Positions 1-47,079 of a stretch of DNA of 47,079 nucleotides are shown one piece after another (the stretch's first letter is position 1; every line of letters starts with the position of its first letter). Source of the stretch: Thermoproteota archaeon (lineage in GTDB: Archaea; Korarchaeota; Korarchaeia; Korarchaeales; Korarchaeaceae); NCBI GenBank assembly GCA_027078475.1, contig JALWYH010000096.1:1-47079 (forward strand). Direction: 5' to 3'. The position numbers and the translations under genes were made by a program. The notes below the pieces were generated by a model. That model saw nothing but the letters and a program-made list of their open reading frames with translations. It ran no database searches and had not been told where the DNA came from.

Positions 1-918
1 GTCGGAGGGGGGAGGGAGGAACTCAAGCCCATAACCGTGATCACCTACGACTCGGCCTACCTCAGGGCGGCCGAGCTAGGCAACAGGTTCAAGTTCCTGG
101 TGTTCGACGAGGTCCACCACCTGGCAGCCGAGTCCTACATCGAGATAGCGGAGTACTCGGCCGCTCCCTACCGGATGGGTCTCACCGCCACCCTAGAGAG
201 GGAGGACGGGAGGCACGCGCTCCTCTTCCCCCTAGTGGGAGGGGTCGTCTACCAGCTGTCGCCCAAGGAGCTGGCCGGTGAGCACCTGGCCGAGTTCGAA
301 ACCATCAGGGTGAGGGTCGACCTGACGGACGACGAGAGGACCAGGTACGAGGAGCTCATCAGGGAGTACAGGGACGCCCTCAGGAGGGCAGGAATATCGA
401 TAAGGTCTCTGGACGACTTCAGGAGACTCGTAATCAGGAGCGGCTCGAACAGGCACGCGAGGAGGGCTCTCCTCGCGTGGAACGAGGCGAGGAAGATAGC
501 CATAAATTCAAGGAGCAAGCTGGAGGTGCTCGAGATCCTGCTGGAGAGTCACAGGGATGACAAGGTGATCATATTCACCGAGTACAACGAGATGGCGGAG
601 GAGATAAGCAGGAGGTTCCTCATCCCGCTGATAACTCACAGGACGAGCCAGGGGGAGAGGAAGAGGGTGCTGGACGCCTTCAGGGTGGGTTCCGTGACCA
701 AGATCGTGACATCAAAGGTGCTGGACGAGGGCATCGACGTCCCCGACGCAAGGGTGGGCATAGTCTTGGGGGGTACGGGCAGCAGGAGGGAGTTCATTCA
801 GAGGCTGGGCAGGATACTCAGGAAGAGGGAGGGCAAGAGGGCGGTCCTCTACGAGGTGGTCTCCAGGGGAACGTCCGAGGTGAGGATATCCAGCAGGAGG
901 AGGAAGGGTCTGGACTGA
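1..918 (+). CDS. xpb: XPB/Rad25-type SF2 DNA helicase, 3' part (5' end outside window)
   Basis: This is the C-terminal part of an archaeal XPB helicase; the frame is open from base 1, so the real start and the Walker A motif lie upstream. Visible motifs in order (residues counted from base 1): ITYDS near 14-18, DEVHH (motif II) near 36-40, the TAT of motif III near 62, an arginine/lysine-rich insert at about 100-150 where XPB carries its thumb-like element, VLDEGIDVP (motif V) near 242-248 and QRLGR (motif VI) near 267-271. Archaeal XPB unwinds DNA and works with the nuclease Bax1 in repair. The stop TGA shares one base with the ATG of the next gene, which is Bax1, so the two are translationally coupled. 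The family call is firm because of the motifs and the partner. The first internal ATG at 37 is not a plausible start. Confidence 0.93.
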   Translation, partial: VGGGREELKPITVITYDSAYLRAAELGNRFKFLVFDEVHHLAAESYIEIAEYSAAPYRMGLTATLEREDGRHALLFPLVGGVVYQLSPKELAGEHLAEFETIRVRVDLTDDERTRYEELIREYRDALRRAGISIRSLDDFRRLVIRSGSNRHARRALLAWNEARKIAINSRSKLEVLEILLESHRDDKVIIFTEYNEMAEEISRRFLIPLITHRTSQGERKRVLDAFRVGSVTKIVTSKVLDEGIDVPDARVGIVLGGTGSRREFIQRLGRILRKREGKRAVLYEVVSRGTSEVRISSRRRKGLD

Positions 919-2447
919 TGCTCCCGCAGCAGCTCCTGAGGGTCAGGATAAGGGGCTCATCCCTGAGACCCCTCTGGGCGAGGGGTTCGGGGCCGGAGCT
1001 GGAGCTGGCCAGGGAACTCATCGAAGCCTTCGGCACAGGAAAGAGGCTGAGCGAGATCCACGCCAGGGTGGAGGAGCTGGAGGAAATTTACGACCTGATG
1101 GGGGCGGATTACAAGCTGGTGAGGGGGCTGGCCCTTATCTTGGAGAGGGAGAGCGAATTCCGGAGGCCGGAAACGGTGATAGAGCCGGAGAGGGCCAGGG
1201 ATGCGGTGTTCAGGCTGGTGAACATTAGGTACGGTGGGTTCGTCCCGATGGAGCTGAGGGACAGGGCGCTGGACGAGACGGCTCGCGAGCTGGGGATCTC
1301 AAAGGTTGAGCTGGAGGAGAGCCTCTGGGCCGACTCGGACGATCACCAGGTCCTAGCGTCCCCTCCTGATCTACAGCCCGAGGAGCTCCTCAGGAGGTAT
1401 AACCTCTCCCTGCTCCAGACCGCCCTCTTCAGAGCCGTAAGCATGAGGGTGGAAACGAGGGCCGCCGGATGGGAGGTCAAGGATCTGCTGAGGAGGCTCA
1501 GATGGCTCGGCCTCATGTACACGGCGGAGCGCTCTGATCCTGGTGGGGAGCTAGTGCTGGAGATCAGCGGACCGGCGTCGGTGCTGAAGATGACCACTAG
1601 GTACGGGACCTCCCTCGCCAAGCTGGTGCCGAGCATAGTCTCCCTGTCCCACTGGAGGATTGAGGCCACGGTGATCAGAGGGAGGAGGAAGCTCAGCCTG
1701 AGAGTGGACTCCCGGATGAGGGATCTTTTCCCCGAGCCGGAGGCGGAGGAGCCGAGTTACGACAGCTTCCTCGAGAGGAGGTTCGCGTCCATAGCCCAGG
1801 CCGGTGGGTGGAGGGTTATCAGGGAGCCGGAGCCCCTGATCGCCGGGAGGTCCGTCCTGATACCGGACTTCCTCCTCCAGAAGGGACCGGTCAAGGTGTA
1901 CGTCGAGGTCATGGGTTTCTGGACCCCGGAGTACGTGGAGAGGAAGCTGAGGAAGCTGTCTGAGCTGAGGGAGCCGATCCTTATAGTGGCTAGGAGGGAC
2001 CTGCTCTGCTCCAGGGCCGTCGACCTGCCCGAGTCCAAGGAGGTCCTGTACGTCGAGGGGGGCATGGACAAGGTGACCCTGCTGAGGAAGCTCGATGAGA
2101 TCGAGGCCAGGGAGATAGCTGAGATGAGGCTGAGGGACGTCGACCTGAGCGGCAGGGTGGTCGACCTCCGGGTCATGGCCCGGGAGAGGGGCATGAGGCT
2201 GGACCAGCTCAAGAGGGTCCTGTCGACGGAGAACTACCGTTTGATAGGTGATTATGCGGTGAGGCTTGATGTTCTCAATCATCTCGGGAAGATCAGGTTT
2301 CCTAGGAGGGTAAGGGAACTCAAGGCCCTCCTCAGGGACGAGGACCTGCCGGAGGACATGGCCATTCCTCTGGCCTCCGCCCTGGGATACCGGGTGGTCT
2401 GGCACGGACTGGACGAGGACGAGGCCGAACTGTACCCGGGGGACTGA
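918..2447 (+). CDS. bax1: Bax1 nuclease, XPB partner (DUF790 family)
   Basis: Bax1 (binds archaeal XPB) is a structure-specific nuclease that cuts DNA opened by XPB. The 509-residue length is normal for DUF790. The nuclease core is recognisable in the C-terminal half: IPDFLL near residues 315-320 supplies the Asp and VEVMGFW near 329-336 supplies the Glu of a PD-(D/E)xK-like site, followed by a lysine-rich helix. The N-terminal part is a helical domain rich in Glu and Arg with no motif I can name. The start ATG overlaps the xpb stop (TGATG at 916-920), which fixes both the start and the operon. A TATA box for the next operon follows 7 bases after the stop, so bax1 ends its transcription unit. 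Confidence 0.9.
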   Translation: MLPQQLLRVRIRGSSLRPLWARGSGPELELARELIEAFGTGKRLSEIHARVEELEEIYDLMGADYKLVRGLALILERESEFRRPETVIEPERARDAVFRLVNIRYGGFVPMELRDRALDETARELGISKVELEESLWADSDDHQVLASPPDLQPEELLRRYNLSLLQTALFRAVSMRVETRAAGWEVKDLLRRLRWLGLMYTAERSDPGGELVLEISGPASVLKMTTRYGTSLAKLVPSIVSLSHWRIEATVIRGRRKLSLRVDSRMRDLFPEPEAEEPSYDSFLERRFASIAQAGGWRVIREPEPLIAGRSVLIPDFLLQKGPVKVYVEVMGFWTPEYVERKLRKLSELREPILIVARRDLLCSRAVDLPESKEVLYVEGGMDKVTLLRKLDEIEAREIAEMRLRDVDLSGRVVDLRVMARERGMRLDQLKRVLSTENYRLIGDYAVRLDVLNHLGKIRFPRRVRELKALLRDEDLPEDMAIPLASALGYRVVWHGLDEDEAELYPGD

Positions 2448-2454
2448 GAGGAAA

Positions 2455-2464
2455 CTTTTTATAT
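2455..2464 (+). promoter_or_regulatory. TATA box of the LysW operon
   Basis: The T-rich element CTTTTTATAT follows an A-rich BRE-like GAAA. It predicts a transcription start near 2486-2490. A short frame from GTG 2486 (MMPLERIPSS, stop 2516-2518) would be the first thing translated, and its stop overlaps the GTG of the first ligase gene (TAGTG). Confidence 0.65.
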
Positions 2465-2517
2465 GCTCCGGCCTCGCTTTCGACCGTGATGCCCTTGGAA
2501 CGGATTCCGTCCTCCTA

Positions 2518-3336
2518 GTGATTGACCATCCTAGGCTGGAGGAGAAGCTCATTCACAGGGCCCTCTCCGAGAGGGGCATCAGGGCGGGCATTCTCAACGT
2601 CACCTCCGTCCCCCTTCCGTTGGATGGCCTGAGGATCGCGGAGGTCGCCCTGATAAGGACTGTCGGCATGTTCAGGGGGGTCAGGGCCGCGGCGGTCCTC
2701 GAATCCATGGGGGTCCGCACCATAAACTCCAGCTCGACCATACTCAGGTGCGGCGACAAGGTGCTCACTTACTCGATCCTGCACGGCGCCGGTCTACCCA
2801 TACCTAGGAGCCTCCTCGCCCTGGGAAGGGAGGCCGTGCTCAGGGCCCATGCGCAGTTCAGCGGTCCGGCTGTGGACAAGCCCCCCCTCGGGAGCTGGGG
2901 CAGGATGGTCTCCTTGGTCAGGAGCTCCGAGATGGCCTCGCAGATCGCCGAGGCCAGGGAGCTTATGCCAAGCAGTGTGAGGGGTCACATCATACAGGAG
3001 TACGTTGAGACCGGTGGCAGGGACATAAGGTGCCTCGTGCTGGGTGATAGGTTGCTGGGCTGCATGGAGAGGTCCGCGGCTAGGGGATGGAAGAGCAACG
3101 TGGCCTTGGGAGGTAAGGTGAGAGCGCTAGAGGTTACCGATGAGATGGAGGAGCTCTCCCTCAGGGCGGCGAGGGCTGTGGAAGGTGAGTTCGTTGCCAT
3201 AGACATCCTGTCCAACGGGGAGCTCCTGGTGAACGAGGTGAACGGGATTCCGGAGTTCAAGGGGTTCATGAGGGCAACCGGCATCGATGTCGCTGGTGAG
3301 CTCGCGTCCCACGTCAGGGAGGTGTTGAGATCTTGA
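2518..3336 (+). CDS. argX: LysW-dependent ATP-grasp ligase, ArgX-like (LysX family)
   Basis: This enzyme joins an amino acid (glutamate for ArgX, 2-aminoadipate for LysX) to the C-terminal glutamate of the carrier LysW. Seen: an ATP-grasp fold with GSWGR near residues 125-129 and a C-terminal ENV-type segment VNEVNGIPEFKG near 240-249. The segment GIPEFKG differs from TEYKN in the second ligase of this operon, so I assign this copy tentatively to the arginine branch; which copy does which is inference. Start: the only canonical in-frame start is GTG 2518, but this begins at the position of V in the paralogue's LVYERL, so the first beta strand is missing. Matching residues (SVLL) are encoded in frame just upstream without ATG, GTG or TTG. 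The stop overlaps the TTG start of the next gene (TTGA). Confidence 0.85.
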   Translation: MIDHPRLEEKLIHRALSERGIRAGILNVTSVPLPLDGLRIAEVALIRTVGMFRGVRAAAVLESMGVRTINSSSTILRCGDKVLTYSILHGAGLPIPRSLLALGREAVLRAHAQFSGPAVDKPPLGSWGRMVSLVRSSEMASQIAEARELMPSSVRGHIIQEYVETGGRDIRCLVLGDRLLGCMERSAARGWKSNVALGGKVRALEVTDEMEELSLRAARAVEGEFVAIDILSNGELLVNEVNGIPEFKGFMRATGIDVAGELASHVREVLRS

Positions 3337-4355
3337 GGGTGGCCGTTTTCGGCGCCTCCGGCTACACCGGAGGCGAGCTGTTGAGGATACTCGTCTCTCA
3401 CCCGGTCTTCACCGTCACCACCGCCACATCTAGGGAATATGCAGGGAAGCCCGTCTACATGGCTCACCCTCACCTGAAGGGACTGATCTCCCTGAAGTTC
3501 GTCCGCCTGGAGGACGCCCTATCCAAGGAGTACGATTACGCCCTGATCGCCCTGCCGCATGGGCTGTCTAGGGAGATAGTCCCCCGCCTCTTGGACTCCG
3601 GCGTGGGAGTCGTGGACTTGGGGGCCGATTTCAGGCTCAGGGATCCATCTCTCTACCGGGAGTGGTACGGCTGGAGCCACCCAAACCCGGAATTGCTGGA
3701 GGAGGCGGTTTACGGTCTTCCGGAGCTGCACAGGGATGAGATAAGGGGGGCCAGACTGGTCGCCTCCCCTGGGTGCAACGCGACTGCTACAATACTCGCT
3801 TCCGCCCCGCTGGTGAGGATGGGAGCCAGGAGGCTCGTGGCCGACGTCAAGGTGGGAAGCAGCGAGGCCGGTTCCAAGCCCACCAGGGGAACCCATCATC
3901 CGGAGAGGAGCGGGGCCATAAGACCTTACTCACCCTCCGGGCACAGGCACCAGGTGGAGGCCTCACAGGAGCTGAGCTGGCTCGCTGGCGAGGAAGTGAG
4001 GATAAGCATGGTCCCCCATTCGGTCGGGGCCGTGAGAGGGGCCTTCGCCAGCGTCCACGCCCAGCTGGAGATTGACGAGTCAGAGCTCTGGAGGGCCTTC
4101 GCCAGGTTCTACTCGGGGGAGCCCTTCATCAGGGTAATGCAGAGGGGCTCCTACCCGAACGTGAAGAACGTGCTGGGCAGCAACTTCGCCGACCTTGGCT
4201 TCGCCTCCGATCCATCACTACCAAGGGCCACGGGCTTCGCTGCCATAGACAACCTCATGAAGGGCGCCGCGGGGCAGGCCATCCAGTCGCTCAATCTGAT
4301 GGCGGGCTTGGAGGAGACGACCGGCCTTCTGCTAGCTCCGATAAGTCCTGCCTGA
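3333..4355 (+). CDS. lysY: LysW-aminoadipyl/glutamyl-phosphate reductase (LysY/ArgC)
   Basis: This NADPH-dependent reductase turns the LysW-bound acyl phosphate made by LysZ into the semialdehyde. The Rossmann motif GASGYTGG lies at residues 7-14, and the catalytic cysteine sits in SPGCNAT at about residue 148, as in ArgC. The 340-residue length is normal. The start is TTG 3333, overlapping the preceding TGA (TTGA), and it gives the expected MRVAVFGASG N-terminus. LysZ follows after 10 bases. Only one reductase is present for two ligases, so it probably serves both the lysine and arginine branches, as described for bifunctional archaeal LysW systems. Confidence 0.93.
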   Translation: MRVAVFGASGYTGGELLRILVSHPVFTVTTATSREYAGKPVYMAHPHLKGLISLKFVRLEDALSKEYDYALIALPHGLSREIVPRLLDSGVGVVDLGADFRLRDPSLYREWYGWSHPNPELLEEAVYGLPELHRDEIRGARLVASPGCNATATILASAPLVRMGARRLVADVKVGSSEAGSKPTRGTHHPERSGAIRPYSPSGHRHQVEASQELSWLAGEEVRISMVPHSVGAVRGAFASVHAQLEIDESELWRAFARFYSGEPFIRVMQRGSYPNVKNVLGSNFADLGFASDPSLPRATGFAAIDNLMKGAAGQAIQSLNLMAGLEETTGLLLAPISPA

Positions 4356-4365
4356 GGGTGATCGC

Positions 4366-5148
4366 ATGATGGTGGTGAAGGTGGGCGGGAGGACCCTGGG
4401 TAACATCCCCTTGATAGCCAGGGACTTGGTCGGGCATCAGCCCTTCGTCCTAGTCCACGGTGGAGGGGACCTCGTCACCGAGTACTCCAAGAGGATGGGG
4501 GTCGAGCCCAGGATAGTCACATCCCCATCCGGAATAAGGAGCAGGTACACCGACGAGAGGGAGCTGGAGGTCTTCGTGATGGTGCTAGCAGGCAAGGTGA
4601 ACAAGGAGATAGTGTCCTCCCTGATAGACCTGGGCGTCGGGGCCATAGGCATCTCCGGGGTCGATGGACCCACCCTCATAGCCGAGAGGAAGAGGAGGAT
4701 AATCGTGGTGGAGAGAGGGAGGAGGAGAATAATTCCCGGGGGATACACCGGCAGGATAGAGGAGGTGAGGACGGATCACCTCCGCCTCCTCTTGGACTCT
4801 GGCTACAACGTGGTAATGGCTCCGCTGGCCAGGGGGACCCAAGGGGAGATGCTCAACGTGGACGGGGACCAGGCCGCCTCCAGGCTGTCATCGGCCCTGA
4901 AACCCGACTACCTCATCATGCTCTCCGACGTTGAGGGAGTGATCCTAGATGGGGAACTGGTGTCAAGGCTCACGCCCGAGGAGGCCGAGGAGCTGGCGGT
5001 AAGGCTGGGGGCTGGCATGAACCGGAAGCTCATGATGGCTGCCGACGTGGCGCGGTCAGGGGTCCGGGTCGTGATCTCGAGCGGCCTAGTCGATGAGCCC
5101 ATCACCGAGGCGCTGAACGGCGCCGGCACCCACGTTATTCCCAGCTAG
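4366..5148 (+). CDS. lysZ: LysW-aminoadipate/glutamate kinase (LysZ/ArgB)
   Basis: This is an amino-acid kinase fold enzyme that phosphorylates the side-chain carboxylate of LysW-bound aminoadipate or glutamate. Seen: MVVKVGG at the N-terminus, VHGGGDLV near residues 33-40 for phosphate binding, the NVDGDQAA segment near 163-170 and a C-terminal GAGMNRK-type nucleotide-binding loop near 219-225. The 260 residues match the ArgB/LysZ family. The ATG lies 10 bases after lysY, with a GGGTGA element before it. It probably serves both branches together with LysY. A promoter for lysW follows in the 89-base gap after the stop. Confidence 0.93.
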   Translation: MMVVKVGGRTLGNIPLIARDLVGHQPFVLVHGGGDLVTEYSKRMGVEPRIVTSPSGIRSRYTDERELEVFVMVLAGKVNKEIVSSLIDLGVGAIGISGVDGPTLIAERKRRIIVVERGRRRIIPGGYTGRIEEVRTDHLRLLLDSGYNVVMAPLARGTQGEMLNVDGDQAASRLSSALKPDYLIMLSDVEGVILDGELVSRLTPEEAEELAVRLGAGMNRKLMMAADVARSGVRVVISSGLVDEPITEALNGAGTHVIPS

Positions 5149-5197
5149 GATTTTCACCCATATTTCCGATTTTCGACCTATTGAGTACGACAATAAC

Positions 5198-5207
5198 GTT
5201 TATATTG
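5198..5207 (+). promoter_or_regulatory. TATA box before lysW
   Basis: GTTTATATTG lies in the only AT-rich gap inside the lysine/arginine operon. It predicts transcription start near 5228-5232, about 6-10 nt before the lysW ATG at 5238. An extra promoter here would allow the carrier protein to be made in excess over the enzymes (inference). Confidence 0.65.
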
Positions 5208-5237
5208 TGGGTTATTCGTATCAAGTGGTGCGATAAC

Positions 5238-5408
5238 ATGGAGGCCGAGTGTCCCATATGCGGTTCCCCTGTCGAGCTGCCGGATGACGTCATGGCCGGA
5301 GAGCTCCTGGAGTGTCCATCGTGCGGGGCCACTCTCGAGGTTTACGAGCAGGACGGAACATTCCTCCTCAGGGAGGCAGAGGAGATAGGAGAGGACTGGG
5401 GAGAATGA
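5238..5408 (+). CDS. lysW: LysW amino-group carrier protein
   Basis: LysW is a small acidic protein whose C-terminal glutamate gamma-carboxyl carries the intermediate, protecting its amino group during lysine or arginine synthesis. The 56-residue product has two zinc-binding CxxC pairs (CPIC at 5-8, CPSC at 26-29) and ends in EDWGE, the hallmark C-terminus recognised by LysX, ArgX and LysZ. The frame can be read upstream to 5181, but ATG 5238 gives the standard LysW length and sits just after a TATA box. The stop overlaps the ATG of the next ligase (ATGA at 5405-5408). Confidence 0.97.
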   Translation: MEAECPICGSPVELPDDVMAGELLECPSCGATLEVYEQDGTFLLREAEEIGEDWGE

Positions 5409-6247
5409 GGATCGCCCTGGTCTACGAGAGGCTCAGGGAGGAGGAGAGACAGATAATAAGGGCCATAGAGAAGCTGGGACACGAGCCCGTCCCGCTTCAC
5501 CTCAACTCGAACTTCCTGCCAATAAACCACGGCGAGACCTTCGGGGCCGAGGTGGCCGTAATCAGGGCCATGAGCACGGCGAAGGCGCATGCCTCGGCGA
5601 TAACCCTGTCTAGCCTGGGTGTGAGGGTGGTCAACCTGCCGGACGTGATCGCCACATGCGGCAACAAGCTGGTCACCACCGCCAGGCTCTCCGAGGCCGG
5701 CATTCCCACCCCGAGGACGGCCGTTGCCTTCTCGCTTGATGGAGCCTTGGAGGCCGCCGAGTCAATCGGATACCCCGTGGTGGTGAAGCCCGTAAACGGC
5801 AGCTGGGGCAGGCTGGTCTCCCTGGCCCAGGACGAGGAGGAGCTGAGAACCATCCTCGAGCACAGGGAGGCAATTCCATCACCTTATTACAGGATCCACT
5901 ACATTCAGGAGTTCATAAGGAAGCCCGGCAGGGACATAAGGGCCTACGGGACGGAGAAATCCTTCATAACGGCCATATACAGAGTCTCAGAGCACTGGGT
6001 CACCAACACTGCCAGGGGGGCGAGGGCCGTCCCCGCCGAGCCGAGCGAGGAACTGGCGGATCTCGTCATCAGAACAGCCAGGGCTGTAGGTGGTGGCTTC
6101 CTGGGAATCGACATAGCAGAGGACGAGGAGAGGGGCCTGGTGGTCATAGAGGTCAATGCGGTGACCGAGTACAAGAACGCGGCCAGGGTCACCGGGGTGG
6201 ACATCGCAGGAGAGCTGGTCAGGTACGCCTTGGGTGAGGGTGAGTAG
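5405..6247 (+). CDS. lysX: LysW-aminoadipate ligase LysX (ATP-grasp)
   Basis: This is the second ATP-grasp ligase of the operon, 280 residues, directly downstream of its carrier LysW. It has the complete N-terminus MRIALVYERL that the first copy lacks, GSWGR near residues 131-135, and the C-terminal EVNAVTEYKN segment followed by TGVDIAGE, which resembles the EFKN/TGVDI ending of Thermus LysX. I therefore assign this copy to the lysine branch, with moderate confidence on substrate and high confidence on family. The start ATG overlaps the lysW stop. The gene overlaps the GTG start of lysJ by 14 bases. Confidence 0.9.
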   Translation: MRIALVYERLREEERQIIRAIEKLGHEPVPLHLNSNFLPINHGETFGAEVAVIRAMSTAKAHASAITLSSLGVRVVNLPDVIATCGNKLVTTARLSEAGIPTPRTAVAFSLDGALEAAESIGYPVVVKPVNGSWGRLVSLAQDEEELRTILEHREAIPSPYYRIHYIQEFIRKPGRDIRAYGTEKSFITAIYRVSEHWVTNTARGARAVPAEPSEELADLVIRTARAVGGGFLGIDIAEDEERGLVVIEVNAVTEYKNAARVTGVDIAGELVRYALGEGE

Positions 6248-7379
6248 CGTGGTATCGCTCATCTCCTTCCACGGTTTCAGGGGGCTAAAGCTGGTGAGGG
6301 GCGAGGGCCAGTACGTGTGGGACTCCGAAGGGAGACGTTACCTAGACGCGCATACGGGACATGGAGCTGCTTTCCTGGGTCACAGGCCTCCGAGGGTGGT
6401 CGAGGCCATCGAGGAGCAGCTGGGATCCATAATGGTGGTCACGCCGAGCTTCATCAGCGAGTCCATGGAGAAATGCCTTCATTCGCTGGCGAAAATTCTT
6501 CCTAGGGAGCTTAACAATGTCTACTTCCAGAACAGCGGTACCGAGGCAGTGGAGCTGGCTCTAAAGCTTGCCTTCAAGGCCACCGGTAGGAAGGGCGTCG
6601 TGTCCTTCATGGGCAGCTTTCACGGCAGGACCCTCGGCTCCCTATCCGCGACGTGGAACCCCAAGTACAGGGATGGCTATCCTCTCATCGACGTGAAGTT
6701 CGGGAAGTTCAACGACCCGTCCTCCGCCGATCTGGTTGGTGACGATACCGCGGCCGTGATCGTCGAGCCGGTACAGGGTGAGGGAGGGGTCAAGCCCTCG
6801 AACCCCGACTTCCTGAGGGAGCTGAGAAGGGCCTGCGACGAGCACGGTGCGGTCCTGATCTTCGACGAGGTCCAGAGCGGATTCGGCAGGACCGGCTCTG
6901 TCTGGGCCCACTCCACCAGGGGGGTGGAGCCCGATGTGATGACGGCCGGGAAGAGCATGGGTGGTGGCTTCCCCGTCAGCATGGTCGCAGCTAGGGACTG
7001 GATTGTGGGGGCTCTGAGGGGCGGGGAGCACGGCTCCACTCATGGGGGAAATCCCCTGGCATGCGCTGCCGTTCACGGGGGTGTGGAGACCCTCCTGGCC
7101 GATGGGGTGCCAGCCAGGGCTGCCGAGATGGGAGGTAAGCTCATGGAGGGGCTCGAGGATCTGAGGTCGCGCCTGGTGAGGGGGGTCAGGGGCGAGGGAC
7201 TCATGCTGGGGTTGGAGCTGAGGAGGGACTCCGGTCCCATCATAAGGGGGCTGCAGCGCAGGGGAATACTCGCCCTCAGGGCGGGCAGGACCGTGCTGAG
7301 GCTTCTCCCCCCCTACATGATAACGGATGAGGACGTCGGAAGGATCTTGGAGGAGATCGGGAGTGCCCTTGGGAGTTGA
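6234..7379 (+). CDS. lysJ: LysW-lysine/ornithine aminotransferase (LysJ/ArgD)
   Basis: This is a class III PLP aminotransferase that converts the LysW-bound semialdehyde into LysW-lysine or LysW-ornithine. Seen: the PLP-site motif IFDEVQSGFGRTG, the Schiff-base lysine in TAGKSMGGG at about residue 239, and QNSGTEAVE for phosphate binding near 100. Length 381 is typical. GTG 6234 overlaps the end of lysX; GTG 6240 is an equally good alternative two codons later. The gene overlaps lysK by 17 bases. As the only such enzyme in the operon it is expected to be bifunctional. Confidence 0.93.
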   Translation: MRVSSVVSLISFHGFRGLKLVRGEGQYVWDSEGRRYLDAHTGHGAAFLGHRPPRVVEAIEEQLGSIMVVTPSFISESMEKCLHSLAKILPRELNNVYFQNSGTEAVELALKLAFKATGRKGVVSFMGSFHGRTLGSLSATWNPKYRDGYPLIDVKFGKFNDPSSADLVGDDTAAVIVEPVQGEGGVKPSNPDFLRELRRACDEHGAVLIFDEVQSGFGRTGSVWAHSTRGVEPDVMTAGKSMGGGFPVSMVAARDWIVGALRGGEHGSTHGGNPLACAAVHGGVETLLADGVPARAAEMGGKLMEGLEDLRSRLVRGVRGEGLMLGLELRRDSGPIIRGLQRRGILALRAGRTVLRLLPPYMITDEDVGRILEEIGSALGS

Positions 7380-8388
7380 CGAGGTCCTGTTGAGGCTCCT
7401 AGAAGCCTACAGCCCAACGGGACGGGAGGACGAGGCCAGGGAGGTTCTGGTGGAGGTATCTCGGGCCTTGGGATTGAATGTCAGGGTAGATGGGGTCGGC
7501 AACGTGCTGGCCACCAAGGGAGGAGGGGGGAGGGTCTGGCTGGTGGGCCACTACGACACGGTCCCAGGGAGGCTGCCGGTGAGGAAGATAGATGGAAGGA
7601 TTTACGGCAGGGGGGCCGTGGACGCCAAGGGTCCCCTGTCCTCCATGCTCGTTGCCGCGTCCCTGGCCGAAGCCCCGGTTACTGTGGCGGCGCTGGTGGG
7701 TGAGGAGGGGGATAGCAGGGGCGCCAGGCATCTCCTCTCCGGCGAGCTGCCTCCCTACGTTGTGATAGGGGAACCCTCCAACACAACCGGCGTGATAGTG
7801 GCCTACAGGGGAGGGGCTCACCTGACCCTTAGGTGTTCCGCCCCCGGGGGTCACTCCTCCTCGCCGGGACGCTCTGCCATTGATCTCCTGCTGGAGTCGA
7901 TTATGAGGATGAGAGAAGTGGCTCCTGGGAACGCATACGACGAGCCCAGCGCGGCTGTGACCATGATCAGGGGAGGGGAAGCACCAAACGTCCTTCCCAG
8001 AAGAGCTGAGGCAAGCATAGACCTCAGGATACCGCCGGGCCATGATCTCGCCTCCATCCTGGAGAAGCTGGAGAGATCTCTTCCAGACGGCTGCTCCCTC
8101 GAGGTGGGGTGGAGGGTGCCCCCAGTATCGGTCAGGCCGGGTGATCCGGTCCCGAGGGCCCTGATGAGATCAATAATCCCCATGGGGAGAAAGCCGAGGC
8201 TTGTGAGGAAGTACGGATCCAGTGACATGAACCTACTCCACGCGAGGGTTAGGAGCATAGCGGCCTACGGTCCTGGGGATGGGAGGCTGGCCCACACGGA
8301 CGGGGAGTTCGTCGACGTGAGGGACTTGGAATTCGCCGTGGAGGTTTACAAGGGAGCCGTGGAGTACCTCAACCGATTTTTAAGGTGA
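7363..8388 (+). CDS. lysK: LysW-lysine/ornithine hydrolase (LysK/ArgE, M20 family)
   Basis: This is a metal-dependent M20 peptidase that releases lysine or ornithine from LysW and regenerates the carrier. Metal ligands and catalytic residues are visible in VGHYDTVPG, GRGAVDAKGP and VGEEGDSRGA, with IGEPSN following, which is the LysK pattern. I chose GTG 7363 (product begins with V-P-L-G-V-D-E); TTG 7369 is possible, and the farther upstream start at 7327 would extend deep into lysJ. About 341 residues, normal for the family. It completes the pathway from aminoadipate or glutamate. Its stop overlaps a GTG of the following radical SAM gene (GTGA). Confidence 0.92.
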   Translation: MPLGVDEVLLRLLEAYSPTGREDEAREVLVEVSRALGLNVRVDGVGNVLATKGGGGRVWLVGHYDTVPGRLPVRKIDGRIYGRGAVDAKGPLSSMLVAASLAEAPVTVAALVGEEGDSRGARHLLSGELPPYVVIGEPSNTTGVIVAYRGGAHLTLRCSAPGGHSSSPGRSAIDLLLESIMRMREVAPGNAYDEPSAAVTMIRGGEAPNVLPRRAEASIDLRIPPGHDLASILEKLERSLPDGCSLEVGWRVPPVSVRPGDPVPRALMRSIIPMGRKPRLVRKYGSSDMNLLHARVRSIAAYGPGDGRLAHTDGEFVDVRDLEFAVEVYKGAVEYLNRFLR

Positions 8389-9557
8389 TTCTATTCTCCT
8401 ATTCTAGTCCACGAGGGAGAGGAGGGTTCGACCTGCTGATCAGACTTTCCGACATGCTGAAGGAGAAGCAGGCGATCAGGGAGAGACTGGCCTCTAGGCT
8501 GGATAGGAGGGAGAGGAAGGAGGCGCTCGATGATCCTCATGCCCACAGGGAGCCGAGGCCCTGCGGTCTCACAATTCATCCCGGGAGGGGGTGCACCTTC
8601 TCCTGCGTCTACTGCTACATAGAGGACATGGGCATTCCTAGGGAGCCGAGGAGGCATGGTCTTTCCGGTACTCAGCTGGCCTACGCGGTGGCCTCAAATC
8701 CCTATACCCTCCTCGGAAGGCACGGTACCTTCCTGGCCTTCGGATCGGTGACGGAGCCTTTCCTCCCCTCGATAAAGGAGAGGACCGTAGAGTACTTGGA
8801 GGCCGTTTCGCGCAGCTTGGGCAATCCCACCCAGTTCTCCACCAAGGCTTACCTTCAGGAGGACGATGCTCGAATCCTAGCGGCGATCGATCCGCAGATC
8901 AGCGCCCTTGTGACTGTACCTGCTCTCACCTGGGCGAGGAGGCTCGAACCCGGAGCCCCGTCCCCCGAGCTGAGGTTCCGCACCCTTGAAAACCTCCTGA
9001 AGTTTGGGATACACTCTTCCCTCTTCCTGAGACCGCTTATTCCTGGAGTGAGTGAGGTAGACGGTCCTCCCATCTTGGAGCGAGCCGCCGATATAGGAGT
9101 GAGGGGCGTGGTCATGGGGGCTCTGAGGGTCACCACAAGGATCCTGAGGAGGCTCGAGGCGATGGGCCTCTCGGGCCTGAAGGACAGGATAGTGAGGCAA
9201 CCTAGGTCTCCCGACGATCAGGTGCCCCTCAACACGGGAGACCTGAAGAGGATGCTCTCTCACATGGCTAGGAAGTTGGGGCTAAGGGTTTTCCCCTCAG
9301 CCTGCTCCGCCAACGTCGATTCCCACGGTCTGGGCTGCCGCATGTGCGACATGGGTCCGTGCGGGGAGAACTTGCCGGAGTATGATCCCGAGGAGCTGGA
9401 GCAGGCGCTGTCGGGCCTCGGGATAGAGGTAAGAATAGTCCCCCGCGGGGAGGGGATACTGGCCCTGATCAAAGGAGGCTCCAAGAAGGCTAGGAGGGTC
9501 AAGCACCTAGTCTCCACCGCCACCAAGAGGATGGTGAGGGTCAGGAAACTCGCCTGA
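8385..9557 (+). CDS. Radical SAM protein related to the SplB family
   Basis: The cluster-binding CX3CX2C motif (GCTFSCVYCY) is at about residue 69 and is followed by IEDMG. The later LAFGSVTEPF recalls the conserved SxTDPYxPxE segment of SplB/COG1533 proteins. A second cysteine group near residues 305-325 (SACSAN, GCRMCDMGPC) could bind another iron-sulfur cluster. Substrate unknown; the family name is not proof of DNA repair. Start is uncertain: GTG 8385 is coupled to lysK (GTGA), but a TATA-like GATTTTTAAG at 8375-8384 would place transcription start after that GTG and favour ATG 8454. It may be an independent gene that happens to sit after the LysW operon. Confidence 0.75.
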   Translation: MILFSYSSPRGRGGFDLLIRLSDMLKEKQAIRERLASRLDRRERKEALDDPHAHREPRPCGLTIHPGRGCTFSCVYCYIEDMGIPREPRRHGLSGTQLAYAVASNPYTLLGRHGTFLAFGSVTEPFLPSIKERTVEYLEAVSRSLGNPTQFSTKAYLQEDDARILAAIDPQISALVTVPALTWARRLEPGAPSPELRFRTLENLLKFGIHSSLFLRPLIPGVSEVDGPPILERAADIGVRGVVMGALRVTTRILRRLEAMGLSGLKDRIVRQPRSPDDQVPLNTGDLKRMLSHMARKLGLRVFPSACSANVDSHGLGCRMCDMGPCGENLPEYDPEELEQALSGLGIEVRIVPRGEGILALIKGGSKKARRVKHLVSTATKRMVRVRKLA

Positions 9558-9792
9558 CCCTCAGGGGGACTGGACCAGTGCCAGCTTCCCCAGTGCCTCC
9601 ACGTTCTAGGGATGAACCGTCTTTCGCCTCCTGTCGACGGGAATGCCGCTGGTCCTAGTCCGAGCCTCGGACATGCCTGCCTCTCTCAGCTCTCCCGGGC
9701 TGAAACCTCTACCTACTCTCTTCCTTCTCTCCCGTCCCGGCATCAGGACAAGGGGGCTCAACGACCTAATAACGGGATCGAGCATTCATTCG

Positions 9793-9806
9793 AAAATAAA
9801 TTTAAC
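9793..9806 (+). promoter_or_regulatory. TATA box of the TrmB-type regulator gene
   Basis: AAAATAAATTTAAC sits in an AT-rich stretch and predicts transcription start near 9825, about 14 nt before TTG 9839. The rest of the gap 9558-9792 holds no gene I can support; a small inverted repeat CCTGA-CCC-TCAGG at 9553-9565 overlaps the stop of the previous gene. Confidence 0.55.
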
Positions 9807-9838
9807 ACCCGAGAGGACGGGGCAACCTTCAAATAATA

Positions 9839-10666
9839 TTGGCGATCCAGTTGCAAGGTGTGAGGATAGAGGAGGACCTTTTGCTATCTAAACTTAAAAG
9901 CGCACTGAGCCTGACAGAGTACGAGGCGCGGACCTACTTGGCCTTGGTCATCCACGGAGCCATGACGGTTGGCGAGCTGAGCAAGCTAAGTGGGGTTCCC
10001 AGGGCCAAATGCTACGAGGTCGTGTCCAACTTGGTCCACAAGGGACTCATCGTCATGGTGAGCTCTAGGCCGGCGAAGTACGCGCCGCTACCTCCCGAGG
10101 AGGGGATATCAAATAGGGTAGAGCAGATAAGGAGAGAACTCGAGAGGAGGATTCTGGAGGCTAAGGAGTTGATGGATGAGATAAGGAGGCTTAGCGGCGG
10201 TGAGCCCGTGAGGGAGGCCCACATGATGATAATAGAGAGCCACGAGGCCATACTCTCCAACTCCGTCAAGGACGCCGCGAACGCGAAGAAGGAGGTGCTG
10301 ATAGCCCTCTCCCGAAACCCAGCCAGGATAGATTGGAGCAGATATGCGGAGGACCTGATGGCCTGCATAGGGAGGGGTGTGAGGTTCAGGTTCCTGGTTC
10401 CCTCGCTGGACGTCTTCACCAGCACCTCCATGGAGGTGCTGGAGAACTGCTCCATCAACGCGAACTTGGAGGACCTAGTGGAGGTCAGGGAATCCGAAGA
10501 CGTAAAGATGCCGTTCGTTGTGATAGACGGGGAGATAACCTATCTGTACGTGACCGATCCGGACACGAATACCCTGAGGACGGCGGTAAGGATAAGGGAC
10601 AGGAGGATGGCTGAGCAGATGAGGGAGATATTCAACAGGTACTGGGAGGGGATCCGCCCCCCGTGA
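9839..10666 (+). CDS. TrmB-family transcriptional regulator
   Basis: The N-terminus is a winged helix: ALSLTEYEARTYLAL, then a recognition region LSKLSGVPRAKCYEVV, then the wing GLIVMVSSRPAKYAPLPPEEG, which is the classic TrmB layout. A helical linker follows (residues about 95-120), and the C-terminal half resembles the PLD-like effector domain of TrmB proteins (SRNPARIDW, then RFLVPSLD). TrmB proteins sense sugars or other metabolites and control transport or metabolic genes. No target site could be identified here. Start choices are TTG 9839, TTG 9851 and GTG 9860; I keep the longest because the TATA box fits it. It stands alone with no operon partner. Confidence 0.85.
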   Translation: MAIQLQGVRIEEDLLLSKLKSALSLTEYEARTYLALVIHGAMTVGELSKLSGVPRAKCYEVVSNLVHKGLIVMVSSRPAKYAPLPPEEGISNRVEQIRRELERRILEAKELMDEIRRLSGGEPVREAHMMIIESHEAILSNSVKDAANAKKEVLIALSRNPARIDWSRYAEDLMACIGRGVRFRFLVPSLDVFTSTSMEVLENCSINANLEDLVEVRESEDVKMPFVVIDGEITYLYVTDPDTNTLRTAVRIRDRRMAEQMREIFNRYWEGIRPP

Positions 10667-10797
10667 TCGGAGCTGACTGATGAGGTCGAGGAGAGACCCG
10701 CATGCGCATTGCCGGTGGCTCGGTGGGGGTTAGAAACTCGCGTGGGAACTTCCGATTGAGTCATCCTCCTCTCCTCAACTCTCCTCTAGCCAGCCAC

Positions 10798-11106
10798 CTA
10801 CTCCCCTTCGGTTCGCATCAGCCTGAACACCACCGTTCCACCACACGTCTTTGGGGGGCCCGGATCGGGACACTGGACCCAGCCGACATCCCCTTCCCCT
10901 ATACCAAGCTGATCGGCCGGGATTCCGTGGGAGAAGGCGGAGAGCAGGCTGGCCATCCCCACCAGGGCGTGTAGGCAGATCCTACTACCCCCCTCTATAT
11001 AGAAGCCCCTGAGCGTGAAGGAGTCACCCTCGCGATATCCCGCTGCGCATTTCCCCCTGACTTCCTCAACCTCTATCCTCACATCGTGGAGCACGATTAA
11101 ATTCAC
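10798..11106 (-). CDS. TIGR04076 family protein
   Basis: A 102-residue protein matching the TIGR04076 pattern: a start like VRIEVEEVRGKCAAGYREGD, a central ICLHALVG segment, and a C-terminal VQCPDPGP followed by VVFRL. Two conserved cysteines (KCAAG and QCPDP) suggest a metal or redox role, but the family has no firmly established function. The start is GTG 11106, preceded by the strong ribosome-binding sequence GGAGGTGAAT. It is convergent with the TrmB regulator; the gap 10667-10797 shows no gene. Confidence 0.8.
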   Translation of the reverse strand: MNLIVLHDVRIEVEEVRGKCAAGYREGDSFTLRGFYIEGGSRICLHALVGMASLLSAFSHGIPADQLGIGEGDVGWVQCPDPGPPKTCGGTVVFRLMRTEGE

Positions 11107-11188
11107 CTCCTTATTGCATTGCTACACATTCCTTCTAGCATAATGAACTCCAACACACCGCACCTTATCACACCACAACACCATCCCA

Positions 11189-11770
11189 TCACTCCATCAT
11201 TATCTCATCGAGCCTGACCAGGACAGCACCCTCCCTGACCATTTCTTCCTTGGCCCTCTCCTCGTCCTCGGGCCTTATTCCCCTTATCGCATCCTCCACT
11301 ACGAAGACCTCGAATCCTAGTCCGAGGGCATCCAGGACGGTGGCCCTCACGCAGTATTCCGTCGCCACACCCCCTACGAATAGCCTCCTGACGCCCCTGG
11401 CCCTTAACGTGCGCTCCAGATCAGTGCCCTGAAATCCCGAGTAGGCGTCCCTGTCCCTGTCCGTTGCCTTGGATACGATGATGGCATTCATGGGTACCCT
11501 GAGATCCGGGTGGAACTCGGCGCCCTCGCTGCCTTGGACGCAGTGCGGGGGCCATGGGCCTCCCCTCTGTCTGAAGGACACGTGATCAGGGGGATGCCAA
11601 TCTCTGGTTAAAACGATGGGAAATCCCTTCCGCTCGAAGTGAGAGACGAGGGTATTGAGGGGTGAGATTACCTCATCCCCCTTGGGGACGGGCAGGGCGC
11701 CGCCTGGCATGAAATCCCCCTGAACATCAACTATCAAGAGGACCGGGTTTCTGACGGGGGCAACCCTCAT
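11189..11770 (-). CDS. pncA: Nicotinamidase / isochorismatase-fold hydrolase
   Basis: The product deamidates nicotinamide to nicotinate for NAD salvage, if it follows its closest-looking family. With the start at 11770 the catalytic triad is D15 (IVDVQGDF), K101 (VSKATD) and C140 (ATEYCVRAT), and the metal ligands D57, H59 and H63 lie in TRDWHPPDH. All are in place, which favours a true nicotinamidase over other isochorismatase-fold enzymes. ATG 11797 is also in frame, but a TATA element at 11793-11802 puts the transcription start at the ATG of 11770, giving a leaderless mRNA. Confidence 0.88.
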   Translation of the reverse strand: MRVAPVRNPVLLIVDVQGDFMPGGALPVPKGDEVISPLNTLVSHFERKGFPIVLTRDWHPPDHVSFRQRGGPWPPHCVQGSEGAEFHPDLRVPMNAIIVSKATDRDRDAYSGFQGTDLERTLRARGVRRLFVGGVATEYCVRATVLDALGLGFEVFVVEDAIRGIRPEDEERAKEEMVREGAVLVRLDEIMME

Positions 11771-11792
11771 ATTTCCAACAGGGAGTAAAGAG

Positions 11793-11802
11793 CTCATAAA
11801 TT
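11793..11802 (-). promoter_or_regulatory. TATA box of the nicotinamidase gene
   Basis: On the minus strand this reads AATTTATGAG. The expected start 25-27 bases downstream coincides with ATG 11770, which supports a leaderless transcript and the shorter protein. The gap 11803-11937 has no gene but is very G-rich on the plus strand (several runs of three to six G between 11853 and 11905). Confidence 0.6.
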
Positions 11803-11937
11803 CGTCCGATCAGTTAGAATGGATCCGGCCCGGTATCGGATAGGAAAACTGGGAAGGGGGAATAAGGGAGATGATGTAAGATGGGGGGAGAGGAGGGGAG
11901 GAAGATCGCATCCACCCCACCCATATACTGCTAGGGA

Positions 11938-12984
11938 TCAGATCTCTAACTCATCCAAGAAATCAGGCAGCCAGGAGAACATGTCCCTCGATACCCTGGC
12001 GACCATGTCGATCCCGACTACCTCGCTAGGATACACGGGAATGTAGGACCTGACTAGGGGACCCAGGTCCCTCTCTATCTCAGCCATGTATCCCAGCTGC
12101 TCCCTGTACTTGTTCCTAATGTACTCGTTCGTGGTCGCCTCTGCCACCGATTTGGGGATGACTTGGTTAACGATGACACCGCCCACCGGTATGTCGAAGC
12201 CCCTCACCATCTTGATGAACCTCTTCACCACGGCTATGGGCAGCGACAGAGGCAGGGTGACGAAGAAGAACGCGGTGAGCTCGTCGTTCAGCAGAACGTC
12301 TTTCACTCTGTTGAATCTGTCCTGCATCGACAGGAGATCTGCCATCAGGGGATCCTTCTTTATCTCCTCCATTACCTTCTCCTTGCGGAAGGAAAGTTTG
12401 ACCCTGAGCGACAGGGCCTCCTTTCTGCTCTCTATCATCCTCTCCAGCCAGAGCCCGTATATCTTGCTTAGCCCTATGAGCCTGGCAGCGTTGGCCACGG
12501 CGGCCGTGTCGAAGACCACGGCATCGTATTCCTCGCCCTGCTGCAGCACCACGTCCATCATCTTGTCGAACATGGCCGACTCCTGGAATGCCGGGTTGGT
12601 GGTGGCTATGTCTATGAACGGCTTGGGGTCCATGGGTATGTCGGCCCACTTGAGGAACTCCGACAGCCTCCTAGCTATGTTCTGCTTGTACTTCTCGACC
12701 ACGTCCGCTATCTCCACCTCCAAGGCGTAGAGGTTCGGGGCCCCCTCCACGGCCTTTATGACCCCTCCCCTGAGGTCCTGGCCGAAGAGGCTGGAAAGTG
12801 AGTGGACGGGATTCAGCGAGACCAGCAGGGTCCTCTTACCGTCCTGGGCAAATTTGTACGCGAGGCCGGCTGCGGATACTGTCTTCCCGACCCCTCCCTT
12901 CCCGCCGGTGAAGAGGAACTTGAGCTTGGGCCTGCTAGCCAGGAACTCGGGCATCAGGACCTTCTCCTTCAGGCTCACCACCAT
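11938..12984 (-). CDS. ArsA/Get3-like ATPase with altered catalytic site
   Basis: A 348-residue member of the ArsA/Get3 branch of deviant Walker A NTPases. The P-loop GGKGGVGKT at about 27-35 is intact. Switch I, which reads STDPAHS-like in Get3/ArsA, is SLNPVHS here: Asn58 replaces the catalytic Asp, the same change as the D57N ATPase-dead allele of yeast Get3. Switch II reads FDTAAVANAARL and lacks the usual G-H. The C-terminal YIPVYPSEVVG resembles other ArsA proteins. No CxxC zinc motif is present. The ATG overlaps the end of the upstream ATPase gene by 10 bases, so the two are co-translated and probably form a heterodimer in which this subunit binds but hardly hydrolyses ATP (inference). 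Role in arsenite transport is unlikely to be provable from sequence. Confidence 0.88.
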   Translation of the reverse strand: MVVSLKEKVLMPEFLASRPKLKFLFTGGKGGVGKTVSAAGLAYKFAQDGKRTLLVSLNPVHSLSSLFGQDLRGGVIKAVEGAPNLYALEVEIADVVEKYKQNIARRLSEFLKWADIPMDPKPFIDIATTNPAFQESAMFDKMMDVVLQQGEEYDAVVFDTAAVANAARLIGLSKIYGLWLERMIESRKEALSLRVKLSFRKEKVMEEIKKDPLMADLLSMQDRFNRVKDVLLNDELTAFFFVTLPLSLPIAVVKRFIKMVRGFDIPVGGVIVNQVIPKSVAEATTNEYIRNKYREQLGYMAEIERDLGPLVRSYIPVYPSEVVGIDMVARVSRDMFSWLPDFLDELEI

Positions 12985-13976
12985 AGCAGGTCCCTCCTGG
13001 AGTGCATCAGATCCTCGGCCACCCTCGCAATCATCTCCAGCCCCTTGGGCTCCCTGTCGTACATCGGGATGAGGGCCGCCACCAAGTCACCGAACTTCTC
13101 CCTTATCTCGATCAGATGCTTCTCCTGCATCTCTATCTTCTTCCTCAGGAGGTCCGGAAGGTCAGGCTTGTTGAGCAGGTCCCTCGGATATATCTGGTTC
13201 ACGACCACGCCCGACATCTCTATGTTAAGCTCCCTGAACATCTCAAGGGCCCTCTCGGTGTCCAAGATGGCCATCTTCTCGGGAACCATCACCATGAAGA
13301 AGGCGGTCCTCTCGGAATCCGTCATGAGCTCCGTGAACGTGGTCATCTTCCTCCTTATCTCCTCAAGTTCCTTCAGGACCATGTCCTCGGTCTGCATCCC
13401 CCCCTTCAGGGTCGCCGCCACTGCCTCATACTCGGCGGCCTCCTTCCTTGCCTCGGTTATCTTGTCGACCCACGCGCTGAGTATCTCGGCCATGGCCACC
13501 ATCCTGACGCCGTGGCCGAAGGGCGGCATGTCGAACACATAAAGGTCGTACTCCCCCGAGGCGACCAGATCGGCCATGGCATCGTAGGTGGCCGACTCGT
13601 ACATGGCAGGCTCGGCTGACGTGCTGTCTATATACTCCTCTATCTCCTTGGGGAGCTCTTCCAGACCGTACATGTCCAGTATCTTCTGCTTGATCTCCTG
13701 CTGGTACTCAGCTATCTTCTTGTCCGCATCTATCTCCACCACGTACAGGTTGGGCGCGACCTCCACAACGCCCTTGCCATATAGGTCCCTCTCGAATATG
13801 TCGCTCAACGATGCCTGTGGATCGGTGCTGAAGCAGAGGACCTTCTTACCCTCCTTGACCGCCATGTAGTAGCTCAGGGCGGCGCTGCTGGTTGTCTTTC
13901 CCAGCCCTCCCTTGCCAGCGAAGACGACGACCTCCACATTGGGCTTCCTCTCGAAGAACTCGGCCAGACCGACCAT
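12975..13976 (-). CDS. ArsA/Get3-like ATPase, catalytically complete partner
   Basis: Second ArsA/Get3-like ATPase, 333 residues from ATG 13976. The P-loop is AGKGGLGKTT (Leu for the usual Val). Switch I is STDPQASLSD, keeping the catalytic Asp52 but changing the usual AH to QA; switch II is FDMPPFGHGVRM and keeps G-H. It therefore complements the partner gene, which has lost both features. I prefer ATG 13976 because GGTGGTGAT precedes it; TTG 13991 is the longer alternative. No CxxC motif, so dimerisation would differ from zinc-linked Get3. It lies 35 bases after a small hydrophobic-protein gene, in one direction with cstA. Confidence 0.88.
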   Translation of the reverse strand: MVGLAEFFERKPNVEVVVFAGKGGLGKTTSSAALSYYMAVKEGKKVLCFSTDPQASLSDIFERDLYGKGVVEVAPNLYVVEIDADKKIAEYQQEIKQKILDMYGLEELPKEIEEYIDSTSAEPAMYESATYDAMADLVASGEYDLYVFDMPPFGHGVRMVAMAEILSAWVDKITEARKEAAEYEAVAATLKGGMQTEDMVLKELEEIRRKMTTFTELMTDSERTAFFMVMVPEKMAILDTERALEMFRELNIEMSGVVVNQIYPRDLLNKPDLPDLLRKKIEMQEKHLIEIREKFGDLVAALIPMYDREPKGLEMIARVAEDLMHSRRDLLWW

Positions 13977-14011
13977 GAGATCACCACCCAAATATCACGA
14001 TCGGTGGTTTA

Positions 14012-14317
14012 TCAGCCACTCAGCAGGTCCGTGAAGTCCCTCTCCCTGAACAGTCTCTCCTTCCACGCCTTTATGTTCGGCACGACATAGGGTAGGATCC
14101 TCAGCGAGTAATAGGGCGGTATGATCGGAAAGCCCAGCATGTCTCCCAAGGTCATGAGCATGAATAGGTGCTCCATGTGCATCCTAGTCTTCAGGGCCGC
14201 TGTGGCGGCTCCGTGGACCGCGAATCCGTAGAGAACCCCTTTGAGGGCCTCGGAGAACCCCTCTCTCCCCTCCACCTTCTTCTCCTTCTTTTTACGAAAT
14301 AAGGGGATCCGAACCAC
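14012..14317 (-). CDS. Small hydrophobic protein with C-terminal RERD motif (paralogue 1)
   Basis: A 101-residue protein of no family I recognise. It has a basic N-terminus (FRKKKEKK), a moderately hydrophobic stretch at about 25-42, a strongly hydrophobic segment at 51-82 containing LGDMLGFP and RILPYVVP, and a charged tail KAWKERLFRERD at 83-94. Positions 57-94 align without gaps to positions 42-79 of the protein encoded at 16210-16476, with 18 of 38 residues identical. I chose GTG 14317 because GGGAGGTG covers it and a TATA box at 14343-14353 gives a nearly leaderless start; the frame continues upstream into cstA but without support. It sits between cstA and the ArsA pair, so it may be a partner of either. 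Confidence 0.75.
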   Translation of the reverse strand: MVRIPLFRKKKEKKVEGREGFSEALKGVLYGFAVHGAATAALKTRMHMEHLFMLMTLGDMLGFPIIPPYYSLRILPYVVPNIKAWKERLFRERDFTDLLSG

Positions 14318-14342
14318 CTCCCGTTCGTCTAATGGAAAAATG

Positions 14343-14353
14343 GGAAATAAAAG
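14343..14353 (-). promoter_or_regulatory. TATA box for the small-protein/ArsA genes
   Basis: On the minus strand this reads CTTTTATTTCC and ends three bases beyond the cstA stop codon. It predicts transcription start near 14320, right at GTG 14317. The small protein and both ATPases could thus be transcribed independently of cstA. Confidence 0.55.
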
Positions 14354-14355
14354 GT

Positions 14356-16092
14356 TTAGGGAGAGACCGCCTTGGCCTCTACCTCGCCTCTCCTGGCCCT
14401 TGCATAGGCACTCCACAGGGCATAGCTCATGTAGAGACCCAAGACGAAGAGCACGATCCCAACGAAGAAGAATACAACGTTGAGGGCCCATGCTGCCGCG
14501 GGATAGCTGGTAAGCGGTGGCTTGGCGAACGGTTTCCTCAGCCCGAAGGTGACGAGGCCGAACACGTAGGTCTCCCAGAGGAGGGCCGCCAGCGTCACCA
14601 AGGTCATGAAGGCGGCAGGAGCGGCTGCGTACCAGGTAGGCTTCCTCATCTTAGCCACGTAGAAGGCCACGAGCGTGAGGGCCATGGCCGCGAGGAGCTG
14701 ATTGCTTCCTCCGAAGTATATCCAAAGTTCTATCCAGCTTCCGGTGAGCGCGAATACTATGGGGAGCAGCAGCCCGACGGCGGTGGCCACGTACTTGTTG
14801 CCCAGGATCTTCCAGCTTCCCCTTCTGAACAGCTCGGCGCTGAAGACGCGCCAGTACCTAGTGACCAGCGTCTGGACCGTTATGGCGTATATCACCAGGA
14901 ATATGGAGAAGAACGTCAGGAGGTAGGCCTTTGACATCTCTCCTCCGAGGAAGGGAGCGGTGAGCAGTGTGGCTCCGTTCACGAAGGCCGATATCTTGCC
15001 CTTGGCTATGAGATCGGGTGAGACCACCATGTAGGCTGCCAGGGCCGAGGTGGCCAGTAGGCCCTCGGTGAGCATGGCCCCAGCCCCGACCGGCCTGGCG
15101 TCCGTCTCCACATCAAGCTGCTTCCCGGTGGTGGAGGTGCTGACCAGGCTGTGCCATCCTGATATGGCCCCGCATGCTATGGAGACGAAGAGTATAGGAA
15201 ACAGGGGACCAACGTTCTCGACGTACCATCCCTTGAAGGCCGGCTGGAGGAGCTTTATCCCAGTGACCGGTGATATTAAGGCCCCGAAGATAATCAGGAG
15301 AACTCCACCGATGGCTGGGAAGACGGCGACGAAGTTCATTGGGGTTATGAACTTGGGGAGAGGAACTATCGCCCCTATGAAGAGGATCACCGCCAGTATG
15401 ATGGACCATATCTGGACCGACCACTGCCCGAAGTAGTTCTTCGGGGGCCAGGCGACGACCGTGCCGATTCCCACGCTCACCAGCGTCAGTATGATGGCGA
15501 GAGCGGTTACGCCGAATATGTTTGCCTTGTACTTGTAGAGAAGCTCTCCCACGATGAGCCCCGTGATTATTATGCCGATGGTGGCTATGAAGGAACCCGG
15601 GAAGACGTTCCAGAAGAGTGAGACGAGGTATATGAAGACAGCTGAGATTATCAGAAGGTAGAACAGGAGATAGGCCAGCAGGATCTTTCTGCCCCTCTCT
15701 CCAATGGCGTTATAGACGAGTGGTCCCATGGACCTGCCCTCGTTCCTCACTGTGAGCATTATCGTGCTGTAGTCTTGGACCCAGCCGATGAACATGTTCC
15801 CTATCACTATCCATATGAGGGCAGGGAGCCAACCGTAGGCGACTGCTATGAACGGGCCAAGGATCGGTCCCAGTGCGGCTATGCTCTTAAACTGGAACCC
15901 GTAGAGGACGTATCTGCTCACTGGGAAGTACTCGACTCCGTCGAGGTACATGTGAGCAGGGGTGGTCCTCCTCTCGCTCACCTCCCATATGTGCTCGTCG
16001 ACCCACCTCGCGTAGACGTAATAGGCGAAGGCGTAGGCCACGAGAGCCCCTATTATCCACATGGAGGGGGTCTCCAAGAACGCGACCTGCAT
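14356..16092 (-). CDS. cstA: CstA family carbon-starvation transporter
   Basis: A 578-residue polytopic membrane protein of the CstA family, which in bacteria imports peptides or pyruvate during nutrient limitation. Family features: N-terminal YYVYARWVDEHIWE, the RRTTPAHMYLDGVEYFP segment near 40-57, LGPILGPFIAVAYGWLP near 75-90, and the SGWHSLVSTSTTGKQ segment near 318-332. More than a dozen hydrophobic helices are visible. Bacterial CstA needs a small DUF466 partner; none is here, but two unrelated small hydrophobic proteins flank it. The start ATG 16092 lies about 25 bases from a TATA element at 16111-16120, implying a leaderless mRNA. Confidence 0.92.
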   Translation of the reverse strand: MQVAFLETPSMWIIGALVAYAFAYYVYARWVDEHIWEVSERRTTPAHMYLDGVEYFPVSRYVLYGFQFKSIAALGPILGPFIAVAYGWLPALIWIVIGNMFIGWVQDYSTIMLTVRNEGRSMGPLVYNAIGERGRKILLAYLLFYLLIISAVFIYLVSLFWNVFPGSFIATIGIIITGLIVGELLYKYKANIFGVTALAIILTLVSVGIGTVVAWPPKNYFGQWSVQIWSIILAVILFIGAIVPLPKFITPMNFVAVFPAIGGVLLIIFGALISPVTGIKLLQPAFKGWYVENVGPLFPILFVSIACGAISGWHSLVSTSTTGKQLDVETDARPVGAGAMLTEGLLATSALAAYMVVSPDLIAKGKISAFVNGATLLTAPFLGGEMSKAYLLTFFSIFLVIYAITVQTLVTRYWRVFSAELFRRGSWKILGNKYVATAVGLLLPIVFALTGSWIELWIYFGGSNQLLAAMALTLVAFYVAKMRKPTWYAAAPAAFMTLVTLAALLWETYVFGLVTFGLRKPFAKPPLTSYPAAAWALNVVFFFVGIVLFVLGLYMSYALWSAYARARRGEVEAKAVSP

Positions 16093-16110
16093 GATTTACC
16101 CCCCTGAAAA

Positions 16111-16120
16111 CACTTTAAGT
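16111..16120 (-). promoter_or_regulatory. TATA box of cstA
   Basis: On the minus strand this reads ACTTAAAGTG and lies 19-28 bases before ATG 16092. The rest of 16121-16209 is AT-rich spacer after the upstream small gene. Confidence 0.55.
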
Positions 16121-16209
16121 AGCCTCTACCCGCAGTTAGCTAATTAACTTTGCTATATTCGACCCTCAGCTATTAAAGCTCCCATCCCCGACCTGACGTT
16201 TGAACTTAA

Positions 16210-16476
16210 TCAAACCGTCTCGGGAACATCCTCGGTGATGTCTCTCTCCCTGAGCTGCCTTTTCTTCCATCCTTCCAGCTCGGGGAGCAGGTAAGGGAGT
16301 AGCCTGAGGAGCAGGGGAGTAGTCATCAGAGGTATGCCTAGGAACTCCCCCAGTAGGAGGAGGTTCACCGCGTCCCTGAGCTTGGCCGCCTCCCTCTTGG
16401 TGTCCCAGTAGAGATCGAAGTAGAAGAGCCCGAACAGGAAATCCCTCAAGGCCCCCTTAAACTCCTCCCATCTCAT
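16210..16476 (-). CDS. Small hydrophobic protein with C-terminal RERD motif (paralogue 2)
   Basis: An 88-residue paralogue of the protein at 14012-14317. Order: an amphipathic aromatic N-terminus (RDFLFGLFYFDLYWD), a charged turn at 26-36, a long hydrophobic segment at 37-66 with LGEFLGIP and RLLPYLLP, and a tail EGWKKRQLRERD at 68-79. The conserved core is LGxxLGxP, then RxLPYxxP, then W-K-x-R-x-x-R-E-R-D. It may form a membrane hairpin with the basic tail in the cytosol (inference). The ATG overlaps the end of the upstream gene by 20 bases, so it is co-translated with that unknown protein. No known family recognised. Confidence 0.75.
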   Translation of the reverse strand: MRWEEFKGALRDFLFGLFYFDLYWDTKREAAKLRDAVNLLLLGEFLGIPLMTTPLLLRLLPYLLPELEGWKKRQLRERDITEDVPETV

Positions 16477-16933
16477 GGCAGAGGACCCCTACCTCATCCA
16501 GTATCCTCTTCATGTCTAGGTGGGGCGGGCCCTTAAACATTATCTGAACGGTCCTGTCGGTGATGTCGCAGTAATGGACGGTCACGAGATGCTTCCTCTT
16601 CCTCCCGGTTATGAGGCCCCTTCCCACGTAGTATGTGGCTTGGTGTCCCCCAATCTCGGTCCTCCCACTCTCCTCTATCCTTATCCTTGGCTTCATCTCC
16701 TTCCTGCCTGGCCTTATCACGATCCTCATGTCCACTGCGTACTCTGGAGTGGCCAGCACGTGGTAGCTCTCTCCGTAGAGGACGTAGGCCAAGTGCCCCC
16801 TCCTCTCATACTGGGTGACATCGGCCCCGTAAGCGGTTGCCATGACCTCGGCCTCGTCTGGCACGGTGAGCACTAGGAAATCGACCGTCCCGAAGAGGGA
16901 GTTGACCGCCCTTATATTCACCCGCCTCATCAT
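16457..16933 (-). CDS. Hypothetical protein, soluble, beta-rich
   Basis: A 158-residue protein of no family I recognise. Alternating hydrophobic patterns (VDFLVLTVPD, GHLAYVLYG, MRIVIRPG, RIRIEESGRTEIGG, LVTVHYCD) suggest a beta-rich fold, followed by a helix near 140-150 (DMKRILDEVG). There is no membrane segment or signal peptide. Two cysteines occur, in HYCDIT and LCHEM. ATG 16933 (or 16930) lies 25 bases from the centre of a TATA element shared with the divergent gene, which fits a leaderless mRNA. It overlaps the small RERD protein gene by 20 bases and probably works with it. Confidence 0.7.
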   Translation of the reverse strand: MMRRVNIRAVNSLFGTVDFLVLTVPDEAEVMATAYGADVTQYERRGHLAYVLYGESYHVLATPEYAVDMRIVIRPGRKEMKPRIRIEESGRTEIGGHQATYYVGRGLITGRKRKHLVTVHYCDITDRTVQIMFKGPPHLDMKRILDEVGVLCHEMGGV

Positions 16934-16953
16934 CCCATCGGCCGTGTCGGCAA

Positions 16954-16963
16954 GGATTTATCC
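16954..16963 (+). promoter_or_regulatory. Shared TATA element between two divergent genes
   Basis: GGATTTATCC reads GGATAAATCC on the other strand, so it is almost symmetrical. The ATG of the minus-strand gene (16933) and of the plus-strand gene (16987) are each 25-29 bases from its centre. One element may therefore drive both leaderless genes. Confidence 0.55.
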
Positions 16964-16986
16964 TTTACCCGGACGCGGTGACTCGC

Positions 16987-17487
16987 ATGTACGAGCTGGA
17001 GATAATAGTGGCCATATCGGCCGTGCTGGCGGGCTGGTACTTCATTGGCTCACATCAGAACAGGAAACTCGTATCCAGAGTTTGGAAGGCGGTGCTGGAG
17101 CAGATGGAGGAGTTCGCTCCCGAGATGACCGTGAGGGAACTCGGAGGTTCGGCCTTCATTGCAGTCGCGAGGGATCCGAGACCGCCTTTCAGGAGGATAG
17201 AGATGGCCTACACGAGCCTCCCCAGGGAGATCTTGATCAACTACCTAATATCGAAGGCCATGGGCAGAAAGGACCTCCTGACTGTGGTCGGAGACTTCAC
17301 CTCAACGCCCAAGACGGAGAAGAGGCTTTCAGACATTCCTGATCTCGTGGGGAGGGTCTTGAAACTCGAGATAAGCCCAAGCAGGCCCAATCTGAGGATA
17401 ATAATGTCGCTGGAACAACTGATGTCGAACTCGCTTGAGGATGCCCTCTCTTCTGTGGCTCAGCTGTGTAAGTCGGGAATGTGTTAG
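16987..17487 (+). CDS. Hypothetical membrane-anchored protein
   Basis: A 166-residue protein I do not recognise. It starts with a single hydrophobic segment (LEIIVAISAVLAGWYFIG, residues 3-20) followed by basic residues, so it is probably anchored with the rest in the cytosol. The soluble part has mixed helix and strand patterns, for example LLTVVGDF near 97-104 and LRIIMSLEQL near 135-144. ATG 16987 fits the TATA element at 16954-16963; GTG 16978 would lie upstream of the expected transcription start. It is divergent from the unknown gene of the ArsA/CstA cluster and may belong to it. Downstream, an inverted repeat TAAGTA-GAT-TACTTA (17556-17570) lies in the gene-free stretch 17488-17640. 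Confidence 0.7.
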   Translation: MYELEIIVAISAVLAGWYFIGSHQNRKLVSRVWKAVLEQMEEFAPEMTVRELGGSAFIAVARDPRPPFRRIEMAYTSLPREILINYLISKAMGRKDLLTVVGDFTSTPKTEKRLSDIPDLVGRVLKLEISPSRPNLRIIMSLEQLMSNSLEDALSSVAQLCKSGMC

Positions 17488-17640
17488 TATGTTTCCAACG
17501 CACCGCTTGAGATCGCAACTCGCTCACTGAACGGATTAGACGGGTTAGCCAGTCTTAAGTAGATTACTTACCACCGAGTACCTAAATAGAGATCTCTTAC
17601 TTGAATCCCCAGACACACTTGCCCTATCACAGAAACTCGG

Positions 17641-17997
17641 TTATGGCTCGAGCTGATACAACTCCACTATCACGGATGACACTACTGCTAAGAGACGTTT
17701 CTCCGACATTAACTCTGCGACCTTAGTTATGTTCTCTGCTATTCGATGTACATTATCCTTCCTCACTGGTTCTCCTATGTAGATGATCCCATGCTCTGAC
17801 TTTCTCCTCAGAGCGGACCTCAGAAAATCGCCATCCCTCGTTAGAACGATCATGCCTTCTCTGTTAGCCAGACTTAGTATCTCTTCGTCACTTAGGCCTC
17901 TGTATCTAGTCTCGGGGATCCATAGTAGACTTAATCCACTAGCTCTGAGGAGCTTTATGAGAGGCCATGTGACATTCTCGTCAGCCAGAAGCCTCGA
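17641..17997 (-). pseudogene. DUF5615 PIN-like toxin lacking a start codon
   Basis: The frame encodes a nearly complete DUF5615 protein: RLLADENVTWPLIKLLRASG, then RYRGLSDEEILSLA, then GMIVLTRDGDFL, then KRLLAVVSS. Acidic residues of the PIN-like site (DEN, SDEE, TRDGDF) are present. Between the upstream in-frame stop (18004-18006) and ATG 17853 there is no ATG, GTG or TTG; at the expected start, three codons before LADE, the codon is TCG (17995-17997). The first usable start, ATG 17853, would lose half the protein. It overlaps the end of a DUF433 antitoxin gene, the usual partner. Either the start was lost, a non-standard start is used, or it is reached by +1 frameshifting from the antitoxin. 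Base composition is more AT-rich than the neighbours, hinting at transfer. Confidence 0.75.
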
Positions 17998-18223
17998 CTG
18001 AGATCACCTCGATCTTCCTTAATACTTGGGAGGCATATCTCAGGGCCTCATATACAGCCTCGATCGGTATCCTGTAATTCTCTGCGACCTCGTCCGCGCT
18101 CCAGCCATTGGCCAGAGCCTCTAATATATCATCAACGCTCACACGCGTGCCTTTAACAGTAGGCCTTCCGCCACGACGTCCTTGGACGACTTCCAGCCAC
18201 TCGTATCCAGGTAAGAGCACCAT
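17981..18223 (-). CDS. DUF433 antitoxin
   Basis: An 80-residue DUF433 protein, the usual antitoxin for DUF5615 toxins. The conserved core GRPTVKGTRVSVDDILEAL and WSADEVAENYR, with a helix-turn-helix character, is complete. I chose ATG 18223 (product starts MVLLPGYEWLEVV), which matches the usual family length and lies after a TATA-like CTAAAAGGGC (18258-18269 on the minus strand); an upstream start at 18253 is possible. Its 3' end overlaps the toxin frame by 17 bases. Confidence 0.82.
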   Translation of the reverse strand: MVLLPGYEWLEVVQGRRGGRPTVKGTRVSVDDILEALANGWSADEVAENYRIPIEAVYEALRYASQVLRKIEVISVEASG

Positions 18224-18271
18224 TTCTTCAAAACACCCGTGGAGATCCAGCACGGAATGCCCTTTTAGACC

Positions 18272-18754
18272 TTAGGCTAACCCAGCCAGAGCGCGCGACG
18301 CGCGCGTCGCCGCGTAGGCGAGCGAGAGGGGCATCGCACTCCAGGGGAACCTGCCAGTCAGGGCCAGCGCCGTACCTCCGACAATCATCGGGCCCCATAT
18401 TATCAGCAGGAGGATCGGACCCAGCCCCAATCTCTTCGCATCGATCGGGAAACCGGCGTAGAGGGCCATCGAGAGCACCCCTACCAGCGCCAAGATCAAG
18501 ATGCCGATGTGGACCTTGATCGTCAAGTAGATTCCTAGGGCGAGGTCAAAGGCGAGGACGAGGGCGAAGATCAGGGGATCGAAGGATCCCATGAGCCAGG
18601 CCACCAATCCTCCGATGATGACGGCGAAGACCGTGGTCGTTATGATGCAAAGCCTCGTCGAGGCTATGAGTACCACGAGCCTGTTCAGGTCCTCGGAACC
18701 CTCTGGGGTTCTGCAGTACCTAAAGCTGTACCATAAAGCCCTTCCCACGCTCAA
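18272..18754 (-). pseudogene. UbiA/MenA-like prenyltransferase with internal deletion
   Basis: A 160-residue membrane protein that looks like the two ends of a UbiA-family enzyme of about 290 residues joined together. The N-terminal part has a RxCIITTTVFAVIIGG helix and FDPLIFALVLAFDLALG; the later part has YAGFPIDAKRLGLGP and WGPMIVGGTALALTG, matching the glycine-rich middle and later segments of MenA-like proteins. The Asp-rich prenyl-diphosphate site (NDxxD) and the loop after it are missing, so it cannot be a normal prenyltransferase. A TATA element (18782-18794) and TTG 18754 or GTG 18748 remain, so it may still be expressed. A full-length UbiA lies 1.5 kb away. Its 3' end uses CGC codons and contains a 16-base perfect palindrome (18295-18310). 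Confidence 0.6.
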
Positions 18755-19063
18755 TCAAGCACACAATACCATTATAACGGCGGTTATATAATTCGCTTTC
18801 GTCTCCCGAATGTGGAGATCGATGCCTCCAGATAATTGGGACTGGGCTGGGCAATATTTGATTAACTCTCTCGATAGATCTGACTGAAAAGCCTTCGAAT
18901 CTCTAAACCAGCGAGTGTCAACTATCCCCTATAATTCGGGACCCAGTTTGCCTTGATCTCAGGGTTCCCAGTTCCGATGCTGAAAGGGGTTTCTGATTGG
19001 AGGACCTCGGGGGTCGAACCGGAGGCCTTTTTACTACCTAATGCGCCTACATTTTAGGTCGAC
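18755..19063. other. Intergenic region between divergent genes
   Basis: About 310 bases without a gene. It holds a minus-strand TATA (GGTTATATAATTC, 18782-18794) for the UbiA-like remnant and a plus-strand TATA-like CCTTTTTA (19026-19033) about 30 bases before vapB. Nothing else was recognised in between; no tRNA or small-RNA motif fits. Confidence 0.5.
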
Positions 19064-19294
19064 ATGATGGGGGAGTACATCACTATCTCCACGAAGGTGA
19101 GGAGGGAGCTGAAAGAGGAGGCCGAGAGGCTAGGGATAAGGATATCTGAAGTGCTCAGGCAGGCACTTAAGGAGGAGGTGAGGAGGAGAAAGCTCGAGGA
19201 GCTTGAGAAGAGGCTGGAGAGGATGAAAGATGCGCTGGAACGAATAGATGTAGATAGAATCGTGAGGAGCATTAGGGAGGATAGGGAGAGGTAG
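19064..19294 (+). CDS. vapB: VapB-type antitoxin
   Basis: A 76-residue antitoxin of a VapBC pair. The N-terminal half is a ribbon-helix-helix DNA-binding domain (YITISTKVRRELKEEAERLG and ISEVLRQAL), and the C-terminal half is a long charged helix (about 37-60) that would wrap the toxin. ATG 19064 or the next ATG 19067 can serve as start. The toxin gene follows after 6 bases. Expected to bind its own promoter together with VapC. Confidence 0.88.
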   Translation: MMGEYITISTKVRRELKEEAERLGIRISEVLRQALKEEVRRRKLEELEKRLERMKDALERIDVDRIVRSIREDRER

Positions 19295-19300
19295 TTCACG

Positions 19301-19720
19301 GTGGATGAACTCCTATTCGACGCTTCCTCGGTGATCTATTCCCTTAAACTTCGGAAAATCAAGATTTTGGCTGGGAATTGCATCCAGCGGCTCACCGTCT
19401 ACGAGGTCATTAACGCCATCTGGAAGGAGGCGAATCTCGTCGGGAGTTTGAGCCCGAGGGAGGCGAAAGAGCTCCTCGAAATATTCCTAGAGGTCCTCAA
19501 GCACATGACCATCTTGGAACCTCGGTCGTATGAGTTGGATATACTGAGCACTGCCCTCGAGACAGGATTGACGGCTTACGATGCCTCCTACGTGGTTCTG
19601 GCTCGAGAGAGGGAACTCAAGCTCGTTACCGAGGACTCGAGACTGAGGGAGAGGGTGGGGGAGTTGGTGGAGATCTCGAGCCTCGACGAGCTGCTGGGGG
19701 ACTACGGTGGCCAGGGATGA
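19301..19720 (+). CDS. vapC: VapC PIN-domain toxin
   Basis: A 139-residue PIN-domain ribonuclease. The four acidic residues of the active site are in place: D7 (LFDASS), E35 (VYEVINA), D94 (TAYDASY) and D112 (TEDSRL). It therefore looks active, in contrast to the two other toxin loci nearby. Start is GTG 19301, the only one giving the canonical PIN N-terminus. It overlaps nothing and follows vapB by 6 bases. The downstream gap 19721-19881 contains a hairpin CCCGAT-8-ATCGGG near 19738-19757, a possible terminator. Confidence 0.9.
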   Translation: MDELLFDASSVIYSLKLRKIKILAGNCIQRLTVYEVINAIWKEANLVGSLSPREAKELLEIFLEVLKHMTILEPRSYELDILSTALETGLTAYDASYVVLARERELKLVTEDSRLRERVGELVEISSLDELLGDYGGQG

Positions 19721-19881
19721 ACTCCCGTTCGAGTGCCCCGATGCCCTCCGATCGGGCTGGAACCAGCGTAACGTAAGAGCCGGGCACCGACACAGCGCGG
19801 CGTGTCGAGATGCCACATCAGCACCGGAATGCCATGGCACGGGATGGGCACAGGGATGCCATCGAACCGAGCCAGCTCAAG

Positions 19882-20253
19882 TCACATCTCCGGTATGTAC
19901 ACCCTCACCGATCCCCTGTCCTGGTAGGCGTTGAATATCTCGCCAGCCTTCCTTATTCCGGTCACGATCGACTCGAAGAACTCCTCTGAGGTCATTCCAA
20001 GCTGCTCAGCTGATCTCTCGACCTCCCCGGCACCCCTGACCCAGAAGGTGACCATGCCCGTGTAGACCCCCAGTCTCAGGTGGGTTGGGACGGGACTCCC
20101 CATTGGGAGGAAGGCGTATCCCTCAGCCCTCCTACTGGGCAGGAACCCCAGCTTCTCCATCTCCTCAACCAGCCTGACTATCAGATCCTCCAGATCCTTG
20201 GGATCCAGGTAAGCGTACATCTCCACACCTATCAGGAAGGCCTGGTAATCCAT
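19882..20253 (-). CDS. Hypothetical protein
   Basis: A 123-residue soluble protein with no family I recognise. It has an N-terminal acidic helical region (LDPKDLEDLIVRLVEEMEKL near 19-38), a central beta-rich part (HLRLGVYTGMVTFWVRG) and a C-terminal helix plus strand (SVRVYIPEM). I chose ATG 20253 because a TATA element at 20281-20290 (GATTTTTATG on the minus strand) predicts a start close to it; 20283 is the longest option but overlaps the TATA. It stands downstream of ubiA in the same direction, 41 bases away. Confidence 0.65.
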   Translation of the reverse strand: MDYQAFLIGVEMYAYLDPKDLEDLIVRLVEEMEKLGFLPSRRAEGYAFLPMGSPVPTHLRLGVYTGMVTFWVRGAGEVERSAEQLGMTSEEFFESIVTGIRKAGEIFNAYQDRGSVRVYIPEM

Positions 20254-20280
20254 CTCGATCGGGAACCCCGGAGGGGGCAC

Positions 20281-20290
20281 CATAAAAATC
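20281..20290 (-). promoter_or_regulatory. TATA box of the hypothetical gene after ubiA
   Basis: On the minus strand this reads GATTTTTATG and lies between the ubiA stop and ATG 20253; the predicted transcription start is near 20258. Confidence 0.5.
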
Positions 20291-20294
20291 CAGC

Positions 20295-21116
20295 CTAACC
20301 TGGAAGGAGGTCTATCATGAGCCCGAATCCCAGCAGGAGGCTGACCACTAGATTTACGTTGAAGGCATCGGCGTACCTGCCCCTCCTGGCGAGGTAGTGC
20401 TCGTATCCGAGGAGCACGGCCGTCATCGCTATCGACAGGGCTGAGAAGGGACCGTTGAGCGCGCTCAGGCAGAGGATGATGACCGTCGCCGCGTGCAGGA
20501 GGAGGGCCAGGTCGAGGGCGGCGCGCCTCCCGAAGCAGGCGGGCACCGACTTCACCCCGAGCCTCCTATCGATGTCCATGTCCTGAATGGCGTATATCAC
20601 GTCGAACCCGGCGACCCACAGGGCCAAGGCTAGGGCGTACCCCCAGGGCAGGTTGAAGACGCTATCGGACATTGCTATAGCTCCTGCGAGTGGGACCGCC
20701 CCGAGTATGGCTCCCAGGTGGAAGTGGGGGAAGCAGTGGATCCTCTTGGCGAAGGGGTAGGCGATCTCGGCCAGCACTATCGGGAAGGAAAGGAGGAAGG
20801 CCAGCCAGTTGAAGTAGAGGGCGCTCAATGCGAACACGGCGGAGAAGAACCCTATCAGGAGGGCCACGGTCCTGGGGTTTGCCTCCCCGGTAACTAGGGG
20901 TCTTCCCGAGGTCCTGGGATTGAGAGCGTCCAGATCTCTGTCGAATAGGTCATTCGAGAGCAGGGCCACGGACCTGGCCGAGAAAAGGGCTATCCCTATC
21001 ATGAGGGCATCGAACCAATCGCTCAGCCCGAACATCAGGGCCCCGACGTAGGCGAAGGGGAGGCTGAAAAGGGTGTGGTGGACCCTAAGCATCCTGATGT
21101 AGGTCCCCAATCCCAA
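20295..21116 (-). CDS. ubiA: UbiA-family prenyltransferase
   Basis: A 273-residue membrane enzyme that transfers a prenyl chain to an aromatic acid. Both Asp-rich sites are intact: NDLFDRDLD at 55-63 and the second at DMDIDRRLG near 177-185, with about eight hydrophobic helices. This is the UbiA/MqnP-like form (FARRIHCFPHFHLG-like middle), not the MenA form of the nearby remnant. It overlaps ubiD by 32 bases, so prenylation and decarboxylation of the same aromatic ring are the likely pair of reactions, as in menaquinone synthesis by the futalosine route or related quinone pathways. ATG 21092 is a shorter alternative start. Confidence 0.9.
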   Translation of the reverse strand: MGLGTYIRMLRVHHTLFSLPFAYVGALMFGLSDWFDALMIGIALFSARSVALLSNDLFDRDLDALNPRTSGRPLVTGEANPRTVALLIGFFSAVFALSALYFNWLAFLLSFPIVLAEIAYPFAKRIHCFPHFHLGAILGAVPLAGAIAMSDSVFNLPWGYALALALWVAGFDVIYAIQDMDIDRRLGVKSVPACFGRRAALDLALLLHAATVIILCLSALNGPFSALSIAMTAVLLGYEHYLARRGRYADAFNVNLVVSLLLGFGLMIDLLPG

Positions 21117-22530
21117 GCTCAGACCACCTCTCCTCGACCCTCCTGGCGATGTCCGGATCCGGACTGACGGGTTCCGGCCACTCCCTGCCTATCTCCTCCC
21201 TCAGCTTCCTGGTGGCGTCTATTATCATCTTCCCCCCCATCCTGGGGGCGAAGCTGGCGTGGTCCAGCTCATCGGCCACGGCGTTCTCCACTATCTGGAC
21301 GTCCCTCTGCGGGTCAACGGTCGACGCGACGGCGTACATCACCTGGTTCATGTCGTGGACATCCACATCGTGATCCACCACCACCAGGATCTTGGTCAGG
21401 GAGAACTGGCCCATTCCCAGGAGCCCCATGGCCACCTGCCTCGCGTGACCCGGGTACCTCTTCCTGATCGACACCACCGCCAGCCCGTGAAAGAGCCCGT
21501 ACTCCGGCAGGTTGATGTCGACGATCTCCGGCTGGAGCATCCTCACCAGGGGAAGGAATATCCTCTCGATGGCCTTCCCTATGACCGCGTCCTCGAGCCA
21601 GGGGTAGCCGACCACGGTGGCGTGGAATATTGGATTCTCCCTTGTGTAGACGCTCCGAATCCTGAATACCGGGAAGGGTGCTGGCGGGGTGTAGTAGCCC
21701 ATATGATCGCCGAACGGACCCTCCACACGGGTTTCATTCGGGGGAACGGTACCCTCCATCACTAGCTCGGCCGATGACGGGATGAGGATTCCGCTCTCTC
21801 CCCTGGTCACCCTGACGGATCTTCCCGCCATGACACCGGCGAAAAGGTAGCTGTCCAGCCCCTCGGGCACCGGGGCAACCGCGGTCAGGGCCACGACCGG
21901 GTCGACCCCCACGGCCACTGCAACGGGCATCTCCTCCCCGTACTTCTCATAGTAGGCCGCTCCTCGCTTGTGGATGTGCCAGTGCATTCCCGTCAGGTCC
22001 TTTCCCATCACCTGCATCCTGTAAACTCCCAGATGATGTATCCCTGTCTCCGGATCACGCGTGATCACCACGGGGAAGGTGAAGAACCTTCCGGCGTCCT
22101 TGGGCCAGGTCTTGATGGCGGGAATCCTCCCAAGGTCGGGCTCGTCCCATCGGTTGTCCTTCCACTGGGCCCCGGAGAGCCTCGGCAGGTACTTCCCGTA
22201 ACTGGCGGCCTCCCTCAGGGTCCTGACCTTCTCTCCCAGCGTCAGGGGTGGCGGGCCCCTGGCCAGGCTGGTGAACCTCTCACCGGCCTCCTCCAGCCTC
22301 CTCACCCCGAGGACAAGCCTGATCCTCTCGAGTGATGAGAAGAGGTTCCCTGTCAGCCTCCAGCCCTCGAACCCCTCTATCCTTTCGAACAGGAGTGCAG
22401 GCCCTCCCCTGGCCACCCTCCTGAGGATCTCCGCTATCTCCAAGTCCACGCTCACGGGAGCTCTTACTCTCCTCAGCTCCCCCCTCCTTTCCAGTTCATC
22501 TAGGAAATCCCTCAGGTCCTCCAATTCCAC
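21085..22530 (-). CDS. ubiD: UbiD-family prenylated-FMN decarboxylase
   Basis: A 481-residue UbiD decarboxylase. The N-terminal LEDLRDFLDELERRGELRRV is the family signature; IHHLGVYRMQVMGKDLTGMH and HIHKRGAA form part of the prFMN and metal site, and EGPFGDHMGYY carries conserved acidic residues. It needs the cofactor prenyl-FMN made by UbiX, which is not in this window. Coupled to ubiA by overlap. Probable role in quinone synthesis; substrate not certain. Confidence 0.92.
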   Translation of the reverse strand: MELEDLRDFLDELERRGELRRVRAPVSVDLEIAEILRRVARGGPALLFERIEGFEGWRLTGNLFSSLERIRLVLGVRRLEEAGERFTSLARGPPPLTLGEKVRTLREAASYGKYLPRLSGAQWKDNRWDEPDLGRIPAIKTWPKDAGRFFTFPVVITRDPETGIHHLGVYRMQVMGKDLTGMHWHIHKRGAAYYEKYGEEMPVAVAVGVDPVVALTAVAPVPEGLDSYLFAGVMAGRSVRVTRGESGILIPSSAELVMEGTVPPNETRVEGPFGDHMGYYTPPAPFPVFRIRSVYTRENPIFHATVVGYPWLEDAVIGKAIERIFLPLVRMLQPEIVDINLPEYGLFHGLAVVSIRKRYPGHARQVAMGLLGMGQFSLTKILVVVDHDVDVHDMNQVMYAVASTVDPQRDVQIVENAVADELDHASFAPRMGGKMIIDATRKLREEIGREWPEPVSPDPDIARRVEERWSELGIGDLHQDA

Positions 22531-22555
22531 TCTAGGAAGTGGGTGCCGACCTAAA

Positions 22556-23043
22556 TTAAGTGTTTCCCCGTCCCCTGCCGCGCCTGGAGGTGGTCCTCAG
22601 GAGAATCCGGGCCATCCGGCTCAGATTCCACCTCCCATGACGGTTATAGAACACGTATTCACCCTCGCTCAGCCTGCCGAGGAATGAAGTTATCAGGAAC
22701 TCTACATCATCCCTGTCTAAGATGATTTGGTAGCCAAGGGCCAGACCTGATAGGAACGTGCTAGGAGAGAGGTTCTCCTGGAACTCCTCCTTACTCATCA
22801 CGTGGATGTCAGGGTGAGGAAGCTCCATTTTCCGATTTCGGACCTCGGAGGCCAGCCTGTACTCTAGGTCCAGTTTCTCCCTGCCCTGAGATCCAAGGTG
22901 CGCCTTATCACGACAAGCAGGTCCAGATCCCTGGCCTCGCCCCAGTACACTTAACTGCCGAACGATATTATTGCTAAAACATCGTCCCCCAGCACCTCAA
23001 GGATCGCCTTCCTCACATCATCATAGAATTCCCCTCTCCTCAA
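22556..23043 (-). pseudogene. MNT-type nucleotidyltransferase, broken by a stop and a frameshift
   Basis: The frame from TTG 23043 encodes a minimal nucleotidyltransferase: KAILEVLGDDVLAIISFGS, then an in-frame TAA (22951-22953), then VYWGEARDLDLLVVI, which carries the DxD metal site. After about LDLRAGR a one-base frameshift is needed to continue into EKLDLEYRLASEVRNRK and the rest (frame of ATG 22828). So the GS...DxD antitoxin-type enzyme is interrupted twice. It overlaps the end of a HEPN gene, its usual toxin partner (HEPN/MNT module). Two lesions in 200 bases argue for decay, although sequencing error is not excluded. Confidence 0.72.
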
Positions 23044-23445
23044 GGTACCTCCTCGCAACTTCTAGCACCTCCTCAGCTCTATTTACAGCCTCCTCGGCCA
23101 GCTCCCTGTCGATGAATTCTCTGGGGGATATAACCTCTCCCCCCAGGAGGAAGGGATACCTGCTCCTGTATAGTACTCGGTGAACCAGCCCAAGATATCC
23201 AGAACAGAATCGAACTCTTCTCTCCATTCATCGGAAAAAGCATCCGAGAACGCGTTCAGCAATACTCCATGGTTGTACACGTACTTCCTCTTCACCTCGA
23301 TCATGGACATAACAGCCTTTTCAACGCACTGCTGAGCATGAAACACCGCTTCAGGAAAATCCTTGTGATCTAGAGCCCTCTTCGCCCTTTCGATATCTCT
23401 CTGGGCCTCCTCGAAGTACTTCTTGGCGAACTTTTCAAAGAACAC
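23021..23445 (-). pseudogene. HEPN-domain toxin with a frameshift
   Basis: The first part from GTG 23445 is a HEPN protein (KYFEEAQRDIERAKRAL, then FHAQQCVEKAV), and RKYVYNH holds the Rx4-6H ribonuclease motif. Near 23175-23180 the frame must shift by one base: FTEYYT continues in the other frame as RSRYPFLLGG and then to ERGIL at 23021. A single missing base in ATACAGG would restore it. As read, the protein ends with an unrelated tail at 23083. The Rx4-6H motif lies before the lesion, so a truncated product might keep some activity. Partner of the broken MNT gene. Confidence 0.75.
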
Positions 23446-23507
23446 ACGACGCCCCCTTGTAATGTAAGCGTCATCCAGACTTATAGTTACCTTGGGAGAG
23501 CCACGAT

Positions 23508-23519
23508 GATTATTTTTTA
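23508..23519 (+). promoter_or_regulatory. TATA box of the NitT/TauT-type importer operon
   Basis: GATTATTTTTTA lies about 30 bases before TTG 23548 and predicts transcription start near 23540. It separates the broken toxin-antitoxin genes from the importer. Confidence 0.55.
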
Positions 23520-23547
23520 GTCGAGGGCCGGCTGGCTGGGTGATTGC

Positions 23548-24447
23548 TTGAGGAAGCTGCTCTACCTGCTAGCGCTGGTCGTGGTGATCCTGATCGCCTA
23601 CGCCCTGATCCCTAGGCGGAGGGGTCAGGTGGTGGCCGCAACTATCCAGGGAGGGATAAGCACCCTCGATCTCATGGAGGGGAGGGCCGACTGGCTCAAG
23701 GTGGTGAGGTTCGACAAGCCCCTAGATGTGGCCCAGGCCCTCTCCAAGGGCGAGGTGGACGTGGCCGTGATAACCTCGGAGATGTACGCCAAGTTCGCCC
23801 TCTCCTCCAGGAGGGGCCTGAAGGTGATCGCAGCCGAGATGATGCAGAACCAGGCCATCGTGGGGGTGGACGATATAGGGGCCCTCAAGGGGAAGAGGGT
23901 CGGCGCGACGACAGCCAGCGGCACCTTCGCCATGTTCCAGGCCTACGCCAGGCTCGCGGGGGTCAGGGGATACGAGGTGGTGGACATGCCCCCGCCCCAG
24001 CTGCTCACCGCCCTCGAGAGGGGAGACGTGGACGCGGTGGTGGTCTGGGAGCCCATGGCCTCCAAGCTCATAGCTGAAGGGAGGAAGCACGTGGACTTCA
24101 CCGACCTGGCCAGGAGGTACGTGGGGAAGCAGCCCGTCATGCTGGTGTGGGTTGCCACGGATGATTTCCTCAAGAGACCGGATGATGTGAGGGCTTTCCT
24201 GAAGCTGAGGGACCAGGCCGCTCGTGAGTGGGATAGAGAGGCTCCGGCCATCCTGAAGAGGATCTACGGGCTCAACGACGACGAGGTGAGGGTCCTCATG
24301 AAGAGGGTGAGGATATGGACTGGGGACCTTGGGGATGCCAGGGAGGGGATAATAGCGGCGTGGGAGCTGGCCAGGGAGGGCGGCTACCTCAAGGTGGACG
24401 AGAGCACGCTGAGGGATCTGGCATCTAGGGCCTTCTGGAGGGGATAG
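23548..24447 (+). CDS. ABC importer substrate-binding protein, NitT/TauT type
   Basis: A 299-residue binding protein with an N-terminal hydrophobic anchor (LLYLLALVVVILIAYALI, residues 4-21) and no lipobox. The fold features are those of the NMT1/SsuA/ThiY group: IQGGISTLDLMEGR near the start, VDVAVITSEMYAKFAL, ALKGKRVGATTASGTF near 112-127, and ERGDVDAVVVWEPMA near 151-165. Substrates in this group include nitrate, sulfonates, taurine and thiamine precursors; the sequence does not decide. Start TTG 23548 is the only one that gives a complete signal anchor. A strong hairpin begins immediately after the stop codon. Confidence 0.85.
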   Translation: MRKLLYLLALVVVILIAYALIPRRRGQVVAATIQGGISTLDLMEGRADWLKVVRFDKPLDVAQALSKGEVDVAVITSEMYAKFALSSRRGLKVIAAEMMQNQAIVGVDDIGALKGKRVGATTASGTFAMFQAYARLAGVRGYEVVDMPPPQLLTALERGDVDAVVVWEPMASKLIAEGRKHVDFTDLARRYVGKQPVMLVWVATDDFLKRPDDVRAFLKLRDQAAREWDREAPAILKRIYGLNDDEVRVLMKRVRIWTGDLGDAREGIIAAWELAREGGYLKVDESTLRDLASRAFWRG

Positions 24448-24504
24448 GTGGTTGGCCGGGTCGGGGCATCGGGCGGGTCCGAGCCCGATCCCGGGCCCAA
24501 CCAC
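24448..24504 (+). promoter_or_regulatory. Long hairpin between binding-protein and permease genes
   Basis: GTGGTTGG at 24448-24455 pairs perfectly with CCAACCAC at 24497-24504, and inside it ATCGGGC (24468-24474) pairs with GCCCGAT (24483-24489) around an 8-base loop; GGG and CCC between add more pairs. It starts directly after the TAG of the binding-protein gene. No U-tract follows, so it may stabilise the 3' end of the first cistron or slow transcription rather than act as a classic terminator. Confidence 0.6.
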
Positions 24505-24566
24505 TCCAGACAAATTCTTAAGGAGCCAACCCGGGGTGTCCGAGAGTTGCCTTGAGAGGTAATAGC

Positions 24567-25337
24567 ATGGCCGCCAGGGAGAGGATCGGCGCGAGGAGGG
24601 ATGAATCCGCCTTCAGGGCCGGCAGGATACTGGCGGGCGCGTTCATCCTGCTGATATGGCTGTCGGCATCTGCAACGGGCATGCTCCCTGGACCGCTGGA
24701 GGTGGCCGAATACCTGGCGGGCATGAGAGCCAGCGAGCTCCTCCCCCAGGTGCTGAAGACCCTCTATAACAGCGTGACTGGATTCTCCCTATCTTTCCTG
24801 GCCTCGATGGTCCTGGGTCTCCTGTCTCACAGGTTTTCTCTCATCAGGGGGTTCTCGGAGGCCCTGTCCGAGATATTCAACAGCACATCCGCCCTCGTCT
24901 GGTCCCTGGTCCTGGTGGCCACCCTGGGGGTTCTGAGCCCGCTTCCCCCCATACTGGTCGTGGCCGCGGTCACCCTGCCGCACATACTCACCGCCACCGT
25001 TTCAGCCCTCTCCTCGGCCGATCCCGGCCTGCTTGAGGCCGTCAGGGCCATAGGAGCCAGGCCCTCCGATGAGTTCTTCGAGGTGATCCTGCCGAGCTCC
25101 GTCCCCCTTCTGGCCTCCGCATCTAGGGTCGGCCTGGGAACCGCCCTCAGGATAAGCGTGGTCGCGGAGGCATTCGGCTCCAGCGGGGGGGTGGGATACA
25201 TGATAATCAGGAGCTACAACCTGGCCGACGCCTCGGGAGTGCTGGCCTGGTCCATCGTCCTGATAGCCCTGGTCTTGGGGCTGGATCAGCTGATACTGAA
25301 GCCACTGGAGAGGAGGGCCAGAAGATGGCTGGAGTGA
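24567..25337 (+). CDS. ABC importer permease, NitT/TauT type
   Basis: A 256-residue permease with about six hydrophobic helices. The EAA-type coupling loop is visible near 165-182 (LLEAVRAIGARPSDEFFEVI followed by LPSS). I chose ATG 24567 because GAGGT lies six bases before it; TTG 24552 is five codons upstream. A TATA-like AAATTCTTAAG (24512-24522) suggests an internal promoter. It overlaps the ATPase gene by 13 bases. Confidence 0.88.
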   Translation: MAARERIGARRDESAFRAGRILAGAFILLIWLSASATGMLPGPLEVAEYLAGMRASELLPQVLKTLYNSVTGFSLSFLASMVLGLLSHRFSLIRGFSEALSEIFNSTSALVWSLVLVATLGVLSPLPPILVVAAVTLPHILTATVSALSSADPGLLEAVRAIGARPSDEFFEVILPSSVPLLASASRVGLGTALRISVVAEAFGSSGGVGYMIIRSYNLADASGVLAWSIVLIALVLGLDQLILKPLERRARRWLE

Positions 25338-26101
25338 TCTTGGAGGTATCCTCTGTCTACAAGACCTTCTCGGAGCCGGTGCTCGCCGGCATCTCGCTTG
25401 AACTCAGACCGGGGGAGGTTCTGGGGGTGGTGGGTCCGAACGGGTGCGGCAAGACCACCCTGCTGAGGATCATGGCTGGCTTGGAGGAGCCGGACGGGGG
25501 AAGCGTGAGGAGGGAGGGGAAGGTAGGGATAGTATTTCAGGAGGACAGGCTCCTCCCTTGGAAGACCCTGTGGGAGAACATCGCCCTAGGGCTGAAGTAC
25601 AGGGGGATCAGGGGGGAGGAGCTGGTGAGGCGGGTCAGGGAGTACTCTAGGATGGTCGGGCTCTCGGACTCGGACCTGTCACTCCATCCTAGGAAGGCAA
25701 GCGGGGGCACCAGGAGAAAGGCCGCCTTGGCCAGGGCCCTGGTGCTGGAGCCGGACATCCTGCTGCTGGACGAGCCGTTCACCGGGCTAGACGTCAGGGC
25801 TAGGTCCTCACTCAGGGAGGCACTGAGGTGGATCTGGGACGAGTACGGACTATCCACGGTGATAGTCTCGCACCAGCTGGAGGAGCTCCTTCCCCTGGCC
25901 GACAGGGTGTACGTCCTAACCCCGAAGCCGGCCAGGGTATCGGAGGAGATAGATCTGGGTGGCATGGATCTGGAGAGGAGGTTGGAGAGGGTGAAGGAGG
26001 CCCTCCTCCACATCCTATCGGGAGCTGGAGTGGGCAGGCCCCCTCATCGACCACAGGACGGGGATAAGTCCCATCACGATCATCCCCAGTACGAGGGATG
26101 A
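25325..26101 (+). CDS. ABC importer ATPase, NitT/TauT type
   Basis: A 258-residue ATPase. Walker A is GPNGCGKTT near 38-46, the Q-loop is in GIVFQEDRLLPWKT near 74-87, and Walker B is DILLLDEPFTGLD near 145-157. The signature motif reads KASGGTRRKAALARAL instead of LSGGQ/M-x-R-x, a mild departure that is tolerated in this group. The last 24 residues (after LSGAGVG) are not typical and are encoded opposite the 3' end of the convergent CPBP gene. Confidence 0.9.
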   Translation: MAGVILEVSSVYKTFSEPVLAGISLELRPGEVLGVVGPNGCGKTTLLRIMAGLEEPDGGSVRREGKVGIVFQEDRLLPWKTLWENIALGLKYRGIRGEELVRRVREYSRMVGLSDSDLSLHPRKASGGTRRKAALARALVLEPDILLLDEPFTGLDVRARSSLREALRWIWDEYGLSTVIVSHQLEELLPLADRVYVLTPKPARVSEEIDLGGMDLERRLERVKEALLHILSGAGVGRPPHRPQDGDKSHHDHPQYEG

Positions 26102-26770
26102 GAACTGAAGCTGGGGGGAGCTGAAGCGGAAGTAAGTGTTGCATGTGTCCATCGCGGCGTGCAGCAGGGATGGACCAGCTATGTTCCACCCCATGCGATA
26201 GTATGCCGACAGCAGGATCCCCGCCAGGAAGGCGAAGGTCAGGTGGAGGAACGTCATCGCGGGCCCGTAGCCGGCCACCAGCAGATCTATTGGCAGGTGA
26301 GCCAGGGAAAAGATGAGGGAGCTTAGCACGGCGGCCGTCCAGAATTCGCCCCCGCAATCCCTGTAGATCATGGAGAAGTAATAGCCCCTGTTCATCAGCT
26401 CCTCGGTCGGACCCACGGCCAGGAAGAGGTAGCCGACTACAAGGGGATCGGGCCGGACCGGGCTACCGAGAGCCAGATAGACCGAGATCAAGGCCAGAGA
26501 ACCCAGTAGGGCCAGAAAGACGGATTTCCTCAGCCCCCTCCCGGATACGCCCACATCGCTCCAAGAATCCCCAAACCTCCTCAGGAAGAGGTACACGAGC
26601 CCCGGTATGATCAGGATCTTCGCTAGGGACTCCACTATCACGGGGATCGGTTGGTGGGGTATCACCTTCCACCCGAGCATGCCGGTGAGGAACCTGTAGG
26701 GCGTCCACACCACCACGAAGACCGTGAAGAGCTGCAGGGATTTCCTCAGCCCGGGTCCCGAGCATCGCAT
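26015..26770 (-). CDS. CPBP-family intramembrane metalloprotease
   Basis: A 251-residue membrane protein with the CPBP (CAAX protease/bacteriocin-processing) motifs: TEELMNRGYYF near 121-131 (EExxxR), FSLAHLP near 152-158 (FxxxH), and a C-terminal LLHAAMDT near 215-222. Several hydrophobic helices surround these. In archaea such proteins may process prenylated proteins or peptides; the substrate is unknown. The 3' end overlaps the convergent ATPase gene by 87 bases. Its N-terminus (LRKSLQLFTVFVVVWTPYRF) is copied in a short gene 190 bases upstream. Confidence 0.85.
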   Translation of the reverse strand: MRCSGPGLRKSLQLFTVFVVVWTPYRFLTGMLGWKVIPHQPIPVIVESLAKILIIPGLVYLFLRRFGDSWSDVGVSGRGLRKSVFLALLGSLALISVYLALGSPVRPDPLVVGYLFLAVGPTEELMNRGYYFSMIYRDCGGEFWTAAVLSSLIFSLAHLPIDLLVAGYGPAMTFLHLTFAFLAGILLSAYYRMGWNIAGPSLLHAAMDTCNTYFRFSSPQLQFSSLVLGMIVMGLIPVLWSMRGPAHSSSR

Positions 26771-26959
26771 CGGGATTCATGGTAGGTCCGCAATAAAATA
26801 CAGCGCCAACGGCGCTCCTCGAGACACTGATCCCGCCTCACCCACTCGCAAGGGCGGTCCGCGGTGATGGGTTAGGTGCGAGCGAGGGGGCGCTCGGAGG
26901 ATCCATGGGAGATGAGATGAAAGGGGAGAAGAGGAGAGAAGGGAGGGAGGGCCCGCGGT

Positions 26960-27076
26960 TCATCCAGGCTTGTCGGTGCTCCCACGCCTCAGGAGCCACC
27001 AGCCGAGCCGCCCTGTGATGTAGCGGTAGGGGGCCCATATCATGATGAACGCGGAGAAGAGCTTCAGGGACTTCAC
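26960..27076 (-). pseudogene. Fragment copy of a CPBP protease N-terminus
   Basis: A 38-residue frame from GTG 27076, preceded by the strong ribosome-binding sequence AAGGAGGG. KSLKLFSAFIMIWAPYRYIT matches KSLQLFTVFVVVWTPYRFLT at the start of the CPBP protein encoded at 26015-26770, and RLGW matches MLGW; after this it ends RRGSTDKPG and stops. It is either the decayed remnant of a tandem paralogue or a functional single-span membrane peptide. The gap 26771-26959 between the two holds purine-rich sequence and no gene. Confidence 0.6.
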
Positions 27077-27219
27077 GATACCCTCCTTACCCACCGGGTC
27101 ACCGGGCAACCGGGCAGCTGTCCAATAAATGAGTGCACTATCCGGGCACCCGAGCGGCGGCAGCGCAGATCTCCCCACCGAGCTGGTTGACGGACCACCT
27201 CCCGGAGCAACCCGATCCG

Positions 27220-27236
27220 ATCAGCATCACGCTGAT
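27220..27236. repeat. Inverted repeat upstream of the phosphohexomutase gene
   Basis: ATCAGC-ATCAC-GCTGAT is a perfect 6-base inverted repeat. Related GCTGATC (27253-27259) and GATCAG (27281-27286) follow before the TATA box, so this could be an operator region. Further upstream, 27092-27116 carries three near-direct copies of ACCGGGY(A/C). Confidence 0.4.
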
Positions 27237-27287
27237 TCGGGAGCCCACGGCCGCTGATCCCCGGCGAATCCACCCGGCCCGATCAGA

Positions 27288-27296
27288 ATTAATTTA
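27288..27296 (+). promoter_or_regulatory. TATA box of the phosphohexomutase gene
   Basis: ATTAATTTA lies 29-37 bases before ATG 27325 and predicts transcription start near 27317. Confidence 0.6.
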
Positions 27297-27324
27297 GACC
27301 CTCCGTTGTAACTCGATATCCGAC

Positions 27325-28668
27325 ATGAGGGTCTTCGGGACATCGGGATTCAGGGGCTACATCAACGGCAAGCTGAACCCCCTCAACGTGGTAAAATTGG
27401 CCCTCTCCTTCTCCACATTCCTATCCGGTGGCAGGGTGGCCGTCGGAAGGGATGCCAGGCTGGGCAACAGGGTCATCCACCCATCCTTCGTGTCCGGCCT
27501 CCTCGCCGGTGGCAGCGACGTGATAGACTTCGGCCTCACGTCGACTCCGGCCCTGCTCCACGGGATGAAGGGGAGAGGCGACGGAGCTTCCATGATAACC
27601 GGCTCCCACACCCCACCGGACATACACGGGATCCTCCTCTTCAGAGGGGACACGGCCGAGATCTTCGGACGCGACGAGAGGGAAATAGAGAGCATATTCG
27701 AGGGAGAGAGGTTCCAGCTAGCTCCACTGGATGATCTGGGTGAGGTGGAGCGGGGAGATCCCCTCCCCAGCTACAGGGAGGATGTGAGGGGAGAGTTCCC
27801 GACCCTGAGCGGCACCATAGTTCTCGACTCGGGCCATTCGCCCGCGGTCAGAGACTTCCTCGGCGTGCTGGATGACCTCGAAATCAGGGTGCTTAACGGC
27901 CAGATCAGGGGGGATTTCCCCGACAGGCCTCCGGAGCCGGATCGGAGATCGCTGCGATTGCTCGGAGAAACGGTCAGGGAAAATGGTGCCACGTTCGGAT
28001 TATCGCTGGACGGGGATGGGGACAGGGCGATCTTCGTCGATGAGAGGGGAGAGGTGATCCCTCCCGACAGGCTGGGAATACTCTTTGCCTTGGAAGAGGC
28101 CAAAAGCAGGGGTATAAGGAGGGTGGCGTGTCCCGTCAACACCACCGGCGCGGTGGAGGTCCTCAGGGAGCACGGGATCGAGATAATCTACACTAGGGTG
28201 GGGCCTCCCGCCATGGCCGAGGCGATACTGGAGAGGGGAGCGGGTTTCGCCTTCGAGGAGTCGGGTAAGTACATCTGGCCGGGTAACATCCTCTACGGGG
28301 ATCCGGTCTACGCCACCGCTAGGCTGCTGCAGATCCTAGACGGGGTGCCCCTCTCGAGATCGCTCTCATGGATACCTGAGAGGCACACTAGGAAGGGTGC
28401 AGTCCCCTGCCCGGATCACCTGAAGGAAAGGCTGCTCTCAGAGGTTGAGGCGTTGGTCGAGCCTCTGGGGGACCCGATCAGGATAGATGGCGTGAAGGTC
28501 CTCTTGGAGGACGGGAGCTGGATGCTCTTCAGGCCCTCGGGGACTGAACCGGTGTTCAGATATCATGTCGATGCTCCCACGGAGGGGAGGGCGCTCGAGC
28601 TGGAGAGGGAGGCCCTGTCCCTGATCAGGAGTGCAGGCAGGGCCGCAGGCCTTGAGAACCTTAATTAA
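27325..28668 (+). CDS. Phosphohexomutase (phosphomannomutase/phosphoglucosamine mutase)
   Basis: A 447-residue alpha-D-phosphohexomutase, interconverting hexose 1- and 6-phosphates for glycan or nucleotide-sugar synthesis. All four family sites are visible: FGTSGFRG at 4-11, the phosphoserine loop TGSHTPP with Ser94, the metal site DGDGDR near 229-234, the sugar-binding FEESGKY near 310-316, and the phosphate site RPSGTEP near 403-409. The sugar loop reads AFEESGK rather than GGExSGH, so substrate (mannose, glucose or glucosamine) is open. A TATA box for the next gene overlaps its stop codon. Confidence 0.92.
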   Translation: MRVFGTSGFRGYINGKLNPLNVVKLALSFSTFLSGGRVAVGRDARLGNRVIHPSFVSGLLAGGSDVIDFGLTSTPALLHGMKGRGDGASMITGSHTPPDIHGILLFRGDTAEIFGRDEREIESIFEGERFQLAPLDDLGEVERGDPLPSYREDVRGEFPTLSGTIVLDSGHSPAVRDFLGVLDDLEIRVLNGQIRGDFPDRPPEPDRRSLRLLGETVRENGATFGLSLDGDGDRAIFVDERGEVIPPDRLGILFALEEAKSRGIRRVACPVNTTGAVEVLREHGIEIIYTRVGPPAMAEAILERGAGFAFEESGKYIWPGNILYGDPVYATARLLQILDGVPLSRSLSWIPERHTRKGAVPCPDHLKERLLSEVEALVEPLGDPIRIDGVKVLLEDGSWMLFRPSGTEPVFRYHVDAPTEGRALELEREALSLIRSAGRAAGLENLN

Positions 28669-28669
28669 G
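28661..28669 (+). promoter_or_regulatory. TATA box of the AOR gene
   Basis: TTAATTAAG overlaps the last two codons and stop of the phosphohexomutase gene. The predicted start near 28690-28697 fits GTG 28690 or TTG 28699 as a leaderless start. Confidence 0.5.
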
Positions 28670-28689
28670 ATCCGGTAGACCTTGACCTG

Positions 28690-30486
28690 GTGGTCTGCTT
28701 GAAGGGTTATGGCCTCATACAATGGGTCGATCTCTCGTCCGGTGATCAAAGACGTGAACCCCTCCCCGACGATCTGGCTCTGAAGTTCATCGGAGGCAAG
28801 GGCCTCGGGGCCAAATTCCTCTATGACATGACGGACGAGAGGACCGACCCCCTCGGTCCCGACAACCCGCTGATATTCGCCATAGGACCGTTCACCGGGA
28901 CCGCAGTTCCCTACTCCGGCAAGGGGACCTTCGTGTTCAGATCCCCCCAGACGGGCATAATAGGAGAATCCGTGGTGGGGGGAACGTTCGGAGCCGCTTT
29001 CAGGTGGGTGGGCTACACCGCCCTGGTTATAACGGGCAGGTCGGAGAAACCAGTCTACCTCGTCGTCAGGGAGGACGGCGTGGAGGTCAAGGATGCCAGC
29101 CACCTCTGGGGGAAGACCATATACGAGACCGAGGAGGAGCTCAGGCGGGAATACAGCAGGAGCTCCGTCGCCTCAATAGGACCAGCCGGCGAGAACCTGG
29201 TGAAGTTCGCCGTCATAGGGAATGAGAAGTGGAGGCAGGCCGGCAGGACCGGTGGAGGAGCGGTGATGGGATCCAAGAGGCTGAAGGCCATAGTCATCGA
29301 CTACGACACCATGAAATGGGATGCGGCCGACCCGGATGGGGTCAGGAAGTACACCTCCGAGGAGATCATACCCAGGGCTAGGGAGGAGCTGAAGTCTTAC
29401 TTCGAGAAGGGGACCACCGGGCTGGTGGAACTGGCCAACGAGTGGGGCTTCTTCCCGAGCTACTACTGGTCCAAGGGCAGCGTCGAGGGCTGGGACAGGA
29501 TAGCCTGGGAGGCCATAGAGAGGGAGGTGTTCGTCCACGCCAAGGGATGCTTTGGCTGCCCGACCCCCTGCGGGAGGTACAGCAGGGTGAAGGAGGGGAA
29601 GTACGCCGGAAGCGAGGTAGAGGTGGAGTACGAGACGGTCTACTCCATAGGAGGCCTGGCGGCCATCACCGACATAAAGGCGATAGTGTGGCTCAATGAT
29701 CTGATAGACGGCCTGGGGATGGACAGCATAACCATCGGGAACGTGTTCGGATTCGCCATAGAGGCCTACAAGAGGGGCAAGCTCGATCCGGGATTCAAGC
29801 TGGATTACGGCGAGCCGGAGTCCCTCTACGAACTCACCAAGATGATAGCCAGGAGGGAGGGGGTCGGTGACATCCTCGCCGAGGGGGTGAGAGCCGCCTC
29901 CGAGAAGCTGGGTCTCCAGGACCTGGCGATACACGTCAAGGGGCTCGAGCCGGCAGGGTACGATCCTAGGACCCTCAAGAGCATGATCCTCAGCTACGGG
30001 GTCTCCTCCAGGGGGGCCTGCCACCTGAGGCTGACCGGCTACTTCGCCGACATAAAGGGGCTCGGAGGGGACAGGAATTCCGTCACCATGGAGAAAACGA
30101 AGGTTCTTGCCGATCTGGAGGAGAAGGGTGTGCTCGAGGACTCATTCGTCATATGCAAGTTCACTAGGACCCTGATAGACTGGGAACAGATGGCGAGGTA
30201 CTACACCCTCATCACGGGAAGGGATACCGGCGTCGAGGATCTGAAGACAGCTGCCAGGCGCATAATAAACCTCGTCAGGATGTACAACGTGAGGCTCGGA
30301 ATCAGGAGGAAGGATGACAGGCTCCCCAAGAGGCTCTTCAAGGAGTCTTTCGTGCACGACGGCGAGGAGAGGAAGATAACCGAGGAGGAGCAGGAGAGGT
30401 TCCTCGATTACTACTACGAGATAAGGGGATGGGACAAAGATGGGGTCCCCAAGCCAGAGACCCTGAGGAAGTACGGACTGGCGTGA
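28690..30486 (+). CDS. aor: Aldehyde ferredoxin oxidoreductase family enzyme (W/Mo)
   Basis: A 598-residue AOR-family enzyme with a bis-pterin tungsten or molybdenum cofactor and a [4Fe-4S] cluster, oxidising aldehydes to acids with ferredoxin as acceptor. Seen: KGYGLIQWVDLSSG at the start, KFIGGKGLGAKFLYD near 32-46, GGTFGAAFRWVGY, the cluster cysteines CFGCPTPCGRY near 287-297 with a further Cys in FVICKFT, and DSITIGNVFGFAIEAYKRG. Start GTG 28690 or TTG 28699. In this peptide-oriented genome a role in oxidising aldehydes from amino-acid breakdown is likely but not shown. A hairpin GGTGGG-7-CCCACC (30514-30532) follows the stop. Confidence 0.92.
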   Translation: MVCLKGYGLIQWVDLSSGDQRREPLPDDLALKFIGGKGLGAKFLYDMTDERTDPLGPDNPLIFAIGPFTGTAVPYSGKGTFVFRSPQTGIIGESVVGGTFGAAFRWVGYTALVITGRSEKPVYLVVREDGVEVKDASHLWGKTIYETEEELRREYSRSSVASIGPAGENLVKFAVIGNEKWRQAGRTGGGAVMGSKRLKAIVIDYDTMKWDAADPDGVRKYTSEEIIPRAREELKSYFEKGTTGLVELANEWGFFPSYYWSKGSVEGWDRIAWEAIEREVFVHAKGCFGCPTPCGRYSRVKEGKYAGSEVEVEYETVYSIGGLAAITDIKAIVWLNDLIDGLGMDSITIGNVFGFAIEAYKRGKLDPGFKLDYGEPESLYELTKMIARREGVGDILAEGVRAASEKLGLQDLAIHVKGLEPAGYDPRTLKSMILSYGVSSRGACHLRLTGYFADIKGLGGDRNSVTMEKTKVLADLEEKGVLEDSFVICKFTRTLIDWEQMARYYTLITGRDTGVEDLKTAARRIINLVRMYNVRLGIRRKDDRLPKRLFKESFVHDGEERKITEEEQERFLDYYYEIRGWDKDGVPKPETLRKYGLA

Positions 30487-30698
30487 CCTCATGGCTTGGC
30501 TGAAGTGGACTGAGGTGGGAGCACTCCCCACCACTCACACAACCCCTTACCCTCTATCTCTTCCCACTTCTCCTCCCTCGATGCCCGTGTGGCGGGTGCG
30601 GACCGCAGCCCGGGCGGTGCCATCCTCCACCCTCAATGTCACGACAGTCGTACCAACATGTCGATTTCTTTAATGCGACCTCGCTAAATCTGAGAAAG

Positions 30699-30708
30699 CT
30701 TATATTAA
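30699..30708 (+). promoter_or_regulatory. TATA box of peptide importer operon 1
   Basis: GCTTATATTA predicts transcription start near 30730. A GAGGGG element at 30735-30740 lies nine bases before ATG 30750. The rest of the gap 30487-30698 has no gene. Confidence 0.65.
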
Positions 30709-30749
30709 TCACGGCGGTCCGTTGATTTACCCCAAGAGGGGATGTCAGA

Positions 30750-32414
30750 ATGAGTGGGAAGGATTGGGGCATAGCGATAGTCCTACTTATTATCGGTCTC
30801 CTCATAGGATACCTGGCCGTCGGGCCAGGCAGGACCACCACCACGACCGTCACTCGGACCTCCGTCAAGACCGTGACCGTGACCCAGACCGCGGGAGCTC
30901 CCCCGCCCAAGACCACTACGAAGACCGCTCCTCCCAAGAAGTACGCCGACACAATAGTGATAGGTGTCACCGACAAGGTGTCCGACCTAGATCCGGCCAA
31001 CGCCTACGACTTCTACACATGGGAGGTCTTCAACAACATAGGGGAGGGTCCCTTCAAGTACAAGCCCGGGACCACCGAGCTGGTCAAGGGGATAATAGAG
31101 GACTACCAGGTCCAGGAGGGAGGCAAGGTATACATCCTCAAGCTCAGGAAGGACCTCAAGTTCGCTGACGGAACTCCCTGCACCGCTAAGGACCTGAAGT
31201 GGTCCATAGACAGGGTGGCCAGGATACAGGGAGATCCGGCGTGGTTCGTGCTGGATTTCGTCAACAAGACCGAGGTGATAGACGATCACACCCTCAAGAT
31301 AGTCCTGAAGCAGCCCATCGCCTTCTACCCCGCGGTGCTGGCCGTTCCGACGTACTTCCCCATACCGCCGAGCAAGTATCCAGCCGACAAGATATCCTCC
31401 GATAATACCGCGGGTAGCGTGGGTCCCTACAAGATAACCAAGTGGGTCAGGGACCAGGTCCTCGTGCTAGAGACCAACCCCTACTACTACGGCGAGAAGC
31501 CCAAGACTCCCAAGGTCGTAATCAAGTTCTACAAGGACGCCACGACCCTCAGGCTGGCGCTGGAGAGCGGCGAGATTGACGTGGCCTGGAGGACGCTCAA
31601 CCCGACGGACATAAAGGACCTGATGAAGAAGCCGAACATACAGGTGATCGAGGGCAAGGGCTCCTTCATAAGGTACATCGTCTTCAACACGAAGATAAAG
31701 CCCTTCGACAACAAGAAAGTCAGGCAGGCCCTGGCAGCGGCCCTGGACAGGAAGGCCATAGCAGAGAGGGTCTTCCTTGGCACGGTCGACCCCCTGTACA
31801 GCCTCGTTCCCATGGGCATGTGGAGTCACGTGGATGCCTTCAAGGAGAAGTACGGTGAGGCCAACGTGGAGCTGGCCAAGAAGCTGCTGAAGGAGGCCGG
31901 CTACTCCGAGTCGAACAAGCTCAAGGTCGAGCTCTGGTACACGCCGTCCCACTACGGTGACACCGAGGCTGACGTCGCTGCGCTGATAAAGGAGGCCTGG
32001 GAGAAGACCGGCATGGTCGAGGTCACCGTGAAGAGCGCCGAGTGGAGCACCTACCTGGAGCTCACCAGGAAGGGCCAGCTGCCCGTGACCCTCTACGGCT
32101 GGTACCCCGACTACATAGATCCGGACGACTACCTGTACCCGTTCCTCCACACGGGATCCAACAGGTGGCTGGGCGAGCCCTACAGCAACCCGAAGCTGGA
32201 CAAGATTCTCGAGCAGGCTCAGGTGTCACTGGACCACAACAAGAGGGAGCAGCTATACAAGCAGGCCCAGGAGATACTGGCGGAGGATGCTCCGATAGTC
32301 CCCATATTCCAGGGCAAGCTCTACGTCGCCGCCAAGAAGAACGTTCACGGCATAGTACTCGATCCCATAATGCTGCTCAGGTACTTCCTGATCTACAAGG
32401 AGACCGGCAGTTAA
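30750..32414 (+). CDS. dppA: Oligopeptide ABC importer binding protein 1
   Basis: A 554-residue SBP_bac_5 protein. The N-terminus has an uncleaved-looking membrane anchor (IAIVLLIIGLLIGYLAV, residues 8-24) followed by a Thr/Val/Pro-rich linker (about 29-60) typical of archaeal surface lipoprotein-like or pilin-like anchors, then the binding domain from ADTIVIGVTDK. The family signature is seen in YILKLRKDLKFADGTP and KDLKWSIDRV. The first 52 residues are nearly identical to those of the second binding protein (39113), while the rest is strongly diverged. First gene of a five-gene operon. Confidence 0.92.
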   Translation: MSGKDWGIAIVLLIIGLLIGYLAVGPGRTTTTTVTRTSVKTVTVTQTAGAPPPKTTTKTAPPKKYADTIVIGVTDKVSDLDPANAYDFYTWEVFNNIGEGPFKYKPGTTELVKGIIEDYQVQEGGKVYILKLRKDLKFADGTPCTAKDLKWSIDRVARIQGDPAWFVLDFVNKTEVIDDHTLKIVLKQPIAFYPAVLAVPTYFPIPPSKYPADKISSDNTAGSVGPYKITKWVRDQVLVLETNPYYYGEKPKTPKVVIKFYKDATTLRLALESGEIDVAWRTLNPTDIKDLMKKPNIQVIEGKGSFIRYIVFNTKIKPFDNKKVRQALAAALDRKAIAERVFLGTVDPLYSLVPMGMWSHVDAFKEKYGEANVELAKKLLKEAGYSESNKLKVELWYTPSHYGDTEADVAALIKEAWEKTGMVEVTVKSAEWSTYLELTRKGQLPVTLYGWYPDYIDPDDYLYPFLHTGSNRWLGEPYSNPKLDKILEQAQVSLDHNKREQLYKQAQEILAEDAPIVPIFQGKLYVAAKKNVHGIVLDPIMLLRYFLIYKETGS

Positions 32415-32424
32415 CTCCCCCTCC

Positions 32425-32430
32425 TTTTTT
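32425..32430 (+). terminator. U-tract after binding-protein gene 1
   Basis: CCTCCTTTTTTATTC follows the dppA stop by 11 bases. Archaeal termination often needs only a U-tract, so partial termination here would give more binding protein than permease. Confidence 0.5.
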
Positions 32431-32465
32431 ATTCGGGCCGTAGGGTGGAATGGAGTGGATTCCAG

Positions 32466-33476
32466 ATGTCACTCAGGGCCTACGTGATAACGAGAATCCT
32501 CATGACGATCCCCATGATACTCATCCTCCTCACGCTGGTTTTCCTGGTCATGAGGGTACTGCCGGGAAACCCGGTAATAGCCATAGTGGGCATGAAGGCT
32601 TCCCCCCAGTACATAAAGAAGCTCGAGCATCAGCTGGGCCTTGACAAGCCCCTCTGGCTGCAGTACGTCGACTACTTGGGGAACCTGCTGAGGGGAGACC
32701 TGGGCAGGTCCATGATATGGGGTAAGAGACCGGTCATCCAAGAGATAATGGATCACTTCCCGGCGACGCTGGAGCTGACGATAGGGGGCTTCCTGGTGAG
32801 CGTCATCCTCGGGCTGGCCACCGGGATGGTGGCGGGAATCAGATCGGGTGGCAAGCTCGACGCCTCCATGAGGATCTACAGCATAACCGTCTACTCCCTC
32901 TTCATTCCCCTGCTGGGGATGATGCTCCAGCTTGTATTCGGCGTCTGGCTCCATCTCCTCCCTGTTGGCGGGAGGATAGATCCCGGACTTGAGCCTCCCG
33001 CGATAACTGGCCTCTACGTGCTAGATTCACTCCTCGCCCTGAAGTTGGACAGCCTCACGAGCGCCCTGGCCCATCTGGTGCTCCCATCCTTCACCCTGGG
33101 TCTCGTCCTCTCCGGCATCTACACGAGGCTGGTGAGGTCCAGCCTGATGGAGGTGCTTGGTCAGGACTTCATACGGGCTTGCAAGGCGAGGGGACTTCCC
33201 GGAAGGGCGATCCTGTTCAGGCACGCCCTGAAGAATGCTCTCATTCCGATACTCACAATGATGGGCCTGCAGTTTGCCCTGCTGCTCGCGGGAGCCGTGC
33301 TGACCGAGACCACCTTCTCCTGGCCCGGCATGGGTACCTTCCTGGTGGAGAGGATAACCTACAGGGACTTCACCACCATCCAGGGATCGATTGTCTTCTA
33401 CGCCCTTTTCGTGGCCCTTGTGAGCCTCGTCGTGGATCTGGTGTACGCCTACGTGGACCCGAGGATAAGGTACTGA
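32466..33476 (+). CDS. dppB: Oligopeptide ABC importer permease 1 (DppB type)
   Basis: A 336-residue DppB-type permease with about six helices. The EAA loop is VLGQDFIRACKARGLPGRAI near 227-246, and the C-terminal YAYVDPRIRY is the family ending. I chose ATG 32466 because GGAGTGG precedes it by eight bases; GTG 32445 is seven codons upstream. DppC follows after 12 bases. Confidence 0.92.
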   Translation: MSLRAYVITRILMTIPMILILLTLVFLVMRVLPGNPVIAIVGMKASPQYIKKLEHQLGLDKPLWLQYVDYLGNLLRGDLGRSMIWGKRPVIQEIMDHFPATLELTIGGFLVSVILGLATGMVAGIRSGGKLDASMRIYSITVYSLFIPLLGMMLQLVFGVWLHLLPVGGRIDPGLEPPAITGLYVLDSLLALKLDSLTSALAHLVLPSFTLGLVLSGIYTRLVRSSLMEVLGQDFIRACKARGLPGRAILFRHALKNALIPILTMMGLQFALLLAGAVLTETTFSWPGMGTFLVERITYRDFTTIQGSIVFYALFVALVSLVVDLVYAYVDPRIRY

Positions 33477-33488
33477 TGGGGTGATTCA

Positions 33489-34346
33489 ATGAGGACATTC
33501 AACGTCTCCCGATTCCTTGACTCCGTCAGGGACGCCGGCCTGGACGGTTACATGATGGTGGCGGGCCTCCTGATAGTAGTCACGGTCCTGATAATGGCCG
33601 TGTTCGCCGAGTTCATAGCTCCCTATGATCCGGTGAAGATAGTGGGCATGCCTGTGACCCCACCCTCGCCGAAGTTCCCGTGGGGGACCGACACGATAGG
33701 GAGGGACGTCTTCAGCAGGGTGGTATACGGTTCCAGGACCATAATGGTGGTCATCCTCATGTCCACCGCCCTCTCCATGCTGATCGGCATTCCCCTGGGG
33801 CTGATATCGGGCTACGTGGGGGGATCACTGGACAGGGTGCTGTCCCTGATAATGGACAGCATATACGCCTTCCCGGGCCTGATCCTCGCCATAGCCGTAG
33901 CTGCCATGCTGGGGCCCGGCATATACAACACGTCCATCTCCCTGGCCGTGGTGTACATCCCCACCTACTTCAGGATGGTGAGGGGTCAGGTCCTCTCCCT
34001 GAGGGAGCAGCTCTTCGTGGAGGCCGCCAGGGCCCTGGGGGCGACGGACTGGAGGATCCTGAGGAAGTACATCTTCCCTAACGTCTTCTTCATAATAGCG
34101 GTGGTCTTCTCACTCAACGTCGCGGATGCCATACTCACCGAGGCCGGCCTGAGCTTCCTCGGGCTCAGCGTCCCGGCCCCGACTCCCGACTGGGGCTTCG
34201 ACCTCAAGAACGGTCAGAGATATTTCCTCTCTGGAAAATGGTGGCCCGTCATGTTCCCAGGCCTGATGATAATACTGCTGGCGCTTGGCTTCGGGCTGCT
34301 GGGCGAGGGGCTCAACAGGATGCTGGGGCAGAAGGAGGTGAGATGA
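33489..34346 (+). CDS. dppC: Oligopeptide ABC importer permease 1 (DppC type)
   Basis: A 285-residue DppC-type permease. FIAPYDPVKI and FPWGTDTIGRDVFSRVVYG near 60-80 are the DppC signature, and the coupling loop is LFVEAARALGATDWRILRKY near 176-195. ATG 33489 is preceded by GGGGTGA. The stop overlaps the ribosome-binding and start region of dppD. Confidence 0.92.
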   Translation: MRTFNVSRFLDSVRDAGLDGYMMVAGLLIVVTVLIMAVFAEFIAPYDPVKIVGMPVTPPSPKFPWGTDTIGRDVFSRVVYGSRTIMVVILMSTALSMLIGIPLGLISGYVGGSLDRVLSLIMDSIYAFPGLILAIAVAAMLGPGIYNTSISLAVVYIPTYFRMVRGQVLSLREQLFVEAARALGATDWRILRKYIFPNVFFIIAVVFSLNVADAILTEAGLSFLGLSVPAPTPDWGFDLKNGQRYFLSGKWWPVMFPGLMIILLALGFGLLGEGLNRMLGQKEVR

Positions 34347-35294
34347 TTGCTGCTGGAGGTGGATGACCTTCACGTCCACTACTTCACCAAGAGGGGAGTG
34401 GTCAGGGCGGTCGAGGGGGTGTCCTTCAACCTGGACGAGGCGGAGATCTTGGGAATAGTGGGGGAGTCGGGGAGCGGCAAGAGCACCCTCGGCCTGGCGA
34501 TAATGAACCTTGTCCCCTCCCCGGGCAGGATTGTGAGCGGTAGCATAAGGCTGAACGGTAAGGAGATAACCAGGATGAGCGAGAAGGAGCTGAGGAGGAT
34601 CAGAGGCAAGGAAGTGGCCATGGTGTTCCAGGATCCCATGACCTCGCTCGATCCCTTAATGAGGATAGGGGATCAGATAGTGGAGACTATACTTGCCCAC
34701 GAGGACATGACCAAGGAGGAGGCCAAGAGGAGGGCCATGGAGCTGCTGGAGGAGGTCGGAATATCCAGGGACAGGTTCAACGACTACCCCCATCAGCTGA
34801 GCGGTGGCATGAGGCAGAGGGTGATGATAGCCATGGCAGTCTCGCTGAATCCTAAGCTGATAATAGCCGATGAGCCGACCACCGCCCTGGACGTGATAGT
34901 CCAGGATCAGATCATGGACCTCTTCACCGAGCTCAGGGACGAGCACGGCGTGGCCATCATCCTGATATCCCACGACCTGGCCCTGGAGCTCGAGGTATCC
35001 GACAGGATCGGCGTGATGTACGCTGGCTGGCTCATGGAGCTGTCCAAGGCAGAGGACCTGATGAAGAGGCCCCTCAACCCCTACGCGAGAGAGCTGCTCA
35101 AGGCCATTCCCAACGTGGAGCTGGAGGACCAGAAGCTGATCTCCATCCCAGGCTCTCCCCCGGATCTGCACAGTCCCCCGCCGGGGTGCAGGTTCCATCC
35201 GAGGTGTCCCGACGCCAAGCCCGTGTGCTCGAGGGAGGAGCCGCCCACCAAGGTGGTGGATGGCAGGCTCGTCAAGTGCTGGCTGTATGGGTGA
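34347..35294 (+). CDS. dppD: Oligopeptide ABC importer ATPase 1 (DppD type)
   Basis: A 315-residue ATPase. Walker A GESGSGKST near 36-44, signature LSGGMRQR near 151-158, Walker B KLIIADEPTTALD near 170-182. The C-terminal oligopeptide domain has four conserved cysteines ([22 protein letters not shown]) of the kind that bind a [4Fe-4S] cluster in OppD/DppD proteins. Start is TTG 34347, immediately after the dppC stop and six bases after GGAGGTG. The stop overlaps the ATG of dppF. Confidence 0.92.
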   Translation: MLLEVDDLHVHYFTKRGVVRAVEGVSFNLDEAEILGIVGESGSGKSTLGLAIMNLVPSPGRIVSGSIRLNGKEITRMSEKELRRIRGKEVAMVFQDPMTSLDPLMRIGDQIVETILAHEDMTKEEAKRRAMELLEEVGISRDRFNDYPHQLSGGMRQRVMIAMAVSLNPKLIIADEPTTALDVIVQDQIMDLFTELRDEHGVAIILISHDLALELEVSDRIGVMYAGWLMELSKAEDLMKRPLNPYARELLKAIPNVELEDQKLISIPGSPPDLHSPPPGCRFHPRCPDAKPVCSREEPPTKVVDGRLVKCWLYG

Positions 35295-36277
35295 TGATCA
35301 TGCTCCTGGAGGTGACCGACCTAAAGAAGTACTTTCCCGTTGCCAAGACCTTCATAGAGAGGATCCTCACCAAGGAGGAGAGGTACGTAAGGGCGGTGGA
35401 CGGGATAAGCTTCAGCATAGAGGAGGGAGAGGTCTTCTCCCTCGTCGGCGAGTCGGGGAGCGGCAAGACCACCACGGGAAAGCTCGTGCTGCGGTTGATA
35501 GAGCCCACTTCAGGCAGGATAGTGTTTCAGGGGACGGATATAACGTCCATGAGCAAGAAGGAGATCAGGCCCATGAGGAGGCACATGCAGATAATATACC
35601 AAGACCCCTACGCATCCCTAAATCCGAGGATGAGGGTGGGGGAGGCCATAATGGATCCTCTGCTCATCCACCGGATAGCCCAGGGCAGGGAAGCTAGGGA
35701 GATGGTCCTCGAGATGCTGGAGAAGGTGGGCCTGACCCCGCCGGAGACATTCTTCAACTCATATCCCGCGTACCTGAGCGGGGGTCAGAGGCAGAGGGTG
35801 GCGATAGCGAGGGCCATGATAACAAGGCCGAAGCTCGTAGTGGCCGACGAGCCGGTTTCCATGATAGACGTCTCCCTGAGGGCATCCATCCTCGACCTGA
35901 TGATGGACCTGAGGAGGGAGTTCGGCTCGGCATACCTCTTCATCACCCACGACCTGGCCGTGGCCAAGTACATCTCCGACAGGATAGCCATAATGTACCT
36001 AGGCAAGATTGTCGAGGTTGGTCGGACCAGGGATCTCTTCAGGAACCCCCTCCATCCCTACACCAAGGCCCTTCTGAGCGCCATTCCCGTCCCCACCCCC
36101 GGCAGGAGGAGGGAGAGAATCAAGCTCAAGGGGGAGATCCCCTCGGCCATAGACATACCGACGGGGTGCAGGTTCCATACGCGCTGTCCCTTGGCCTTCG
36201 ATCTGTGCAGCAGAGAGGAGCCCGAGCTGATGGAGGTGGAACCGGGTCACTTCGTGGCCTGCCACCTACACAAGTAA
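35294..36277 (+). CDS. dppF: Oligopeptide ABC importer ATPase 1 (DppF type)
   Basis: A 327-residue partner ATPase of dppD. Walker [10 protein letters not shown] near 56-64, signature LSGGQRQR, and Walker B KLVVADEPVSMID, where VSMID replaces the usual TSALD. The C-terminal domain again has four cysteines ([23 protein letters not shown]). ATG 35294 shares its A with the dppD stop; ATG 35300 is an alternative. This ends operon 1; a T-run (CACTTTTTGGG) follows the stop. Confidence 0.92.
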   Translation: MIMLLEVTDLKKYFPVAKTFIERILTKEERYVRAVDGISFSIEEGEVFSLVGESGSGKTTTGKLVLRLIEPTSGRIVFQGTDITSMSKKEIRPMRRHMQIIYQDPYASLNPRMRVGEAIMDPLLIHRIAQGREAREMVLEMLEKVGLTPPETFFNSYPAYLSGGQRQRVAIARAMITRPKLVVADEPVSMIDVSLRASILDLMMDLRREFGSAYLFITHDLAVAKYISDRIAIMYLGKIVEVGRTRDLFRNPLHPYTKALLSAIPVPTPGRRRERIKLKGEIPSAIDIPTGCRFHTRCPLAFDLCSREEPELMEVEPGHFVACHLHK

Positions 36278-36676
36278 CCACTCACTTTTTGGGACGGAAA
36301 GGCCACGTCCGGACAGGCGAGGTTCCCAGGGAGCCTACAGATTCTTAAAATCTTCTCCAGAGTGAAATCCTTGGTGATCTATTGGCTGTAGCTGTAGGTG
36401 AACTCTAACCAACCCCACCTCACCGTCTTTCAATGGTTCACTCTATTGTGGGAAATCCTAGATTCATTTCAACAAGATCCTCTGGAAAGTCATCAGGAAC
36501 GAGCCCCCTGAGGCTGATATTCGAGAACGTTTTGAGAGGACTTGAGAAGTATCCTTATTCTCGTGATCTCTTTCATCCCTTTTTCACTCAAGACATCCCC
36601 TCTCACACGGAATTAGGGAGTCAGCCTTTAAAGCCGGTGGTAAGTGCCAAGGACTCAAAATGGGGTTTGAGGAGGG
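36278..36676. other. Gene-free gap between convergent genes
   Basis: About 400 bases between dppF and the stomatin gene, whose 3' ends face each other. It holds a T-run just after dppF and an interrupted palindrome AGATT-CTTAA-AATCT (36339-36353). A reading frame from 36433 runs into the stomatin gene in antisense and has no ribosome-binding site; I do not accept it. Composition is more AT-rich than coding regions. Confidence 0.5.
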
Positions 36677-37564
36677 TCAATGCTCGCCTCCCCCTCCACC
36701 CCGCCTGGAGAGCCAGTCCTTCACCATTTCCAGGAGCTCCACCGGGATCAGGAACTTTGTCGCCTCGGAGGAGCCTATCACCTTCAACCCGTCCAAGTAC
36801 TGGAGCTTCATGGTCTTCTCATCCAGTACCTTCGCGACCTCGTCAATCGTCTTCAGGGCTATGGCGTATCCCTCTGCCTTGAGTATCCTCGCCTGCCTCT
36901 CTCCCTCTGCCTTGAGTATCGCGGCCTGCTTCTCTCCCTCGGCCACCTTTATGGCTGCCTCCTTCTTACCCTCCGCCTCAGTCACCATGGCCCTCCTGGT
37001 ACGCTCGGCCGCCATCTGCTTTATCATGGCTTCCTGGACCGTCTTGGGCGGCAATATTTCTCTTATCTCCACGTTGGTTATCTTCACCCCCCAGCGCTCC
37101 GTCACCTCGTCGAGCTTCACCCTAAGTATGTGGTTTATCTCGTCCCTCTTGGCCAGTACCTCGTCCAACATCATCTCACCTATCACCGCCCTCAGGGTCG
37201 TGGTGGCTATGCCTATGGCCGCTCCCTTGAAGTCGGACACGTTGAGGACACTGGCCATGGGGTCCACCACCTTGTAGTAAACTATGAAGTCGATGTCTGT
37301 GGGAGCATTGTCCTTGGTTATACATGTCTGGTGGGGCACATCGAAGTAGCTCTCCCTCAGGTCTATCCATATCACCTGATCGATTATCGGTATCCTGAAG
37401 ACCACGCCCGGCCCCTTGACCCCCATGAACCTGCCCAGTCTCAATATCACCAGCCTCTTGAACTCGGGCACTATCTTGATGGCCGAGGCTATGAAAAGGA
37501 CCAGAATGAAGGCCACTAGGGCTATAAGGAACTCGGAAAGTCCCAGGAACACGGACTGGATCAT
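36677..37564 (-). CDS. Stomatin/SPFH-domain membrane protein
   Basis: A 295-residue prohibitin/stomatin-like protein. An N-terminal hydrophobic segment (residues 8-30) is followed by an SPFH domain (VPEFKRLVILRLGRFMGVKG, then GVVFRIPIIDQV, then DNAPTDIDFIVYYKV) and a coiled coil rich in Ala/Glu (about 205-255: AEGKKEAAIKVAEGEKQA). This is the p-stomatin partner of the NfeD protease PH1510-type, which cleaves its C-terminal hydrophobic region. The ATG overlaps the nfeD stop (ATGA), so the two are co-translated. Confidence 0.93.
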   Translation of the reverse strand: MIQSVFLGLSEFLIALVAFILVLFIASAIKIVPEFKRLVILRLGRFMGVKGPGVVFRIPIIDQVIWIDLRESYFDVPHQTCITKDNAPTDIDFIVYYKVVDPMASVLNVSDFKGAAIGIATTTLRAVIGEMMLDEVLAKRDEINHILRVKLDEVTERWGVKITNVEIREILPPKTVQEAMIKQMAAERTRRAMVTEAEGKKEAAIKVAEGEKQAAILKAEGERQARILKAEGYAIALKTIDEVAKVLDEKTMKLQYLDGLKVIGSSEATKFLIPVELLEMVKDWLSRRGGGGGEH

Positions 37565-38772
37565 TCTCTCACCACCTTGACCTTGAAACCCTCGATCCCC
37601 ACGATCCTCACCCTGGCCCCCTCCTCTATCTCCTCATCCGAGATTGCAGTCCACAGCTCGGATCCAACCAAGACAACGCCCTCCCTGCCGGGGCCGACGG
37701 CCACCTTGACCACCCCAGTCCTTCCGATCAGGTTCTCTGGGTTCAAGGGGCTCGTCTTCCTGGCCAGCACCTGCCTTATCTTGTACAAGTAGAATCCGAC
37801 CAGTCCGGAGATCACTATCAGGGTGACCATGACTGCCTCGGCGCTGACGGTAGGGGCTATCAGCGGCCCAGACTGGTAGATCAGGAGGAGGCCCAGCGCA
37901 GAGATCACCGCCCCGGTGAGGGCCAGGACGCCGTGACCGGTCTTCAGCTCTAGGAAGATAGTGGCCGCCCCCACCACCATCAGAATTACGGCCGCGAGGC
38001 TGGCCCCTATGAGACCGAAGGCGTAGAGACCCAGCACCACCATTATGGTTCCGCTCGCCTCCATCACGAAGGTGGGATGGGTGAGCCCCAGCAGGAGCAG
38101 TATTATGCCCACCAGGAATATAACCCATGCGTTCAGAGGATCGGTTATGAGCAGGAGGAAGGAAACCCTCGCGTCAGGATAGAACTCCTGGGTATTGACT
38201 GGCCAGCCGATCCTCTGGAGGGCCTCCATCGAGTTCTTGGCCATACAGTCAGCCACCCCGTACCTCACGGCCTCCTCGGCGGTCAGCGCCAGGTTATCCC
38301 TGACGAACAGCTCCGCGGCCGTGGTGTTCCTCCCGGACACCTCAGCCAAGCTCTTCATCCAACTCGAGAGGGCGTTGACCACCTTCTCATCCTTGGGCCT
38401 GGGCTGGGCGGCCCCTATAGATGAGCCCGGTCCCATGCATATCCTGTCCGCAGACATGGCGATGAAGGCCCCCGCAGAGAAGGCCCTGCCGCCTGATGGG
38501 ATGTAAACGGCGACCTCCGCCTCCGCCGAGCTGATGGATCTGACTATTCTCTCGGTCGGTGAGAGGAAGCCCCCATCTGTGTTCAAGATAAGTAGTATCC
38601 TGCCCGCACCGGATGCCCGGGAGAACTCCAAGCCGGATGAGATGTACTCGGCCACGCCCTCGGTTATGGTGCCATCAACCCTCAGGATGAGAGCCCTCCC
38701 CTCACCGCGCGCGCTCAACAATGTCAGGGCGAGCGAGACCAAGATCACGGCGTACAGCAGGGATCTCCTCAT
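37561..38772 (-). CDS. nfeD: NfeD-family membrane serine protease (ClpP class)
   Basis: About 403 residues. After a signal or anchor helix, the ClpP-like protease domain shows VYIPSGGRAFSAGAFIAMSAD near 90-110, where the Ser in FSAG is the likely nucleophile, and MGPGSSIGAAQP after it; a Lys further on would complete the dyad. Four to five membrane helices follow (about 200-310), and a C-terminal OB-like NfeD domain (LIGRTGVVKVAVGPGREG) ends it. I chose ATG 38772: the TATA at 38799-38808 would place transcription start at about 38777, after the GTG at 38784. Functions with stomatin in membrane protein quality control. Confidence 0.92.
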   Translation of the reverse strand: MRRSLLYAVILVSLALTLLSARGEGRALILRVDGTITEGVAEYISSGLEFSRASGAGRILLILNTDGGFLSPTERIVRSISSAEAEVAVYIPSGGRAFSAGAFIAMSADRICMGPGSSIGAAQPRPKDEKVVNALSSWMKSLAEVSGRNTTAAELFVRDNLALTAEEAVRYGVADCMAKNSMEALQRIGWPVNTQEFYPDARVSFLLLITDPLNAWVIFLVGIILLLLGLTHPTFVMEASGTIMVVLGLYAFGLIGASLAAVILMVVGAATIFLELKTGHGVLALTGAVISALGLLLIYQSGPLIAPTVSAEAVMVTLIVISGLVGFYLYKIRQVLARKTSPLNPENLIGRTGVVKVAVGPGREGVVLVGSELWTAISDEEIEEGARVRIVGIEGFKVKVVRE

Positions 38773-38784
38773 GACTCCAGTCAC

Positions 38785-39112
38785 ATATACCGGTAAGGAA
38801 ATTTAACCATTATCTCTGATCTCGGCCCCTCGAAGGGCCCATTTGATTGTATGTTTTTCCATCAATCTCTCAACATAGTTTCCTTCCCTGAAATTATGTC
38901 AATCACGGCCCCGACGTCGTTGGATTGCTGTAAAACATTGTCCCCCGATAGGGGTAACTAGGGGAGGGACCGCCCGATTAACGCCTAGGAAAAATCTTTT
39001 TATCGCATGAGGGAAAAAAGTACGACTTATTCTGGCGAGTGCTCCGCTGCCTGAGGTCAAGATTTATATTTGTCAAATCTCTTGCGCTCTCTAACCACAC
39101 CAGGTGTTCTGG
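38785..39112. promoter_or_regulatory. Divergent promoter region, nfeD and importer operon 2
   Basis: Minus strand: GGTTAAATTT at 38799-38808 serves nfeD. Plus strand: GATTTATATT at 39061-39070 predicts a start near 39092, and an AGGTG element stands before ATG 39113. A second possible plus-strand TATA, ATCTTTTTATCGC, lies at 38994-39006, so operon 2 may have two promoters or a longer leader. No gene recognised between. Confidence 0.6.
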
Positions 39113-40816
39113 ATGAGTGGGAAGGATTGGGGAATCGTTATAGCCCTCCTGATCGTGGGCCTCCTTATAGGATACTTCGCGGCGGGTCCCGGCAAGACCA
39201 CCACCACGACGGTGACGCAGACCTCCGTCAAGACTGTGACGGTGACCAAGACCGCGGGAGCTCCCCCGCAGACAACCACCAAAACCACGACCACCACAAA
39301 GCCTAAGTCCGTCATGAAGACCCCGCCTGATACCCTGATAATAGCCATGGATACCAGCGACGCCGTATCCATGGATCCGGCTAGGGCGTATGAGTTCACC
39401 TCCTGTTTCGTGGTGAATCAGCTCTACGATAAGCTCGTTGATTTCGAACTCCCCGACTTGGTCAACGTGAAACCCGAGGTAGCCGAGAAGTGGGATATAA
39501 GCAAGGATGGCAAAGTTTGGACCTTCCACATAAGGAAGGGTATAAAGTTCGCCAGCGGTAACCCCTTGACCGCTGATGACGTCGTCTACTCCCTTCAGAG
39601 GGTGATCAAGCTCAAGCAGACCGCCTCCTGGGTACTCACCCAGTTCGTGTCCAAGCCCGAGCAGATCCAGAAGGTGGACGACTACACCGTGAAGATAACC
39701 TTGGACAAGCCCGTCGCCCCGAGCTTCTTCCTCGCCACCCTGACCTTCACCACCTCGTCGGTGGTGGATAAGCAGGTGGTCGAGGCCCACGCCAAGAACG
39801 GTGATATGGGCAGCGACTGGATGACTGATCACAGCGCCGGCAGCGGTCCCTTCATCCTCGAAAAGTGGGACAGGGAGGCTGAGATCGTCCTCAAGGCCAA
39901 TCCGCATTACTGGAAGCCCGGTCAGCCCGCAGTGAAGAAGGTGATTATAAAACACGTCCCAGAGCCCACCGATCAGCTTCTCCTGATAAAGAAGGGAGAT
40001 GTGGACATAGTAACTGATCTCACGGCTGAGCAGGTCAAGCAGGTCGAGGGAACTCCTGGAATAAATGTGATAAAGGTCGAGAGGACTCACATAGTCTATC
40101 TGGGAATGAACGTTGCAGTGAAGCCGCTGGACAAGGAGGAGGTGAGAGACGCCATCAGATACTGCATCGATTATGACAGCATCATAAATGACATACTGCT
40201 TGGTGCTGCCATAAAGTGGCAGACCGTTATTCCGAAGGGCCTGCTCGGAGCCAACCCGAAGACACCCTACAAGAAGGACGTTGCCAAGGCCAAGCAGCTG
40301 CTGGCCAAGGCCGGCGTGCCCAACGGCTTCTCCATAGAGCTGACCACGCCTCCGACATATCCGCAGATAGACATAGCCACCAAGATCCAGGCCGACCTCG
40401 CCGAGTGCGGGATAAAGGTGAAGATAGTACAGATGACTGCTTCTGAGATGTATGAGAAGTACAGGAAGCAGGGACTCCAGCTCGTGCTTGCAGGATGGGG
40501 TTCCGACTATCCTGACCCGGACAACAACGCCAAGGCCTTTGGAGACTACAGGGTGCACCAGCTCGCTTGGAGGAACTCCTGGTACGACAACCACTCCGCT
40601 GACTTGGCCGAGAAGGCCGCGGTGGAGTTCGATACCAACAAGAGGAAGCAGATGTACCTCGAGCTCACCGATTACATATTGGACCACGGTCCTTACGCCA
40701 TACTTTACCAGACCCTCGCTCAGCACGTAGCGAGGGACTACGTGAAGAACTATCTGCCGGATCCGACGTTCTTCCTGGAGGATCTCTCCAAGGTATCCAA
40801 GGCAGGAGGGAGCTGA
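39113..40816 (+). CDS. dppA: Oligopeptide ABC importer binding protein 2
   Basis: A 567-residue SBP_bac_5 protein. The start is ATG 39113, because the product then begins MSGKDWGIV exactly as binding protein 1 does. The anchor (residues 8-24) and Thr-rich linker match protein 1 closely, then the binding domain from DTLIIAMDTSDAVSMDPARA diverges, suggesting a different peptide range. KVWTFHIRKGIKFASGNP and TADDVVYSLQRV are family features. A hairpin and T-rich stretch follow the stop. Confidence 0.92.
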   Translation: MSGKDWGIVIALLIVGLLIGYFAAGPGKTTTTTVTQTSVKTVTVTKTAGAPPQTTTKTTTTTKPKSVMKTPPDTLIIAMDTSDAVSMDPARAYEFTSCFVVNQLYDKLVDFELPDLVNVKPEVAEKWDISKDGKVWTFHIRKGIKFASGNPLTADDVVYSLQRVIKLKQTASWVLTQFVSKPEQIQKVDDYTVKITLDKPVAPSFFLATLTFTTSSVVDKQVVEAHAKNGDMGSDWMTDHSAGSGPFILEKWDREAEIVLKANPHYWKPGQPAVKKVIIKHVPEPTDQLLLIKKGDVDIVTDLTAEQVKQVEGTPGINVIKVERTHIVYLGMNVAVKPLDKEEVRDAIRYCIDYDSIINDILLGAAIKWQTVIPKGLLGANPKTPYKKDVAKAKQLLAKAGVPNGFSIELTTPPTYPQIDIATKIQADLAECGIKVKIVQMTASEMYEKYRKQGLQLVLAGWGSDYPDPDNNAKAFGDYRVHQLAWRNSWYDNHSADLAEKAAVEFDTNKRKQMYLELTDYILDHGPYAILYQTLAQHVARDYVKNYLPDPTFFLEDLSKVSKAGGS

Positions 40817-40829
40817 GGGCTCTTCCCTC
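40815..40829 (+). terminator. Hairpin and T-run after binding-protein gene 2
   Basis: GAGGG-CTCTT-CCCTC overlaps the stop codon, and a run of five T follows at about 40844-40849 before the permease. As in operon 1, partial termination would favour the binding protein. Confidence 0.5.
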
Positions 40830-40864
40830 CTCTCTAACCATTTTTCCAGTCCGGGGGGTGGCTG

Positions 40865-41878
40865 TTGGACCTCAAGACGTATGTATTGAGGCGACTGGCC
40901 TTAATGCTGTTTGTCCTATTTGGGATAATCGTGATCACATTTATCGTATCTCACGTGATCCCGGCGGACCCTATAGGTGCCATACTGGGTCCGCAGGCTC
41001 CTCCCGAGCTCGTGGAGAAGGTTAGGAGGGAATGGGGGTTTGACAAGCCGCTCCACGAGCAGTTCATAGACTACATAATCAACCTCCTTCATGGCAACTT
41101 GGGCAAGTCCATAAGGACAAACAAGCCCGTAGCGGAGGATCTAATGAGGTTCTTCCCCGCCACCATAGAGCTAGCCACGGCTGCCATGATAGTGGCCATC
41201 GCGATAGGCATACCCCTCGGAATCATATCAGCTATCAAGAAGGACAAGTGGCCCGATCACATCTCTAGGATATTCGCACTCATGGGGGTGAGCATGCCCG
41301 TCTTCTGGCTCGGCTTGATACTCCTCTTCGTCCTCTACTACCAGCTCGGAATATTCCCTGGGCCGGGGAGGCTGGATCCAGGCATACCCGCTCCTCCTAG
41401 GATAACCGGGATTCTGACGCTTGATAGCCTGATAACGGGCAACTTCCAGGCCTTCATCAACGCCGTCTGGCATCTCATACTCCCGTCCTTCGTGCTCGGA
41501 TACTACGCCTCGGCCTCCATAACTAGGATAACTAGGACCTCCCTCCTCGAGGTCATGACCCAGGACTTCATTAGAACGGCTAGGGCTAAGGGCCTCCCGG
41601 AGAGGATAGTCCTCTTCAGGCATGCCCTGAGGAACGCCCTGATACCGACGACCACCGTTATAGGGATGGCCTACGGGAGCCTGCTGGAGGGGGCCATACT
41701 GACCGAGACCATATTCGCTTGGCCTGGCTTGGGCAGATACGCCACTGGTGCCTTCCTCTCGGTGGACTTCCTGGCGGTGATGGGCTCGACCCTACTGATA
41801 GCTGTGATCTACTCGGTGGCCAACTTGGTCGTCGATATACTCTACGCGTTCCTCGATCCGAGGATAAGGTATGCCTGA
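40865..41878 (+). CDS. dppB: Oligopeptide ABC importer permease 2 (DppB type)
   Basis: A 337-residue DppB-type permease with about six helices; EAA loop VMTQDFIRTARAKGLPERIV near 229-248 and the ending YAFLDPRIRYA. Start is TTG 40865, five bases after GGGGGGTGG. It overlaps dppC by 8 bases (ATGCCTGA). Confidence 0.92.
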   Translation: MDLKTYVLRRLALMLFVLFGIIVITFIVSHVIPADPIGAILGPQAPPELVEKVRREWGFDKPLHEQFIDYIINLLHGNLGKSIRTNKPVAEDLMRFFPATIELATAAMIVAIAIGIPLGIISAIKKDKWPDHISRIFALMGVSMPVFWLGLILLFVLYYQLGIFPGPGRLDPGIPAPPRITGILTLDSLITGNFQAFINAVWHLILPSFVLGYYASASITRITRTSLLEVMTQDFIRTARAKGLPERIVLFRHALRNALIPTTTVIGMAYGSLLEGAILTETIFAWPGLGRYATGAFLSVDFLAVMGSTLLIAVIYSVANLVVDILYAFLDPRIRYA

Positions 41879-42782
41879 GGGAGGTGACTGGCGGGGAATG
41901 AACCTTGTGGAGAAGCTCAGGGGCCTTGTGGACTATTTCAGATCGGAGGACTTCAGAATAACCCTCATCCTCATCAAGAAAAGCCCGCTTACCGTGTTGG
42001 GACTCTCCCTGACGGTCTTCCTCATTCTGGTGGCTATACTCGCCCCCATAATAGCCCCATACGATCCTATAAAACAAGATCTCAAGCACAGGCTTCAGCC
42101 ACCGAGCTGGGAGCATCCATTCGGGACAGATCAGCTCGGGAGGGATATATTCAGCAGAGTGGTATGGGGAGCCAGGATATCCCTCTTTATAGCCCTTATA
42201 GTGGTGGCCATATCCTTCGCCGTGGGCACGACAATAGGCATAGTTTCGGGGTACTTCGGCGGCAAGGTGGATGAGGTGCTCATGAGGCTTACCGACATGT
42301 TCATGGCCTTCCCCAGGCTGGTCCTCGCCCTAGCGGTGGCGGCGGCCTTGGGACCGGGACTCTTCAACACAATGCTCGCAATAGCCTTCGTCTCATGGGT
42401 CTACTACGCTAGGCTCGCTAGGGCTAGTACCCTTCAGATAAGGGAGGAGGTCTACATTGAGGCGGCCAGAGCTATAGGGGCCACCGACAAGAGGATACTC
42501 TTCCTCCACGTCCTTCCAATGGTGATAACCCCTGTGATAGTCCAGGCGACCCTTGACATGGGAGGTACAATCCTCACGGCCGCCGGACTCGGCTTCCTCG
42601 GGCTGGGAGTCCAGCCCCCGACTCCTGAGTGGGGAGTCATGGTGAGTGAAGGTAGGAGATTCATAACGGAGCAGTGGTGGGTCTCCACCTTCCCGGGATT
42701 CGCGATACTCCTCGCTACCCTCGGCTTCAACCTGCTCGGTGACGGGATCAACGACATACTGAACGTCAGGGCTAGGAGGTGA
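41871..42782 (+). CDS. dppC: Oligopeptide ABC importer permease 2 (DppC type)
   Basis: A 303-residue DppC-type permease: IIAPYDPIKQ, HPFGTDQLGRDIFSRVVWG near 83-101, coupling loop VYIEAARAIGATDKRILFLH near 193-212. ATG 41871 overlaps the dppB stop in the arrangement ATGCCTGA, which recurs at the end of this operon; ATG 41898, preceded by GGAGGTGA, is a good alternative. Confidence 0.92.
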   Translation: MPEGGDWRGMNLVEKLRGLVDYFRSEDFRITLILIKKSPLTVLGLSLTVFLILVAILAPIIAPYDPIKQDLKHRLQPPSWEHPFGTDQLGRDIFSRVVWGARISLFIALIVVAISFAVGTTIGIVSGYFGGKVDEVLMRLTDMFMAFPRLVLALAVAAALGPGLFNTMLAIAFVSWVYYARLARASTLQIREEVYIEAARAIGATDKRILFLHVLPMVITPVIVQATLDMGGTILTAAGLGFLGLGVQPPTPEWGVMVSEGRRFITEQWWVSTFPGFAILLATLGFNLLGDGINDILNVRARR

Positions 42783-42786
42783 TTTC

Positions 42787-43761
42787 ATGGCTGGGGAAAA
42801 CCTTCTGGAGATAAGGGACCTCTACGTTAGGTTCCACACGCTTAGGGGCCTGGTCAAGGCCATTGACGGGGTTAATCTCGATGTGAAGCGGGGCGAGGTC
42901 CTCGGCCTGGTCGGCGAGACCGGCAGCGGCAAGACCGTGACGGGACTCAGCGTGCTCAGGCTGCTGGAGCAGAACGCCGAGATAACCGGTGGGGAGATAA
43001 TATTCGAGGGAAGGGATCTCCTGAAGCTGCCCCTCAAGGAGATCCTGAAAATAAGGGGCAGGGATATCTCGATGATATTCCAGGAGCCGAAAGCAGCCCT
43101 CAATCCGGTGATGCAGGTGGGAGATCAGGTGGCCGAGTCCTTCCTAGTGCACGAGGACATATCGAAGGACGAGGCGAGGAAGAGGGTCCTTGACATCTTC
43201 AGGAGGGTCGGGCTCCCTGATCCGGAGAGGGTCTACAGGAGCTATCCTCACGAGCTGAGCGGCGGGATGGCCCAGAGGGTCGTCATATCCATGGCCCTCG
43301 CCCTCAAGCCCAAGCTGCTAATAGCCGATGAGCCCACCTCCGCTCTCGATGTGACCATACAGGCCCAGATCATGGACCTGTTCAGGGAGCTCATCAACGA
43401 GATGGGGACGAGTGTGATCTACATAACTCACGACATGGCCCTGGCTGCGGAGATAAGCGACAGGATTGCGGTGATGTACGCGGGCAGGATAGTGGAGATC
43501 GCTGACACCGAGACCATATTCGAGAGGCCCCTCCACCCCTACACCCAGGGGCTGCTGAGGTCGATACCCAAGCTGGGATACAGGGGCAAGCTCTTCTCAA
43601 TGGAGGGCGAGATACCACCCCTCATCAACCCTCCACCGGGGTGCAGGTTCCATCCCCGCTGCCCAAAGAGGTTCGAGCCCTGTGACAAGGAGGTGCCCAA
43701 GCTCAGGGAGCTGGAGCCGGGACACAGGGTGGCCTGTTTCCTCTACGGGGGTGCGTCCTGA
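42787..43761 (+). CDS. dppD: Oligopeptide ABC importer ATPase 2 (DppD type)
   Basis: A 324-residue ATPase: Walker [10 protein letters not shown] near 39-47, LSGGMAQR signature, Walker [14 protein letters not shown]. The C-terminal domain has four cysteines ([21 protein letters not shown]), a probable [4Fe-4S] site. ATG 42787 follows the dppC stop by 4 bases, with GAGGTGATTT before it; the stop overlaps dppF by one base. Confidence 0.92.
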
Positions 43762-44756
43762 TGCTGCTTGAGGTTCAGGAGCTCAAGAAGTATTTCCCCG
43801 TCCGTGGCGGGGTGATGATGAGGGTCATCGGCCACGTCAAGGCCGTGGACGGGGTCTCAGTATCGGTAGAGAGGGGCGAGGTCCTCGGCCTGGTCGGCGA
43901 GTCCGGAAGCGGCAAGACGACCTTCGGCAGGACCGTCCTCAAGCTCACCGAGCCCACCTCGGGCAGGATAATCTTCGACGGCAGGGACATAACCGACCTG
44001 TCGGGGAGGGAGCTCATACCTATCAGGAGGGAGATGCAGATAGTGTTCCAAGATCCCTATAGAGCCCTGCACCCGAGGAAGAGGGTGAAGGACATAGTGG
44101 GAGAGCCGCTCATAATTCACGAGGGAGCCAGCGAGGCGGAGGTCAGGCGCAGGGTGGCGGAGATGCTGAAGCTCGTGGGATTGAACGTGGAGCACATGGA
44201 CAGGTACCCTCACGAGTTCTCGGGCGGTCAGAGACAGAGGATAGTCATAGCGAGGGCCCTGATCCTGAGGCCCAAGTTCATGGTCCTCGACGAGCCCACC
44301 TCGGCCCTGGATGTAAGCGTCCAGGCGAAGATCCTCAACCTACTTAGCGATCTCAAGGAGAGGTTCGACCTCACCTTCCTTCTGATAAGCCACAACCTGG
44401 CGGTGGTCCAGCACATGAGCAACAGGATAGGGGTGATGTACCTAGGCAAGCTCATGGAGATGGCCTCCTCCGAGAAACTCTTCGAGGAGCCGCTTCATCC
44501 CTACACCAAGGCCCTCATATCCGCGATACCAGTGCCCGATCCGAAGCTCGCCAAGAGGAAGAGGAAGATAACCCTGAAGGGAGAGATACCGAGTCCCCTA
44601 CATCCCCCATCAGGGTGCAGGTTCCACACTAGGTGTCCCTTCGCCAAGCCTGTCTGCAGTGAGGAGGAGCCCGAGCTCAGAGAGGTGGAGCCCGGCCACT
44701 GGGTGGCCTGCCACTTCTGGGACGAGCTGAGGGAGGTGGAGGTGCTCAATGCCTGA
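43761..44756 (+). CDS. dppF: Oligopeptide ABC importer ATPase 2 (DppF type)
   Basis: A 331-residue ATPase: Walker [10 protein letters not shown] near 49-57, FSGGQRQR signature, Walker [14 protein letters not shown], and a four-cysteine C-terminal domain ([22 protein letters not shown]). ATG 43761 shares a base with the dppD stop. Its tail overlaps a small membrane-protein frame by 8 bases. Confidence 0.92.
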
Positions 44757-44892
44757 CGAGGAGGTTGAGATGGACTGGAAGGATTACCTGGCCTTCATAA
44801 TAGCCCTGCTCACTACTCACCTCCTTCCCCTCATTCTCATCGGCGTTATAATGGTTATCCTCTCCTACCTGATGGTCCAGCTTCTAGGATGA
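44749..44892 (+). CDS. Small single-span membrane protein at the end of importer operon 2
   Basis: A 47-residue frame: a charged start ([13 protein letters not shown]), then one long hydrophobic span (residues 14-44, with LAFIIALLTTHLLPLILIG in the first part), ending QLLG. It overlaps dppF by 8 bases (ATGCCTGA), the same join as dppB/dppC in this operon, which argues for real translation. Its last 9 bases overlap the convergent aminotransferase gene. No family recognised; a small accessory subunit of the importer is possible. Operon 1 has no counterpart. Confidence 0.6.
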   Translation: MPDEEVEMDWKDYLAFIIALLTTHLLPLILIGVIMVILSYLMVQLLG

Positions 44893-46158
44893 TGGCTGAA
44901 GCTCCTTCAGGGATCTCTCCAGTATCGAGAGGGCCTCCTCTACCTGCTGCCGCGTTATGGTTATGGGAGGCGTCAGCTTGATGACGTTGTGATGCCTGCC
45001 CACCGCTATGGCCAGGAGGCCGTTCCTGAAGAGGATCTCCTTCAACCTACCCGCCAGCTTGCCTGAGGGTCCGCTCTCATCCCATACCTCGATTCCCTGA
45101 ACGCATCCTACCCCCCTGGCGTCCACCACGGGCTCGAACTCTTCCACCAGCTCCCTGAGGCCCCTCATCAGCTCCTCCCCAATTCTCATGGCGTTGTCTA
45201 GCAGCCGCTCCTCCCTTATAGCCTCTATAGTGGCCAGAGAGGCCAGCACGCCTAGATAGTGACCCGCGAATGTTCCCAGGCTCCCCCCGCTGCAGAGGTA
45301 CCAGTCCTCCACCAGGTCGCCCCTGAAGGCCACCGCCGCGAGGGGCAGCCCACCAGCTATGCCCTTTCCCATCACCACCACGTCGGGCCCGACCCCGTGG
45401 TGCTCTATGCCGAACCACCTCCCCGTCCTCCCGAAACCCGTGTAGACCTCATCCACTATCAACAGGGCGCCCACCTCCTCAGTGAGCTCCCTCAACCCGC
45501 GGAAGAAGCTCTTGGGGGGGAGGAGGATACCGCCGTGGGATTGGAGTGGCTCGACGATGATGCCGGCTAGGTCCTCAGGCTCAACAGCCCTCCCCAGTAT
45601 CTCCTCCCTCATGAAGTCGAGAATCGCCTTGGAGCACTCCTCGCAATCGTCAGCCCGCAGGGGGCACCTGAAGCAGTTCGGGTAGGGGGCATAGACCGCC
45701 TCCGAGGTCCTGGGTGCCACCCTCCTCATCCCCTCGGTTGGGGAGGACTGGAGCGCGTAACCGGTCAGCCCGTGGTAGGCTCCGTAGAAGGAGAGAATGA
45801 CGCTCCTCCCGGTAGCGTACCTGGCCAGCTGGATGGCGAAGTCGCTCGCCTCGCTCCCGGTGGTGGCGTAGGCCACCGAGGCATCCCTCACGGGGACCAG
45901 GGATCTGAGCTCCTCACCCAGCCTGAGAAAGGGCTCGTTGGGCGCCAGCAGACCGGAGAAACCGGTGAGCTTCTCCACACCCTCCTTTACCCTCTCCACG
46001 ACCCTAGGATGGGCCTGCCCCAGGGAAGTGGCTGCTCCGCTGAAGTCCAAGAACCTCCTACCGTCGCGAGTCCAAACCTCGGCCAGGTAGCCCCTCTCCA
46101 CAACCGTGGGAAAGGTGGGGCGGCACCTGAACACCCCGGGGTAGAAATCCTCGAGCAT
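44884..46158 (-). CDS. Class III PLP aminotransferase
   Basis: A 424-residue class III enzyme. Sites: TTGSEASDFAI near 99-109 (phosphate), IVDEVYTGFGRTG near 236-248, and the Schiff-base lysine in VVMGKGIAGG near 267. The insert NCFRCPLRADDCEEC near 160-175 is typical of archaeal 4-aminobutyrate-type aminotransferases and amino-acid racemases of this class, so either activity is possible. ATG 46158 lies 27 bases from the TATA at 46181-46190, so the mRNA is probably leaderless. It stands next to the peptide importer, convergent with it. Confidence 0.88.
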   Translation of the reverse strand: MLEDFYPGVFRCRPTFPTVVERGYLAEVWTRDGRRFLDFSGAATSLGQAHPRVVERVKEGVEKLTGFSGLLAPNEPFLRLGEELRSLVPVRDASVAYATTGSEASDFAIQLARYATGRSVILSFYGAYHGLTGYALQSSPTEGMRRVAPRTSEAVYAPYPNCFRCPLRADDCEECSKAILDFMREEILGRAVEPEDLAGIIVEPLQSHGGILLPPKSFFRGLRELTEEVGALLIVDEVYTGFGRTGRWFGIEHHGVGPDVVVMGKGIAGGLPLAAVAFRGDLVEDWYLCSGGSLGTFAGHYLGVLASLATIEAIREERLLDNAMRIGEELMRGLRELVEEFEPVVDARGVGCVQGIEVWDESGPSGKLAGRLKEILFRNGLLAIAVGRHHNVIKLTPPITITRQQVEEALSILERSLKELQPSS

Positions 46159-46180
46159 GGGTCATCGCGAGGATGAACCC

Positions 46181-46190
46181 TAAATACCTT
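46181..46190 (-). promoter_or_regulatory. TATA box of the class III aminotransferase gene
   Basis: On the minus strand this reads AAGGTATTTA, 23-32 bases before ATG 46158. Confidence 0.55.
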
Positions 46191-46202
46191 GCCGGGCCGG
46201 GC

Positions 46203-46829
46203 TCAACCGCCGGCCATGTATATGGCCTCCTCAGCTATCTGAACGGCGTGATCGGCCATCCTCTCAAGGTACCTGAGGATCAGGGTCATGGCCACGGCGC
46301 AGGCCGGGACCTTCTCCACTCCGGTGAGGACCCTCTCCCTGAGGTAGGACTCGTACGCTCCATCCACCTTGTCGTCCATCTCCATGACCCTCCTCGCCAG
46401 CTCAACATCCTTGGTCTCGACTGCCTTAAGGGCCTCCTTGACCATGGTCTCCGTGACCTCCGCTGGTTCGACCACCAGCTGCAGATCACACTGGCTCATG
46501 TCCCTGAACAGCACAAGGGTCTGAGCTATGTTCCTGGCATACCTCCCCAGCCTGACCAGCCCGTAGCTTATCTCCATCAGAGATATGAGAGTCCTCAAAT
46601 CCGAGGCCATTGGCTGAAACCTGGCCAGTATCTCGCTTATCTTAGTCCTCAGCTGCCCGTGAGTGAATGACAGGATCTGAGCTCCCCTGTCTACCTCCTC
46701 CAGCACCACCTCGGGATCAGCCTTACCTAGGAATGCATCGACGCACTTCTTGGTCAGGGAGAGGGAGAGCTCGCTCGATTTAACGATCTCAGAGAAGACA
46801 GATCTTATCTCCTCATCCAACAGCCCCAT
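46203..46829 (-). CDS. PhoU-like phosphate-signalling protein
   Basis: A 208-residue all-helical protein with two PhoU-type repeats. The first contains EISYGLVRLGRYARNIAQ near 90-107 and the second ILRYLERMADHAVQIAEEA near 185-203, each giving the E/RxxD-type metal-binding faces of PhoU. PhoU proteins modulate phosphate transport or kinases; no phosphate transporter lies in this window. ATG 46829 with a TATA shared with the divergent gene. Confidence 0.85.
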   Translation of the reverse strand: MGLLDEEIRSVFSEIVKSSELSLSLTKKCVDAFLGKADPEVVLEEVDRGAQILSFTHGQLRTKISEILARFQPMASDLRTLISLMEISYGLVRLGRYARNIAQTLVLFRDMSQCDLQLVVEPAEVTETMVKEALKAVETKDVELARRVMEMDDKVDGAYESYLRERVLTGVEKVPACAVAMTLILRYLERMADHAVQIAEEAIYMAGG

Positions 46830-46861
46830 TTACCGCATCCCATGGACGGCAAACCCCCTCC

Positions 46862-46873
46862 GATTATATTATG
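46862..46873. promoter_or_regulatory. Shared TATA element between phoU and a divergent gene
   Basis: GATTATATTATG reads CATAATATAATC on the other strand, a near palindrome. Predicted starts are near 46838 for the PhoU-like gene and near 46895 for the plus-strand gene at TTG 46897. Confidence 0.5.
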
Positions 46874-46896
46874 TTTCCTCCTTAATTCGGAGGGGA

Positions 46897-47079
46897 TTGG
46901 CCCTGGGGGAGGACAGGTCCTCTGGCCTAGTATTCGTGGCCTTCATGTTCCTTGGCATGGGTATAGGTTACTTGCTGAATGAAACGGCAGCGGGTCTCCT
47001 CATCGGCATGGGCGTTGGCTTCCTGGCCATGGCCTATCTCAGGAGGAGCGAGATCGCTGGAGCAGGAGAGGGGAGGGGG
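46897..47079 (+). CDS. Small membrane protein, 5' part (runs off the window)
   Basis: The frame from TTG 46897 stays open to the last base. It encodes two hydrophobic segments (GLVFVAFMFLGMGIGYLL and AAGLLIGMGVGFLAMAYL) joined by NETA, then a basic RRSE. GGAGGGG lies just before the TTG, and the TATA element at 46862-46873 gives a leaderless start. In-frame ATG 46870 upstream meets a stop after four codons, so it is excluded. No function known; glycine-rich packing suggests a small helical-hairpin protein. Confidence 0.6.
   Translation, partial: MALGEDRSSGLVFVAFMFLGMGIGYLLNETAAGLLIGMGVGFLAMAYLRRSEIAGAGEGRG

Follow-up and report, generated by a model that had tools for sequence, protein, structure and literature searches.

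Do two overlapping ATPase genes, one intact and one degenerate at its catalytic positions, encode the halves of a single enzyme, and if so, what does that enzyme act upon? The question is raised by a 47,079-nucleotide stretch of korarchaeal DNA (the window), in which gene A (positions 12975-13976, minus strand, 333 aa) and gene B (11938-12984, minus strand, 348 aa) share 10 bases. Motifs and comparison with orthologues identify both products as ATPases of the ArsA/Get3 fold. A carries the P-loop GKGGLGKTT at residue 21, switch I STDPQAS with the catalytic Asp52 (codon GAT, 13821-13823, minus strand) and switch II FDMPPFGHGVR with Gly154-His155; it has lost no known catalytic residue. B retains a P-loop (GKGGVGKTV at residue 28, with the trans lysine Lys29 of GKGG and the Walker residues Lys34-Thr35) but reads SLNPVHS in switch I, with Asn58 (codon AAT, 12811-12813, minus strand), and FDTAAVANAAR in switch II, where Ala164-Asn165 (12490-12495, minus strand) replace the Gly-His found at this position in Get3/ArsA and in A. 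The adjacent, overlapping reading frames and these switch I and II differences had been described in an earlier note on this DNA and were confirmed. In Get3 the switch I aspartate aligns the attacking water (PMC10248533), and a structure of ATP-bound Get3(D57N) has been deposited (PDB 9ns5); given these precedents, Asn58 and the loss of Gly-His lead us to predict that B binds nucleotide without hydrolysing it.

Membership of A and B in the ArsA/Get3 superfamily is clear from profile scores of 187 and 232 bits, respectively, against PF02374 (cut-off 24.3) and of 186 and 228 bits against TIGR00345 (cut-off 135). The two proteins are 31% identical to each other in a profile alignment. Their monomer models (mean pLDDT 83 for A and 82 for B, with insert regions partly of low confidence) are closest to the archaeal Get3 structures of M. 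jannaschii (3ug6) and M. thermautotrophicus (3zq6), and the deviant P-loop is likewise shared with Get3/TRC40. A and B differ from that family in their altered switch I (DPQAS and NPVHS), in their location in a CstA operon and in lacking the CXXC zinc site of the dimer interface, which is present in 1 of 101 A and none of 101 B proteins, as compared with 28 of 28 Asgard Get3 proteins. The missing CXXC rules out identity with the Get3 tail-anchor pathway. The earlier note had contrasted the pair with the Get3 homodimer; this proved to be the wrong frame, as A and B belong with the CstA-linked ArsA homologues considered below.

Relatives were collected from a scan of genome contigs, which contributed 30, and from whole-genome searches, which contributed more. 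Genomes positive in these searches numbered 14 of 29 in the window's own phylum. A Bathyarchaeota match led to a phylum with 33 positives among 398 genomes, and an Asgard match to one with 8 among 228; for bacterial matches, the corresponding figures were 9 of 399 (phylum of a Firmicutes match), 36 of 350 (phylum of a Chloroflexi match) and 2 of 4 (phylum of one further match). The resulting set comprises 101 loci, including a few near-duplicates, from several archaeal and bacterial phyla, and was reduced to 94 by redundancy removal. A few A or B genes found in the genome searches contain a frame break or in-frame stop that could reflect sequencing errors or decay; examples are the A gene of L165, divided between 6753-7586 and 7549-7983, and the A genes of G122 and G388.

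The asymmetry seen in the window is fixed among these relatives. Switch I of B contains Asn in 101 of 101 loci. The switch II sequence of B is VANA or TANA in 95 of them and VAHT in the other 6, such that the Gly is gone in all and the His in 95. The check proposed in the earlier note, conservation of the Asn and of the lost Gly-His in orthologous pairs, thus gave a positive result for both features, Gly-His never being found in B. Every readable A sequence shows the Asp (97 of 97) and the Gly-His (99 of 99), and the GKGG loop is kept in all 101 B and in all 96 readable A proteins. As B always has Asn and readable A always has Asp, and as the 28 Asgard Get3 proteins used for comparison all read STDPAHS, the difference between A and B cannot be ascribed to chance. 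The proposed "complementary loss" is in fact one-sided, A being intact.

B is preceded directly by A on the same strand in 94 of 94 loci. In the sample of 398 genomes, a search with B identified 33 genomes, and a search with A identified the same 33 plus one in which A ends at a contig edge. In a phylogenetic tree, A and B each form a single clade (support 100/99), the two clades are mutual sisters (99/97), and both contain archaeal and bacterial members. A and B are the products of one old duplication. Pairwise distances are correlated across 74 loci (0.95 for A and B, 0.91 for A and CstA, 0.89 for B and CstA), with shared descent contributing to these values. Strict co-occurrence, an unchanging order of the genes and their matching inheritance all speak for an obligate A-B pair. 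Taking the fixed asymmetry, the constant order and co-occurrence and the sister clades together, inheritance argues well for a heterodimer with one hydrolysing site, and we consider it highly probable that A and B form one.

The obligate heterodimer put forward in the earlier note is accordingly backed on the side of inheritance. Because the loss is one-sided, an active A-A homodimer is catalytically possible. A might then act as a homodimer on its own, with B forming a separate, ATP-locked homodimer that regulates A or CstA. The retention of every known catalytic residue in A fits such an arrangement. However, A and B were never seen apart except at contig ends, their genes are adjacent or overlapping and their trees parallel, and the trans-lysine loop that B has kept would be catalytically useless in a dead B-B dimer. 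Two separate homodimers are for these reasons unlikely, and an A-B heterodimer is the preferred reading.

Unequal heterodimers of this fold are already known, and the idea of an unequal-site pair, although supported here, is not without precedent. BagA and BagB of Mycobacterium tuberculosis (Rv3679/Rv3680; PDB 6bs3-6bs5) are adjacent ArsA/Get3-fold ATPases that have been co-crystallised and have unequal catalytic residues. As read from chains A and B of PDB 6bs3, which our queries matched almost letter for letter, BagA lacks the Asp (VEVEGRQ), while BagB lacks the trans lysine (GAGG) and Gly-His and keeps the Asp. It is therefore the BagAB split that is complementary, whereas in the A-B pair one member, A, has suffered no loss and B still carries the lysine. 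The A-B pair is not BagAB, as its best scores against the NCBIfam BagA and BagB equivalogs are 58.5 and 38.3 bits, far below the cut-offs of 400 and 521. We know of no CstA gene beside bagAB. The two systems suggest that unequal pairs have arisen in this ATPase family in two or more ways, each with its own division of the residues, in parallel to the heterodimeric ABC transporters.

Could the pair instead be an ordinary arsenite-pump ATPase divided over two genes? Both proteins match the Pfam ArsA_ATPase family, and split pairs of single-domain ArsA proteins are known in ars operons, as in Alicyclobacillus. Both halves of that split ArsA retain DP and TGH, however, and it falls outside the A-B clade. 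Gene context and domain number rule out identity with the arsenite pump: A and B are separate chains, as opposed to the two domains of ArsA in about 600 aa, and a scan of the window neighbours for ars families identified none, the pair being adjoined by CstA, cory and protein X genes instead. We regard a divided arsenite-pump ATPase as very improbable.

Upstream of A, all on the minus strand, lie four further genes. The first, cory1 (14012-14317; about 101 aa, with a likely GTG start), is located directly upstream of A, encodes a small CstX-like protein and gave a weak match to the cory-CC-star family NF041419. It is followed by the carbon-starvation transporter gene CstA (14356-16092; PF02554, E 2.6e-105), by cory2 (16210-16476; 88 aa), a second small CstX-like gene identified by a weak NF041419 match and an HMM of its paralogues, and by a gene for a 158-aa protein X (16457-16933) that overlaps cory2. 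A Pfam search with protein X and the cory proteins gave no meaningful match, and a search of plasmid records with cory1 gave none. The small cory proteins contain hydrophobic stretches; from their size, their position and the cory-CC-star name given to their counterparts in single-ATPase modules, we infer that cory1 and cory2 correspond to CstX.

This neighbourhood is widely conserved. Of 94 loci, 78 have CstA within about 8 kb of the pair (65 on the same strand, 13 on the opposite one); of the remaining 16, 11 are at contig edges, and in 5 the transporter gene is absent from this interval. A cory gene is immediately upstream of A in 86 of 94 loci, and 68 of 94 have at least two cory genes. 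Most two-ATPase modules encode two paralogous cory/CstX proteins, of which cory1, adjoining A, is the more conserved. Protein X accompanies the module in 47 of 94 loci, frequently adjoining cory2, and is apparently a sixth, undescribed gene of the module; the CstY of an earlier survey (PMC2963123) is longer. In several lineages (L144, L024, L019, L031 and L150) CstA is inverted relative to cory1-A-B and still adjacent, which indicates that its link to the pair is independent of a single transcript.

The association has been recognised before. In 2010 Castillo and Saier described operons in which CstA is joined by an ArsA homologue and a small protein, CstX, and proposed, from gene neighbourhoods and tree comparison, that CstA is energised by the ArsA homologue, to which CstX links it; co-evolution of the three was reported in the same study, which also suggested that single-domain ArsAs may be homodimers (PMC2963123). 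Its clusters 14-18 are characterised by a single domain of about 330 aa and by an operon with CstA and CstX, features that A and B share, and the A-B pair is a paired subtype of these CstA-linked ArsA homologues. Cluster 15 contains adjacent pairs from Pyrobaculum arsenaticum and Symbiobacterium thermophilum, and its bacterial members each pair with an archaeal one, which resembles the arrangement of A and B here; the survey recorded N as the sole possible replacement for D, without assigning it to one member of a pair (PMC2963123). Context and pairing suggest that the P. arsenaticum and S. thermophilum pairs are the same A and B. Since both are named strains whose genomes have been sequenced, metagenome assembly does not account for the pair. 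A later test of the 2010 energising prediction was not found in the literature searched.

The same core gene set occurs with one ATPase. In Cytobacillus, Pseudochrobactrum and Paracoccus, CstA and a cory-CC-star protein are accompanied by a single ArsA family ATPase, and in such modules of Bacilli and Alphaproteobacteria the lone ATPase is canonical (STDPAHN, DTAPTGHT), which makes it presumably a homodimer. Asymmetry is hence unnecessary for function, since other CstA modules run on a single canonical ATPase. The cory proteins of single-ATPase modules end in Cys-Cys, a feature absent from cory1 and cory2.

These observations are consistent with the following mechanism. A and B would form an obligate heterodimer of the ArsA/Get3 fold, whose one hydrolysing site would be composed of the P-loop, Asp52 and Gly-His of A and the trans lysine (GKGG) of B. 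B's own site would bind nucleotide without splitting it and may serve as a fixed or regulatory half, a one-site logic resembling that of ABC heterodimers in which one site has degenerated. The small CstX/cory proteins would dock the heterodimer onto the membrane transporter CstA, and ATP hydrolysis would be coupled to CstA transport or gating in the style of ArsA-ArsB. We favour this mechanism as a whole, with less confidence than the pairing itself. Counterpoints are the CstA modules that manage with a single canonical ATPase, the 5 loci lacking a nearby CstA, and E. coli CstA, which works without such an ATPase: with its small partner YbdD it forms a pyruvate importer, and the study describing it reports no ArsA-type subunit (PMC5847655).

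The main rival to coupling is that the heterodimer acts as an assembly chaperone, which would shield, insert or assemble hydrophobic segments of the cory/CstX proteins or of CstA in a Get3-like manner rather than power transport. The Get3-like fold of the models is in keeping with this, as are the small, partly hydrophobic cory proteins, with cory1 directly before A, and an insert region of B, SFRKEKVMEEIKKDP, that is unusually conserved, as if for one dedicated partner. The near-absence of CXXC argues against it, as does the lack of a Get1/Get2-like receptor among the identified neighbours. A seemingly less hydrophobic insert may count against it too: the best 11-residue hydropathy is 0.56 in A and 0.73 in B, against 1.02 in Asgard Get3 and 1.59 in MjGet3 (a crude measure resting on crude segmentation). 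Since the pair travels with CstA across archaea and bacteria, a lopsided motor for CstA is probable over a courier of membrane proteins, and we assign the chaperone function a minor share of the likelihood.

Reading the coupled mechanism more broadly, and more tentatively, a one-site ArsA-type heterodimer fixed since an old archaeal-bacterial duplication might make the secondary transporter CstA ATP-coupled, aided by small paired linkers and protein X, and so constitute primary active transport outside the ABC and P-type families. We know of no assay of an ATP-coupled CstA system with a one-site ArsA-type motor. The link to CstA and two such pairs (2010) and the heterodimer precedent of BagAB are already in print; new here are the universal one-sided degeneration, the ways in which the pair departs from BagAB and from modules with one ATPase, and a sixth gene that is apparently undescribed. 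A pair with one fixed dead site sharpens the 2010 prediction, as the changes in ATPase activity and transport that follow a single substitution should be predictable and run in opposite directions for A and B. Elsewhere in the window, the genes at positions 6234-9557 on the plus strand, among them those for a radical SAM protein, a LysJ/ArgD-type aminotransferase and a LysW-lysine hydrolase-type peptidase, seem to have no connection with the A-B pair.
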